A model generated the notes under the pieces. The model was not told the DNA's origin and ran no database searches. It worked only from the letters and a program-made list of their open reading frames with translations. A program made the position numbers and the translations under genes. A stretch of 40,065 nucleotides of DNA, taken from Candidatus Gastranaerophilales bacterium. GTDB taxonomy: Bacteria; Cyanobacteriota; Vampirovibrionia; Gastranaerophilales; Gastranaerophilaceae. This document shows positions 1 to 40,065 of this stretch, piece by piece. Within the stretch, counting starts at the first letter, position 1. Every line of letters starts with the position of its first letter. Location of the stretch: NCBI GenBank assembly GCA_016282705.1, contig JAEELO010000038.1, positions 1 to 40,065 on the forward strand, given 5' to 3'.

Positions 1-243
1 ATCCGAAACACCTATCGGACGTTCAATATTGCTCGGATGATTTGCTTCATACTCATTTATTTGCTCTTTTATATCCATTATTTCATTTGCAGATGTATTT
101 AATTCATCTATTGAACTGTTCGTGAGAGTTCTTACGGATTTTAAAACTATATCCTGAAAATCAATATTTTCTATATCTTGAATTAAATCCATTTGTGAAA
201 ACAGAATTAATGCTAATTCTCGTGCCGCACGTCTTGCTTGCAT
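1..243 (-). CDS. nusB: NusB transcription antitermination factor, N-terminal part
   Basis: The gene starts at the ATG read leftward from 243 and runs off the left window edge after 81 codons. An AAGGA ribosome binding site lies 7 bases upstream of that ATG. The N-terminus (MQARRAARELALILFSQMD) matches the conserved NusB opening, in which an Arg-rich first helix binds boxA RNA together with NusE/S10. The following stretch (about residues 23-75) looks like the longer helical insertion seen in cyanobacterial NusB; that is family knowledge recalled, not computed. NusB takes part in rRNA antitermination. The C-terminal half is outside the window, so its integrity cannot be judged. Recognition rests on the N-terminal motif alone. 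Confidence 0.8.
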   Translation of the reverse strand, partial: MQARRAARELALILFSQMDLIQDIENIDFQDIVLKSVRTLTNSSIDELNTSANEIMDIKEQINEYEANHPSNIERPIGVSD

Positions 244-328
244 ATCATAATCCTTTATTATTTTTAGTCTATATCTATTATTAAGACATAAAAAAAATGA
301 AATGTATATAAAAATTTAATTTTCAAAT

Positions 329-364
329 AAAAAAAGAGCCGCTGATTTCACAGCGGTTCTTTTT
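329..364 (-). terminator. Rho-independent terminator after the small exported protein gene
   Basis: A 9-bp stem (336-344 with 351-359, one G-T pair) is followed on the minus strand by seven T. It sits 13 bases past the stop of the gene at 377-667. There are also T residues on the plus-strand side, so it could work in both directions. Confidence 0.75.
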
Positions 365-376
365 AAGTATTTAAAA

Positions 377-667
377 CTATATTCTGTTGTGCCAAACTCC
401 GCCGTCACGGTCAACAAGTGCATCATAGAATGACCAAAATCTAAATACTACCGTTAAACCGAGTAGTGCGTGTGTAACATTTTTTTCTTTTGATTGTTTA
501 TTAATTGCTTGTCCTATTCCGGGCCATATTAATAAAGAGCATGCGGAAGCACCTACGCTTCTTCCTGATACACCTCTATCTGTTCCGTGTGTGCTTGCAG
601 CAAATGCCGGTGCACTGATAAGCATTACAGAGCATAAAATTACAATCGCAAAGAATTTCTTTAACAT
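377..667 (-). CDS. Small exported protein of unknown function
   Basis: The product has 96 residues. Residues 1-23 form a clear Sec signal peptide ending AFA, followed by a short polar stretch. Next come a hydrophobic segment with the motif LLIWPGIGQAIN (about residues 45-56) and a second weakly hydrophobic stretch near 67-80. The PG-x-GQ motif recalls small TM2/DUF5683-like membrane proteins, but the match is too short to assign a family. An AAGGAGG ribosome binding site precedes the start. The gene lies 27 bases downstream of the TPR gene on the same strand, so the two are probably one operon ending at the terminator at 329-364. Function unknown. Confidence 0.75.
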   Translation of the reverse strand: MLKKFFAIVILCSVMLISAPAFAASTHGTDRGVSGRSVGASACSLLIWPGIGQAINKQSKEKNVTHALLGLTVVFRFWSFYDALVDRDGGVWHNRI

Positions 668-694
668 TACATATCCTCCTTATGTTTGTATATA

Positions 695-2536
695 TCATTC
701 TTGCGAAATATGAGCAAGTTTTTTATATTTTATTGCCTTTATTTTATTTCCGCTTTTACTGTATATATCATAAAATAATTTATTAACCGCTTTTAAATCG
801 GTGTCATTATATGCATATTGTTTTGCTTCTTTTGCATATTTTTCCGCATTTTCATATTCTTCTTTTTCTATGGCTTCATATGCATTAACAACACCAACTC
901 TGTATTTTATCTTATTTGGCTGACCTGTTATACCGTTCATGCCTATATTATTATTTATTTCCTTTAATACAAGCTGAGCTTTTTCGTTATCATTCAATTT
1001 TGTTTTTAATAACTTATACTTATCAATTAATACGTAATAAGTCATGGAATTATTAACGCCGTAACATTTTATTGTGTTTTCTATTGCTTTATCAATATAT
1101 TTTTCCGCAAGTTCTTTATTTCCCATTTGGGCATATACATATGCTAAAGGAGTATATATAAATGCCGAATCTTTATTGTTTTCTGCTTTATTTGTATATG
1201 TTAGAGCCTTTTTATAATATTTTTCCGCATTTAAATAATCTTTTTCTTTTTCATATGTAACGGCATATTGATTATATAAATAATGCAAGTCATATGCTGT
1301 TTCAGGCAATGATTTTCTGTAATATTGATATGCCTTATTCAAATATTCTCTTGCCTCTTTAGGATTATTTTGAGCAATTTCATTATTTGCCGCATAAGTC
1401 AGTATTCTTGCATAATCAACAGGTACTAACTCTTTTACTGAGTCAAATTCTTTTAAAAGTTGATTTGTTAAAATAACCGCTTCTTCTGTTTTATTAAGTT
1501 TTTGAAGCATTTTAACTTTCTTTTCTTTATAAAGAATTTTTCTTAAAGAGTCAGAAGGATAATCTTCATAGAATTTTTCAAGTTTTTTATATATTTTATT
1601 GAAATTTTGTTCATCCGATAAATCTTTGTAATAATCTAAAGAATAGCAATAAATATTTTCTATTTCTGCATAATTTTTATCGTTTTCTATATAATATTCG
1701 TTTTCTTTAAATATCTTGCCGGCTTCTTCATAATTATCAATGTCTTTATATAAAATATTTTTATAGAAGTTTAAAAAGATGGTCATTCTTTTATTTGGCT
1801 CATCTACTTTATTTACAAGAGTTTCGGCTTTAGCAAGATATTTAACGGCATTATTAAAATCACCTTTTCTTCCGTATAATTGGGCAAGGGCAAAATTATA
1901 CTGATATTTATCATAATCCGTAGATGTTTTAAGAGATGAATAATATTTGTTCAAAGTTTGAAGTGCTTTTTTATTATCCGATAAATTCGTATACATTCTG
2001 CTTATATTTAAATATCTGTCAGCATCTGACATACCTTCAAGTTCCGTATTTTTAGGAACTTTATTATAATATTCCAATGCTTTTGAATACTGCTGTGTCT
2101 GCATATAAAAATTTGCAATTCCGTACAATGCGGTATTTGCAACATTTTTGTATCCGTTCTTTATTGCGATATTATATATTTCATTGTATTCCGGCATTAC
2201 TTTATCCGGAACCTTTAATATAGTATTATTTTCAGCTCTTGTAATTCTTGCATTTAAGGTGGCTTCAGAGTCTTCACCATATAAATTTTTCGTCACAGCA
2301 ATAACCGCATCCGCTGTTTTTGCGGCATTTTGCCACTCACCTCTTAATCTTTGAAAATAATACAAATCTACAAGTTTTGTTCTTAATTCTTCATTTTCTT
2401 CAACTTGTTGAAAATCAGATGTTTGAACATAATTATATAGTTTTGTGTAGTCTTTCGGATATTTGTCAATTGCCCAGACGGGTAATATTAAACAACCCCA
2501 AATAACCAGTATTAATATCTTGTTTTTCATATCCAC
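695..2536 (-). CDS. Exported TPR-repeat protein
   Basis: The product has 613 residues. It starts with a signal peptide (residues 1-22, ending PVWA), so it should be periplasmic or outer-membrane associated. From about residue 100 to the end it is almost wholly helical with recurring tetratricopeptide signatures, for example A-x-x-Y-Y-x-K-x-P, A-L-x-x-x-N-K-Y-Y, A-E-K-Y-Y-K-K-A-L and A-E-K-Y-I-D-K-A. TPR arrays bind peptides or proteins, and no enzymatic domain is visible. The start is supported by AGAGGTGG just upstream. A TATAAT box on the minus strand (2547-2552) lies in the 122-bp gap shared with the divergent SLH gene, though without a convincing -35. The small exported gene at 377-667 follows it. 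The partner is unknown. Confidence 0.85.
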   Translation of the reverse strand: MDMKNKILILVIWGCLILPVWAIDKYPKDYTKLYNYVQTSDFQQVEENEELRTKLVDLYYFQRLRGEWQNAAKTADAVIAVTKNLYGEDSEATLNARITRAENNTILKVPDKVMPEYNEIYNIAIKNGYKNVANTALYGIANFYMQTQQYSKALEYYNKVPKNTELEGMSDADRYLNISRMYTNLSDNKKALQTLNKYYSSLKTSTDYDKYQYNFALAQLYGRKGDFNNAVKYLAKAETLVNKVDEPNKRMTIFLNFYKNILYKDIDNYEEAGKIFKENEYYIENDKNYAEIENIYCYSLDYYKDLSDEQNFNKIYKKLEKFYEDYPSDSLRKILYKEKKVKMLQKLNKTEEAVILTNQLLKEFDSVKELVPVDYARILTYAANNEIAQNNPKEAREYLNKAYQYYRKSLPETAYDLHYLYNQYAVTYEKEKDYLNAEKYYKKALTYTNKAENNKDSAFIYTPLAYVYAQMGNKELAEKYIDKAIENTIKCYGVNNSMTYYVLIDKYKLLKTKLNDNEKAQLVLKEINNNIGMNGITGQPNKIKYRVGVVNAYEAIEKEEYENAEKYAKEAKQYAYNDTDLKAVNKLFYDIYSKSGNKIKAIKYKKLAHISQE

Positions 2537-2620
2537 CTCTTTTCAAATTATAACACATGAGATTAATTGTTAAGCCAAATTAAAAAAGTTAATGTTTCTA
2601 CATTATTGTATGTAGTCATG

Positions 2621-2649
2621 TTGCCTAAAAAAAAAATTTAACATATAAT
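2621..2649 (+). promoter_or_regulatory. Sigma-70-type promoter of the SLH gene
   Basis: TTGCCT (2621-2626), a 17-base spacer and a perfect TATAAT (2644-2649) put +1 near 2656, which leaves a leader of about 48 bases before the ATG at 2704. A small inverted repeat, CTACAT/ATGTAG (2598-2603, 2610-2615), lies just upstream. Confidence 0.75.
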
Positions 2650-2703
2650 TTCTGTATATTGTGGAATACGTATATCAGAACATATAGTTTAAGTGAGGTA
2701 AAC

Positions 2704-4059
2704 ATGGACATTAAAAAGAATTTAGCAGCAATTATACTTACGGTAACCTTGTTGCTAACAAGTGTTTCTTCTGCATTAGCAAAAAGCTATAGTGACGTTC
2801 CTGATGATTATTGGGCAGCAGAAGAAATTGAAGACGTAGTTACAAAGAATGTCGTTCCTATTTATGGTGACGGCACTTACAGACCATTGGATTTAGTACC
2901 GAGGGTTGATTGGACAGAATGGTTATTGAGAGCATTAGGACTTGCTCAAGCTCCTATTACAGCTGAACCAAATTATTCCGATGTTAATCCTTCTACATTC
3001 GGTTATCAGTCAATCGCAAGATCTGACCAATTCGGTTTAATATATGGTTACACAGACGGTGAGTTCAAACCGCAAAGATTTATTACAAAAACTGAAACAG
3101 CTTCTATCATGAGCCATATCACAAAAGATACATTCGTTGATACAAGCGTTTTAAGTCAGTTCGCTGACTCAAATGATATCCCTGATTGGGGTAGAATTCC
3201 TTATTCAAAAGCTATTAAATACGGCTTATATGTTAACTATCCAAATCAAGCTTACTTAGATCCTCAAAGAGAATTAAACAGAGCTGAAGCTGCTGTTCTT
3301 CTTGCAAGATTAATGAGAGCTTTAGATTTAGTTGACGACAACTACAAAGCAGCTGAACCTGCTCCGGAACCTGAAGAACCGAAAGAATACTTATTATCGG
3401 TTGAACACTTAGAAGACTGGGGTAAAGCAGTTGTTGACAGAGTTAACATTACTAACTTAAGAAAAATCATTTTAGCTAAGAATGTATTTAAAGTATCATT
3501 TGTAGAACCATTCAACTCTACAAAACATCAAGTTGGTGATGTTATTCCGTTCTACTTCAAGAAAGATGTTGTTACAAAAGAAGGTACATTAGTAATTCCT
3601 GCTAATACAAAATTGTATGCAACTATTGAAGAATTAAGAGATAAAAAATGGGTTAACAAAAATACTGAAGTATATTTACACTTCTTCAAGATGGTATTCC
3701 CGAACGGTCATGAATATCCGTTTATCGCAAGAGTAATTAACAATGAAGAAGGCGTATTAACAGAAAACAGATGGTTAAAACCGTTAGAATACACTATCGC
3801 AGGTGCTGCAATCGGTGGTACTGCAATCGGTCTTCCTATCGGTGAAGCAAAACACAGATCCGGTGATGGTATGGCAATCGGCTTCCCAACCGGTGCTGGT
3901 GTTGGTTTATTAGCCGGTTGGTTAACACCTGGTGTTAACTACAAAGCTAGAGCTAACGAAGATATCTTTGTTGAATTAAAAGTTGATTGCAGCTTAGATA
4001 ACGATTACGTTACAACTACAACAACTACAACTCACGAAGAATATACATACAAAAAATAG
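2704..4059 (+). CDS. SLH-domain surface protein with glycine-zipper C-terminal domain
   Basis: The product has 451 residues from the ATG at 2704. This start has GAGGT upstream and opens directly into a signal peptide (1-26, ending SALA); an upstream in-frame TTG at 2659 falls at the predicted transcription start and would bury the signal. Three SLH modules follow at about 27-85, 90-145 and 150-212, with typical F/YxDV, YGY-x-DG-x-F-x-P and R-E-L-N-R-A-E motifs. SLH modules anchor proteins to cell-wall polymer. After a Pro/Glu linker (about 222-235) comes a beta-rich domain with IPANTKLYATIEE and VFPNG, then a Gly-rich zipper (about 365-405). This C-terminal pattern loosely resembles VirB10/TrbI-type C-terminal domains. 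A good promoter, a strong terminator and biased codons suggest high expression. Confidence 0.85.
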   Translation: MDIKKNLAAIILTVTLLLTSVSSALAKSYSDVPDDYWAAEEIEDVVTKNVVPIYGDGTYRPLDLVPRVDWTEWLLRALGLAQAPITAEPNYSDVNPSTFGYQSIARSDQFGLIYGYTDGEFKPQRFITKTETASIMSHITKDTFVDTSVLSQFADSNDIPDWGRIPYSKAIKYGLYVNYPNQAYLDPQRELNRAEAAVLLARLMRALDLVDDNYKAAEPAPEPEEPKEYLLSVEHLEDWGKAVVDRVNITNLRKIILAKNVFKVSFVEPFNSTKHQVGDVIPFYFKKDVVTKEGTLVIPANTKLYATIEELRDKKWVNKNTEVYLHFFKMVFPNGHEYPFIARVINNEEGVLTENRWLKPLEYTIAGAAIGGTAIGLPIGEAKHRSGDGMAIGFPTGAGVGLLAGWLTPGVNYKARANEDIFVELKVDCSLDNDYVTTTTTTTHEEYTYKK

Positions 4060-4080
4060 TTAGCTGTTTTAAAATTTAAA

Positions 4081-4107
4081 CCCCCGAAATTATTTCGGGG
4101 GTTTTTT
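4081..4107 (+). terminator. Strong Rho-independent terminator of the SLH gene
   Basis: CCCCCGAAAT (4081-4090) pairs with ATTTCGGGGG (4092-4101) and is followed by TTTTTT. It lies 22 bases past the SLH stop codon and is the strongest GC hairpin in the window. Confidence 0.9.
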
Positions 4108-4143
4108 AATACAAAAATACACAAATAATTTATTACCAGCTTA

Positions 4144-4172
4144 TTGTAAATAACAAAAAATAACTTTATAAT
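4144..4172 (+). promoter_or_regulatory. Promoter giving a leaderless mRNA for the HEAT-repeat gene
   Basis: TTGTAA (4144-4149), a 17-base spacer and TATAAT (4167-4172) are followed by exactly six bases before the ATG at 4179. The predicted +1 is the A of the start codon. No Shine-Dalgarno sequence is present. Confidence 0.65.
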
Positions 4173-4178
4173 AAACAT

Positions 4179-5408
4179 ATGGAAAACAAAGAAGAATATT
4201 TAAATGCCCTAACGGCAAAAGATGAAACTAAAGCTGAGCAAGCTGCAGCATATATGATAAATAATGCGGACAGCGAATTATTTAAAATGCTGGTTCAAAA
4301 ATCCGATTTCCTTTTTGATTTTATTAGAAACAATATTTGTAAACGCATTGAAAAAGTTATTACTAATGACAATTTCATTAATGTAACCAAATTTTTTGAT
4401 TTGTATTGTCCTTATTATGATGATTTATTTGCAAGTATTTTAGCTAAACATGCCAATCAAGATTTAACTGATGATATTTTTGATTTATTGGAGAAGGGCA
4501 CAATATCACAGAAAACATATGCTGCAAAGTATTTTTACTATATTCCGGATACTGTGGCGCTGGAACCATTATGTAAATATGCTTTTTCTGACGATGAATT
4601 CTTATGTTATAACGCAGCAGAAGCCTTAGGGCAAATGCGTGATGACATTTCGTATGATACGGCATTAAGCTATTTGGAGTCCGATGATGATTTTGAAAAG
4701 TTAAAAGCAGTTAAATTCTTTAATGCATACGGGCAAAAATTTCCGTTTCCTGAAATATTTAAGGCAATGAATGAATCTAAAATCCCTGAAAATATTGCAG
4801 GACAAGTCCCTTATATGGAGAGCATAATAGCTCTTTTACATTCAAAATATCATTACGAAGCACTTCAAGTTATAGATAATATCGTTGCAGGACTTGGCGA
4901 AATCCTTCCCTTGTCCGATATATTCCAATTTGAACTTTATGAAGTACTTAATATACTTATAAAAGAGAATAATTCTGATAATGAATATTCGGGCAAAATA
5001 TCGGAAATTCTTTTAAGTGCATATTCTAAATTTAATATGTTCTGTGAAAATCAGGAATATGTATTTGACGAAGATAAAGATACCAAATATGAAATTTCTT
5101 CGGTTTGGAAACTTTTGCAGACACAAAATACAGATTTTTGGAATAAGCAAAAGAAATTTATTTTAAATGAATTAAATTATACTGATGACCGTGCAATATT
5201 AGCATTACATGCCATTTCAGAATTTAGAATTAAAGATGCAGAGCAAAAGATAAAAGAACTTTTAAATACAGATAATGAAATTATTATTTGTGAAGCATTA
5301 TCAACTTTAAAACAATTAAATGCACTTGATGGCATTAATTTTGAACAAATTTTAAATAAAATTCAAAATCCCAATATTAAAGCAATAATAGAGAATTTAA
5401 TAAAGTAA
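4179..5408 (+). CDS. HEAT-repeat-like protein
   Basis: The product has 409 residues, with no signal peptide or membrane segment, so it is probably cytoplasmic. It is built of paired helices. Around residues 115-185 there are HEAT/PBS-lyase-like motifs (YAAKYFYYIPDTVALEPLCKY, then LCYNAAEALGQMRDD), and the pattern returns near the C-terminus (about 330-400: AILALHAISEFR, IICEALSTLKQL). Such repeats are protein-binding scaffolds, and a lyase activity cannot be inferred from them. There is no ribosome binding site before the ATG; see the promoter at 4144-4172. The gene is monocistronic and convergent with glyS, the stops being 17 bases apart. The specific partner is unknown. Confidence 0.75.
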   Translation: MENKEEYLNALTAKDETKAEQAAAYMINNADSELFKMLVQKSDFLFDFIRNNICKRIEKVITNDNFINVTKFFDLYCPYYDDLFASILAKHANQDLTDDIFDLLEKGTISQKTYAAKYFYYIPDTVALEPLCKYAFSDDEFLCYNAAEALGQMRDDISYDTALSYLESDDDFEKLKAVKFFNAYGQKFPFPEIFKAMNESKIPENIAGQVPYMESIIALLHSKYHYEALQVIDNIVAGLGEILPLSDIFQFELYEVLNILIKENNSDNEYSGKISEILLSAYSKFNMFCENQEYVFDEDKDTKYEISSVWKLLQTQNTDFWNKQKKFILNELNYTDDRAILALHAISEFRIKDAEQKIKELLNTDNEIIICEALSTLKQLNALDGINFEQILNKIQNPNIKAIIENLIK

Positions 5409-5424
5409 AAGTTTATTTTATTAT

Positions 5425-7452
5425 TTAAAAAACAATTTTACTAAAATCTGCAATCTTTGCATATTTTTGTTTTGTTACATTTAGAAGTGCCAATCTGTTT
5501 TGTTTTATTTTTTCATCGTTATCCATAACCAGAACTTCTTCAAAGAACTCTGATATGAAAGGAATTAATTTCACAAGTTCATTTTCAAGTTCTTTATATG
5601 ATAATTTGTTTTCATCTATATTTTTTACTACACTCCATAGTGATATTTCCGCATCAGAATTAAATAAACTTGAATCCACAGTTTTAAATTCCGTTTCATT
5701 TTTTATTAATCTGATAATTCTGTTAATAGCTTCATGGAATTGTGAATAATTCGGTTTTTGAATAATATCGGTAACTATATTTAGTCTTTCAATAACATCT
5801 TTTAAATCGGCAAGCACATCTTTTTCGCTGATACAAGCCTCCAGCACATCGTGTTTGTATTTATCCGATAAAAATACTATTAATCTTTGTTCAAAAAATT
5901 CTCTTACCGAATTATATAATTTTGTTTTATCTTCAATTTGAACAGGAAGTAAATCAATAGCCTGTTTTATCAATATAGAAAGATTAAGGTTTAAATCTTT
6001 TTGTATTATTGTTTTCAAAATACCCAATGTGGCACGTCTTACACCTAACGGATCATTTGAGCCTGATATTTTTTTGCCGTCAGCAAATACTGCAACTACG
6101 GTATCAATTTTATCCGCAATACCTACAACTTGACCCTCAACTCCTTGCGCAACTTCAGCATCCGCATTTAACGGGAAATAATGTTCCATAATACCTTGTG
6201 ATACTTCTTTGGCTTCTCCGCTCCTTAATGCATAATCAGCACCTATATATCCTTGAAGCTCGGTAAATTCAAATACCAATTTTGTTACAAGGTCAGCTTT
6301 ACATAACAGTGCGGTCCTTTCTATATAGTCAGAAGGGGCTTTGATTGCCTGTGCTATTATTTTAGACAATGTACAAATTCTTTGAGTTTTATCATATACA
6401 CTGCCTAAACCTTTTTGGAAAGTTACCCCTTTTAAATCGTCTAAATATGAAATTAAAGGCCTTTGAGTGTCTTCGTGTACAAAGAAAATAGCATCTTCAA
6501 GCCTTGCACGGACAACACGTTCATTGCCGGCCTTGATATTATCAAATGTATCACCGACATAGTTGCTTATAGTTATAAATTTATTCAGTAATTTGCCGTC
6601 TTTATACAGAGGGAAATATCTTTGATGAACAGCCATGACCGTTACTGCAACTTTTTCGGGAATTTGAAGATATTTTTCTTCAAAAGAACATACAACAGGA
6701 ACAGGCCATTCCGTTATAAACGTAACTTCATCAAGTAAATCTTCATCTATTACAATTTCCGCACCTATTTCCTGTGCTTTTTCTTTTGAAAGTTTTACAA
6801 TGGTTTCCTTGCGCTTTTGTACATCTGCTATAACTTTTGCATCTTCTAATACTTTTAAATATTCATCAGGATTCTTTATTTCAACTTCCGTTTTAGAAAA
6901 TCTGTGACCGCGGGAAATATTGCCTGATTTTACTTCTGCAATTTCAATTTCAACTTTTTCATTATTAAACAAGGAAACAATCCAGCGGATAGGACGTTGG
7001 AATTTAATATCCAAATCCGCCCAGCGCATAAAGTGCGTACCTTTTAATTTTAATATAATATTCGGGACAATTTCCTTTAAAAGGTCTTTTGTGTATTTAC
7101 CTTTTTGTTCAACTTTTGCCCAAACATAATTATCTTGTTTAAAAAGAGCTTCGGGAGCTACATTATTTTTATTTGCAAAGCCGAGAGCTGCTTTAGTCAA
7201 ATTTCCGTTTTCATCATATGCAATATTTTCAATAGGACCTTTAATTGTTTTTTGAACATCATCTTGCTTTTCTGCTATATCTTCAATAATAACGGCAAGT
7301 CTTCTCGGTGTAGCATACACTTTGATATCCGTAAATTTTATTTCATTTTCCTGCAGTGCTTTTGTAAACTCGGTTTTTAATTGTTCCATTGCGGAAGGAA
7401 TAAATTTATATGCTAGCTCTTCAGTGCCTATTTCCAATAAATATTTATTCAT
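5425..7452 (-). CDS. glyS: Glycyl-tRNA synthetase beta subunit
   Basis: The product has 675 residues, the normal length for the beta chain of the bacterial alpha2beta2 glycyl-tRNA synthetase. The start MNKYLLEIGTEELAYKFI matches the family opening LLEIGTEELP. Further family landmarks are ATPRRLAV (about 47-54), KGP (about 71-73), MRWADLDIKFQRPIRWIV (about 140-157), VMAVHQRYFPL (about 273-283), RVVRARLEDAIFFVHEDT (about 313-330) and NDPLGVRRATLGILKTI (about 474-490). The C-terminal part is the helical anticodon-binding region. The alpha subunit gene glyQ, which carries the catalytic core, is not in this window. AGAGGAA precedes the ATG. The upstream 150 bases hold a promoter-terminator pair (see 7550-7608) but no T-box signature. 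Confidence 0.95.
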   Translation of the reverse strand: MNKYLLEIGTEELAYKFIPSAMEQLKTEFTKALQENEIKFTDIKVYATPRRLAVIIEDIAEKQDDVQKTIKGPIENIAYDENGNLTKAALGFANKNNVAPEALFKQDNYVWAKVEQKGKYTKDLLKEIVPNIILKLKGTHFMRWADLDIKFQRPIRWIVSLFNNEKVEIEIAEVKSGNISRGHRFSKTEVEIKNPDEYLKVLEDAKVIADVQKRKETIVKLSKEKAQEIGAEIVIDEDLLDEVTFITEWPVPVVCSFEEKYLQIPEKVAVTVMAVHQRYFPLYKDGKLLNKFITISNYVGDTFDNIKAGNERVVRARLEDAIFFVHEDTQRPLISYLDDLKGVTFQKGLGSVYDKTQRICTLSKIIAQAIKAPSDYIERTALLCKADLVTKLVFEFTELQGYIGADYALRSGEAKEVSQGIMEHYFPLNADAEVAQGVEGQVVGIADKIDTVVAVFADGKKISGSNDPLGVRRATLGILKTIIQKDLNLNLSILIKQAIDLLPVQIEDKTKLYNSVREFFEQRLIVFLSDKYKHDVLEACISEKDVLADLKDVIERLNIVTDIIQKPNYSQFHEAINRIIRLIKNETEFKTVDSSLFNSDAEISLWSVVKNIDENKLSYKELENELVKLIPFISEFFEEVLVMDNDEKIKQNRLALLNVTKQKYAKIADFSKIVF

Positions 7453-7549
7453 AATGTTCCTCTTAACCCTGTTTTATATAATAATTATAATTCAAACAGA
7501 ATATTAGTAAAATGAAATAATAAGCCGTCAGAATTAAGCATTTTAATGC

Positions 7550-7608
7550 AAAAAAAAGGAGGTTACTTATTAAGCTCCCCCCGAAGTATATGATATTAAG
7601 AATAAAAT
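7550..7608 (-). ncRNA. Candidate short RNA or attenuated leader upstream of glyS
   Basis: On the minus strand a promoter (TAGACT at 7643-7638, 17-base spacer, TATAAT at 7620-7615) predicts a start near 7608. About 26-50 bases later lies a GGAG-x-TTA / TAA-x-CTCC hairpin (7582-7558, one internal mismatch), followed by eight T (7557-7550). Transcription from this promoter would give an RNA of roughly 58 nt ending about 98 bases before the glyS start. It could be an independent small RNA or the terminated form of a glyS leader. No start codon with a ribosome binding site lies inside. No known RNA family is recognised. Confidence 0.35.
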
Positions 7609-7740
7609 ATAGCCATTATAAAAACTTTTTCATTTAAAGTCTATTTGTCTTCTCTCCAATAAAAAAACAGCCTTCTGTATATTCATATAAAGTTTAAAAG
7701 GAAATAAGAAATTATAGTTCTTCGGAACTATTATTTCAAT

Positions 7741-7765
7741 AAAAAAGTTCGCCTCATGGCGAGCT
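7741..7765 (-). terminator. Second (left) copy of the tRNA-Gln terminator
   Basis: AGTTCGCC (7746-7753) pairs with GGCGAGCT (7758-7765), with one mismatch in the minus-strand RNA. The minus-strand T-run is at 7741-7746. It lies 63 bases past the first terminator and would act as a back-up. Confidence 0.55.
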
Positions 7766-7768
7766 AAT

Positions 7769-7790
7769 TGGCTGGGATAGAAGGATTGTC
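7769..7790 (-). pseudogene. tRNA-Gln 3'-end remnant
   Basis: Read leftward, this stretch ends ATCCTTCTATCCCAGCCA, against ATCCTTCCGTCCCAGCCA in the intact tRNA-Gln. Acceptor 3' strand, discriminator G and CCA are preserved. Upstream of it the anticodon and D arms are absent, so no tRNA can form. Confidence 0.65.
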
Positions 7791-7805
7791 TTGCTCGTTC
7801 GCAAT

Positions 7806-7829
7806 AAAAAAGCCCGCCTTTGGCGAGCT
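7806..7829 (-). terminator. Rho-independent terminator of tRNA-Gln
   Basis: AGCCCGCC (7811-7818) and GGCGAGCT (7822-7829) form an 8-bp stem with one G-U pair in the minus-strand RNA. The T-run follows at 7811-7806. It begins 3 bases after the encoded CCA. Confidence 0.8.
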
Positions 7830-7832
7830 AAT

Positions 7833-7908
7833 TGGCTGGGACGGAAGGATTCGAACCTCCGAGATGCCTGGACCAAAACCAGGTGCCTTACCACTTGGCG
7901 ACGTCCCA
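7833..7908 (-). tRNA. tRNA-Gln, anticodon TTG
   Basis: The minus strand folds into a 76-base cloverleaf including an encoded CCA (7835-7833). The acceptor stem is TGGGACG/CGTCCCA with discriminator G. The anticodon stem CCTGG/CCAGG encloses the loop TTTTGGT, giving anticodon TTG (CAA/CAG codons). The T-loop is TTCGAAT. A terminator follows directly. Confidence 0.95.
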
Positions 7909-8023
7909 TTGCCTAACTATAATATATTATTAAGAGCAAACTTAAAAGTCAAGAATTATTTATATCTTTCTTTCTTATTTAATTTTATGCTATTATCTTT
8001 ATGATAGATTTTAACGGATTGAA

Positions 8024-8812
8024 ATGGAAAAAATTTTATTATTTATACCTTGCTATAACTGCGAAAATCAAATATTAAAAGTATTGGAGTCTTTAATCGA
8101 ATACAAACAATTCTTTTCTGAAATTATAACAATTGATAACGGAAGCAAAGATAATACAGTTAATAATATTATTAATTGGGCACAAACACATAAAGAAATT
8201 CCGTTAAAAGTATTAAAAAATAAGAATAATTATAATCTTGGCGGTTCACATAAAGTTGCTTTTGATTATGCTATAAATAACAATTTTGAATATGTTGTTA
8301 TATTACATGGTGATAATCAAGGCGATATAAACGATATAAAACAACTATTAGAAGAAAAAACTTATAAGAATTATGATTGCTGTCTCGGTGCAAGATTTAA
8401 AAAAGGCTCCAGATTAATAAATTACTCTAAAATCAGAATCATAGGAAATATAGTTTTTAATATTATGTTTTCTGTTTTTTTATTCAAAAAAATCTATGAT
8501 CTAGGTGCAGGACTTAACATCTACAGTACAAAAATGCTGCAAGATAAATTCTACTATAAATTCCCTGATGCACTTACCTTTAACTACATTATGGTAATGG
8601 CATTGGATTATTATAAACATAAATATATGTTTTTCCCTCTGTCTTGGAAAGAAGACGGACAAGTATCCAATGTTAAAGTTACAAGCCAAGCAATAGATTT
8701 ATTCACCAAATTAATGAAATACATTTTTAATAAAAAAAGATTTATAATGAGTGAACTCAGAACTCAACAGTTTGAAAAATATGAATCAGAATGCATATAT
8801 TCAAATATTTAG
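8024..8812 (+). CDS. Family 2 glycosyltransferase
   Basis: The product has 262 residues with a GT-A fold. The N-terminus (ILLFIPCYNCENQILKVLESL), the DNGSKDNT nucleotide-sugar motif (about residues 37-44) and LHGDNQGD (about 94-101, at the metal-binding position where related polyprenyl-phosphate sugar transferases have DADLQ) point to a DPM/GtrB-like GT2 enzyme. A hydrophobic patch near 145-160 may touch the membrane. It probably moves a hexose from a nucleotide sugar to a lipid carrier or glycan, but the substrate is not visible. Only a weak GGAT precedes the ATG. The next gene, 18 bases downstream, is a polytopic membrane protein, the usual arrangement for lipid-linked sugar use. Confidence 0.85.
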   Translation: MEKILLFIPCYNCENQILKVLESLIEYKQFFSEIITIDNGSKDNTVNNIINWAQTHKEIPLKVLKNKNNYNLGGSHKVAFDYAINNNFEYVVILHGDNQGDINDIKQLLEEKTYKNYDCCLGARFKKGSRLINYSKIRIIGNIVFNIMFSVFLFKKIYDLGAGLNIYSTKMLQDKFYYKFPDALTFNYIMVMALDYYKHKYMFFPLSWKEDGQVSNVKVTSQAIDLFTKLMKYIFNKKRFIMSELRTQQFEKYESECIYSNI

Positions 8813-8830
8813 TCGGGAGAAATTATACAA

Positions 8831-10399
8831 ATGCTATTAAATAAAGAAAATAGCCATTTTAAATTATCAATGCTTCACATAAATATAATTTGTCTGATAT
8901 TTACTGTTATACATTTCTGCATTGTATTCTTTCATACTCCCGAATATAGTATTTGCGACGATATAACACTAAAAATTACATTTATATCTATTAAAGTTCT
9001 TTCCTTCTTTTTAATTTTTGTATTTTGGAAATTAATTTCCGAAGTGATAATTGCAATACTGACAAAAAATAAAACTAAAATAGAATTTATTTTATTTGCA
9101 TTATTATATTTTGTTATTAATGTAATAATTTTAAAACTTACTTATCCGTATTTCCATACTATGGATAGAGCATTTACGGACACTTATTATGGAATGTTGA
9201 ATTGGAATATTTATACCTGGCCCAGTTACTTTCAATCACTATTTTTTATATTAAATTATAATATTTTTCCTTCTTTTATGGGTATTTCTATTGTTAATGA
9301 TTTAATATACTCATTAATTTTTGCATTTATAATTACAAAAACAAAACAAATTTATAATAATAAACTGTATTTATTATTATTCATTCCGTTTTTTATACCG
9401 ATGATATTAGGTCTAAATCAGTCCCCGCAACGTTTTGTAATTTCAGGATGGTTATTATTATTTATTTTCTTTTTTATCTTTATAAATAGAGGAAAAGAAA
9501 TCAACAACATATATACAACAATATTTCTTTCTGTTATATCAATAATTGCTATCATTTTAAGACACGAATATATTTTTCTTTTATTTTTATTTCCCATAGT
9601 ACTTATTGCAACAAAAATTTTCACACGAAAAAATATTATTATATATTCAATTATTTTATTTATATCTTTTATAGGGCTATATACCCTTGAGAAAACCAAT
9701 AATGACAACTATTATGAAGTCCATAATGTGACCTTTATATATGATGATTATATTTTAAATAATTCATACAACCTTGATATAGAAAACAATAAAGAGATAT
9801 TGAATAAAGTATACAGAGAGTCAATGAAAGACGGTGGATTACCATCCTCTTCCTTCTCGTATGATATGCAAGACAGCAATGATGTCAAAACAGTATGTTC
9901 TGTATTAATAAAATATGCAATAATAAAATCGCCTCATTTTATAAGAAAAAACATCGCAAAAATAACACCATATAATTATTTGAATTTGACTGTATATTCG
10001 GGATTAGAAGATTTAATAAGAACAACTGCAAATGATAATATTGAAATTCCGTCACCTATAAAAGTTCAAAAAGCTTTTCCTAAAAAAATATCCTATCTTC
10101 TGATATGTTTTAACACTAAATGCAGCGAATTAGGCTTTGCTAATTTTATATATTGTCCGCAATTGAGCTTTTTCCTATTATTGTGCATTTTTACAGGCAC
10201 TTTTATCAGAAAAAATATTTTCTATACTTGCTTCCTTATAGGATGGCTTTCTATTTTATTTATAATATTGACATTTATGTATTGGAATTTCCCATTATAT
10301 TTTTGGGCATTTTTCATAAACACAAGAGTATTTTTCTTTATATGGCTTATAGACATCTTAAGTAATTTCCCAATCAAAAACAAATTAAAACAAGCATAA
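8831..10399 (+). CDS. Polytopic membrane protein, possible GT-C-like partner of the GT2 enzyme
   Basis: The product has 522 residues, very hydrophobic, with about ten or eleven predicted membrane segments (for example near 14-34, 50-72, 85-105, 150-170, 180-195, 205-220, 232-270, 275-290 and several between 440 and 510). One larger non-membrane region lies at about 290-430. The shape (many helices, an exterior loop, a location directly after a lipid-sugar GT2) fits a GT-C glycosyltransferase or O-antigen/glycan membrane protein, but I recognise no diagnostic motif. A GGGAG ribosome binding site is present. The probable operon with the gene at 8024 is an inference from the 18-base gap. Confidence 0.65.
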   Translation: MLLNKENSHFKLSMLHINIICLIFTVIHFCIVFFHTPEYSICDDITLKITFISIKVLSFFLIFVFWKLISEVIIAILTKNKTKIEFILFALLYFVINVIILKLTYPYFHTMDRAFTDTYYGMLNWNIYTWPSYFQSLFFILNYNIFPSFMGISIVNDLIYSLIFAFIITKTKQIYNNKLYLLLFIPFFIPMILGLNQSPQRFVISGWLLLFIFFFIFINRGKEINNIYTTIFLSVISIIAIILRHEYIFLLFLFPIVLIATKIFTRKNIIIYSIILFISFIGLYTLEKTNNDNYYEVHNVTFIYDDYILNNSYNLDIENNKEILNKVYRESMKDGGLPSSSFSYDMQDSNDVKTVCSVLIKYAIIKSPHFIRKNIAKITPYNYLNLTVYSGLEDLIRTTANDNIEIPSPIKVQKAFPKKISYLLICFNTKCSELGFANFIYCPQLSFFLLLCIFTGTFIRKNIFYTCFLIGWLSILFIILTFMYWNFPLYFWAFFINTRVFFFIWLIDILSNFPIKNKLKQA

Positions 10400-10487
10400 A
10401 TATTAAATATGTATACAAAAGAATTATTGTATCTGTTAAAAGATATAGCAATATAGTATAATATATTTGTATGAAAAGGAGTTTTAT

Positions 10488-10988
10488 ATGGCTAAAGATT
10501 GTAGTTTTGACATAGTTTCAGAATTTGATAAACAAGAATTGGTTAATGCGGTTGATCAGGTTAAACGTGAAATAAACAGCAGATTTGACCTTAAAGGTTC
10601 TAATTCCGATGTTGTTTTAGATGCTGATAAATCAATTACGATAACAACAAATGATGAAATGAAATTAAAAAATATTTTAGATATCCTTCAATCAAAAATG
10701 ATAAAACGAAATCTAAGTATAAAAATATTAGACGCTCAGACTATCGAAAATGCGCTTGGCGGAAATGTACGTCAGGTATTTAATCTTAGAAAAGGACTCA
10801 CTCAAGAATTGGCTAAAAAAATCGTTGCTGATATTAAAAATACGAAGCTAAAAGTACAAGCATCTATTCAAGGTGAACAGGTTCGTGTTTCAGGTAAAGA
10901 TAAAGATGATTTGCAAGCAGTTATCAAAACATTAAGAGAAAATGAAGATAAATATGATGTCCCTCTTCAATTTCAAAATTACAGATAA
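10488..10988 (+). CDS. yajQ: YajQ family nucleotide-binding protein (UPF0234)
   Basis: The product has 166 residues from the ATG at 10488, chosen because AAGGAG sits 6 bases before it and the family begins with a D-x-SFDIVSE-like motif; a longer frame from 10467 adds seven residues that the family lacks. Visible family features are FDIVSEFDKQELVNAVDQ, EINSRFDLKGS, the second ferredoxin-like half (KILDAQTIENALGG...RQVFNLRKGLTQELAKKIV) and VRVSGKDKDDLQAVI near the end. Some YajQ proteins bind cyclic di-GMP and act with transcription factors; whether this one does is not shown by the sequence. A TATAAT at 10457-10462 is the likely -10, though its -35 is poor. It stands alone between unrelated genes. 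Confidence 0.92.
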   Translation: MAKDCSFDIVSEFDKQELVNAVDQVKREINSRFDLKGSNSDVVLDADKSITITTNDEMKLKNILDILQSKMIKRNLSIKILDAQTIENALGGNVRQVFNLRKGLTQELAKKIVADIKNTKLKVQASIQGEQVRVSGKDKDDLQAVIKTLRENEDKYDVPLQFQNYR

Positions 10989-11044
10989 TTTGAACTTTAT
11001 TATATAAAAATCGTTATATATAATATGATTAATGAAGGGTAAAA

Positions 11045-11605
11045 ATGAAAAACGGACTATTAAAAATTTGTATTAGTGTATTATTCTTATTGGCTATTCA
11101 AGTAGCAGCCAATGCTGAATTCTATACCCAATCAATGAATATGGGCGGAGGACTTATCCAACCGATAAGCCAGCAATCCGGTCAATCATTTTCTTATACT
11201 CAAACACCAACAATTACAGGAAGCACAAGTTATACCGGTGCAATTATAACACCAAGTACACCTACAAATACTACAACTTACTATCCTGTATATACATCAA
11301 CCTACCCTACAAATAACTATATTACAACATTTAGTCCGTTACCTTATTTCAATTACAATCCGTTATATCCTAATAGACCTATATATAATGGCATAAGCGG
11401 TTCATATACAACAACAGGCGCAAGCTTTGCATATGATTATACCGGTCACGGATTTGATTTTGGTGTATCATCAGGGCGTCCGATATATATTAACAGACCT
11501 TATAACAATATTCATCCCGCTCCGCAGCCACCGCCGCCACCGCCGCCTCCACCGCACAAACCGTCAAGAGATGGCAATCATCACGAACATTCACATAGAA
11601 AATAA
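11045..11605 (+). CDS. Exported proline/threonine/tyrosine-rich protein
   Basis: The product has 186 residues. A signal peptide (1-24, ending AANA) is followed by a low-complexity region rich in Thr, Tyr, Ser, Pro and Asn. The tail (about 158-186) has QPPPPPPPPPHKP followed by a His- and charge-rich end. There is no catalytic signature, so it is probably a surface or periplasmic structural protein, with the poly-Pro run perhaps spanning wall material (inference). The start has GAAGGG upstream, and a TATAAT at 11019-11024 is a possible -10. It has no close partner. The His-rich tail could bind metal, but this is speculation. Confidence 0.75.
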   Translation: MKNGLLKICISVLFLLAIQVAANAEFYTQSMNMGGGLIQPISQQSGQSFSYTQTPTITGSTSYTGAIITPSTPTNTTTYYPVYTSTYPTNNYITTFSPLPYFNYNPLYPNRPIYNGISGSYTTTGASFAYDYTGHGFDFGVSSGRPIYINRPYNNIHPAPQPPPPPPPPPHKPSRDGNHHEHSHRK

Positions 11606-11701
11606 ACAATTTATCCTTTTCATGAAAAATTATGGAAAAATCTATCTTTGTTTTTGTTATCATATTAAATGATATTTCCACATAAATTAGAAAGGTAGAT
11701 T

Positions 11702-13027
11702 ATGGAACACTTTCATGAACTGGTTCAGAGTAATTCAATAGTAATTTCTGCCGTAATCCTAATTCTTGCTTACGTTCTTATTGCACTTGAAAAAATACCC
11801 AAAGTTACTATAGCACTGATTGGCGCTGCAGTCGTAGTTTTTTCAGGGCTTGTAAGTCAGGATAAAATTGCAGAAGCAGGATTAAATGAGAATTATTTCA
11901 TTAATTTTATTGATTTTAATGTAATATTTTTACTCGTTTCCATGATGATTATTGTTAACATTACTACCAGATGCGGAGTGTTCAAATGGATAGCAATAGA
12001 ACTGTTGAAACTTACAAAAGGAAAACCGCTTTTTGTATTAATTGCTCTTGCTTTTCTTACAGCAGTTTTATCTGCATTCTTAGATAATGTAACAACTGTT
12101 ATACTTATTATGCCAATTACCTTTGTAGCGGCAAAGCAATTGGATATTAATCCTGTTCCGTTATTAATTTCGGAAGTTTTTGCTTCAAACATAGGCGGAA
12201 CTACAACTCTTATAGGCGATCCGCCGAATATAATAATAGGAAGTGCAGGAAACCTTTCATTTATGGACTTTCTGCTTGAATTAACAGGAATATGTACAAT
12301 AATTATGATTGCTGTGCTAGTATTTCTGTATTTGTGCTTTAAAAAACAGTTAAAAACCACCGCTGATAAAATGGCAAAAATACAAGAAATAGATAACTCT
12401 CAAACTATTACGGATTATGCTTTATTAAAAAGAAGTATGATTGTTTTAGGACTTGTCATCTTGGGATTTATTACACATGACATTACACATATTGCCACAT
12501 GTGTAATAGCATTTATAGGTGCAAGCATATTACTATTATTTGAATCACCCGAAGAAATGTTTAAAGAAGTTGAATGGAATACAATATTCTTCTTTATAGG
12601 TTTGTTCATCATTATAGGAGCTTTTGAAGCAGCAGGCGGCATTAAATTAATGGCGAATTGGCTCTTACAAGTCACAGCGGGTTCACAAAAAATAGCTTCT
12701 TTTGTAATTCTATGGGCATCAGGAATACTATCAGGAATAATTGATAATATTCCGTATACTGCAACCATGGCACCTATGATACATGAAATAGAATTAGCCA
12801 AAGGAAGAGATTTTGTACTTCCCATGTGGTGGTGTTTATCACTTGGTGCATGTCTTGGAGGAAACCTCACAATAATCGGTGCGGCAGCCAATGTAATAGT
12901 TTCTGAAAATGCAGCAAAAAACGGTCATCCGATTAAATTTATACAATTTATGAAATACGGTATTGTTGTTGTATTTATTTCATTAGCTCTTTCATCAGGA
13001 TATATTTGGATAAGACATTTTATATAA
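11702..13027 (+). CDS. ArsB/NhaD-superfamily inner-membrane permease
   Basis: The product has 441 residues with about eleven membrane segments. Diagnostic patterns of the ion transporter superfamily are ALEKIPKVTIALIGA (about 28-42), FLDNVTTVILIMPIT (about 126-140), EVFASNIGGTTTLIGDPPNIIIGSAG (about 157-182), and the second-half repeat IIDNIPYTATMAPMI followed by GACLGGNLTIIGAAANVI. These mark a two-repeat transporter of the ArsB/NhaD/CitM group. The substrate (sodium/proton, arsenite or an organic anion) cannot be told from sequence, and no ars genes are nearby. AAAGGTAG precedes the ATG. A terminator at 13036-13066 closes the gene. Confidence 0.85.
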   Translation: MEHFHELVQSNSIVISAVILILAYVLIALEKIPKVTIALIGAAVVVFSGLVSQDKIAEAGLNENYFINFIDFNVIFLLVSMMIIVNITTRCGVFKWIAIELLKLTKGKPLFVLIALAFLTAVLSAFLDNVTTVILIMPITFVAAKQLDINPVPLLISEVFASNIGGTTTLIGDPPNIIIGSAGNLSFMDFLLELTGICTIIMIAVLVFLYLCFKKQLKTTADKMAKIQEIDNSQTITDYALLKRSMIVLGLVILGFITHDITHIATCVIAFIGASILLLFESPEEMFKEVEWNTIFFFIGLFIIIGAFEAAGGIKLMANWLLQVTAGSQKIASFVILWASGILSGIIDNIPYTATMAPMIHEIELAKGRDFVLPMWWCLSLGACLGGNLTIIGAAANVIVSENAAKNGHPIKFIQFMKYGIVVVFISLALSSGYIWIRHFI

Positions 13028-13035
13028 TTATAAGA

Positions 13036-13066
13036 AATAACCTTCTGTAAAGGGGGTTATTTTTTT
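13036..13066 (+). terminator. Rho-independent terminator of the ArsB/NhaD-type gene
   Basis: AATAACC (13036-13042) pairs with GGTTATT (13055-13061), extended inward by G-U pairs, and is followed by a T-run to 13066. It starts 8 bases after the stop codon. Confidence 0.75.
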
Positions 13067-13112
13067 ATAAAATTTATACTATTATTTTCTTATCAACAAA
13101 TGTGAGATTTAT

Positions 13113-14138
13113 ATGTTTAACAATCTTTTTCAAAAATACATTACAACTAAAAATATAATATTTTTTATCATTGCTGTTCTATTTATAATTTTTATTTCTA
13201 AAATTCAAGATATAGCAATTTTATTCTTTGCCTCATATGTAATAGCCTGCTCGTTAAATCCTTTAGTTGATAAATTATCAAAAAAATTTAACAGAAATGC
13301 TGCATCATTAATTGTATTAGTTGGTGCAATTATAATAATATGTGCATTTTTTGTACCATTATTGGCTTTAGGCATACATGAAATAAAATCATTTGCTGAT
13401 TCACTGCCTCAGCTCGTCGAAATTTTCAAACAAAATATCACTCAAAACCATTTATTTGCCAAACTGAATTTGAATGACCTTGATTTATCGGATTTCTTGT
13501 CCTCAACATCAGGGTTTACATCGGGATTGGTAAACAGTTCAATTAATATCGGGAAAAACATCGGTACAGCATTTATATATTTAATTATTTCTATAATCAT
13601 TACCTTCTATTTCATGTCGGATAAGGATACTGTCAGAAAGACATATTTAAGTTTATTTCCAAGTAATATGCAAGAAAAAGCAGGTAATATAATGTCAAGT
13701 ATTTCCGAAAAAATCGGAGGATATGTGGTTGCACAATTAGCAACAATGGCAAGTGTCGGTATTGTAATGGCAATAGGTTTAGCTATATGCGGAGTAGAAT
13801 ATGCTATATTAATAGGACTTATAACATCTGTACTTGATATTATTCCTATTATAGGTCCTGCGATTGCACTTATTTTAGCACTTATTGTTTCTTGTAAATC
13901 CGGCATATTTACTATAGCATGTGTAATTGGTGTATTTGCGGTAGCGCAATTAATTGAAAACAACTTTGTAAGACCTTATGTTTTCAGTAAATTTTTAAAT
14001 CTTCATCCGTTGATTATATATTTATTCTTATTAATTACGGCAAAATATTTGGGGATTATAGGTGTTTTATTCGCACCTGCAATTGCCGCAACAGTTGTTG
14101 TTCTTATAGAAGAATTGTATATAAAGAATATGAAATAA
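13113..14138 (+). CDS. AI-2E family transporter (copy 1)
   Basis: The product has 341 residues. The family pattern is complete: two N-terminal hydrophobic segments (about 15-35 and 30-55, with ASYVIACSLNPLVDKLSKK), a further pair, a central amphipathic region (about 95-145), then the C-terminal block GVEYAILIGLITSVLDIIPIIGPAIAL and ENNFVRPYVFSKFLNLHPL, ending in a membrane pair. Family members export AI-2 or act as sodium/proton antiporters, and the substrate is not predictable. A clear paralogue lies at 30580-31548, with matching N- and C-termini. The stop codon is one base from the stop of the convergent lptA-like gene, with no terminator between them. Confidence 0.88.
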   Translation: MFNNLFQKYITTKNIIFFIIAVLFIIFISKIQDIAILFFASYVIACSLNPLVDKLSKKFNRNAASLIVLVGAIIIICAFFVPLLALGIHEIKSFADSLPQLVEIFKQNITQNHLFAKLNLNDLDLSDFLSSTSGFTSGLVNSSINIGKNIGTAFIYLIISIIITFYFMSDKDTVRKTYLSLFPSNMQEKAGNIMSSISEKIGGYVVAQLATMASVGIVMAIGLAICGVEYAILIGLITSVLDIIPIIGPAIALILALIVSCKSGIFTIACVIGVFAVAQLIENNFVRPYVFSKFLNLHPLIIYLFLLITAKYLGIIGVLFAPAIAATVVVLIEELYIKNMK

Positions 14139-14139
14139 A

Positions 14140-15090
14140 TTATTTTCCGACATTCGGAATAATTGATTTTACATGACCTTCAGCTTTGAAATCTTTAGGA
14201 TTCATTATAATTGTTATTCTGTCTGCCTCTATAGAACGACCTTTTGTTTCAATCTTTGAACGACCTACAAATACAGCCTCATTCAATTTATTTGTCTTTT
14301 TATCAGCATAGACATTAACTTTAGGTCCTCTTGCCGTATAATCTTCATAAATAATTTTTGCAGAGCCGGATGCCGTTACAAAATTTGATTTTTTATTGTA
14401 TGACTGATAATCAGACCATACTTGTATACGTTTATTGTCTTCTGTAGTCAAATCAGTATATACATCACCTGTTGCAACCGCTTCTTCTTTTATGTTATCG
14501 TACGAAACTTTATGTGCATTAATCTTATTTTTTTCTTTATGCAATCTTGCATTTCCGACTAAATCAATTTTCTTAACATCATTTTTATCATTTAATGATA
14601 CATAAGCTTCTTTTGAGAATGTTTCAACATCTTTATACAGAATATTTACATTCCCGAATGCTTTCATCATATTTGTTGTTTTATTATATTCTTGTCTGTC
14701 AGCTGTAACAATTACGACAGGTTTATCATTCTCTGTAATAGAAGAAATAGTTTTTCCTTCAGCCGTAAATATTTTATTTAATAATGAAACTTTTAAAATT
14801 TGAGCTTTTATTTCATGCTTTTTACCATCTTTTAGCTGCCAAGAATATGCATGGTCTTTAAATTCAACCTTATGTACTTTGTTATTTTTAGGGTCGATTT
14901 CAACAACAGCTCTCGGACTTAACACATTCGCATCATTATTTTTGACTTTTACATTACCTTCAAGATATATTTTTTTATCGCTGTCTTTGAATTCCTGACT
15001 GTCTGATTCTACCGTTAAATTACCCGCACAGCATATTCCTGTTGTAACATACATAAGTATTAAAATTAAATTTATAATGTTCTTTTTCAT
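14140..15090 (-). CDS. lptA: LptA/OstA-like periplasmic lipopolysaccharide transport protein
   Basis: The product has 316 residues. A signal peptide (about 1-21) leads into repeated OstA beta-jellyroll strands: LTVESDSQEF...KKIYLEGNVKVKNNDANVLSPRAVV (about 24-64), VTADRQEYNKTTNMMKAFGNVNI, ITAHKV-like NAHKVSYDN...AVATGDVYTDL, and QSYNKKSNFVTASGSAKIIYEDYTARGPKV. LptA forms the periplasmic bridge carrying LPS from LptC to LptD. At 316 residues it is longer than enterobacterial LptA (about 185) and has roughly two repeat sets, as in cyanobacterial-type proteins (family knowledge). It follows lptC by 14 bases on the same strand, which fixes its role. Symbol given by homology and context. Confidence 0.8.
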   Translation of the reverse strand: MKKNIINLILILMYVTTGICCAGNLTVESDSQEFKDSDKKIYLEGNVKVKNNDANVLSPRAVVEIDPKNNKVHKVEFKDHAYSWQLKDGKKHEIKAQILKVSLLNKIFTAEGKTISSITENDKPVVIVTADRQEYNKTTNMMKAFGNVNILYKDVETFSKEAYVSLNDKNDVKKIDLVGNARLHKEKNKINAHKVSYDNIKEEAVATGDVYTDLTTEDNKRIQVWSDYQSYNKKSNFVTASGSAKIIYEDYTARGPKVNVYADKKTNKLNEAVFVGRSKIETKGRSIEADRITIIMNPKDFKAEGHVKSIIPNVGK

Positions 15091-15104
15091 ATCTGTCTCA
15101 TCTC

Positions 15105-15683
15105 TTACATGTAAAAATGTGTTTCCGTTCTTCCTTCAATATGGAAGTCTTTATAATCACTGCTTAAAACAGCCTTATTACCGTATACAACGGCTTCATC
15201 CGGCTTTTCTATACGAATTTGCCCTTCTGCTATTATATCACTATCTCTGCCTGAATATATAAGACGTTCAGTAGAAATATTTGTACCGTCTTCATATACC
15301 AAAACAACATTGTTAAACAAAATTATTTGTTTAGTAACAGAGTTATATGTACCGGCATCGGCTTTAAAACTTGCCTTAACCTTTTCATCTTCATAAAAAT
15401 TTCCCAGAAGATTTTCTAATAATACTACTTTATCTGAATCAGTATAAGTTCCCTGATCAGCATATAGTTCCCAAAGTTTTTTACCGTCTTTTGTTTCCGT
15501 AACAAGCAGGCTTTCTATATTTGCCTCTTTATTGTTATATGTTTCGTCAATAATCTTTTCTTTAAAGTTCTTCGTAATAATTCCTGCGGCAATAAACGCC
15601 CAAAGACATGCGATAATGACTATCGCCAACAACGATACATATGCAATATTCTTTTTGTCTTTAAAAAATTTTTCTAATGCCAT
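15105..15683 (-). CDS. lptC: LptC-like inner-membrane lipopolysaccharide transport protein
   Basis: The product has 192 residues. One N-terminal membrane anchor (about 13-36) is followed by a periplasmic beta-jellyroll: ANIESLLVTETKDGKKLWELYADQGTY, KVVLLENLLGNFYED, FKADAGTYNSVTKQIILFNNVVLVYEDGTNISTERLIYSG. The words KLWELYAD, A-x-x-G-x-Y and I-L-x-N-V are typical of LptC/YrbK. LptC takes LPS from the LptB2FG pump and hands it to LptA, encoded next. No ribosome binding site precedes the ATG; the predicted transcript begins about 2 bases before it (see 15692-15720). The gene is divergent from the Fe-S protein gene at 15756. Confidence 0.8.
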   Translation of the reverse strand: MALEKFFKDKKNIAYVSLLAIVIIACLWAFIAAGIITKNFKEKIIDETYNNKEANIESLLVTETKDGKKLWELYADQGTYTDSDKVVLLENLLGNFYEDEKVKASFKADAGTYNSVTKQIILFNNVVLVYEDGTNISTERLIYSGRDSDIIAEGQIRIEKPDEAVVYGNKAVLSSDYKDFHIEGRTETHFYM

Positions 15684-15691
15684 AACTATAA

Positions 15692-15720
15692 ATTATCATA
15701 TAATTAAAAAGAAATTGCAA
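15692..15720 (-). promoter_or_regulatory. Promoter of lptC-lptA
   Basis: On the minus strand TTGCAA (15720-15715), a 17-base spacer and GATAAT (15697-15692) place +1 at 15685, two bases before the lptC ATG. The -35 box directly abuts the -35 box of the divergent promoter at 15721. Confidence 0.6.
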
Positions 15721-15749
15721 TTGTATGAACAATGATTTTATAAGATAAT
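15721..15749 (+). promoter_or_regulatory. Promoter giving a leaderless mRNA for the Fe-S protein gene
   Basis: TTGTAT (15721-15726), a 17-base spacer and GATAAT (15744-15749) are followed by six bases and then the ATG at 15756. The predicted +1 is the start codon. No Shine-Dalgarno sequence is present. Confidence 0.6.
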
Positions 15750-15755
15750 TTAATT

Positions 15756-16850
15756 ATGGACGAAACAATAAAAGAAGAAATTTATAAATGTTCAAAATGC
15801 GGGCAATGTCAGAGCGTATGTCCTGTTTATAATGCAACAAAAAATGAAATGTATCTTGCAAGAGGAAGGTATATAGTTCTTAATAATTCTTTTAATAATT
15901 CTCGTTCACTAAATAAAAAATTTATAAGTGATTTGGATATATGTCTTAATTGCAATGCTTGTAAACGATTTTGTCCGAGTAATATTGATGCGGCACAGAT
16001 ATATACTGCTATAAAGTCAGAAAACAATTACAAATATTCTTTTCTGCCTTTTTCGACTATATATAAAATACTTTTACAATCTATCAGAATAGATTATTAT
16101 CTTTACAAATTTTTCCCATTAAAAAGTATTTTTATTAATACATTTACTGACAATATTTTTGATGTAAAAGTAAAAAGAGCGAAGTTTAAAACAAAAAATA
16201 GCAGAAGCAATGTTGTATATTTTCAAGGCTGTATAAATAAATACATAAACCCATCAGATAAAAATGCATCATTAAATATACTTAAAAAGCTTGGGTATAA
16301 CGTAACAAAAATTATATCGGAATGCTGCGGACTTCCTTACATTAGTGACGGGAATATAAAAGCTTTTGAAAATAATTCTAAAAGAATATTAAAATCGATA
16401 CCTGAAGATATACAATATATTGTTTGTTCTTGTGATTCTTGCTATGAAACCTTAAAACAAATACCTGATATTAGCGAAAAACTTATACGTTTAGATGAAT
16501 TACTTAAAATTAATAATTATTTTATACCGGAAAATGATAATATTGTTTTTCACAGACCGATAAACAGAGAAGAAAATTGTTATATAAATGAAAAAATAAA
16601 TCTAATTAATCAGAAATATTCTTGTTCTCTGATGGAAAACTTTTTTATGATTAAATATCCTGAAATTACAAAAGAACTATTAAAAAATTGTTTTTATAAA
16701 AAAGAAATTACTGATGAAAAAATAATAATTACTACCTGTAACTTATCTGCTTTCGGATTAAAATACGGCATAAACAAAACCAAAAGCACAGGAAAAGTAT
16801 ACACTTTGTCGGAATACATTAATATAACAGATAATAATGATAAAAATTAA
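15756..16850 (+). CDS. GlcF/heterodisulfide-reductase-type iron-sulfur protein
   Basis: The product has 364 residues and is soluble. Two 4Fe-4S motifs lie at the N-terminus: C12-x2-C15-x2-C18-x3-C22-P and C63-x2-C66-x2-C69-x3-C73-P. A CCG domain follows: C159, C190-C191-G192 and C226-x2-C229. The position of a second CCG domain, usual in GlcF/LutA, is marked only by TTCNLSAFG (about 328-336), so the second half looks reduced. Family members pass electrons from a 2-hydroxyacid dehydrogenase (GlcD-type flavoprotein) to quinone or another carrier. No FAD-binding partner is encoded nearby. It could equally serve another dehydrogenase, and the substrate is not visible. The last residues lie 27 bases from the convergent DUF1653-like gene. 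Confidence 0.82.
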   Translation: MDETIKEEIYKCSKCGQCQSVCPVYNATKNEMYLARGRYIVLNNSFNNSRSLNKKFISDLDICLNCNACKRFCPSNIDAAQIYTAIKSENNYKYSFLPFSTIYKILLQSIRIDYYLYKFFPLKSIFINTFTDNIFDVKVKRAKFKTKNSRSNVVYFQGCINKYINPSDKNASLNILKKLGYNVTKIISECCGLPYISDGNIKAFENNSKRILKSIPEDIQYIVCSCDSCYETLKQIPDISEKLIRLDELLKINNYFIPENDNIVFHRPINREENCYINEKINLINQKYSCSLMENFFMIKYPEITKELLKNCFYKKEITDEKIIITTCNLSAFGLKYGINKTKSTGKVYTLSEYINITDNNDKN

Positions 16851-16876
16851 TAATATTATTTTGTTATAAACCCAAA

Positions 16877-17062
16877 TTATACTTCTTCGAATTTTACATA
16901 AAACTCTGATTTTTCACGAACAAAAAGTAATTCGGGATGGTCAATACTTTTATACATAACCATTATCTGGTCATCATTTGCATTTGTGCAATTGATAACA
17001 TCATCACGAATTACTTCATAAAAATTTCCGTTTTTTATATTTCTATACTTTTTGGAAGACAT
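16877..17062 (-). CDS. DUF1653-like small protein
   Basis: The product has 61 residues. The pattern NGNFYEVI...DQIMVMYKSIDHPELLFVREKSEFYVKF follows the DUF1653 layout, in which a short beta-rich domain carries G-x-x-Y-x-V, MV-x-Y and W/F-V-R-x-x-x-x-F. The function of that family is unknown. Its start overlaps the last 20 bases of the methyltransferase gene, so translation is likely coupled and the two belong to one operon. The assignment rests on motif recall and is moderately secure. Confidence 0.65.
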   Translation of the reverse strand: MSSKKYRNIKNGNFYEVIRDDVINCTNANDDQIMVMYKSIDHPELLFVREKSEFYVKFEEV

Positions 17063-17915
17063 AAATATACTCGTGTTTAAATATATAAAAACCGCCGTTT
17101 AAAGAACGATACCGCCATAAATTAGCAGTTTTGCCTTTTGCTCTTTCGTTACCTTCCATATTTTTTACTATGGTTGCTTTATGTTTAAATCCGACTTCAC
17201 GCATTCTATAGCAGCACTCTGAACTCAACGGTACAATTTCACTGTTTTTATATTCATCACCTATAATTAATGCCGCAAATCTGCCTTTTTCAAGCATATC
17301 ATATCCGTTTTGTGCAACTTTTTTGAATAAATCATAAAACTCTTCAGGCGATGCACAATTAGACAAATCTTCTTTTCTGTCTGAAAATTTGATTATATCG
17401 TCATAAGGTGGATGAAGCACAAGAAATTGTGCTTTTTTGCTTCTCATTACGTCTAATCTTGCCTGTATTTTATCTTTAGTTTCCGGATTTGCACTATCTG
17501 CACATATTAAATTTACTTTGGTTACCAAATCTTTTTCATTAAATTTATTGGAAACAATTTCTGTTTGTTCCGGTTTTAATTCGACACCGATACATCTTCT
17601 GCCCATATTTAATGCTTCTATTGCACTTGTGCCTGAGCCTAAGAATAAATCTAATACAATATCATTCTTTTTTGTAAATCTTTCATATAATTGTTGTGCA
17701 ATTTGAGGTATATAATTACCGTGATAATCGTTGGAATGTCCGTTTGATTTATCTCTTGATGCAAATTCCCACCAAGTATCCGTTTTTATATGCGAATATT
17801 CTTTCCAATTATTTAAATCAATATCACTGTAGGGTTTTGTTTTTATCTTTTTAACTACCCGCAGGTCTGGTGTCTGTTCTTGTATTTTGACCTTTTTAGT
17901 ATTTTCTTTTCTCAC
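17043..17915 (-). CDS. Solitary DNA methyltransferase (N6-adenine or N4-cytosine type)
   Basis: The product has 290 residues from a GTG start at 17915, supported by GGGGA 7 bases upstream. The S-adenosylmethionine site VLDLFLGSGTSAIEALNMGRRCIGVELKP (about 96-125) has the FxGSGT form of N4/N6 amino-methyltransferases. It is preceded by the helix YIPQIAQQLYERF (motif X-like). The catalytic motif IV is LHPPYDDIIKFS (about 167-178), His replacing the usual Asp, Asn or Ser, and it follows motif I. The end, SLNGGFYIFKHEYIYVFQKV, resembles the C-terminus of phage and solitary methylases. No restriction endonuclease lies beside it, so it is more likely regulatory or protective than part of a restriction system. 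The target sequence is unknown. Confidence 0.82.
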   Translation of the reverse strand: MRKENTKKVKIQEQTPDLRVVKKIKTKPYSDIDLNNWKEYSHIKTDTWWEFASRDKSNGHSNDYHGNYIPQIAQQLYERFTKKNDIVLDLFLGSGTSAIEALNMGRRCIGVELKPEQTEIVSNKFNEKDLVTKVNLICADSANPETKDKIQARLDVMRSKKAQFLVLHPPYDDIIKFSDRKEDLSNCASPEEFYDLFKKVAQNGYDMLEKGRFAALIIGDEYKNSEIVPLSSECCYRMREVGFKHKATIVKNMEGNERAKGKTANLWRYRSLNGGFYIFKHEYIYVFQKV

Positions 17916-17930
17916 AATATTTCCCCAAAT

Positions 17931-17958
17931 ATATACTATACTTGTGTGTTTAGTATAT
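17931..17958. promoter_or_regulatory. Inverted repeat upstream of the methyltransferase gene
   Basis: ATATACTA (17931-17938) and TAGTATAT (17951-17958) are perfect inverted copies with a 12-base spacer, two helical turns centre to centre. The repeat overlaps TATA-like boxes 16-43 bases upstream of the GTG start. An operator for methyltransferase control is plausible but unproven. Confidence 0.4.
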
Positions 17959-18083
17959 AGAATTTAGGGCTTTTTCGTATCATATAAATTAATGATTTAT
18001 AAAAAATCATGGAAATCATGCAAAATAACATTAAAATACAGTTAATTTATAAATTCTTCCCTGCAAAAATATACAACATATAG

Positions 18084-18113
18084 TTGATGTTACAACATTA
18101 AAAAAAATATATT
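18084..18113 (+). promoter_or_regulatory. Candidate sigma-70-type promoter of the flagellar cluster
   Basis: TTGATG (18084-18089), an 18-base spacer and TATATT (18108-18113) put +1 near 18120, 26 bases before the first start codon. No sigma-28-like TAAA/GCCGATAA pattern is seen in this 230-base gap. Confidence 0.4.
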
Positions 18114-18145
18114 GTATATTTGAGGGATAGAGATTAGGGCAAGTA

Positions 18146-19357
18146 ATGACAACTTTAATTTCGGAAACAAGTAAAGAAATAAATAAAAACGGAAGTCTTT
18201 TTAATGACTTTCCTTGGTATTATTCAATTTTTTTGAAAAAGATTCAAAATTCTACAGATGACTTTTTTAGAAAAGATTTTGACCTGAGATTAATAAGCAT
18301 TTCATACGAAAAAAATATTTTGTTTTATGGCGATGAGTATTTTGTGAATAAAATAAAAATAAACAAAAATTCCTCAATAATAATAAAATTGTCATCATCA
18401 CTGGTATCTTCTATACTTGATAATACTTTAGGAATATCAAACAATAAATTTTCATTAAAAACATTAACTGATATAGAACAAAATCTTATAAATGATTTTT
18501 CTTCATATATTTATAAAAACATTGAACAATATATCAATAAAACTGAAGTTAACAGAAAAGTAATACAGAATTCCAAAGAATATAATTTTACTTTTTATAT
18601 AAAATACGGTCAAAAACACGCAGGGAAATTAATAATATCCATACCTGAATATATGTTGCCTAAAATAGAAGAAGAAAAACGCAAAGAAATATTTAATATA
18701 GATGATTTTGAATCAACATATGTAAATGTAAGTATAGGAACAGGTTCAACAAGAGTGCCGTTAACTGAAGTAAAAGCACTTGAAGAAGGAGACCTTATAG
18801 TTCTTGAAAACAGTGATATAAACAAAATGTCGGTATTATGGAACGGCAAAGAGGTAAAATTTGCCATAGCACCAAACCCTTCATTAATAATAAGCATTGA
18901 TAGTAACGGAGGCGATAAAATGGAAGACGAAACAAACACAAATTCACAGAATATGTGGGATTCTATCCTTGTTGATATTGTTGCGGAATTTGATAATGTA
19001 AAACTTTCGCTCGGTGAATTGAAACAGATATCAGAAGGTCTTGTTATTGACGTCGGTTCTGTTTACGACAATAAAATAAAGCTTAGAGTGGAAAATCAAA
19101 TTGTTGCGACAGGAGAGCTAGTAATTTTAAACGACAGGTATGCCGTAAGAATTGACAAGGTAAAAAAGAGTAAAGAAGAAGCAGCAAAACAGCCTGCGGC
19201 TAAAGTACAAAATACAGCACCGGCAAAAAAAGCCGAGCAGCCGAAAGAACAGCAAAAGAAGCTGGCAAATGTAAAAACTCCTGCAAAGAATAAAGCAGCA
19301 AAAGAAGATGAGAATTTTGATTACAGCGATTTTGAAATAGAAGATGAAAGTATATAA
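18146..19357 (+). CDS. Flagellar switch protein with FliM-like and two SpoA domains (FliM/FliN or SctQ-like)
   Basis: The product has 403 residues. Residues about 40-170 look like the middle domain of FliM/FliY (IIIKLSSSLVSSILDNTLG, then SLKTLTDIEQNLINDF). A first SpoA (C-ring) domain covers about 191-251 and a second, FliN-like, about 271-339 (VDIVAEFDNVKLSLGELKQISEGLVIDVG...VATGELVILNDRYAVRI). An Ala/Lys/acidic tail runs 340-403. In standard flagella these two SpoA domains sit in separate FliM and FliN; one chain with both is the layout of injectisome SctQ. The FliM N-terminal CheY-binding peptide (DEIDALL-like) is absent. fliO-fliP-fliQ-fliR follow with short gaps, so a flagellar role is most likely. 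An internal start at 18920 is described separately. Confidence 0.82.
   Translation: MTTLISETSKEINKNGSLFNDFPWYYSIFLKKIQNSTDDFFRKDFDLRLISISYEKNILFYGDEYFVNKIKINKNSSIIIKLSSSLVSSILDNTLGISNNKFSLKTLTDIEQNLINDFSSYIYKNIEQYINKTEVNRKVIQNSKEYNFTFYIKYGQKHAGKLIISIPEYMLPKIEEEKRKEIFNIDDFESTYVNVSIGTGSTRVPLTEVKALEEGDLIVLENSDINKMSVLWNGKEVKFAIAPNPSLIISIDSNGGDKMEDETNTNSQNMWDSILVDIVAEFDNVKLSLGELKQISEGLVIDVGSVYDNKIKLRVENQIVATGELVILNDRYAVRIDKVKKSKEEAAKQPAAKVQNTAPAKKAEQPKEQQKKLANVKTPAKNKAAKEDENFDYSDFEIEDESI
18908..18922 (+). promoter_or_regulatory. Internal ribosome binding site and ATG inside the switch-protein gene
   Basis: GGAGG (18908-18912), a 7-base spacer and ATG (18920-18922) lie in frame with the large gene, at codon 259. 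The sequence between the two SpoA domains therefore carries a full consensus Shine-Dalgarno at ideal spacing, stronger than that of most genes in the window. Confidence 0.65.
18920..19357 (+). CDS. Probable internal translation product: stand-alone FliN-like protein
   Basis: Initiation at the internal ATG would give a 145-residue protein, MEDETNTNSQNMWDSILVDI..., consisting of a short acidic lead, the second SpoA domain and the charged tail. This is the size and layout of FliN. Injectisome SctQ genes (Yersinia yscQ, Salmonella spaO) are known to make such a C-terminal SpoA product from an internal start, and the short form partners with the long one. By analogy the cell could obtain both FliM-like and FliN-like subunits from one gene. 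This is an inference from the ribosome binding site; the product has not been observed. Confidence 0.55.
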   Translation: MEDETNTNSQNMWDSILVDIVAEFDNVKLSLGELKQISEGLVIDVGSVYDNKIKLRVENQIVATGELVILNDRYAVRIDKVKKSKEEAAKQPAAKVQNTAPAKKAEQPKEQQKKLANVKTPAKNKAAKEDENFDYSDFEIEDESI

Positions 19358-19366
19358 GGATAAATT

Positions 19367-19714
19367 ATGAACAGTTACTTAACGCATTTTATTTTATACA
19401 CTTTTGCAATGATTGGGTTTATAGGTCTTGCATTATTCGTATATAAAAAGAGTGTATGTTCTTCACCGACATCTAAAGACAAAAGTTTTTTATCTGTAGA
19501 AAATTCATTGAAATTATCTGCAACAAAGACAGTATATGTAATTAAAGCAGGCAATGAAAAATTTTTAATAGCAGGTGATGCAGCTAATACAACAATGCTT
19601 GCAAAATTGGATAAAAATTCTCAATCACAAACTATTGATTATATAAATACGGAAAGAAACTTATCGGAAATTCAATCCGTAAAGAAGCAAGTACAAAGAA
19701 TAAACAGAGGATAA
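19367..19714 (+). CDS. fliO: FliO-like flagellar export assembly protein
   Basis: The product has 115 residues. A single membrane segment (about 7-28) is followed by a short cytoplasmic domain with SLKLSATKTVYVIKAGNEKFLIAGDAANTTMLAKL, the FliO pattern of L-x-x-x-K-x-V-Y-V-I-x-x-G-N-E-x-F-L-I. FliO helps assemble the FliP/FliR core and is poorly conserved. Its place immediately before fliP supports the call, and it favours a flagellar rather than an injectisome apparatus, because injectisomes lack FliO. The ribosome binding site AAGGA lies 6 bases before the ATG. Confidence 0.8.
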   Translation: MNSYLTHFILYTFAMIGFIGLALFVYKKSVCSSPTSKDKSFLSVENSLKLSATKTVYVIKAGNEKFLIAGDAANTTMLAKLDKNSQSQTIDYINTERNLSEIQSVKKQVQRINRG

Positions 19715-19715
19715 A

Positions 19716-20357
19716 ATGGATACAGTTTTAAGAGATTTAAACCCCGTACTTCAATTATTAATGGTAATGGCGATTTTTTCGTTCATACCATTTATGTTTG
19801 TATGTATGACAAGTTTTCTAAGATATGCTATAGTATTTGGTTTTTTAAAACAGGCGCTTGGAGCTCAGCAAATTCCACCGGCAATAGTACTTGTCGGATT
19901 ATCAATAATTTTAACATTCTATACAATGGGCCCTGTTTTTCAGCAAATGTATGAAGTCGGCTCCAAACCATATCAAGAAAACGGCTCAATCGTAATGGCA
20001 ATCAGTGAAGGTTCAAAACCATTAAAAGAATTTATGTTGAAGCAAACAAGAGAAGATGATTTGGCATTTTTCGTTCAACTGGCAAGAAAAGAAGCACCAA
20101 GGACTGTCGAAGAAGTAACCATTTGGGAAGTTGCACCGGCATACATTCTTAGTGAACTTAAAACCGCTTTCGAAATAAGTTTTATCGTATTTGTACCATT
20201 CATTGTTCTTGACTTGGTAATTGCGAACGTACTTCTGGCTCTTGGTATGTTTATGTTGTCGCCTACAATTATTTCGCTGCCGTTTAAACTGCTGATATTT
20301 ATTGCCGTTGACGGTTGGGGATTAATTATAAACGGTCTTGTAGGAAGTTTTAACTAG
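19716..20357 (+). CDS. fliP: Flagellar export gate protein FliP
   Basis: The product has 213 residues. The family core is clear: MTSFLRYAIVFGFLKQALGAQQIPPAIVLVGLSIILTFYTMGPV (about 32-75), the periplasmic stretch with FMLKQTREDDLAFFVQLA, and YILSELKTAFEISFIVFVPFIVLDLVIANVLLALGMFMLSP (about 148-188). FliP forms the export pore with FliQ and FliR. Many FliP proteins have a cleaved N-terminal signal sequence and about 245 residues; this one begins directly before the first membrane helix. The AGAGGAT ribosome binding site overlaps the end of fliO, and the start is 2 bases after the fliO stop, so translation is coupled. Confidence 0.93.
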   Translation: MDTVLRDLNPVLQLLMVMAIFSFIPFMFVCMTSFLRYAIVFGFLKQALGAQQIPPAIVLVGLSIILTFYTMGPVFQQMYEVGSKPYQENGSIVMAISEGSKPLKEFMLKQTREDDLAFFVQLARKEAPRTVEEVTIWEVAPAYILSELKTAFEISFIVFVPFIVLDLVIANVLLALGMFMLSPTIISLPFKLLIFIAVDGWGLIINGLVGSFN

Positions 20358-20366
20358 GATATTATT

Positions 20367-20867
20367 ATGGATATATTAATAGAATATTTCGCAAAAGGTT
20401 TAATAACAATGTTAATGATAGCAATGCCTTGTGTATTAACAGCAGCTATCATAGGTTTAATAGTCGGTATCTTACAGGCCGTAACACAGGTTCAAGAACA
20501 GACAATTGCAGCTGCACCAAAAATATTTGCAGTATTCCTTGTAATTATTATATTAGGAACAGGTTATTTAAGATTGCTCACAAATTTATTTAGTGAAGGT
20601 GCAAGCATTGCATTTAATGTAATTCCGAAAACAGATACATATGCACTCCCTCCGGACTATTATAACTACACAAAGCCATTTATTGATGAAATGAAAACAG
20701 ACATGCGAAAAGATATGACGCCGATGGCTAATATTTTGAATAATGCAGCAAGACCAAACAGTATTGCACAAAAGGAAAGATACAGTTTGACAAGAAACAG
20801 AGCAATGAATATCCCGACTCCAAACCTTGCCGAACAAAAAAGAATTAATGAAAACAGAAGAAACTAA
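20367..20867 (+). CDS. fliQ: Flagellar export protein FliQ with a long C-terminal extension
   Basis: The product has 166 residues, about twice the usual 85-90. Residues 1-85 are normal FliQ: a first membrane helix, LIVGILQAVTQVQEQTIAAAPKI and a second helix followed by LTNLF. Residues 89-166 form a hydrophilic tail rich in Asn, Arg, Pro and Lys (PPDYYNYTKPFIDEMKTDMRKD...). The extension is in frame, uses similar codons and runs up to the overlap with fliR (TAATG), so it is not a read-through artefact. FliQ is a gate component; the role of the tail is unknown, and if the C-terminus faces the cytoplasm it could contact soluble export factors (inference). Confidence 0.88.
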   Translation: MDILIEYFAKGLITMLMIAMPCVLTAAIIGLIVGILQAVTQVQEQTIAAAPKIFAVFLVIIILGTGYLRLLTNLFSEGASIAFNVIPKTDTYALPPDYYNYTKPFIDEMKTDMRKDMTPMANILNNAARPNSIAQKERYSLTRNRAMNIPTPNLAEQKRINENRRN

Positions 20868-21649
20868 TGCTTGATGTAATATTAAATGAATTTCCTAAAT
20901 ATTTTCCGGAAGTAAATAAAGTAATTGCAAGTGGACTTCCTATTTTTGCAAGGGTAATAGGACTTGTAAGAACCACACCGTTTCTACAGAGAAATGAAAT
21001 TCCCATGATTGCTAAAGTAGGCTTCGCTTTCTTATTTACAATTATGTTATCTTCGTTTTTACGTCCTGAAATTCCGCCTCAAGGCTTTTCTATAATATAT
21101 TCTATAATCATAAACTTTTTATGCGGAGCATTAATAGGATTTATAGTTAATTGTATAATTCAAGTTGTTGAATGCGGCGGTGATATGATAAATATGCAGC
21201 AAGGTGTATCTTCCGCCACGATTATGGATCCGACAACTTCATCCCAAGTTTCTATAATGGGAAGAATTTTCAGCATGCTAGGATTAATCATTTTTCTGGA
21301 AATCGGAGGTGCTTACTGGGCATTTAATGCATTTATAAGAAGTTTTGAAATATTCCCTGTATACAGTTCTTTTATTCCGTTAGACCAAATCGTAGACATG
21401 TCATATCTTATTAAAATAACGTCAAATGTTTTATATATAGGTTTACAAATAGCTTCACCTGTACTTATTGCGACATTAGGACAGGATATAATATTAGGTA
21501 TTATTTCTAAAACCGCACCGCAGGTTAACGTATTCCAAATGAGTTTCCTTTTTAAACCCTGTCTGGGTGCTGCAATCCTTCTTATAGTTATGCCTTCTAT
21601 CTTTAATGTTATTTGTGACTTCTTTTTATCATTTTCTAATATTTTTTAG
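20867..21649 (+). CDS. fliR: Flagellar export gate protein FliR
   Basis: The product has 260 residues, the normal family length, with six membrane segments. Family features include FARVIGLVRTTPFLQRNEIPMIAKVGFAFLFTIML near the N-terminus, the FNCGALIGFIVNCIIQVVECGGDMINMQQG-like central helix with VECGGDMINMQQGVSSATIMDP (about 101-122), and SPVLIATLGQDIILGIISKTAPQVNVFQMSF (about 196-226). It forms the core of the export gate with FliP and FliQ. Its ATG overlaps the fliQ stop as TAATG. flhB and flhA, which often follow, are not in the window, and no terminator is visible downstream. Confidence 0.92.
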   Translation: MLDVILNEFPKYFPEVNKVIASGLPIFARVIGLVRTTPFLQRNEIPMIAKVGFAFLFTIMLSSFLRPEIPPQGFSIIYSIIINFLCGALIGFIVNCIIQVVECGGDMINMQQGVSSATIMDPTTSSQVSIMGRIFSMLGLIIFLEIGGAYWAFNAFIRSFEIFPVYSSFIPLDQIVDMSYLIKITSNVLYIGLQIASPVLIATLGQDIILGIISKTAPQVNVFQMSFLFKPCLGAAILLIVMPSIFNVICDFFLSFSNIF

Positions 21650-21680
21650 TAAAAAAAATCAACATCAGTTTGATAAATGA

Positions 21681-21709
21681 TTGAAACTATATGAAATTTT
21701 GTATATAAT
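21681..21709 (+). promoter_or_regulatory. Sigma-70-type promoter of the small gene at 21741
   Basis: TTGAAA (21681-21686), a 17-base spacer and TATAAT (21704-21709) put +1 near 21716, giving a leader of about 25 bases. The small gene thus need not depend on the flagellar operon. Confidence 0.7.
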
Positions 21710-21740
21710 CTTCTTGTTATATAAAAACGGATAAGTCAAA

Positions 21741-21998
21741 ATGTTACCAATAGTAACTCAAGAACAATCAACATTATGTTTTGCGGAAATTTTCCAAGAT
21801 GTACATTCTTGGCGTAAAAAAATGATTCATTATATAAAGGACGAAAATCCCGAAATCAATTCAGCAATTATAGAAGCTGCTCAGAATACAGACTTAGACC
21901 CTAAGGCAGTTGCGCTTGGTGCATATATGACATATGTGCTTCTTGAAACGGCAATGAAAGAAGAAGCAGGTCAGCAAGTATTTACAATTGAAGAATAA
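21741..21998 (+). CDS. Small soluble protein of unknown function
   Basis: The product has 85 residues and is acidic and helical, with no signal peptide or membrane segment. It has its own good promoter (21681-21709) and only a weak GGAT ribosome binding site. The stop codon directly abuts the stop of the convergent gene at 21999, with no base between them. Its position after fliR could hint at a flagellar or regulatory role, but there is no motif to support it. Not recognised. Confidence 0.6.
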   Translation: MLPIVTQEQSTLCFAEIFQDVHSWRKKMIHYIKDENPEINSAIIEAAQNTDLDPKAVALGAYMTYVLLETAMKEEAGQQVFTIEE

Positions 21999-22352
21999 TC
22001 ATTCTAAAATTTTAATTTTATAATTTTGTATTGCTTCTTTTTGAATCAATTTTTTTTGATTTTCAAGGGTATTTTTTACTGCAAAAATCCAGCCATGTTC
22101 AGGATTAACAAATAAAAAGAATGCGGCTTCACTTTCAACGACTTTTGCAACATTATCTATAACCAATTCACCTTTATCAGATAAATTAAAAATAGTAAAA
22201 GATAACGGATTAGAAATAGAACTGTCTATATAGGCATCATACTTAATTTTACTTAGTCTGGTTGTATCTTTAATTAATACACCGTCTTTTTGTCCGGTAA
22301 CATGCTTGTATAAAAAAGTTATGATATCTTCTAAATTACTGTATCGGTTCAT
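21999..22352 (-). CDS. Small soluble protein of unknown function, coupled to the GGDEF/HD-GYP gene
   Basis: The product has 117 residues, probably cytoplasmic, of mixed alpha/beta character, with a central stretch AAFFLFVNPEHGWIFAVKNTLENQKKLIQ. Its start overlaps the last 17 bases of the upstream GGDEF/HD-GYP gene on the same strand, so the two should be translationally coupled and may act together. No family recognised. A receptor or modulator of the cyclic-di-GMP enzyme is one possibility, suggested by context only. Confidence 0.6.
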   Translation of the reverse strand: MNRYSNLEDIITFLYKHVTGQKDGVLIKDTTRLSKIKYDAYIDSSISNPLSFTIFNLSDKGELVIDNVAKVVESEAAFFLFVNPEHGWIFAVKNTLENQKKLIQKEAIQNYKIKILE

Positions 22353-24246
22353 TTTTAATCACATATACAAAGTTATCTACGAGGTCTTTACTCCATCTTT
22401 TGCCGGCTTCTTCCTGTATAATTTGAATGATTTTATCTATATCATATGCGTGTCTGTATGGTCTGTCTTGTGTCATAGCATAGAATGAATCAACAAGAAG
22501 AATAATTTGAGAGATTATAGGAATTTCCATTCCCGATTTATTTTCCGGATAACCTTGTCCGTCCCAGTTTTCGTGGTGGCTTTCTATAATGGGAATTATA
22601 TCCTGAACTGTAGAAATCGGTTTTAATATTTCTCTTGCAGCAATAATAGGATGCTGTTTTATTATATTTTTCTCATCTTCCGTCAGAGGCTCTTTCTTAT
22701 TTAATATATTTTCAGGAATTTTAATATTTCCTATATCATACAAAAGAATTGCAAGCTTTAACTTATCAATTTCTTCAGCAGGAATATCCAATTTTTTAGC
22801 AAGAAGTACGGCAAGAAGTAATTTTGATTTCGTAGTACCTGCTTTATACATATGGTTGTACGTTTGTGAAATCATATCTACAATTGAATATATTGTATCA
22901 TTTGCATTATTGGAATCTTGCTTTATTCTTTCCAACTTTTGATTAATAGATTTACAAACACTTTCATCTATCGGAATACGTTTTTTAGCAATAATATCCA
23001 TAAAGGTTTCAATCGCAGTTTGCTGCCAATTAGCATTATCTTGTATTAAAGCTAATTGAACCTGATTTCTTCCGTTAATTTTTGCTTTATACATTGCCTG
23101 ATCAGCTAATTCAATTAATTCATCTATTCTGTCAGAATGTTCAAGGAAGGTTGCAACTCCTATACTTGCGGTAACTCCGCCGATAGTATCAATAACTTGA
23201 TTTTCTATTGATTTTCTTATTCTTTCTGCTGCAATTAAAGCACCGTTTGAATCAACACCGGGAAGAAGCAAATTAAATTCCTCACCGCCTATTCTCGCGG
23301 GAATATCAATAGAACGGGCTTCTCTTTTCAACACATTAGAAATAGTTTTTATTGCCAAGTCGCCAAATTGATGACCATAAGTATCATTTATACGTTTTAA
23401 ATAGTCTAAATCCAAAGAAACAAGAGAGAACGGCTGTTTTAAACGCAATGACCTTTCTGCTTCTTTTACAATATTATCTTCAAAATATCTTCTGTTATAT
23501 AACCCTGTCAAAGGGTCTGTAACAGCTTGTTTTTTCACTTCCTCAAACAAACCCGCAACAGTAATTGCCAGTTCTATTTGGTTTGCGAACAATGATAAAA
23601 AGTTTGCTTCGGTATCAGTCGTTTCGGGTCTGTCTGAAACAACCATTACAAATCCAAAATTTTCTTCATTTTTATGCAGCGGAACAATAGTTGCTAATTT
23701 TGCCGTTATTCCGGTTATTACTTCTTTTAATTGTTCTTCCGTAAGAGCAGGAAAAAACATGTTTATTAATCCTTTTATATCAGGAGTTGATAATATTTGT
23801 CTTTCTTTTATTGCTTTTACTATTATTGAATTTTCCACATACGGAAGTTTATATGTTTCAATTGATTCATTAATTATTGAAAATGCTTTAGCAACATGTT
23901 TGCTGCTGGAATCAGATTTTACACTAAAATATAACTTATCATCGTGATCTTTTTCAATTTTAAATATTGCTACAAAATCATAATTCATATCTTCGTGAAG
24001 AATATGAACAATATTATCAAGCATATTAGACAGCGGCTGAGAAGAATTCATCATATCCCAAACACTGTTGAGTGTTAGAATTGTTTTATTTGCCTGCTCC
24101 AGTTCTTTTGTTCTTACGGCAATTTCTTCTTCCAATCTTGCATTTTTTTCATACAACTCAGAAAAATCGCGTCCGTGCGAATCGATAGACTTATCGATTT
24201 TCTTAATTTCCTTCATCAAACTTGTAAAATCTGAGAGTATGCCCAC
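22336..24246 (-). CDS. Sensor with coiled coil, GAF-like, GGDEF and degenerate HD-GYP domains
   Basis: The product has 636 residues from a GTG start and is cytoplasmic. An N-terminal coiled coil (about 28-60) leads into a GAF-like sensor (about 65-230), then a GGDEF domain (about 240-400) with active-site GGEEF at 320-324 and the RxxD inhibitory site R311-D314, so diguanylate cyclase activity is likely. The C-terminal domain (about 455-630) has HD-GYP landmarks IPENIL, LTEDEKNIIKQHP, HHE (557-559), GYP (565-567) and RPYRHA. However, the HD motif itself is Y503-D504 and the following G-K is G-N. It is thus probably a cyclase with a non-catalytic or altered phosphodiesterase domain. Downstream, 21999-22352 overlaps its end. 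Upstream lies a GT9 gene. Confidence 0.88.
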   Translation of the reverse strand: MGILSDFTSLMKEIKKIDKSIDSHGRDFSELYEKNARLEEEIAVRTKELEQANKTILTLNSVWDMMNSSQPLSNMLDNIVHILHEDMNYDFVAIFKIEKDHDDKLYFSVKSDSSSKHVAKAFSIINESIETYKLPYVENSIIVKAIKERQILSTPDIKGLINMFFPALTEEQLKEVITGITAKLATIVPLHKNEENFGFVMVVSDRPETTDTEANFLSLFANQIELAITVAGLFEEVKKQAVTDPLTGLYNRRYFEDNIVKEAERSLRLKQPFSLVSLDLDYLKRINDTYGHQFGDLAIKTISNVLKREARSIDIPARIGGEEFNLLLPGVDSNGALIAAERIRKSIENQVIDTIGGVTASIGVATFLEHSDRIDELIELADQAMYKAKINGRNQVQLALIQDNANWQQTAIETFMDIIAKKRIPIDESVCKSINQKLERIKQDSNNANDTIYSIVDMISQTYNHMYKAGTTKSKLLLAVLLAKKLDIPAEEIDKLKLAILLYDIGNIKIPENILNKKEPLTEDEKNIIKQHPIIAAREILKPISTVQDIIPIIESHHENWDGQGYPENKSGMEIPIISQIILLVDSFYAMTQDRPYRHAYDIDKIIQIIQEEAGKRWSKDLVDNFVYVIKNEPIQ

Positions 24247-24300
24247 TAATTCTTACCAAGATACCTATAGCAATATATGTATTATATACCCTTTTTTATA

Positions 24301-25368
24301 TTATTGTAAAACTTTTTTTATAACATTTATTAAGTCTTGAGATTTTATTTCTTCCATACATTTGTTCTTATTGGTTTTCAACTTACAACATTTCTTCATG
24401 CACGGAGAACAATTTGTTTTTGCAGAAAGAGAAAAGTATTTTTCTCCATATGGAGCTGTTCTGTTTGCTGATGTTGCAAAAAATAAAGTTATAATCTTTG
24501 GATGATTTACTGCCCACGCTATATGACAACTGCCCGAATCAGGACTTATAACCATATCAGAATGTTTAAAGATATATACCAAATCAGAAAGTGTTGTTTT
24601 CCCTGATAAATCTACAAGGTTTTCACTGTTAATGCCTGCTAATATTTTTGCGGCAAGTTCTTTTTCCTTTTCGGCAGCCGTTATAAGAATATTAGAATCA
24701 TTTTTTAATTCATTTATAACATCTATCCATCCTTGAAGTGTCCAATGTTTATTTTCCCAAGTTGTTGCAGGTGCAATTACAATGGTTTTTCTGTTATTAT
24801 CCAGTTTTTCAATAATATTTTTTATTTCTGAGGATACTTCATTGTTTAAATCAGGGATTACAAACTCGGGATTTTTTTGAATACTGCATCCTAAGTATTG
24901 TGCTATTTCCAAATTCCTTTTTACAACATGATAGTTAATATCAAACTGTTTCCTGCCCATTTTAATTATTTCATTTGCAAAGAGCCAAGAAAACTCTCTG
25001 CCGCCATCCGGTGTTATTTTTCTTTTTGCACCTGATAAACCGAGAATCACAGCACTTTTTAAAAGCTGCTGTGTATCAATTGCTATATCATATTTTTGTT
25101 CTTTTATTGATTTTATTATTGAAAGAAACTCTTTAACTACGCTTACTTTATCGGGATTATTTTTCCATTTTTTTTTAGGAAGCACATATACATTATTAAT
25201 TAAAGGATTATTAATAATAAATTTTTCAGCTTTATCTTCAACTATCCAATCTATTTGCACATCAGGAAATTGTTTTCTGAGTTCATATGCCATAGGCAGA
25301 GTATGAATTGTATCACCTAATGCACTTAATCTTATTATAAGAATTTTTTTTATTTCATTTTCAGACAA
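24301..25368 (-). CDS. Family 9 glycosyltransferase (heptosyltransferase-like)
   Basis: The product has about 355 residues from a TTG at 25368, preferred because AAGG lies 8 bases before it; the frame stays open to a TTG at 25398. Family features are ILIIRLSALGDTIHTLPMAYELRKQFP at the start (the RLSALGD-x-x-HTLP acceptor-site motif), YDIAIDTQQLLKSAVILGLSGAKRKI, WLFANEII, IVIAPATTWENKHW (donor site), DLSGKTTLSDLVYIFKHSDMVISPDSGSCHIAWAV and a late ATSANRTAPYG. WaaC/WaaF-type enzymes add heptose to the LPS inner core, consistent with lptC/lptA in the window. The Cys-rich end, NCSPCMKKCCKLKTNKNKC, is found in some family members. Donor sugar not proven. Confidence 0.88.
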   Translation of the reverse strand: MSENEIKKILIIRLSALGDTIHTLPMAYELRKQFPDVQIDWIVEDKAEKFIINNPLINNVYVLPKKKWKNNPDKVSVVKEFLSIIKSIKEQKYDIAIDTQQLLKSAVILGLSGAKRKITPDGGREFSWLFANEIIKMGRKQFDINYHVVKRNLEIAQYLGCSIQKNPEFVIPDLNNEVSSEIKNIIEKLDNNRKTIVIAPATTWENKHWTLQGWIDVINELKNDSNILITAAEKEKELAAKILAGINSENLVDLSGKTTLSDLVYIFKHSDMVISPDSGSCHIAWAVNHPKIITLFFATSANRTAPYGEKYFSLSAKTNCSPCMKKCCKLKTNKNKCMEEIKSQDLINVIKKVLQ

Positions 25369-25571
25369 AATCTCAACCTTTTTTACTAAGTATAACAAAA
25401 AACCCGTTTATTTAGTCTACATTATTGTAAAAAAAATACAGCAAAAGTTTACATTTGAATTTTTATTTTAAACTTTTTAGAGGAATGAATTTAAAAAAAA
25501 ATCCATTATTATAATTGTGTCGAAAGGCGATGGTAAATTCTCTGTATATAAACATTAGGATAATTAAATAA

Positions 25572-25814
25572 ATGAACAGAAAACAAAAAGAAGAAATTAA
25601 AAATTCAATAAGAATGTGCAGACTGAGATTAGAAACAATTCAACCGCATTTAACAGATGAAAAACGAGCACTTAATGAGTCTTTTAATAAATTATTGATT
25701 GAAAAAGCGGTTCTTCGTGATAAATTACACAGAAAAGAACCCTCTATAATAGAAAAGATTGCGAAAAAAATCCGTAAAAACAACCACGAATTGATTTGTG
25801 ATTATTTTAAATAA
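25572..25814 (+). CDS. Short helical, basic protein of unknown function
   Basis: The product has 80 residues, strongly basic and almost wholly helical, with a likely coiled coil at about 5-50 (RKQKEEIKNSIRMCRLRLE). There is no signal peptide. The ribosome binding site is weak (AGGA 12 bases upstream). Its coding character is supported mainly by length and composition in an otherwise open region. Not recognised. Confidence 0.5.
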   Translation: MNRKQKEEIKNSIRMCRLRLETIQPHLTDEKRALNESFNKLLIEKAVLRDKLHRKEPSIIEKIAKKIRKNNHELICDYFK

Positions 25815-25867
25815 ACTTTATTATAAAGAGACAAATTAATGAATTATTTTTATTCTAATCAAATAAA

Positions 25868-25881
25868 ACCTGAATTCAGGT
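25868..25881. repeat. 14-bp perfect palindrome
   Basis: ACCTGAATTCAGGT is self-complementary over 14 bases in the 194-base gap between the genes at 25572 and 26009. It has no T-run, so it is not a terminator; it could be an operator for a dimeric regulator. The rest of that gap shows only AT-rich sequence. Confidence 0.35.
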
Positions 25882-26008
25882 AGTCTCACATACTATATTG
25901 TACGAAAAGAATATAAATATTCCGAAAAAATAAATACAAATAATCTGTGTTATAATAAATCAAAGTAATACAGTCATATTGTATATATAAACAATTAAGG
26001 GAAATATT

Positions 26009-26656
26009 ATGCGAAATTACCTGATTAATAATAATTCGGATAAATTATTAATCTTTTTTACGGGATGGGGATGTGATGAATCTGAATTTGAACATTTAAA
26101 GTCAACTTCAGATGTATTATTTTTATTTGACTATTATGATTTAAATATAGATTTTGATTTCGCAGGTTATAATGAATATAACTTAATTGCATTTTCAGCC
26201 GGTGTATTTATAGCTTCAATTTTAAATTTTAATATAGAACTTAGAAGAAGAATTGCAATCAGCGGAAATCCTTACCTCTTTGATGAGCATTTTGGACTTT
26301 CTCTTAAAACCCAAAATACACTATACAATATAACAGAAAAGAATGCGGATGATTTTGCAATAAATTACCTTATAAAAACCGAAGAAGAAAAAAAGATTTT
26401 TCACCATTCCAAAAGAACAATAGAAAGCTGTCAAAAAGAATTTGAAAGTCTTCAAAGAATTTATAAAACTCATAAAGAAGAAATTAAAGATATTTATAAT
26501 TATGCCCTATTCGGAGGGGATGATAAAATATTTAATCTGACAGTACAAAAGGAGTTTTATAAAAGCAGATTACATATTATAAAAAATGCCCGTCATAATT
26601 TATTTTTCAGAATAAATTCTTTTGATAAAATTATCAATAATGTAGTAATAAATTGA
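26009..26656 (+). CDS. bioG: BioG-like pimeloyl-ACP methyl ester esterase (DUF452)
   Basis: The product has 215 residues, the usual BioG length. The fold is a compact alpha/beta hydrolase: FFTGWGCDE (about 16-24) matches the family F-x-GWG-x-D motif, the nucleophile is Ser63 in AFSAGV, a likely acid is Asp171 or Asp172 in GGDDKIF, and the catalytic His is H196 in NARHNLFF. BioG cleaves the methyl ester of pimeloyl-ACP, ending the BioC-started route that makes the biotin precursor. No bioC, bioF or other biotin gene is beside it. AAGGGA precedes the ATG. The following GT4 gene begins 32 bases later, so they may be co-transcribed despite unrelated roles. Confidence 0.8.
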   Translation: MRNYLINNNSDKLLIFFTGWGCDESEFEHLKSTSDVLFLFDYYDLNIDFDFAGYNEYNLIAFSAGVFIASILNFNIELRRRIAISGNPYLFDEHFGLSLKTQNTLYNITEKNADDFAINYLIKTEEEKKIFHHSKRTIESCQKEFESLQRIYKTHKEEIKDIYNYALFGGDDKIFNLTVQKEFYKSRLHIIKNARHNLFFRINSFDKIINNVVIN

Positions 26657-26688
26657 TACTGAATTCTAATAAATAATGAGGTTATCAA

Positions 26689-27846
26689 ATGCGTAAAAAA
26701 ATTAAAATTGCATTTATTAAATATAATGGTCTTACGGCAGGCGGCACACAACGTTGGCTGCAAAATTTGGGTGCAGGTTTAGATAAAAATAAATTTGAGG
26801 TTGATTATTTCTACTCGGGGAAAGAAGATCCTGACAGACTTAAATTTATGAAGGATAGCAATGTTAATTTAATTAAAGTTCAAGAAAAAGGAAGAGTATC
26901 TATCTACGGGGAATGGATTGATACTGATTTATTCCGGAAATTTGATGAAAACAAATATGATTTAATTCAAAATGCAATTGCAGGTGAAAAAGATTGGCCT
27001 TTCTATTTATTAAAAAAGCCCTTGGTAGAAAGTGTTCATTTAGATTATGGTGTTAATTTTTCTCCAAATGTTTTACACACAATTTTACTTTCAAATTGGA
27101 ATCAAGATAAATGGGCGAAAATGGGCGGGGTAAAATTTCAGAGTTCTGTTGCACCTCTCGGAATTGAAATGCCATATTCAAATCAAGATTTAAGAGAAGA
27201 ATTAAATATTCCGAAAGATGCTTTGGTAGCAGGATTTCACCAAAGGGTAGATAATTATACATTTTCTCCGATACCTATTTATGCCTATAAAGCAAATGAA
27301 GCAGATAATCATTATTTTTTGATTATGGGCGGAAGCAAAAAATACACGGAATTGGCTCAAAAGTTAAATCTTAAAAATTTTATTCAATTGGAACATTGCG
27401 CAAATAAAGAGACTATTTCAAAATTTTTGAATACTTTGGATATTTTTGCACATGGCAGGTATGATGGAGAAACTTTTGGATACGTAATTGCAGAAGCTTT
27501 AATTCATAAAAAACCTTGTATTGTCCATAAAGCCAAATCAAATGCACAAAAAGAAACAATGGGACCAGGCGGATTCTTTGCAAATACGCAAGAAGAATAT
27601 AATAAATATTTGGAAACAATGTTTAAAGATGATGTATTAAGAGAAAATTTTTCAAAATCAGGCTTTGAATATGCTAAAAAAAGGTATATTGATACAAATT
27701 ATATTCGTCAAATAGAGAAAATATATACAGATATAGTAAGAAATCCTTTAAAATATCGGATTTTTAGGAAAATAGCTCTTATCTATAAAACTAACAAATT
27801 TTTGCAGCGTTCTAATTTCGCGATTCCTTTTTTTAACAAAAAATAA
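26689..27846 (+). CDS. Family 4 glycosyltransferase
   Basis: The product has 385 residues with a GT-B fold. The start KIAFIKYNGLTAGGTQRWLQNLGAGLDKNKFEVDYFY holds the Gly-rich acceptor loop. The C-terminal half has the donor-site pattern ELNIPKDALVAGFHQRVDNYTFSPIP, YFLIMGGSKKY, LEHCANKETISKFLNTLDIFAHGRYDGETFGYVIAEALIHKKPCIVHK, in which the EX7E motif appears as E-T-F-G-Y-V-I-A-E. It is probably involved in surface polysaccharide or LPS synthesis; donor and acceptor unknown. GAGG precedes the start. No terminator is evident in the 176 bases after it. Confidence 0.85.
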   Translation: MRKKIKIAFIKYNGLTAGGTQRWLQNLGAGLDKNKFEVDYFYSGKEDPDRLKFMKDSNVNLIKVQEKGRVSIYGEWIDTDLFRKFDENKYDLIQNAIAGEKDWPFYLLKKPLVESVHLDYGVNFSPNVLHTILLSNWNQDKWAKMGGVKFQSSVAPLGIEMPYSNQDLREELNIPKDALVAGFHQRVDNYTFSPIPIYAYKANEADNHYFLIMGGSKKYTELAQKLNLKNFIQLEHCANKETISKFLNTLDIFAHGRYDGETFGYVIAEALIHKKPCIVHKAKSNAQKETMGPGGFFANTQEEYNKYLETMFKDDVLRENFSKSGFEYAKKRYIDTNYIRQIEKIYTDIVRNPLKYRIFRKIALIYKTNKFLQRSNFAIPFFNKK

Positions 27847-27951
27847 GTTTGAAAAGCATAATCTCTTTTTCATCGGATAAAAGTTGTTTGTAAATTGTTA
27901 CATTTTTATAGAAAAAGAAAATAGTATATTTTCACTTAATATTGATAATTA

Positions 27952-27980
27952 AAAGGTTCTGTCGGGCAGAATTTTATGTT
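27952..27980 (+). promoter_or_regulatory. Candidate promoter of the flavodoxin-fold reductase gene
   Basis: TTGATA (27952-27957), a 17-base spacer and TATGTT (27975-27980) place +1 near 27987, about 36 bases before the ATG at 28023. Confidence 0.45.
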
Positions 27981-28022
27981 AATATTAAGTTATGAGTTTT
28001 TGTGTGTTTTAGGAGAGTGAAG

Positions 28023-28691
28023 ATGAAAAAAGTTATTGTATTAAATGCAAGTCCGCGAAAGAATTTTAATACGGCACAAGTTTTAAAAGAAGCACAAAAA
28101 GGAGCTCAGTCTGTTGGTGCGGAAGTCGAATATATAGACCTCTTTGATATAGATTTTAAAGGTTGCAGAAGTTGTTATGCCTGTAAAATAAAAGGCAGTA
28201 AAACGAAAGGACTTTGTGCTTTTAAAGATGATTTAAGACCGGTTTTGGAAAAAATTTTAAACAGTAATGCTGTTATAATCGGAACTCCGATATATTGCGG
28301 GGATGCTACCGGTGTATATAGAAATCTTACGGAAAGAATGATTTTTGCCGCAATAAAATATCTAAAAGATGAGAAAACTGGTGTTATGCAAAGAGAACTG
28401 AACTACACTATTCCAATAGGAATAATTAATACAATGGGGGCAACGGAAGAACAGTTTAACAGGACATATTTGCCTGAAATGATTGGAATGAATGAATTTC
28501 TTCTGAAAACAGCTTTTGGCTATTGTGAAGTTTTAAATGTTTTTGACACATCTCATTTTACTGATTATTCAAAATATGACAGCAGCATATTTGACGGAGA
28601 GTATAAAAAACAAGTCAGAGAAAAACAATTCCCAAAAGATTTAAAAAAAGCCTTTGATATGGGTAAAAGATTAGTTGAAATGAATGTATAA
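28023..28691 (+). CDS. NADPH-dependent FMN reductase / flavodoxin-fold protein with Cys-rich loop
   Basis: The product has 222 residues from the ATG at 28023, which has AGGAG 7 bases upstream; a longer frame from 28002 lacks this. The N-terminus KKVIVLNASPRKNFNTAQVLKEA is the FMN phosphate-binding loop of the flavodoxin-like reductases, and NAVIIGTPIYCGDATGVYRNLTERM is the second flavin-contact region. GCRSCYACKIKGSKTKGLC (about 47-65) supplies closely spaced cysteines, as in iron-sulfur flavoproteins and related NAD(P)H-dependent oxidoreductases; whether a cluster is bound is unclear. The substrate is unknown. It is a single gene with its own candidate promoter and terminator. Confidence 0.85.
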   Translation: MKKVIVLNASPRKNFNTAQVLKEAQKGAQSVGAEVEYIDLFDIDFKGCRSCYACKIKGSKTKGLCAFKDDLRPVLEKILNSNAVIIGTPIYCGDATGVYRNLTERMIFAAIKYLKDEKTGVMQRELNYTIPIGIINTMGATEEQFNRTYLPEMIGMNEFLLKTAFGYCEVLNVFDTSHFTDYSKYDSSIFDGEYKKQVREKQFPKDLKKAFDMGKRLVEMNV

Positions 28692-28699
28692 TAAAAAAA

Positions 28700-28726
28700 A
28701 GAGGGTTAATACACCCTCTTTTTTTA
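28700..28726 (+). terminator. Rho-independent terminator of the flavodoxin-fold gene
   Basis: AGAGGGT (28700-28706) and ACCCTCT (28713-28719) form a stem with a six-base loop, followed by a run of T. It starts 9 bases past the stop. Confidence 0.85.
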
Positions 28727-28891
28727 TATGATTTAATAACTCCAAATACATATAAATTTTGTGATTTAACAAGAGAATCAGACATTGTAACAATATTTTA
28801 ATTTTATTTTATAACTAAGCAATTTTAAAATTTCAAGAACTTTATTCCAACTAACAAAAAATATATACTAATTTAGAATGGAGTATATTAA

Positions 28892-29161
28892 ATGATTAAC
28901 TTTTTACCTTTCCATAAAACTATTCACGGAAAAACGGTCAAGGCAGTTCTTAAACCTGATAAAATAGCAGGTCCTGAAAATACTGAATATCTGTGTGGCA
29001 AAGCAGGAAATGCAAATTTCGTATTATGCACTAGTAAAAATAACGGTTTCTCTCTTGTAACTGATAAGGGATATCTAAGTGTTAACCCGAAAGGACAGGT
29101 TTATTGTTGTAATACAATTGATAATAATGGTAAAAAACAACAACTTTATATTAACGGATAG
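28892..29161 (+). CDS. Small protein of unknown function
   Basis: The product has 89 residues with no signal peptide and a beta-rich look (NANFVLCTSKNNGFSLVTDKGYLSVNPKGQVYCC). A TGGAG ribosome binding site and a TATACT (28864-28869) lie upstream. It sits 56 bases before the CheD-like gene on the same strand with no terminator between them, so the two may form an operon. If the neighbour is a secreted or signalling deamidase, this could be its partner or inhibitor, but nothing in the sequence proves that. Not recognised. Confidence 0.5.
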   Translation: MINFLPFHKTIHGKTVKAVLKPDKIAGPENTEYLCGKAGNANFVLCTSKNNGFSLVTDKGYLSVNPKGQVYCCNTIDNNGKKQQLYING

Positions 29162-29217
29162 TTTTTGTTAATAACAAATTTATTTTTATATCTTATAAAT
29201 AAAAAAGGTAATTGTAA

Positions 29218-30342
29218 GTGACAAAAATCAATTCTATTCCTCCAAACATTATCAATACTCCTTTTGCAAAAAGCAAAGCAGAAGAACCTGCAACAAAAAC
29301 TGCTACAGATGAAAAAACTGAAGTTCCCGCTTCTGTTACTGCATCTGTTGTTCTTTCTCAATATAAAGCAACTGCATCATCTCCTAAAATTTATCCGAAT
29401 GGAACAACTATAGAGCCTATAGAATTTCCGCCCAATGATTACAAGAAACTAAACATATTGGAGCTTTATAATGAATACCCCTATTATAATTGTTCCGAAC
29501 ATATGTTTAGCGAAGAAGCAAATCCAACAGAACTTCCATTAATAAATTCTGAAATAGATGATGAAGTTATATATGTTTCAAATCTTGATATGCCTTATGG
29601 AACTATAGCAGGTACATCAACCCTTGATAAAACACTTTATACAGACTCACTTCGGGTATGTGCTGCTGTTGCAGTTGTTGACAAAGCTCATAATACTCAA
29701 TCTCTGATACATGTGTTCCCCGGATACAATAAAGAAACAAATCAAAATATTATTGAACACATATTGTCTGCAAGTAAGCCTGAAGATTTGGAAATTTCGG
29801 TTGTTCCTGGATATGCTCCCGATACGGCTCAAACTTTGGAATTTATATTTGATACATTAAAAAATATGGTACCGAATAATACCCCCAAATTATATAATTT
29901 CCATAATAACTTATATATTCGTAATTGTGCACTATTACTGCATGATGGTAAATTAAGCTGTTGTGATAAGAATAATGTTAAAAACAAAAAAACTAATCCT
30001 CCTGAAAATATTACATACAGCAAGTATGAAGAAATAAAATATGTAAAAGCACAAGATATTGAAAATAAGCTTAAATCTGCTGAATTTCCTGAAATAATTA
30101 TAAAACCGATGTTAAGAATTTGGGCAGTTGAGAATAATTTAAAAATGAAATATGACGATAATAATAATGTTATATTTTCGGATAAAGATGATAAAGTCGT
30201 CAGGAAAATTGTTACGGAATATCCTACAAATACTTATGTAAAATATGAAGATCGTTATTTTTATGATAATAATGATAATCTAAAAGCTATTCTGCATAAA
30301 GAAAGAGGCAAGGAAGCTAAATATATTGAAGACATACGATAG
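29218..30342 (+). CDS. Unrecognised protein with a CheD-like Thr-Cys-His core
   Basis: The product has 374 residues from a GTG start with AAGG 8 bases upstream. Residues 1-70 are Thr/Ala/Pro/Ser-rich and probably disordered, with no signal peptide. Residues about 136-215 hold TLYTDSLRVCAAVAVVD...LIHVFPG and EISVVPGY. In CheD glutamine deamidases (as recalled for Thermotoga CheD: Thr21, Cys27, His44) the same three residues occur six and seventeen positions apart, with V-A-V-x-x-x-D after the Cys and H-V-x-x-P at the His. Here they are T142, C148, D155 and H165, at identical spacing. Residues 230-374 are hydrophilic with Tyr-rich repeats, not recognised. A deamidase or related Cys hydrolase is proposed, not shown. 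A terminator follows at 30379. Confidence 0.55.
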   Translation: MTKINSIPPNIINTPFAKSKAEEPATKTATDEKTEVPASVTASVVLSQYKATASSPKIYPNGTTIEPIEFPPNDYKKLNILELYNEYPYYNCSEHMFSEEANPTELPLINSEIDDEVIYVSNLDMPYGTIAGTSTLDKTLYTDSLRVCAAVAVVDKAHNTQSLIHVFPGYNKETNQNIIEHILSASKPEDLEISVVPGYAPDTAQTLEFIFDTLKNMVPNNTPKLYNFHNNLYIRNCALLLHDGKLSCCDKNNVKNKKTNPPENITYSKYEEIKYVKAQDIENKLKSAEFPEIIIKPMLRIWAVENNLKMKYDDNNNVIFSDKDDKVVRKIVTEYPTNTYVKYEDRYFYDNNDNLKAILHKERGKEAKYIEDIR

Positions 30343-30378
30343 AATCATATAACTTCTTAATCGACGAATTTCTTTATT

Positions 30379-30412
30379 ATAATATTGCCTTTATCGGCAA
30401 TATTATTTTTTA
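30379..30412 (+). terminator. Rho-independent terminator of the CheD-like gene
   Basis: ATAATATTGCC (30379-30389) pairs with GGCAATATTAT (30396-30406) over 11 bases and is followed by T residues to 30411. It lies 36 bases past the stop. Confidence 0.8.
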
Positions 30413-30460
30413 TAATTAAAAATATATGTGAAATAGTAGAAGTTTATTTAAAAATAGAAA

Positions 30461-30506
30461 TAAAAAAAATATGTAGTTGAAGTTTTGTTCAAATTCAACT
30501 ACATAT
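30461..30506 (-). terminator. Rho-independent terminator of the second AI-2E family gene
   Basis: A perfect 13-bp inverted repeat (ATATGTAGTTGAA at 30469-30481, TTCAACTACATAT at 30494-30506) with a 12-base loop is followed on the minus strand by eight T. It lies about 73 bases past the stop of the gene at 30580-31548, in the 237-base gap it shares with the plus-strand terminator. Confidence 0.7.
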
Positions 30507-30579
30507 CTGTATAAATTATTTGTAATTTCAGCTTAAAAATCTTCTTTATATTTGCCGTTGCTTTATTTTATTATTTATG

Positions 30580-31548
30580 CTATTCATCCATATTTTTCAA
30601 ATATAATTCTTCAATAAACACACAAGTATCTGCTGCTATTGCAGGAGCAAAAATGGCACCGACTACACCAAAGTATTTTGCACAAACAAATAAGAATATA
30701 TAGATAACGATTGGATGGAGATCCATAAATTTACCAAAAACATAAGGTTTTACAAGATTATTTTCAGCAATTTGTGCAATTGCAAAAATTACAGCAGTTA
30801 ATATAACTACAGTCCAGCCTAACTTGTATGTTACAGCTAAACAAATAACTAAAGCAATTGCAGGCCCAACAATAGGAACAATATCTAAAACAGCAGAAAT
30901 ACAACCCAATATAATGGCTGAATCAACTTTTAATATCAAAAGACCAATAATCATAATCAAACCAACACTTGCAGAAGCAATAAATTGACCTGATACAAAT
31001 CTGCTGAGTTTTTCATCTGATATAATAAAGACTTCTCTCATTCTTTTTCTTGATTTTTTAGGGAAAAATCTTATAATACAATTCAAAATTTTATCTCTAT
31101 CTACTATAAGGAAATATGTAAAAATTAATGATACAAACAAATATATTCCGCCTTTAGAAATACTTGTGATAGAGGCAAGTAATCCTCCCGAATTTGCAAA
31201 ATCCTTAACAACAGGAGAATTCATAACAAAATCTTTTACTGAGTCAACATATTGAGGATATTGAGCTGCTAAATGTGCTATTTCCTTTCCTCCAATTATT
31301 ATAATAGGCAGAAACATTAATAATATTCCGCCTACAAATCCTCCAAACACAATGGCGGCTGCAATTTTCCTATTGCATTTTTTCTCTAATTTATCAACTA
31401 TAGGATTTAATGCACATGCAACAACATAAGTCGCAAAAAACATTAAAGCTATATCTGTTATAGTAAAAAGACAGATAATATAAACAATAATACCAAGCAA
31501 AAATATAATATTTTGCGAGTGTCCAAATTTTTGAAACACGTTCTCCAT
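30580..31548 (-). CDS. AI-2E family transporter (copy 2)
   Basis: The product has 322 residues. It has the same architecture as the gene at 13113: ATYVVACALNPIVDKLEKK near the N-terminus, a central soluble region (about 75-125), SAIILGCISAVLDIVPIVGPAIAL, then AENNLVKPYVFGKFMDLHPIVIYIFL and a closing EELYLKNM. The two are clear paralogues, though not recent ones, as many positions differ. The substrate is unknown. AGGAGA precedes the ATG, and the terminator is at 30461-30506. It is divergent from the AsmA-like gene. Confidence 0.88.
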   Translation of the reverse strand: MENVFQKFGHSQNIIFLLGIIVYIICLFTITDIALMFFATYVVACALNPIVDKLEKKCNRKIAAAIVFGGFVGGILLMFLPIIIIGGKEIAHLAAQYPQYVDSVKDFVMNSPVVKDFANSGGLLASITSISKGGIYLFVSLIFTYFLIVDRDKILNCIIRFFPKKSRKRMREVFIISDEKLSRFVSGQFIASASVGLIMIIGLLILKVDSAIILGCISAVLDIVPIVGPAIALVICLAVTYKLGWTVVILTAVIFAIAQIAENNLVKPYVFGKFMDLHPIVIYIFLFVCAKYFGVVGAIFAPAIAADTCVFIEELYLKNMDE

Positions 31549-31654
31549 ATATATCTCCTATTTCTTATTTCCAACACCTTATAATAACATGAAATTAATA
31601 TACAATAAAATTTATAATAATTTTATTTATCTGTTTATGTAGTAATATATTTAT

Positions 31655-34240
31655 ATGAAAAAATTCCTTAAAAGAATCTTTGTTGTTTTATTGCTATTCA
31701 TAATTATTTTTTATCTTGGAATAGTTTGTATTTTGCCGTCAGCAATCAACAGTAAAACTACAATAAATAAACTACAATCGTTAATTTATAATAAAACGGG
31801 AATTGAAACAAATATTACGGGATTAAATTTAAAAATATCTCCCAAGCTTGTGATTTGTTTAAATGTTGATAGTATTGATGCAAAAAATAACGAAATTTCG
31901 TTTGCTGATATTCAAAATCTTTCTCTAAAATATAAATTGTTACAAAAACAGCCGGCATTGATTAGAGCAAATAATATATTTATTGACGGAAATTATTTAA
32001 AACAATTCAAAAAAGAAGGGAAGAGGAAAAACAAAGGCAGTTTTGAGCTAAAAAGTATTCCGGAAATTCATATTTCAAATTTAGTTTACAAATCAGATGA
32101 AGTAAATATCCAAGTACATAATGCAGATACAATAAATGACATTATACAATTAAATATTGATGTTACTTCTCCGTTTTTAAAAGAGACTCTTACATTGGGG
32201 AATTCCGGCTCATTGCAGGTTGCGGAAAATAAATTTAAGGCAAATAAATTTGAAGTAAAAATAGGAAATTCACAATTATATATAGACGGATATTTTCTTA
32301 ATAAAGATGATTTCAGCTTTGATATAAATGGCGAGAAATTGCCCGTATCAGAGATTATGCCGATGTTATTGCATTTCCAAAAAACAATAGAGCCCTGTAA
32401 AAAGTTTCTTGAAAATTTCAAAAATTTTAAAGGGACAATTAATGTAAACTTAAAAATTGATAAGGGTGGTATTTGGGGTAAAGGCGTTGCAAATAATATT
32501 GGAGCTAATGCAGTATGGTTTGATATTCCTATGTTTTTTAAAGAAGCTGTTTTTAATTTTAGAGGTAAAACTATAGATTCAGTAGCGGAAGGCATTTTAG
32601 GGAATGAAAAAGTTATTCATACTCTGAATGTTACAAATTTAGGAACACCGGAAAAATTAGTTATCGGAACAATAGACACAACTCTTACCAAAAAATTTAA
32701 TTTTGTTCCGAACCTTACTGTATTAAATTCTGTTAATGCTAATTTGGTTTATAAAATAAAAGATAGAAAACCTGACGTATATTATAATATAGATATTCCT
32801 GCAAACAGTGATTTAATCTATAATTCTTTTTATTTGGGATTAAGAAATTATAAAAGAAACATATACGGAAATACTTTTAAAGATAATAACAATTTGTATT
32901 TAAAAGAATATAAATATTCCTATTTGAATTCGAATAAAGAAAATGTTATCCTCTCCGGTGACGGTTTATTTATTAAAAACATAGATAAATTTAACCCTGA
33001 TAAATTTATCCCTCAATACTTAACCATTCATACAAACGGATATGCTCCAATTTCTGTTACGGGTTCTTTTGGAGAAAAAGTAAGAGGTGGTGAATTTAAA
33101 GGTAATTTAAAATACGATTTTAAAAACAATCAAGTTTTAGGAACTTTTGACTTAATAAAAACAAAATTTAATGATTTCCATATTGAAAAAGCAAATATTG
33201 TATCCAAAAATGGCGTATTTAATATAACATCAAATGGTTACTTCAAAGGCGAAAAATACTCAGCAGAACTAAATTCAAAAAATAATATTTATGGTGAAAC
33301 ACTAATTTATAATATGAAACTGTTTTTGGACAAGCTAATTTTTGAAACAACACCGGAAACGCACAAAAAAAATCCCCAAACTGATTCTAAAGAATTTACA
33401 AAAAAAGTAAAAAATGCCGATATCACAATTAACAATTGGGAAATTATTATTAACGAGATTAAAAGAGAAAAATTTGTACTAAATAATGTAAAATTACTCG
33501 GCAGTATGAAAAATAATATATTTGATTTCAAGATGGATAAATTAAATTTTGCAGACGGAACTATAAGTGCAAAAGGGATATATGATTTTGATAAAGATAT
33601 ATCAAATATGACATTTGCTGCTGATAATATAAATTCTGACAAAGCGGCTAATATAATGCTTAATCTTCAAAATCAAATAGAAGGTACTGCAAATACTAAA
33701 GTTAATCTTAATGCAAAAGATATGTTCAGATTTATAGATGCGCACTGCGATTTTGAGATAAAAGAAGGATTTATGCCAAAATTCGGAGATACAGAGTTTA
33801 TGATAAAAAATTCAAAATATAAATTATCTGAAATAACAAATGTTGATTTGACACAGAAAGATTTAATGAAAGATGATATTAAAGGTTCTTTTGACGTTCA
33901 TAATACAGAAATTAAAAATATTAACATTACAACTTGGCATGAATTGTCTTCAATGTATTTAGAAGGCAGTTATGAAATGGAAAAACAATTTGCGGATTTG
34001 CAGCTATTTTGGCATTACAGCAAAGATGCTCCAAAAGGAGTAAGAATATTTTGTGTTCCGTTAAGTTTGATTTTGAAAGTTGTATTCAGACCTGAAAAAA
34101 CAAAAGAATTATATAAATCCGAACTTTCAAAAATCCCGAACATTATTTCTGATGAGAAAAATTCTTCATACTACAGAATACAATTAAACGGTGATATTAA
34201 CAATAATAAAATAAATGTGGTACTAAAAGAAATCAGGTAA
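31655..34240 (+). CDS. AsmA-like envelope protein
   Basis: The product has 861 residues. One N-terminal membrane anchor (about 5-28) is followed by the AsmA-type start (INSKTTINKLQSLIYNKTGIETNITGLNLKISPKLVICLNVDSI) and a long beta-rich periplasmic region of repeated strands. The C-terminal part (about 620-860) resembles the AsmA_2 block (GTISAKGIYDFDKDISNMTFAADNI, EGTANTKVNLNAKD). AsmA-like proteins form long lipid-binding grooves and help move phospholipids to, or maintain, the outer membrane. This agrees with the Lpt genes in the window. No ribosome binding site is visible before the ATG; an AT-rich TAATAT at 31643-31648 is spaced like the leaderless promoters but lacks a -35. Confidence 0.8.
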   Translation: MKKFLKRIFVVLLLFIIIFYLGIVCILPSAINSKTTINKLQSLIYNKTGIETNITGLNLKISPKLVICLNVDSIDAKNNEISFADIQNLSLKYKLLQKQPALIRANNIFIDGNYLKQFKKEGKRKNKGSFELKSIPEIHISNLVYKSDEVNIQVHNADTINDIIQLNIDVTSPFLKETLTLGNSGSLQVAENKFKANKFEVKIGNSQLYIDGYFLNKDDFSFDINGEKLPVSEIMPMLLHFQKTIEPCKKFLENFKNFKGTINVNLKIDKGGIWGKGVANNIGANAVWFDIPMFFKEAVFNFRGKTIDSVAEGILGNEKVIHTLNVTNLGTPEKLVIGTIDTTLTKKFNFVPNLTVLNSVNANLVYKIKDRKPDVYYNIDIPANSDLIYNSFYLGLRNYKRNIYGNTFKDNNNLYLKEYKYSYLNSNKENVILSGDGLFIKNIDKFNPDKFIPQYLTIHTNGYAPISVTGSFGEKVRGGEFKGNLKYDFKNNQVLGTFDLIKTKFNDFHIEKANIVSKNGVFNITSNGYFKGEKYSAELNSKNNIYGETLIYNMKLFLDKLIFETTPETHKKNPQTDSKEFTKKVKNADITINNWEIIINEIKREKFVLNNVKLLGSMKNNIFDFKMDKLNFADGTISAKGIYDFDKDISNMTFAADNINSDKAANIMLNLQNQIEGTANTKVNLNAKDMFRFIDAHCDFEIKEGFMPKFGDTEFMIKNSKYKLSEITNVDLTQKDLMKDDIKGSFDVHNTEIKNINITTWHELSSMYLEGSYEMEKQFADLQLFWHYSKDAPKGVRIFCVPLSLILKVVFRPEKTKELYKSELSKIPNIISDEKNSSYYRIQLNGDINNNKINVVLKEIR

Positions 34241-34245
34241 GTAAG

Positions 34246-34272
34246 CAGGTCAGGCAATGCTTGACCTGTTTA
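34246..34272 (+). terminator. Palindromic hairpin after the AsmA-like gene
   Basis: CAGGTCAGGCA (34246-34256) pairs with TGCTTGACCTG (34258-34268) through one G-U, with a single-base centre, followed by TTTAA. It can terminate the AsmA-like transcript. Its core, AGGTCAGGCA-x-TGC, recurs at 36493-36506. Confidence 0.55.
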
Positions 34273-34275
34273 ATA

Positions 34276-34304
34276 TTGTTCTATAAATTAAAAAATTATA
34301 TAAT
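34276..34304 (+). promoter_or_regulatory. Promoter of the kelch-like gene
   Basis: TTGTTC (34276-34281), a 17-base spacer and TATAAT (34299-34304) predict +1 at 34311. The mRNA would then begin with the AGGAG ribosome binding site itself, only 12 bases before the ATG. Confidence 0.65.
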
Positions 34305-34322
34305 AACCTTAGGAGTCAGGTT

Positions 34323-35405
34323 ATGATTGCAAAATACATAAAAAGTATTTTATTTTTTTTAATTATCTTATATGCAAATATTGTATATGGGATTGAAGTA
34401 TCCGAAACTGATAATCAGCCTGTACAATTAAATAATAAGGAAATATTTTTCCCCGGTGGTTGGAAATATGAAAATATTAACGGTCAAAAATCCCCAATTG
34501 TAGTTCCTGCAAGAATATATAATATTAAAAAGAAAAAATTCATTGACTTAAATACAACGATGAAAGTTCCCAGAAACAACTATGTTGCAGCAAAAACAGG
34601 GAATAAAGTATTAATTGCAGGCGGTAATGATATTAATAACGATTTATCTAATACCGCAGAAATTTATGATATAGAAAAAAGGAAATTTGAACAAATTAAT
34701 GATTCCATATTTACACACTGGGATCATTGGAGTCAGATTTTTCCATTAAAAGATAACAGGATTTTTCTAATGCATTATTGCGAAGGAGAAATTTTCAATC
34801 CCGCAAATAACTCTTTCAGTATTGCAAAGGATAAAGAGATAATAAATTCAAATATTGCGAAATTTAAACCAATATGCAATGCCTGTTTATTAAAAGATGG
34901 CAGAATAGCAAAATATTACGGAAAAAATTTCGAATTATATAACCCTTATACAAACGATATTACAGATATTTCTGTACCCGATTCGGTAAATTGGTCGAAC
35001 AAACCTATTGTTTTAGATAATGGGAACTTATTGTTAATTGCTTGGGACGGAAATGAAACCGGAACTGTTTATGAGTTTAATCCAAAAAATAATGAATTTA
35101 AAAGAATTACCGATTTAAACCCCAGTGCAACAGATATTAATTCTACTTTATTAAATTCTGATATTATTTTAATGACAAGGGGAATAATAAGAATGCCGGA
35201 TATTAATCCCGCCTCATATGACAGTGGAAAATGTTTCAGTTCCGCATTGTATAGTATAAGCAAAAATAAAATGTATCGAATTGAAAATACTTCGTGTGAT
35301 TTTAAAGGAAAAGAATACGTTTTTAAAAAAAATAATAAATCTGCAATAATATTTATAACAAATAAAAAACCGATTATTTTACCAATCAAAAGATCTCTTC
35401 TTTAA
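34323..35405 (+). CDS. Exported kelch-repeat-like protein
   Basis: The product has 360 residues. A signal peptide (about 1-22, ending VYG) leads into repeated four-strand blades typical of a kelch-type propeller: KVLIAGGNDINNDLSNTAEIYDIEKRKFEQIND (about 96-128) shows the GG, N-x-A-E-I-Y-D and F motifs, with weaker versions at ELYNPYTNDI, GTVYEFNPKNNEFKRITDLN and near the N-terminus (FFPGGWKYE). Kelch propellers bind proteins or glycans. It has its own promoter and an AGGAG ribosome binding site. No enzymatic residues are recognised, and the partner is unknown. Confidence 0.7.
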   Translation: MIAKYIKSILFFLIILYANIVYGIEVSETDNQPVQLNNKEIFFPGGWKYENINGQKSPIVVPARIYNIKKKKFIDLNTTMKVPRNNYVAAKTGNKVLIAGGNDINNDLSNTAEIYDIEKRKFEQINDSIFTHWDHWSQIFPLKDNRIFLMHYCEGEIFNPANNSFSIAKDKEIINSNIAKFKPICNACLLKDGRIAKYYGKNFELYNPYTNDITDISVPDSVNWSNKPIVLDNGNLLLIAWDGNETGTVYEFNPKNNEFKRITDLNPSATDINSTLLNSDIILMTRGIIRMPDINPASYDSGKCFSSALYSISKNKMYRIENTSCDFKGKEYVFKKNNKSAIIFITNKKPIILPIKRSLL

Positions 35406-35427
35406 TATCTTTATTTTAAAAATTCCG

Positions 35428-35484
35428 TTATCGGCAAAATTGTATTTTATTATTTACAAATCGTATTTATTTTTTTGCCGATAA
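35428..35484. repeat. Nested inverted repeats between the kelch-like gene and the gene at 35591
   Basis: TTATCGGCAAAA (35428-35439) and TTTTGCCGATAA (35473-35484) are perfect 12-base inverted copies. Inside them, TTGTA and TACAA form a second small stem. No T-run follows on either strand as in normal terminators. Two TTGACA boxes (35523-35528 and 35562-35567) lie just downstream. Confidence 0.5.
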
Positions 35485-35578
35485 TGTGTCATAATTTTAT
35501 TATGATGTATTTCTATCAACTTTTGACAAATTTTCGGGGTAATTTTTCACTATGTCCGTTTTTGACATATCTTTGTAA

Positions 35579-35584
35579 TATAAT
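35579..35584 (+). promoter_or_regulatory. Candidate -10 box of a leaderless promoter
   Basis: TATAAT (35579-35584) lies six bases before the ATG at 35591, as in the promoters at 4144 and 15721, and no Shine-Dalgarno is present. A TTGACA (35562-35567) is only 11 bases away, too close for a standard spacer, so this is weaker evidence. Confidence 0.4.
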
Positions 35585-35590
35585 CTGATT

Positions 35591-36427
35591 ATGGATAAGA
35601 AATTAAAAGATTTATTAGACAAAGACAATTGTTTTTTCATTCATTATGCAAGTGACGGATTCTATAATGGAATGATACCGGCACCGAGAATATCTTGCAT
35701 ATCTATCTATAACAATGGTATGGATAAAAGAATCAATTTTTCGATTGATAATTTTATACAAGGGCATTCAGTTAAAGATGCAGAAAAAATGTTATTGTAT
35801 GATTTTAAATCATTTATTGAATTAAGACCTGATATTAGTTTCATACATTGGAATATGAACGGTGATGGCTTTGGCTTTAAAGCAATATGGGCAAGAGCAA
35901 AAGAATTAGAAATTAAACTTCCTGAAATTAAAGATGAAAATTTGTTTGATTTATCTTCTTATATTGCCTATATATCTGAAAAAAGATTATCAATTAAACA
36001 AATTTTATGGTTTAACTCTCTTTTAGATAGAGGGTATTTAGATGGCAAAGACGAAGCTCTTTATTTTAGCCAAAATAAATTCCGAGAAATTAGTGCTTCT
36101 GTAAGTCTTAAAGTTGTAGGTCTTTATTATGTTGTTGAAGAACTAAAAAAAGGCACATTAAAAAACGAAAAAGTCTTTGCAGGACCTAATGACGGGCTTA
36201 CAAAAGAAGAAAGACGGCAACAGGCTTTAAAAATAGAAGAGGCTCGTGAACAAATGATTAATGATATGGTTAATCACAATAAAAAAATTCTAAAAAGAAA
36301 AGAAGAAGCATTTGAAGATTTTGTTGAAAATTACGAACCTGAAGTTGAAGAAGAACACAGTCTCTTGTTCTTTGACTTCGGGCATCCTGTAATTTCTCTG
36401 TTTGCCAATTGGTTTGCAAATAAATGA
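35591..36427 (+). CDS. Soluble protein of unknown function
   Basis: The product has 278 residues and is cytoplasmic. The N-terminal 190 residues are alpha/beta (CFFIHYASDGFYNGMIPAPRISCISIYNNG, then FIHWNMNGDGFGFKAIWARAKEL). The segment about 195-240 is a charged helix, likely a coiled coil (KEERRQQALKIEEAREQMINDMVNHNKKILKRKEEAFEDF). The pattern of an acidic residue near the start and SFIHWNMNGDGFGF in the middle has the flavour of a DEDD-type nuclease fold, but the motifs are not clear enough to assign it. The start has no ribosome binding site (see 35579). Confidence 0.65.
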   Translation: MDKKLKDLLDKDNCFFIHYASDGFYNGMIPAPRISCISIYNNGMDKRINFSIDNFIQGHSVKDAEKMLLYDFKSFIELRPDISFIHWNMNGDGFGFKAIWARAKELEIKLPEIKDENLFDLSSYIAYISEKRLSIKQILWFNSLLDRGYLDGKDEALYFSQNKFREISASVSLKVVGLYYVVEELKKGTLKNEKVFAGPNDGLTKEERRQQALKIEEAREQMINDMVNHNKKILKRKEEAFEDFVENYEPEVEEEHSLLFFDFGHPVISLFANWFANK

Positions 36428-36494
36428 TAAAATACGCTGAAATAAATATCTTATCTGAATTTTAATGTAATTTTTGTTTATGATAAGTCTGTAG

Positions 36495-36511
36495 GTCAGG
36501 CATTGCCTGAC
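36495..36511. repeat. 17-base palindrome related to the hairpin at 34246
   Basis: GTCAGGCATTGCCTGAC has 8-base arms and a single central base. The longer core AGGTCAGGCA-x-TGC is shared with 34247-34260. It is flanked by six A on the right and is not a terminator for the plus-strand gene. Confidence 0.6.
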
Positions 36512-36518
36512 AAAAAAT

Positions 36519-36662
36519 CCGACGAGCGAATTTGCGTAGGCTGAAGTAAGCGAAGCGAACGGAATGCCGAAGTAGCAAAAACAATAGTGAATGACAACGA
36601 AGTGAAATGAACGACTTGTTTTTGTGAAGCAAATTCAAGACAGGCGAGAAGAGCCGAGTCGG
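36519..36662. other. Structured intergenic island with three nested inverted repeats
   Basis: Three pairs of complementary segments are nested in order: CCGAC (36519-36523) with GTCGG (36658-36662), GAATTTGC (36528-36535) with GCAAATTC (36629-36636), and CAAAAACAA (36576-36584) with TTGTTTTTG (36616-36624). The single strand could thus fold into one long branched stem. GC content is clearly above the surroundings, with GAAG/GCGAA-type purine-rich words on the plus strand. No convincing reading frame exists; a 67-codon open frame on the minus strand lacks a ribosome binding site and protein-like composition. It lies between the gene at 35591 and the terminator of tRNA-Asp. It could be a structured RNA or a small palindromic (MITE/REP-like) repeat. 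Confidence 0.55.
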
Positions 36663-36665
36663 CAA

Positions 36666-36693
36666 TAAAAAAAGACTTACAAACGTAAGTCTT
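36666..36693 (-). terminator. Rho-independent terminator of tRNA-Asp
   Basis: AAGACTTAC (36672-36680) and GTAAGTCTT (36685-36693) form a perfect 9-bp stem with a 4-base loop. The minus-strand T-run follows. It begins 5 bases after the tRNA 3' end. Confidence 0.85.
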
Positions 36694-36698
36694 TTAAA

Positions 36699-36776
36699 TG
36701 GCGGGACCGACGAGGCTCGAACTCGCGACCTTCTGCGTGACAGGCAGACACTCTAACCAGACTGAGCTACGATCCC
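36699..36776 (-). tRNA. tRNA-Asp, anticodon GTC
   Basis: The minus strand folds as a 78-base cloverleaf with an encoded CCA. The acceptor stem is GGGATCG/CGGTCCC with one G-U pair and discriminator G. The anticodon stem TCTGC/GCAGA encloses CTGTCAC, giving anticodon GTC. The T-loop is TTCGAGC. A terminator follows directly. Confidence 0.95.
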
Positions 36777-36891
36777 ATTTCTTATTTAATTTTCAATCTT
36801 ACATTCACTTACCGAGACTACAATCCCGTTCGCAAAATCAATTATAAACAGAACAAAAAAAAATTGCAATAACATTATTCATATTTCCATT

Positions 36892-36919
36892 AAAAAAGAA
36901 CCCTTTGGGGTTCTTTTTT
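36892..36919 (-). terminator. Rho-independent terminator of glnA
   Basis: AAAAAAGAACCC (36892-36903) pairs with GGGTTCTTTTTT (36908-36919) through a 4-base loop. The minus-strand RNA ends in six U. It lies about 19 bases past the glnA stop. Confidence 0.9.
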
Positions 36920-36938
36920 AATTCTCTTAATTTTTGAA

Positions 36939-38285
36939 TTAATATCTTTCAAGGTACATATCAAGCTCTTGTTTCGTTACTGCCGTTCTATATGTATCCC
37001 ATTCTTTCATCTTGGATTGCATAAATTCCTTGAAAATATGTTCACCTAAAGCAGATTTAACCATTTGACTCTTTTTCATTAATAACAATGCTTCATGCAA
37101 ACTGCCCGGCAATGTCTCAATTTTAGCTCTCTTTCTTTCCTTATCATCCATTTTAAAAATGTTTTTATCTACATCTAACGGCGGTTTTGTCTTTTTGGTT
37201 ACACCGTCTAATATAGCCTCTAAAATTACAGCTAATGCTAAATACGGGTTGCAAGAAGGGTCGGGTGAACGAAGTTCCAATCTCGTTGCGTTTCCTCTTT
37301 TTGCAGGTATTCTTATTAATGCCGAACGGTTTGCCAAACTCCAAGCTAAATATACAGGTGCTTCATACCCCGGTACAATACGTTTATAGCTGTTTACTAA
37401 CGGGTTTGTTATCGCCGTAAACTGTTTAACATGGTCTAATAACCCGCCTATTGCATATAACGCAATTTCTGAAAGTTCATGAGCCCTTTTTGCATCATAA
37501 AATGCATTTTTATTGTTCTTAAATAACGATACGTTACAGTGCATGCCTGAACCGTTAATACCAAATATCGGCTTCGGCATAAATGTAGCATGTACATTAT
37601 GCTTGCTTGCAACAGCTTTAACTACATATCTGAAGGTAATAATATTATCCGCACTCGTTAAAGCATCTTCATATTTAAAGTCTATTTCATGCTGACCGTC
37701 TGCAACTTCATGGTGGCTGGCTTCAACATCAAACCCCATAGCTGTAATAGTTCTTATGATTTCTTTTCTCAAATTCTCGCCCATATCATAAGACGCAACA
37801 TCATAATAACTTGCTTTATCATGTGTTTTTGTGGTAGGATTTCCTTCTTCATCTCTCTTAAACAAGAAAAACTCGCATTCAGGCCCTACATTCATTGTAA
37901 ATCCTAAATCTTTTGCCTTTTTTAGTACTCTTTTTAAGTTCGAACGGGGGTCTCCCTCAAACGGCGTGCCGTCAGGATTATGAATATCACATATTAATCT
38001 TGCAACATTTGTACCTGTATTTTTATCTTCCCTGAACGGTAAAAGAGTAAATGTTGCTAAATCGGGATAAAAATACATATCGGATGTTTCAATGTTTCTG
38101 AAACCCTTAATAGATGAACCATCTAACATACATTCATTGTTTAAAACTTTATCTAACTGTGTAACAGGAACAGACATGTTTTTAACCTGTCCGTTGATAT
38201 CACAGAATTGAAGTTTAATGAATTCTACCTTTTTTTCCTTTACTATTTTTCTGATTTCATCAGCCGTGTAAGTTTTTCTTGCCAT
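36939..38285 (-). CDS. glnA: Type I glutamine synthetase
   Basis: The product has 448 residues and makes glutamine from glutamate, ammonia and ATP as a dodecamer. Signatures are KLQFCDINGQVKNMSVP (about 23-39), DGSSIKGF (about 55-62), NVGPECEFFLF (metal-binding Glu), EVADGQHEIDF, FMPKPIFGINGSGMH (ATP region), NSYKRIVPGYEAPVYLAWS and NRSALIRIP...TRLELRSPDPSCNPYLA. The length and the lack of the NLY-DLP adenylylation Tyr site near 390-400 (here DVDKNIFKMD) fit the GSI-alpha form, controlled by feedback and regulators rather than by GlnE. AAAGGC precedes the ATG. Promoter and inverted repeat lie in the gap shared with the divergent NAD+ synthetase gene. Confidence 0.96.
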   Translation of the reverse strand: MARKTYTADEIRKIVKEKKVEFIKLQFCDINGQVKNMSVPVTQLDKVLNNECMLDGSSIKGFRNIETSDMYFYPDLATFTLLPFREDKNTGTNVARLICDIHNPDGTPFEGDPRSNLKRVLKKAKDLGFTMNVGPECEFFLFKRDEEGNPTTKTHDKASYYDVASYDMGENLRKEIIRTITAMGFDVEASHHEVADGQHEIDFKYEDALTSADNIITFRYVVKAVASKHNVHATFMPKPIFGINGSGMHCNVSLFKNNKNAFYDAKRAHELSEIALYAIGGLLDHVKQFTAITNPLVNSYKRIVPGYEAPVYLAWSLANRSALIRIPAKRGNATRLELRSPDPSCNPYLALAVILEAILDGVTKKTKPPLDVDKNIFKMDDKERKRAKIETLPGSLHEALLLMKKSQMVKSALGEHIFKEFMQSKMKEWDTYRTAVTKQELDMYLERY

Positions 38286-38319
38286 ATTATGCCTTTCTGT
38301 TTCGTAACTTATAGTTATT

Positions 38320-38347
38320 ATTATATAGATTGTTTAAAAATTTACAA
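38320..38347 (-). promoter_or_regulatory. Promoter of glnA
   Basis: On the minus strand TTGTAA (38347-38342), a 16-base spacer and TATAAT (38325-38320) give +1 near 38313 and a leader of about 28 bases. Confidence 0.6.
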
Positions 38348-38373
38348 GTAAAATTTTTCGTTTTTACAGAAAA

Positions 38374-38413
38374 TGCACTAAAAATTTAACAAAAATGTCA
38401 TTTTTTTAGTGCA
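38374..38413. promoter_or_regulatory. Inverted repeat in the glnA / NAD+ synthetase intergenic region
   Basis: TGCACTAAAAA (38374-38384) and TTTTTAGTGCA (38403-38413) are perfect inverted copies 18 bases apart. They lie just upstream of the glnA -35 and about 60 bases upstream of the divergent -35. The word AATGTCATTTTT also occurs twice here (38393-38404 and 38447-38458). They are possible binding sites for a shared regulator. Confidence 0.4.
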
Positions 38414-38473
38414 AGTCGTCTAATAATTAATGAAATTTTTCTTAACAATGTCATTTTTATGAAAAATGCATTT

Positions 38474-38502
38474 TTTGACTAATTTTATTTCCGTAGGATA
38501 AT
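38474..38502 (+). promoter_or_regulatory. Promoter of the NAD+ synthetase gene, +1 at the start codon
   Basis: TTGACT (38474-38479), a 17-base spacer and GATAAT (38497-38502) are followed by six bases and the ATG at 38509. An AGGA at 38495-38498 overlaps the -10 box and would be absent from such a transcript. Confidence 0.65.
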
Positions 38503-38508
38503 AAAATT

Positions 38509-40065
38509 ATGAATAAAATCGTTTTAGCACAAATAGATACAATAGCCGGCGACATTTCAAAAAATGCCGAAAAAATTATCGACTGTATTGAAAAAGCGAA
38601 AACAAATAATTCGGATTTAATTATTTTTCCCGAGCTTGCATTAATAGGCTATCCTTTTGGCGATATTATTACAAGACATAAGTCAGTTATAAAAAAGCAG
38701 CTTGAACTTTTGCATAATATTGCGGAAAAAACTCAAAATATAACTGCCCTTATCGGTTTTGTTGAACCGACAAGAGATGCTAATAAAAAGCCTTTTTATA
38801 ATTCCGTTGCAGTTATTCAAAACGGGAAAATAATTAATATTATAAGAAAAAGACTTCTTCCCAATTACTGTGAGTTTAATGATTACAGATATTTTGAACC
38901 GTCTGATGAAACACCCGAACTTCTTGAAATAAACGGCGAAAAATACGGTATTCTGGTTTGTGAAGACAGTTTTAATGATAAATCCTTTTTTAAAGAAAAT
39001 ACTATTTATCATACAGACCCTGTTGCGGAATTAATGAAGAAAAAACCTGATACACTTATCAATTGTTCATGTTCCCCGTCAAGAACAGGCAAAGAATATA
39101 TTAAAAATGCATTGTTTTCATCAATTGCAAAAAAATATTCCGTTAATTATATATATGTAAATAAAGCAGGTTATGCCGATAATCTATGTTTTGACGGGAC
39201 ATCAAGGATATACAATAAAAACGGCGAATTAACTCTGAGAGCAAAATCATTTGAAGAAGATTTTGTTATAACAGAAAATATGCAGGGTATTGTAAATCCG
39301 ATACCTGATAGAATGGGTGAAAAAATTGATTTTGAACATTTTTCAACCGATTATTCAAGTGATTTGGAAAGAACATACAACAGTATTATTTTCGGAATAA
39401 AAGAATATTTTAAAAAGAACGGCTTTTCAAAAGCGGTTTTAGGGTTATCAGGCGGTTTGGATTCAACAATTTGCGCCGTATTATTAGCTGATGCGTTAGG
39501 AAAAGATAATGTTTGGGGAATTTCTATGCCGAGCAGAATAACCTCAAATGAAAGCAAAAATGATGCAAAAGTCTTAGCCGAAAACCTCGGTATTCATTTC
39601 TTTGAAGTGCCTTTAGCATCTGCTCTTGATTCTTTTAAAGGAATGTTTGATTATGCTTTTAGTGAAGTTAAAACGGAAAAATTTGATAAATCCACAACAA
39701 TAGAGAACTTGCAGGCAAGAACAAGAGCAACAATTCTCTGGAGTATATCAAACGAGCATAAGCAAATGCTGCCGATTGCAACAAGTGATAAATCAGAAGC
39801 ATATATAGGTTATGCAACCGTTAACGGCGATATGTCGGGCGGTTTTGCACCGATTGCTGACGTTACAAAAACGAAATTGTTTGCACTGGGTGCATTCTTA
39901 AATCAATTTAGAGAACAAAAAAATGTTATACCGCAATCCGTATTGGAAAAACCTCCGGGAGCGGAATTAAAAATTAACCCTGAAACAGGTAAGCCTGTTT
40001 GTGCGGAAGAAGACAATATGCCTTATGAATTCCTTGATGAAATCATCTGGTATGTGGAAAACTTC
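38509..40065 (+). CDS. nadE: Glutamine-dependent NAD+ synthetase, 3' end cut by the window
   Basis: Open for 519 codons to the right edge. The N-terminal nitrilase-type amidase (about 1-260) has the catalytic triad E42 (IIFPELALIGYP), K114 (IIRKRLLPN) and C151 (ILVCEDSF). It releases ammonia from glutamine. The C-terminal synthetase domain has the ATP pyrophosphatase loop SGGLDST (314-320), then the family words NLQARTRATILWSISN, LPIATSDKSEAYIGYATVNGDMSGGFAPIADV and VLEKPPGAELKI. It converts deamido-NAD to NAD. It is divergent from glnA, which makes its glutamine substrate. The natural C-terminus lies beyond the window. Confidence 0.95.
   Translation, partial: MNKIVLAQIDTIAGDISKNAEKIIDCIEKAKTNNSDLIIFPELALIGYPFGDIITRHKSVIKKQLELLHNIAEKTQNITALIGFVEPTRDANKKPFYNSVAVIQNGKIINIIRKRLLPNYCEFNDYRYFEPSDETPELLEINGEKYGILVCEDSFNDKSFFKENTIYHTDPVAELMKKKPDTLINCSCSPSRTGKEYIKNALFSSIAKKYSVNYIYVNKAGYADNLCFDGTSRIYNKNGELTLRAKSFEEDFVITENMQGIVNPIPDRMGEKIDFEHFSTDYSSDLERTYNSIIFGIKEYFKKNGFSKAVLGLSGGLDSTICAVLLADALGKDNVWGISMPSRITSNESKNDAKVLAENLGIHFFEVPLASALDSFKGMFDYAFSEVKTEKFDKSTTIENLQARTRATILWSISNEHKQMLPIATSDKSEAYIGYATVNGDMSGGFAPIADVTKTKLFALGAFLNQFREQKNVIPQSVLEKPPGAELKINPETGKPVCAEEDNMPYEFLDEIIWYVENF

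Follow-up and report, generated by a model that had tools for sequence, protein, structure and literature searches.

We describe a gene from a Candidatus Gastranaerophilales bacterium that very probably undergoes injectisome-style dual translation (SctQ/SctQC), in this case of a FliM–FliN fusion belonging to a second, motorless, rod-bearing export system of flagellar type, here termed system B. The gene lies in a window of 40,065 nucleotides (the whole stretch of DNA that was analyzed). The Gastranaerophilales are relatives of cyanobacteria that do not photosynthesize. According to the proposed mechanism, the single fusion gene would be translated from two starts in the same reading frame: ribosomes starting at 18146 would make a 403-aa scaffold with a FliM-middle-like domain and two SpoA domains (SpoA1 and SpoA2), and ribosomes binding an internal GGAGG and starting at 18920 would make a 145-aa FliN-like subunit comprising SpoA2 and the tail. 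The two forms would bind each other and assemble, probably with more of the short form than of the long, into the cytoplasmic C-ring or sorting platform of system B, which would in turn bind FliH/FliI and pass putative exported substrates to FlhA/FlhB/FliPQR. Rod proteins are present in system B, but searches of the window's genus for the motor parts FliG_C and MotB gave no match, which makes an export machine, and not an organ for motility, the likeliest reading.

The gene and its internal start site

Read directly from the window, the long-form ORF spans 18146–19357 on the forward (+) strand, as do all features given in this section, and encodes 403 aa. Within it, GGAGG at 18908–18912 is followed by the 7-base spacer CGATAAA and then by an ATG at 18920, which is in frame as codon 259, (18920 − 18146)/3 being 258; the short ORF opened there (18920–19357) encodes 145 aa and contains the second SpoA domain. 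The first-pass annotation of this DNA had called these coordinates, the frame, the codon number, the 7-base spacing, and the 145-residue product, all exactly.

The layout of the long form (18146–19357) is SctQ-like, that of a FliM–FliN fusion: a FliM-middle-like domain, SpoA1, SpoA2, and an acidic tail. The CheC/FliM-middle fold covers residues 18–179 (18197–18682), with LGISNN at the position that aligns to the FGGTG loop of FliM. Two SpoA domains in the one ORF, both over the PF01052 cut-off of 23.8, flank the internal start: SpoA1 (18707–18856) at 24.7 bits and SpoA2 (18962–19162) at 52.9 bits. The linker between them (residues 252–267, 18899–18946) contains the internal start with its Shine-Dalgarno (SD) sequence GGAGG (18908–18912), and is disordered in the structural model (pLDDT <50). 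The predicted short form (18920–19357) is FliN/SctQC-like, with SpoA2 and the tail. Common to both predicted products is the conserved acidic C-terminal motif DENFDYSDFEIEDE (19307–19348), which sits after a low-complexity linker, is present in relaxed form in 93/117 orthologues, and is a candidate docking peptide.

Upstream of the long form lies a promoter-like TTGATG-N18-TATATT (18084–18113), a pattern match only, which is no evidence by itself because the scanned stretch holds 25 such sites against 21.8 expected. Just 5′ of the long-form start, at 18132–18139, is GATTAGGG, kept in most genus sequences (one occurrence in the window versus 0.6 expected); its ATTAGGG core falls within 40 nt of the main start in 36/101 orthologues. 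RNA structure at 18880–18960 is unremarkable (z −0.48). A separate internal transcript, in place of internal initiation on the long mRNA, is a very unlikely source of the short form: a scan for sigma-70-like promoters lists no forward-strand site from 18446 to 19805 (other promoter types fall outside that scan), and such a transcript would need the SD and start even so.

Conservation of the internal start

We compiled 139 CDSs (30 loci from the window's genus, 26 from further relatives, 80 from a contig scan, and 3 from a class search) and collapsed identical 3′ 900-nt ends, which left 117 non-redundant orthologues, assigned to Gastranaerophilales by kinship or similarity; one partial gene (G018) was left out of the alignment. 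The contig-scan loci are the best 80 of at least 120 confirmed loci, from records mostly titled Candidatus Gastranaerophilales and otherwise “bacterium” or similar. A related gene (L199) comes from a record named “uncultured Acinetobacter sp.”, which we presume to be a metagenome bin under the wrong name. The SD was scored as a match to AAGGAGGT of at least 4 nt or at least 5 nt, ahead of an ATG or GTG in the inter-SpoA linker.

A linker start with an SD of at least 4 nt is kept in 115 of the 117 orthologues (103 with ATG, 12 with GTG), and 86/117 have at least 5 nt. When synonymous codons are permuted gene by gene (100 runs), the counts are 60.4 ± 4.3 (maximum 70) at the lower threshold and 33.9 ± 4.5 (maximum 44) at the higher. 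The two orthologues that fall short are L011, which has GGGGG for GGAGG, and L208, in which we found no usable internal site. Control ATGs elsewhere in the orthologous genes are preceded by at least 4 nt in 58/583 cases and by at least 5 nt in 3/583, and among the window's ORFs of at least 150 aa an SD of at least 5 nt at usable spacing occurs for 2/177 internal ATGs, the codon-259 site included. A chance SD is thus rejected by the synonymous permutation together with the control ATGs, and the site is, by these sequence counts, conserved far beyond chance.

Nor does kinship among the orthologues explain the conservation, judging by sets of representatives thinned by identity. At the 4-nt threshold the site is kept in 65/67 representatives below 70% identity (31.0 ± 3.1 when permuted), 22/23 below 50% (11.2 ± 1.8), and 8/9 below 40% (4.0 ± 1.3); at the 5-nt threshold the counts are 47/67, 13/23, and 6/9, the last equal to the permutation maximum of 6, so that the nine most distant representatives show no excess there.

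Within the window's genus the ATG is retained in 30/30 aligned sequences (the window's included) and GGAG in 29/30; six loci from the window's family that were read after the class search, and are not among the 117, also have a site. A search of the wider class gave a match in 324/382 genomes, 24 of which were re-searched for loci, and 22 loci were read. All 16 class relatives examined from outside the order have an in-frame linker ATG, against a background of 103/306 among 21-codon windows of these genes; an SD of at least 4 nt is present in only 9/16.

Selection on initiation

The signal itself takes several forms. Most sequences of the window's genus have GGAGGC...ATG and most members of one family (f3) have GGAGAT...GTG, with AAGGAGG...GTG in three of the four members of another (f6) and GAGGAGG...GTG in the single member of a third (f5); GTG thus serves as the internal start in members of three families. 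Across the orthologues, the internal start and the Trp conserved in SpoA2 lie 6 to 22 codons apart. Because the site slides and its codon changes while the linker protein changes, selection would appear to act on initiation and not on residues.

It might instead be supposed that a GG-x-x-M linker motif is conserved, by chance or at the protein level, with the SD a by-product of its Gly-Gly codons. NGG/NGD-x-x-M residues are indeed conserved within the genus, and the permuted genes still yield 60/117 because linker residues favor an SD. Outside the genus, however, the residues vary (e.g. KEDIEV, NGDDTV, and EEEDNQV) and the SD with ATG or GTG persists in another register; codon choice, moreover, surpasses all 100 permutations of the full set and all 300 of the representatives below 50% identity. 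A conserved protein motif as the cause is rejected on account of this variation of the linker under a persistent initiation signal, and we regard the explanation as a whole as extremely improbable.

The internal SD is also strong. Its mean duplex energy is −9.0 kcal/mol, with at least 4 nt matched in 115/116, compared to −4.5 kcal/mol and 19/101 for the main start of the long form (main starts here being set by a first-ATG rule, so that some may be wrong) and −5.6 kcal/mol and 70/93 for the SD of the next gene. This difference in SD strength between the internal and the main start predicts that the short form would be made in excess. Taking the sequence data together, we are highly confident that internal initiation is real.

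The short product might nonetheless be made merely as a chaperone or dispensable by-product, with the long form working alone. For the short forms of SsaQ and HrcQ, a role as chaperone has been put forward, according to the accessible portions of the injectisome literature (among PMC4295842, PMC4832279, PMC8553256, and PMC13059759). The retention of the site in nearly all orthologues and its greater strength than the main start argue against such a minor part, which we consider unlikely for system B.

Fold and family of the long form

The long form models as a FliM-middle fold followed by SpoA1 and SpoA2, that is, as a FliM–FliN fusion; the model establishes its fold, in which the FliM-middle (CheC-like) part is present. 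The FGGxG loop of FliM is FliG-binding. Relatives' FliM proteins have this loop, and it is absent here, LGISNN standing at the aligned position. The SctQ model TIGR02551 gives the long form 55.2 bits, below its cut-off of 100.8, and the gene does not reach the cut-off of the FliN NCBIfam model either. We found no other SpoA gene in the window's own draft assembly by PF01052 search. That assembly (G000) comprises 2,196,012 bases in 124 contigs and is 91.21% complete and 7.59% contaminated; because it is a draft, absences in it alone are weak, and it is the genus-wide counts that carry the argument.

Gene neighborhood and composition of system B

The window contains fliMN-fliO-P-Q-R, with fliO through fliR directly 3′ of the fusion gene and all on the forward strand: fliO (19367–19714; PF04347, 28.1 bits, cut-off 22), fliP (19716–20357; TIGR01103, 227 bits and over cut-off, with the SctR model at 196.8 and below its own), fliQ (20367–20867; PF01313, 70.8 bits over residues 5–75), and fliR (20867–21649; PF01311, 170 bits). 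The 166-aa FliQ has a C-terminal extension of ∼90 residues past the Pfam domain, and a 157-aa ORF occupies the same place in another genome (G040).

Across genomes, the gene content established from sequence includes FliE, FliF, FliH, FliI, FlhA, FlhB, FliO-R, FlgB, FlgC, FlgF/G-like rod proteins, and a lytic transglycosylase; the export-apparatus set of FlhA, FlhB, FliP, FliQ, FliR, FliI, FliH, and FliF was found in full. The operon is ordered flgF-like, flgG-like, flgB, flgC, SLT, fliE, fliF, X, fliH, flhA, fliI, with flhB located away from it. This eleven-gene run is whole, contiguous, and in the same order in 14/26 genomes with loci read, from several families; it is spread over two contigs in G000 and is partial in the other 11, by contig ends or otherwise. 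The gene fliI does not adjoin flhA in G039, G042, G044, G047, and G053. The run starts at fliE in G021 (L266) and at fliF in G008 (L270), where the rod genes and transglycosylase do not adjoin.

Flagellar models outscore injectisome models for FliP, FliQ, FliR, FlhA, FliI, and FliF. FliH of G013 gives 80.9 bits with HrpE/YscL models versus 75.6 with FliH models (NCBIfam), none over cut-off. The ring protein scores 49.8 bits with YscJ_FliF_C (cut-off 23.8), and 118.9 with fliF versus 66.5 with SctJ, both under their own cut-offs.

The protein encoded between FliF and FliH (L084:14179-15177, G000:C43) is conserved and modeled as helical, and comparison of the model with the PDB gave no match at E ≤ 0.001. 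We considered whether it is FliG: its FliG_N and FliG_M Pfam matches are below cut-off, and profile comparison with relatives' true FliG gives a probability of 2.4%, so we do not call it FliG. It is a candidate new adaptor, which would link the MS-ring to the FliM–FliN fusion. Elsewhere in the assembly, L085:7229-8692 (G000:C94:12228-13691) encodes 488 aa that include FlhA's cytoplasmic portion (PF00771 positions 321–652, 175 bits) and give no match to the membrane portion; by hand count, such FlhA-like paralogues are listed for 54/58 genomes.

System B and the flagellum

FliG_C and MotB each have no match in 35 genomes of the window's genus (the window's included). Flagellin matches occur in two of the 35, not in the window's genome: one in G003 and a partial one in the contaminated G015. 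The flagellin-like gene of G003 (L099:6833-7849, C32) encodes 338 aa, in a genome without FliG_C or MotB matches, and is either an orphan substrate or contamination. A single FliF-type match is found in 34/35 genomes of the genus and none in the remaining one, and SpoA genes in 33/35, the other two (G002 and G009) retaining FlhA and FliF.

Among the 22 order members from outside the genus, flagellin is found in 21, FliG_C in 20, MotB in 20, three SpoA matches in 20, and two FliF-type matches in 20. In most other families, system B thus stands beside a flagellum that has FliM, FliN, FlhA, and FliF of its own. The extra FliM/FliN genes of these relatives are on other contigs or far off, and adjacent where one contig has both (e.g. 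G040). One genome of another family (G047, 87% complete) has no flagellin, FliG_C, or MotB match and keeps system B. These gene counts make it improbable that the cluster is a flagellum for motility. Because the motor parts searched for (FliG_C and MotB) have no match in the genus and relatives have a paralogous flagellum, we take it to be a second, motorless, rod-bearing export system of flagellar type.

These results bear on three earlier proposals from the first-pass annotation. Its view that one gene supplies both FliM-like and FliN-like subunits gains support, as no separate fliN was found in the window's genome. Its proposed search for a separate fliN had a divided outcome: none turned up in the window's own assembly, and related families do have separate fliM and fliN, but in the other, true flagellum. 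A role as flagellar switch protein, which it had assumed, is probably to be given up in view of the genus-wide motor and flagellin counts.

The cluster could also be the remnant of a flagellum under loss, with the internal start a leftover. Published surveys (PMC3787301 and PMC4040986, in the sections available) read the flagellum-less gut Melainabacteria in this way, and the absence of FliG_C and MotB matches in the genus, its mere two flagellin matches, and the shorter operon in some genomes (G021 and G008) would fit. Yet other families have the same genes as a separate paralogous set beside a flagellum, as their paired FliF-type and triple SpoA matches indicate, and the eleven-gene run is intact and in the same order in over half of the genomes with loci read, from several families. 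System B, moreover, does not appear to be decaying, because the FlhA proteins of seven genus members are 87–92% identical to that of G013. We therefore hold a vestigial flagellum to be improbable.

Comparison with known systems

One close parallel is injectisome SctQ/SctQC (YscQ, SsaQ, Spa33, SpaO, and HrcQ). Internal starts in SctQ are described from Yersinia, Shigella, Salmonella, and Xanthomonas in the available portions of PMC4295842, PMC4832279, PMC8553256, and PMC13059759. The present gene shares with these a single ORF with two SpoA domains, an in-frame internal ATG or GTG before SpoA2, a short C-terminal SpoA2 product (here predicted), and no separate fliN found. It differs from SctQ in that its N-terminal domain models as a FliM-middle/CheC fold and in its long tail, which is of low complexity and ends in a conserved acidic stretch. 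Its surroundings differ from an injectisome as well: FliO and flagellar rod proteins are present, the ring protein does not qualify as an SctJ-type inner-ring protein, and the export components favor flagellar models, FliH being the exception.

The first-pass annotation had drawn this SctQ parallel, with an internal start giving a short SpoA subunit, and had suggested looking for GGAGG and the ATG in aligned homologues; the start with an SD of at least 4 nt in 115/117 orthologues answers that check and supports the parallel. Its further description of the locus as an intermediate between flagellar and injectisome organization is fair for architecture, but nothing here shows descent from or toward injectisomes.

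The FliM-middle fold, the SpoA domains, and the adjoining fliO-P-Q-R are likenesses to the flagellar C-ring of FliM and FliN/FliY. Unlike in that C-ring, FliM and FliN are fused and FliN is apparently re-made by an internal start; the FGGxG loop is absent, and the genus has no FliG_C or MotB match. Buchnera keeps filament-less flagellar basal bodies as export machines, and system B resembles these in having basal body genes without a filament; it differs from them in being a separate, paralogous system, present alongside a flagellum in related families.

The reduced gene sets of MEL.A1 and the koala Gastranaerophilales are probably the same genes as system B: in the available portion of PMC3787301, 12 of the 13 gene names on the published shared list match system B or the FlhA-like paralogue, the comparison covering every name on the list but flgE. 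These sets are interpreted there and in PMC4040986, as far as the available sections go, as incomplete or reduced flagella, Di Rienzi et al. seeing a mark of genome reduction in the lack of filament, cap, junction, and L/P rings in MEL.A1 (PMC3787301, same sections). A termite-gut member was judged probably motile (PMC5877343, available portion). The terms “FliM”, “FliN”, and “type III” do not occur in the main texts of PMC3787301 and PMC4040986, nor “Type III” in that of PMC5877343, and in the available sections of the first two we found no mention of a second system, a fusion, or an internal start. A search of the open literature, with subscription papers mostly outside it, turned up neither a report of system B nor, for any flagellar-type system or for this order, one of an internal start.

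Significance

As far as this literature search reaches, the mechanism is the known SctQ/SctQC one and its setting is new: in the literature found, so far as the texts were available, dual translation of a C-ring gene is known from the injectisomes of pathogens and not from flagellar-type systems. An order-wide signature of dual translation in a flagellar-type apparatus suggests that the pairing of long and short SpoA proteins tracks an export role, and not injectisome lineage alone.

The interest lies mainly in the machine around the gene. On balance, and with moderate confidence, we favor the broader proposal that Gastranaerophilales have a distinct, rod-bearing, motorless type III secretion machine of flagellar type, beside or instead of a flagellum, which is kept where the motility flagellum is missing and which carries an injectisome-like fusion with an internal FliN start. 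A gene set once read as a decaying flagellum would thereby become a candidate machine for secretion by gut commensals, with substrates that can now be searched for; if the proposal is true, the machine would add one more lineage, from such commensals, to non-flagellar type III secretion.
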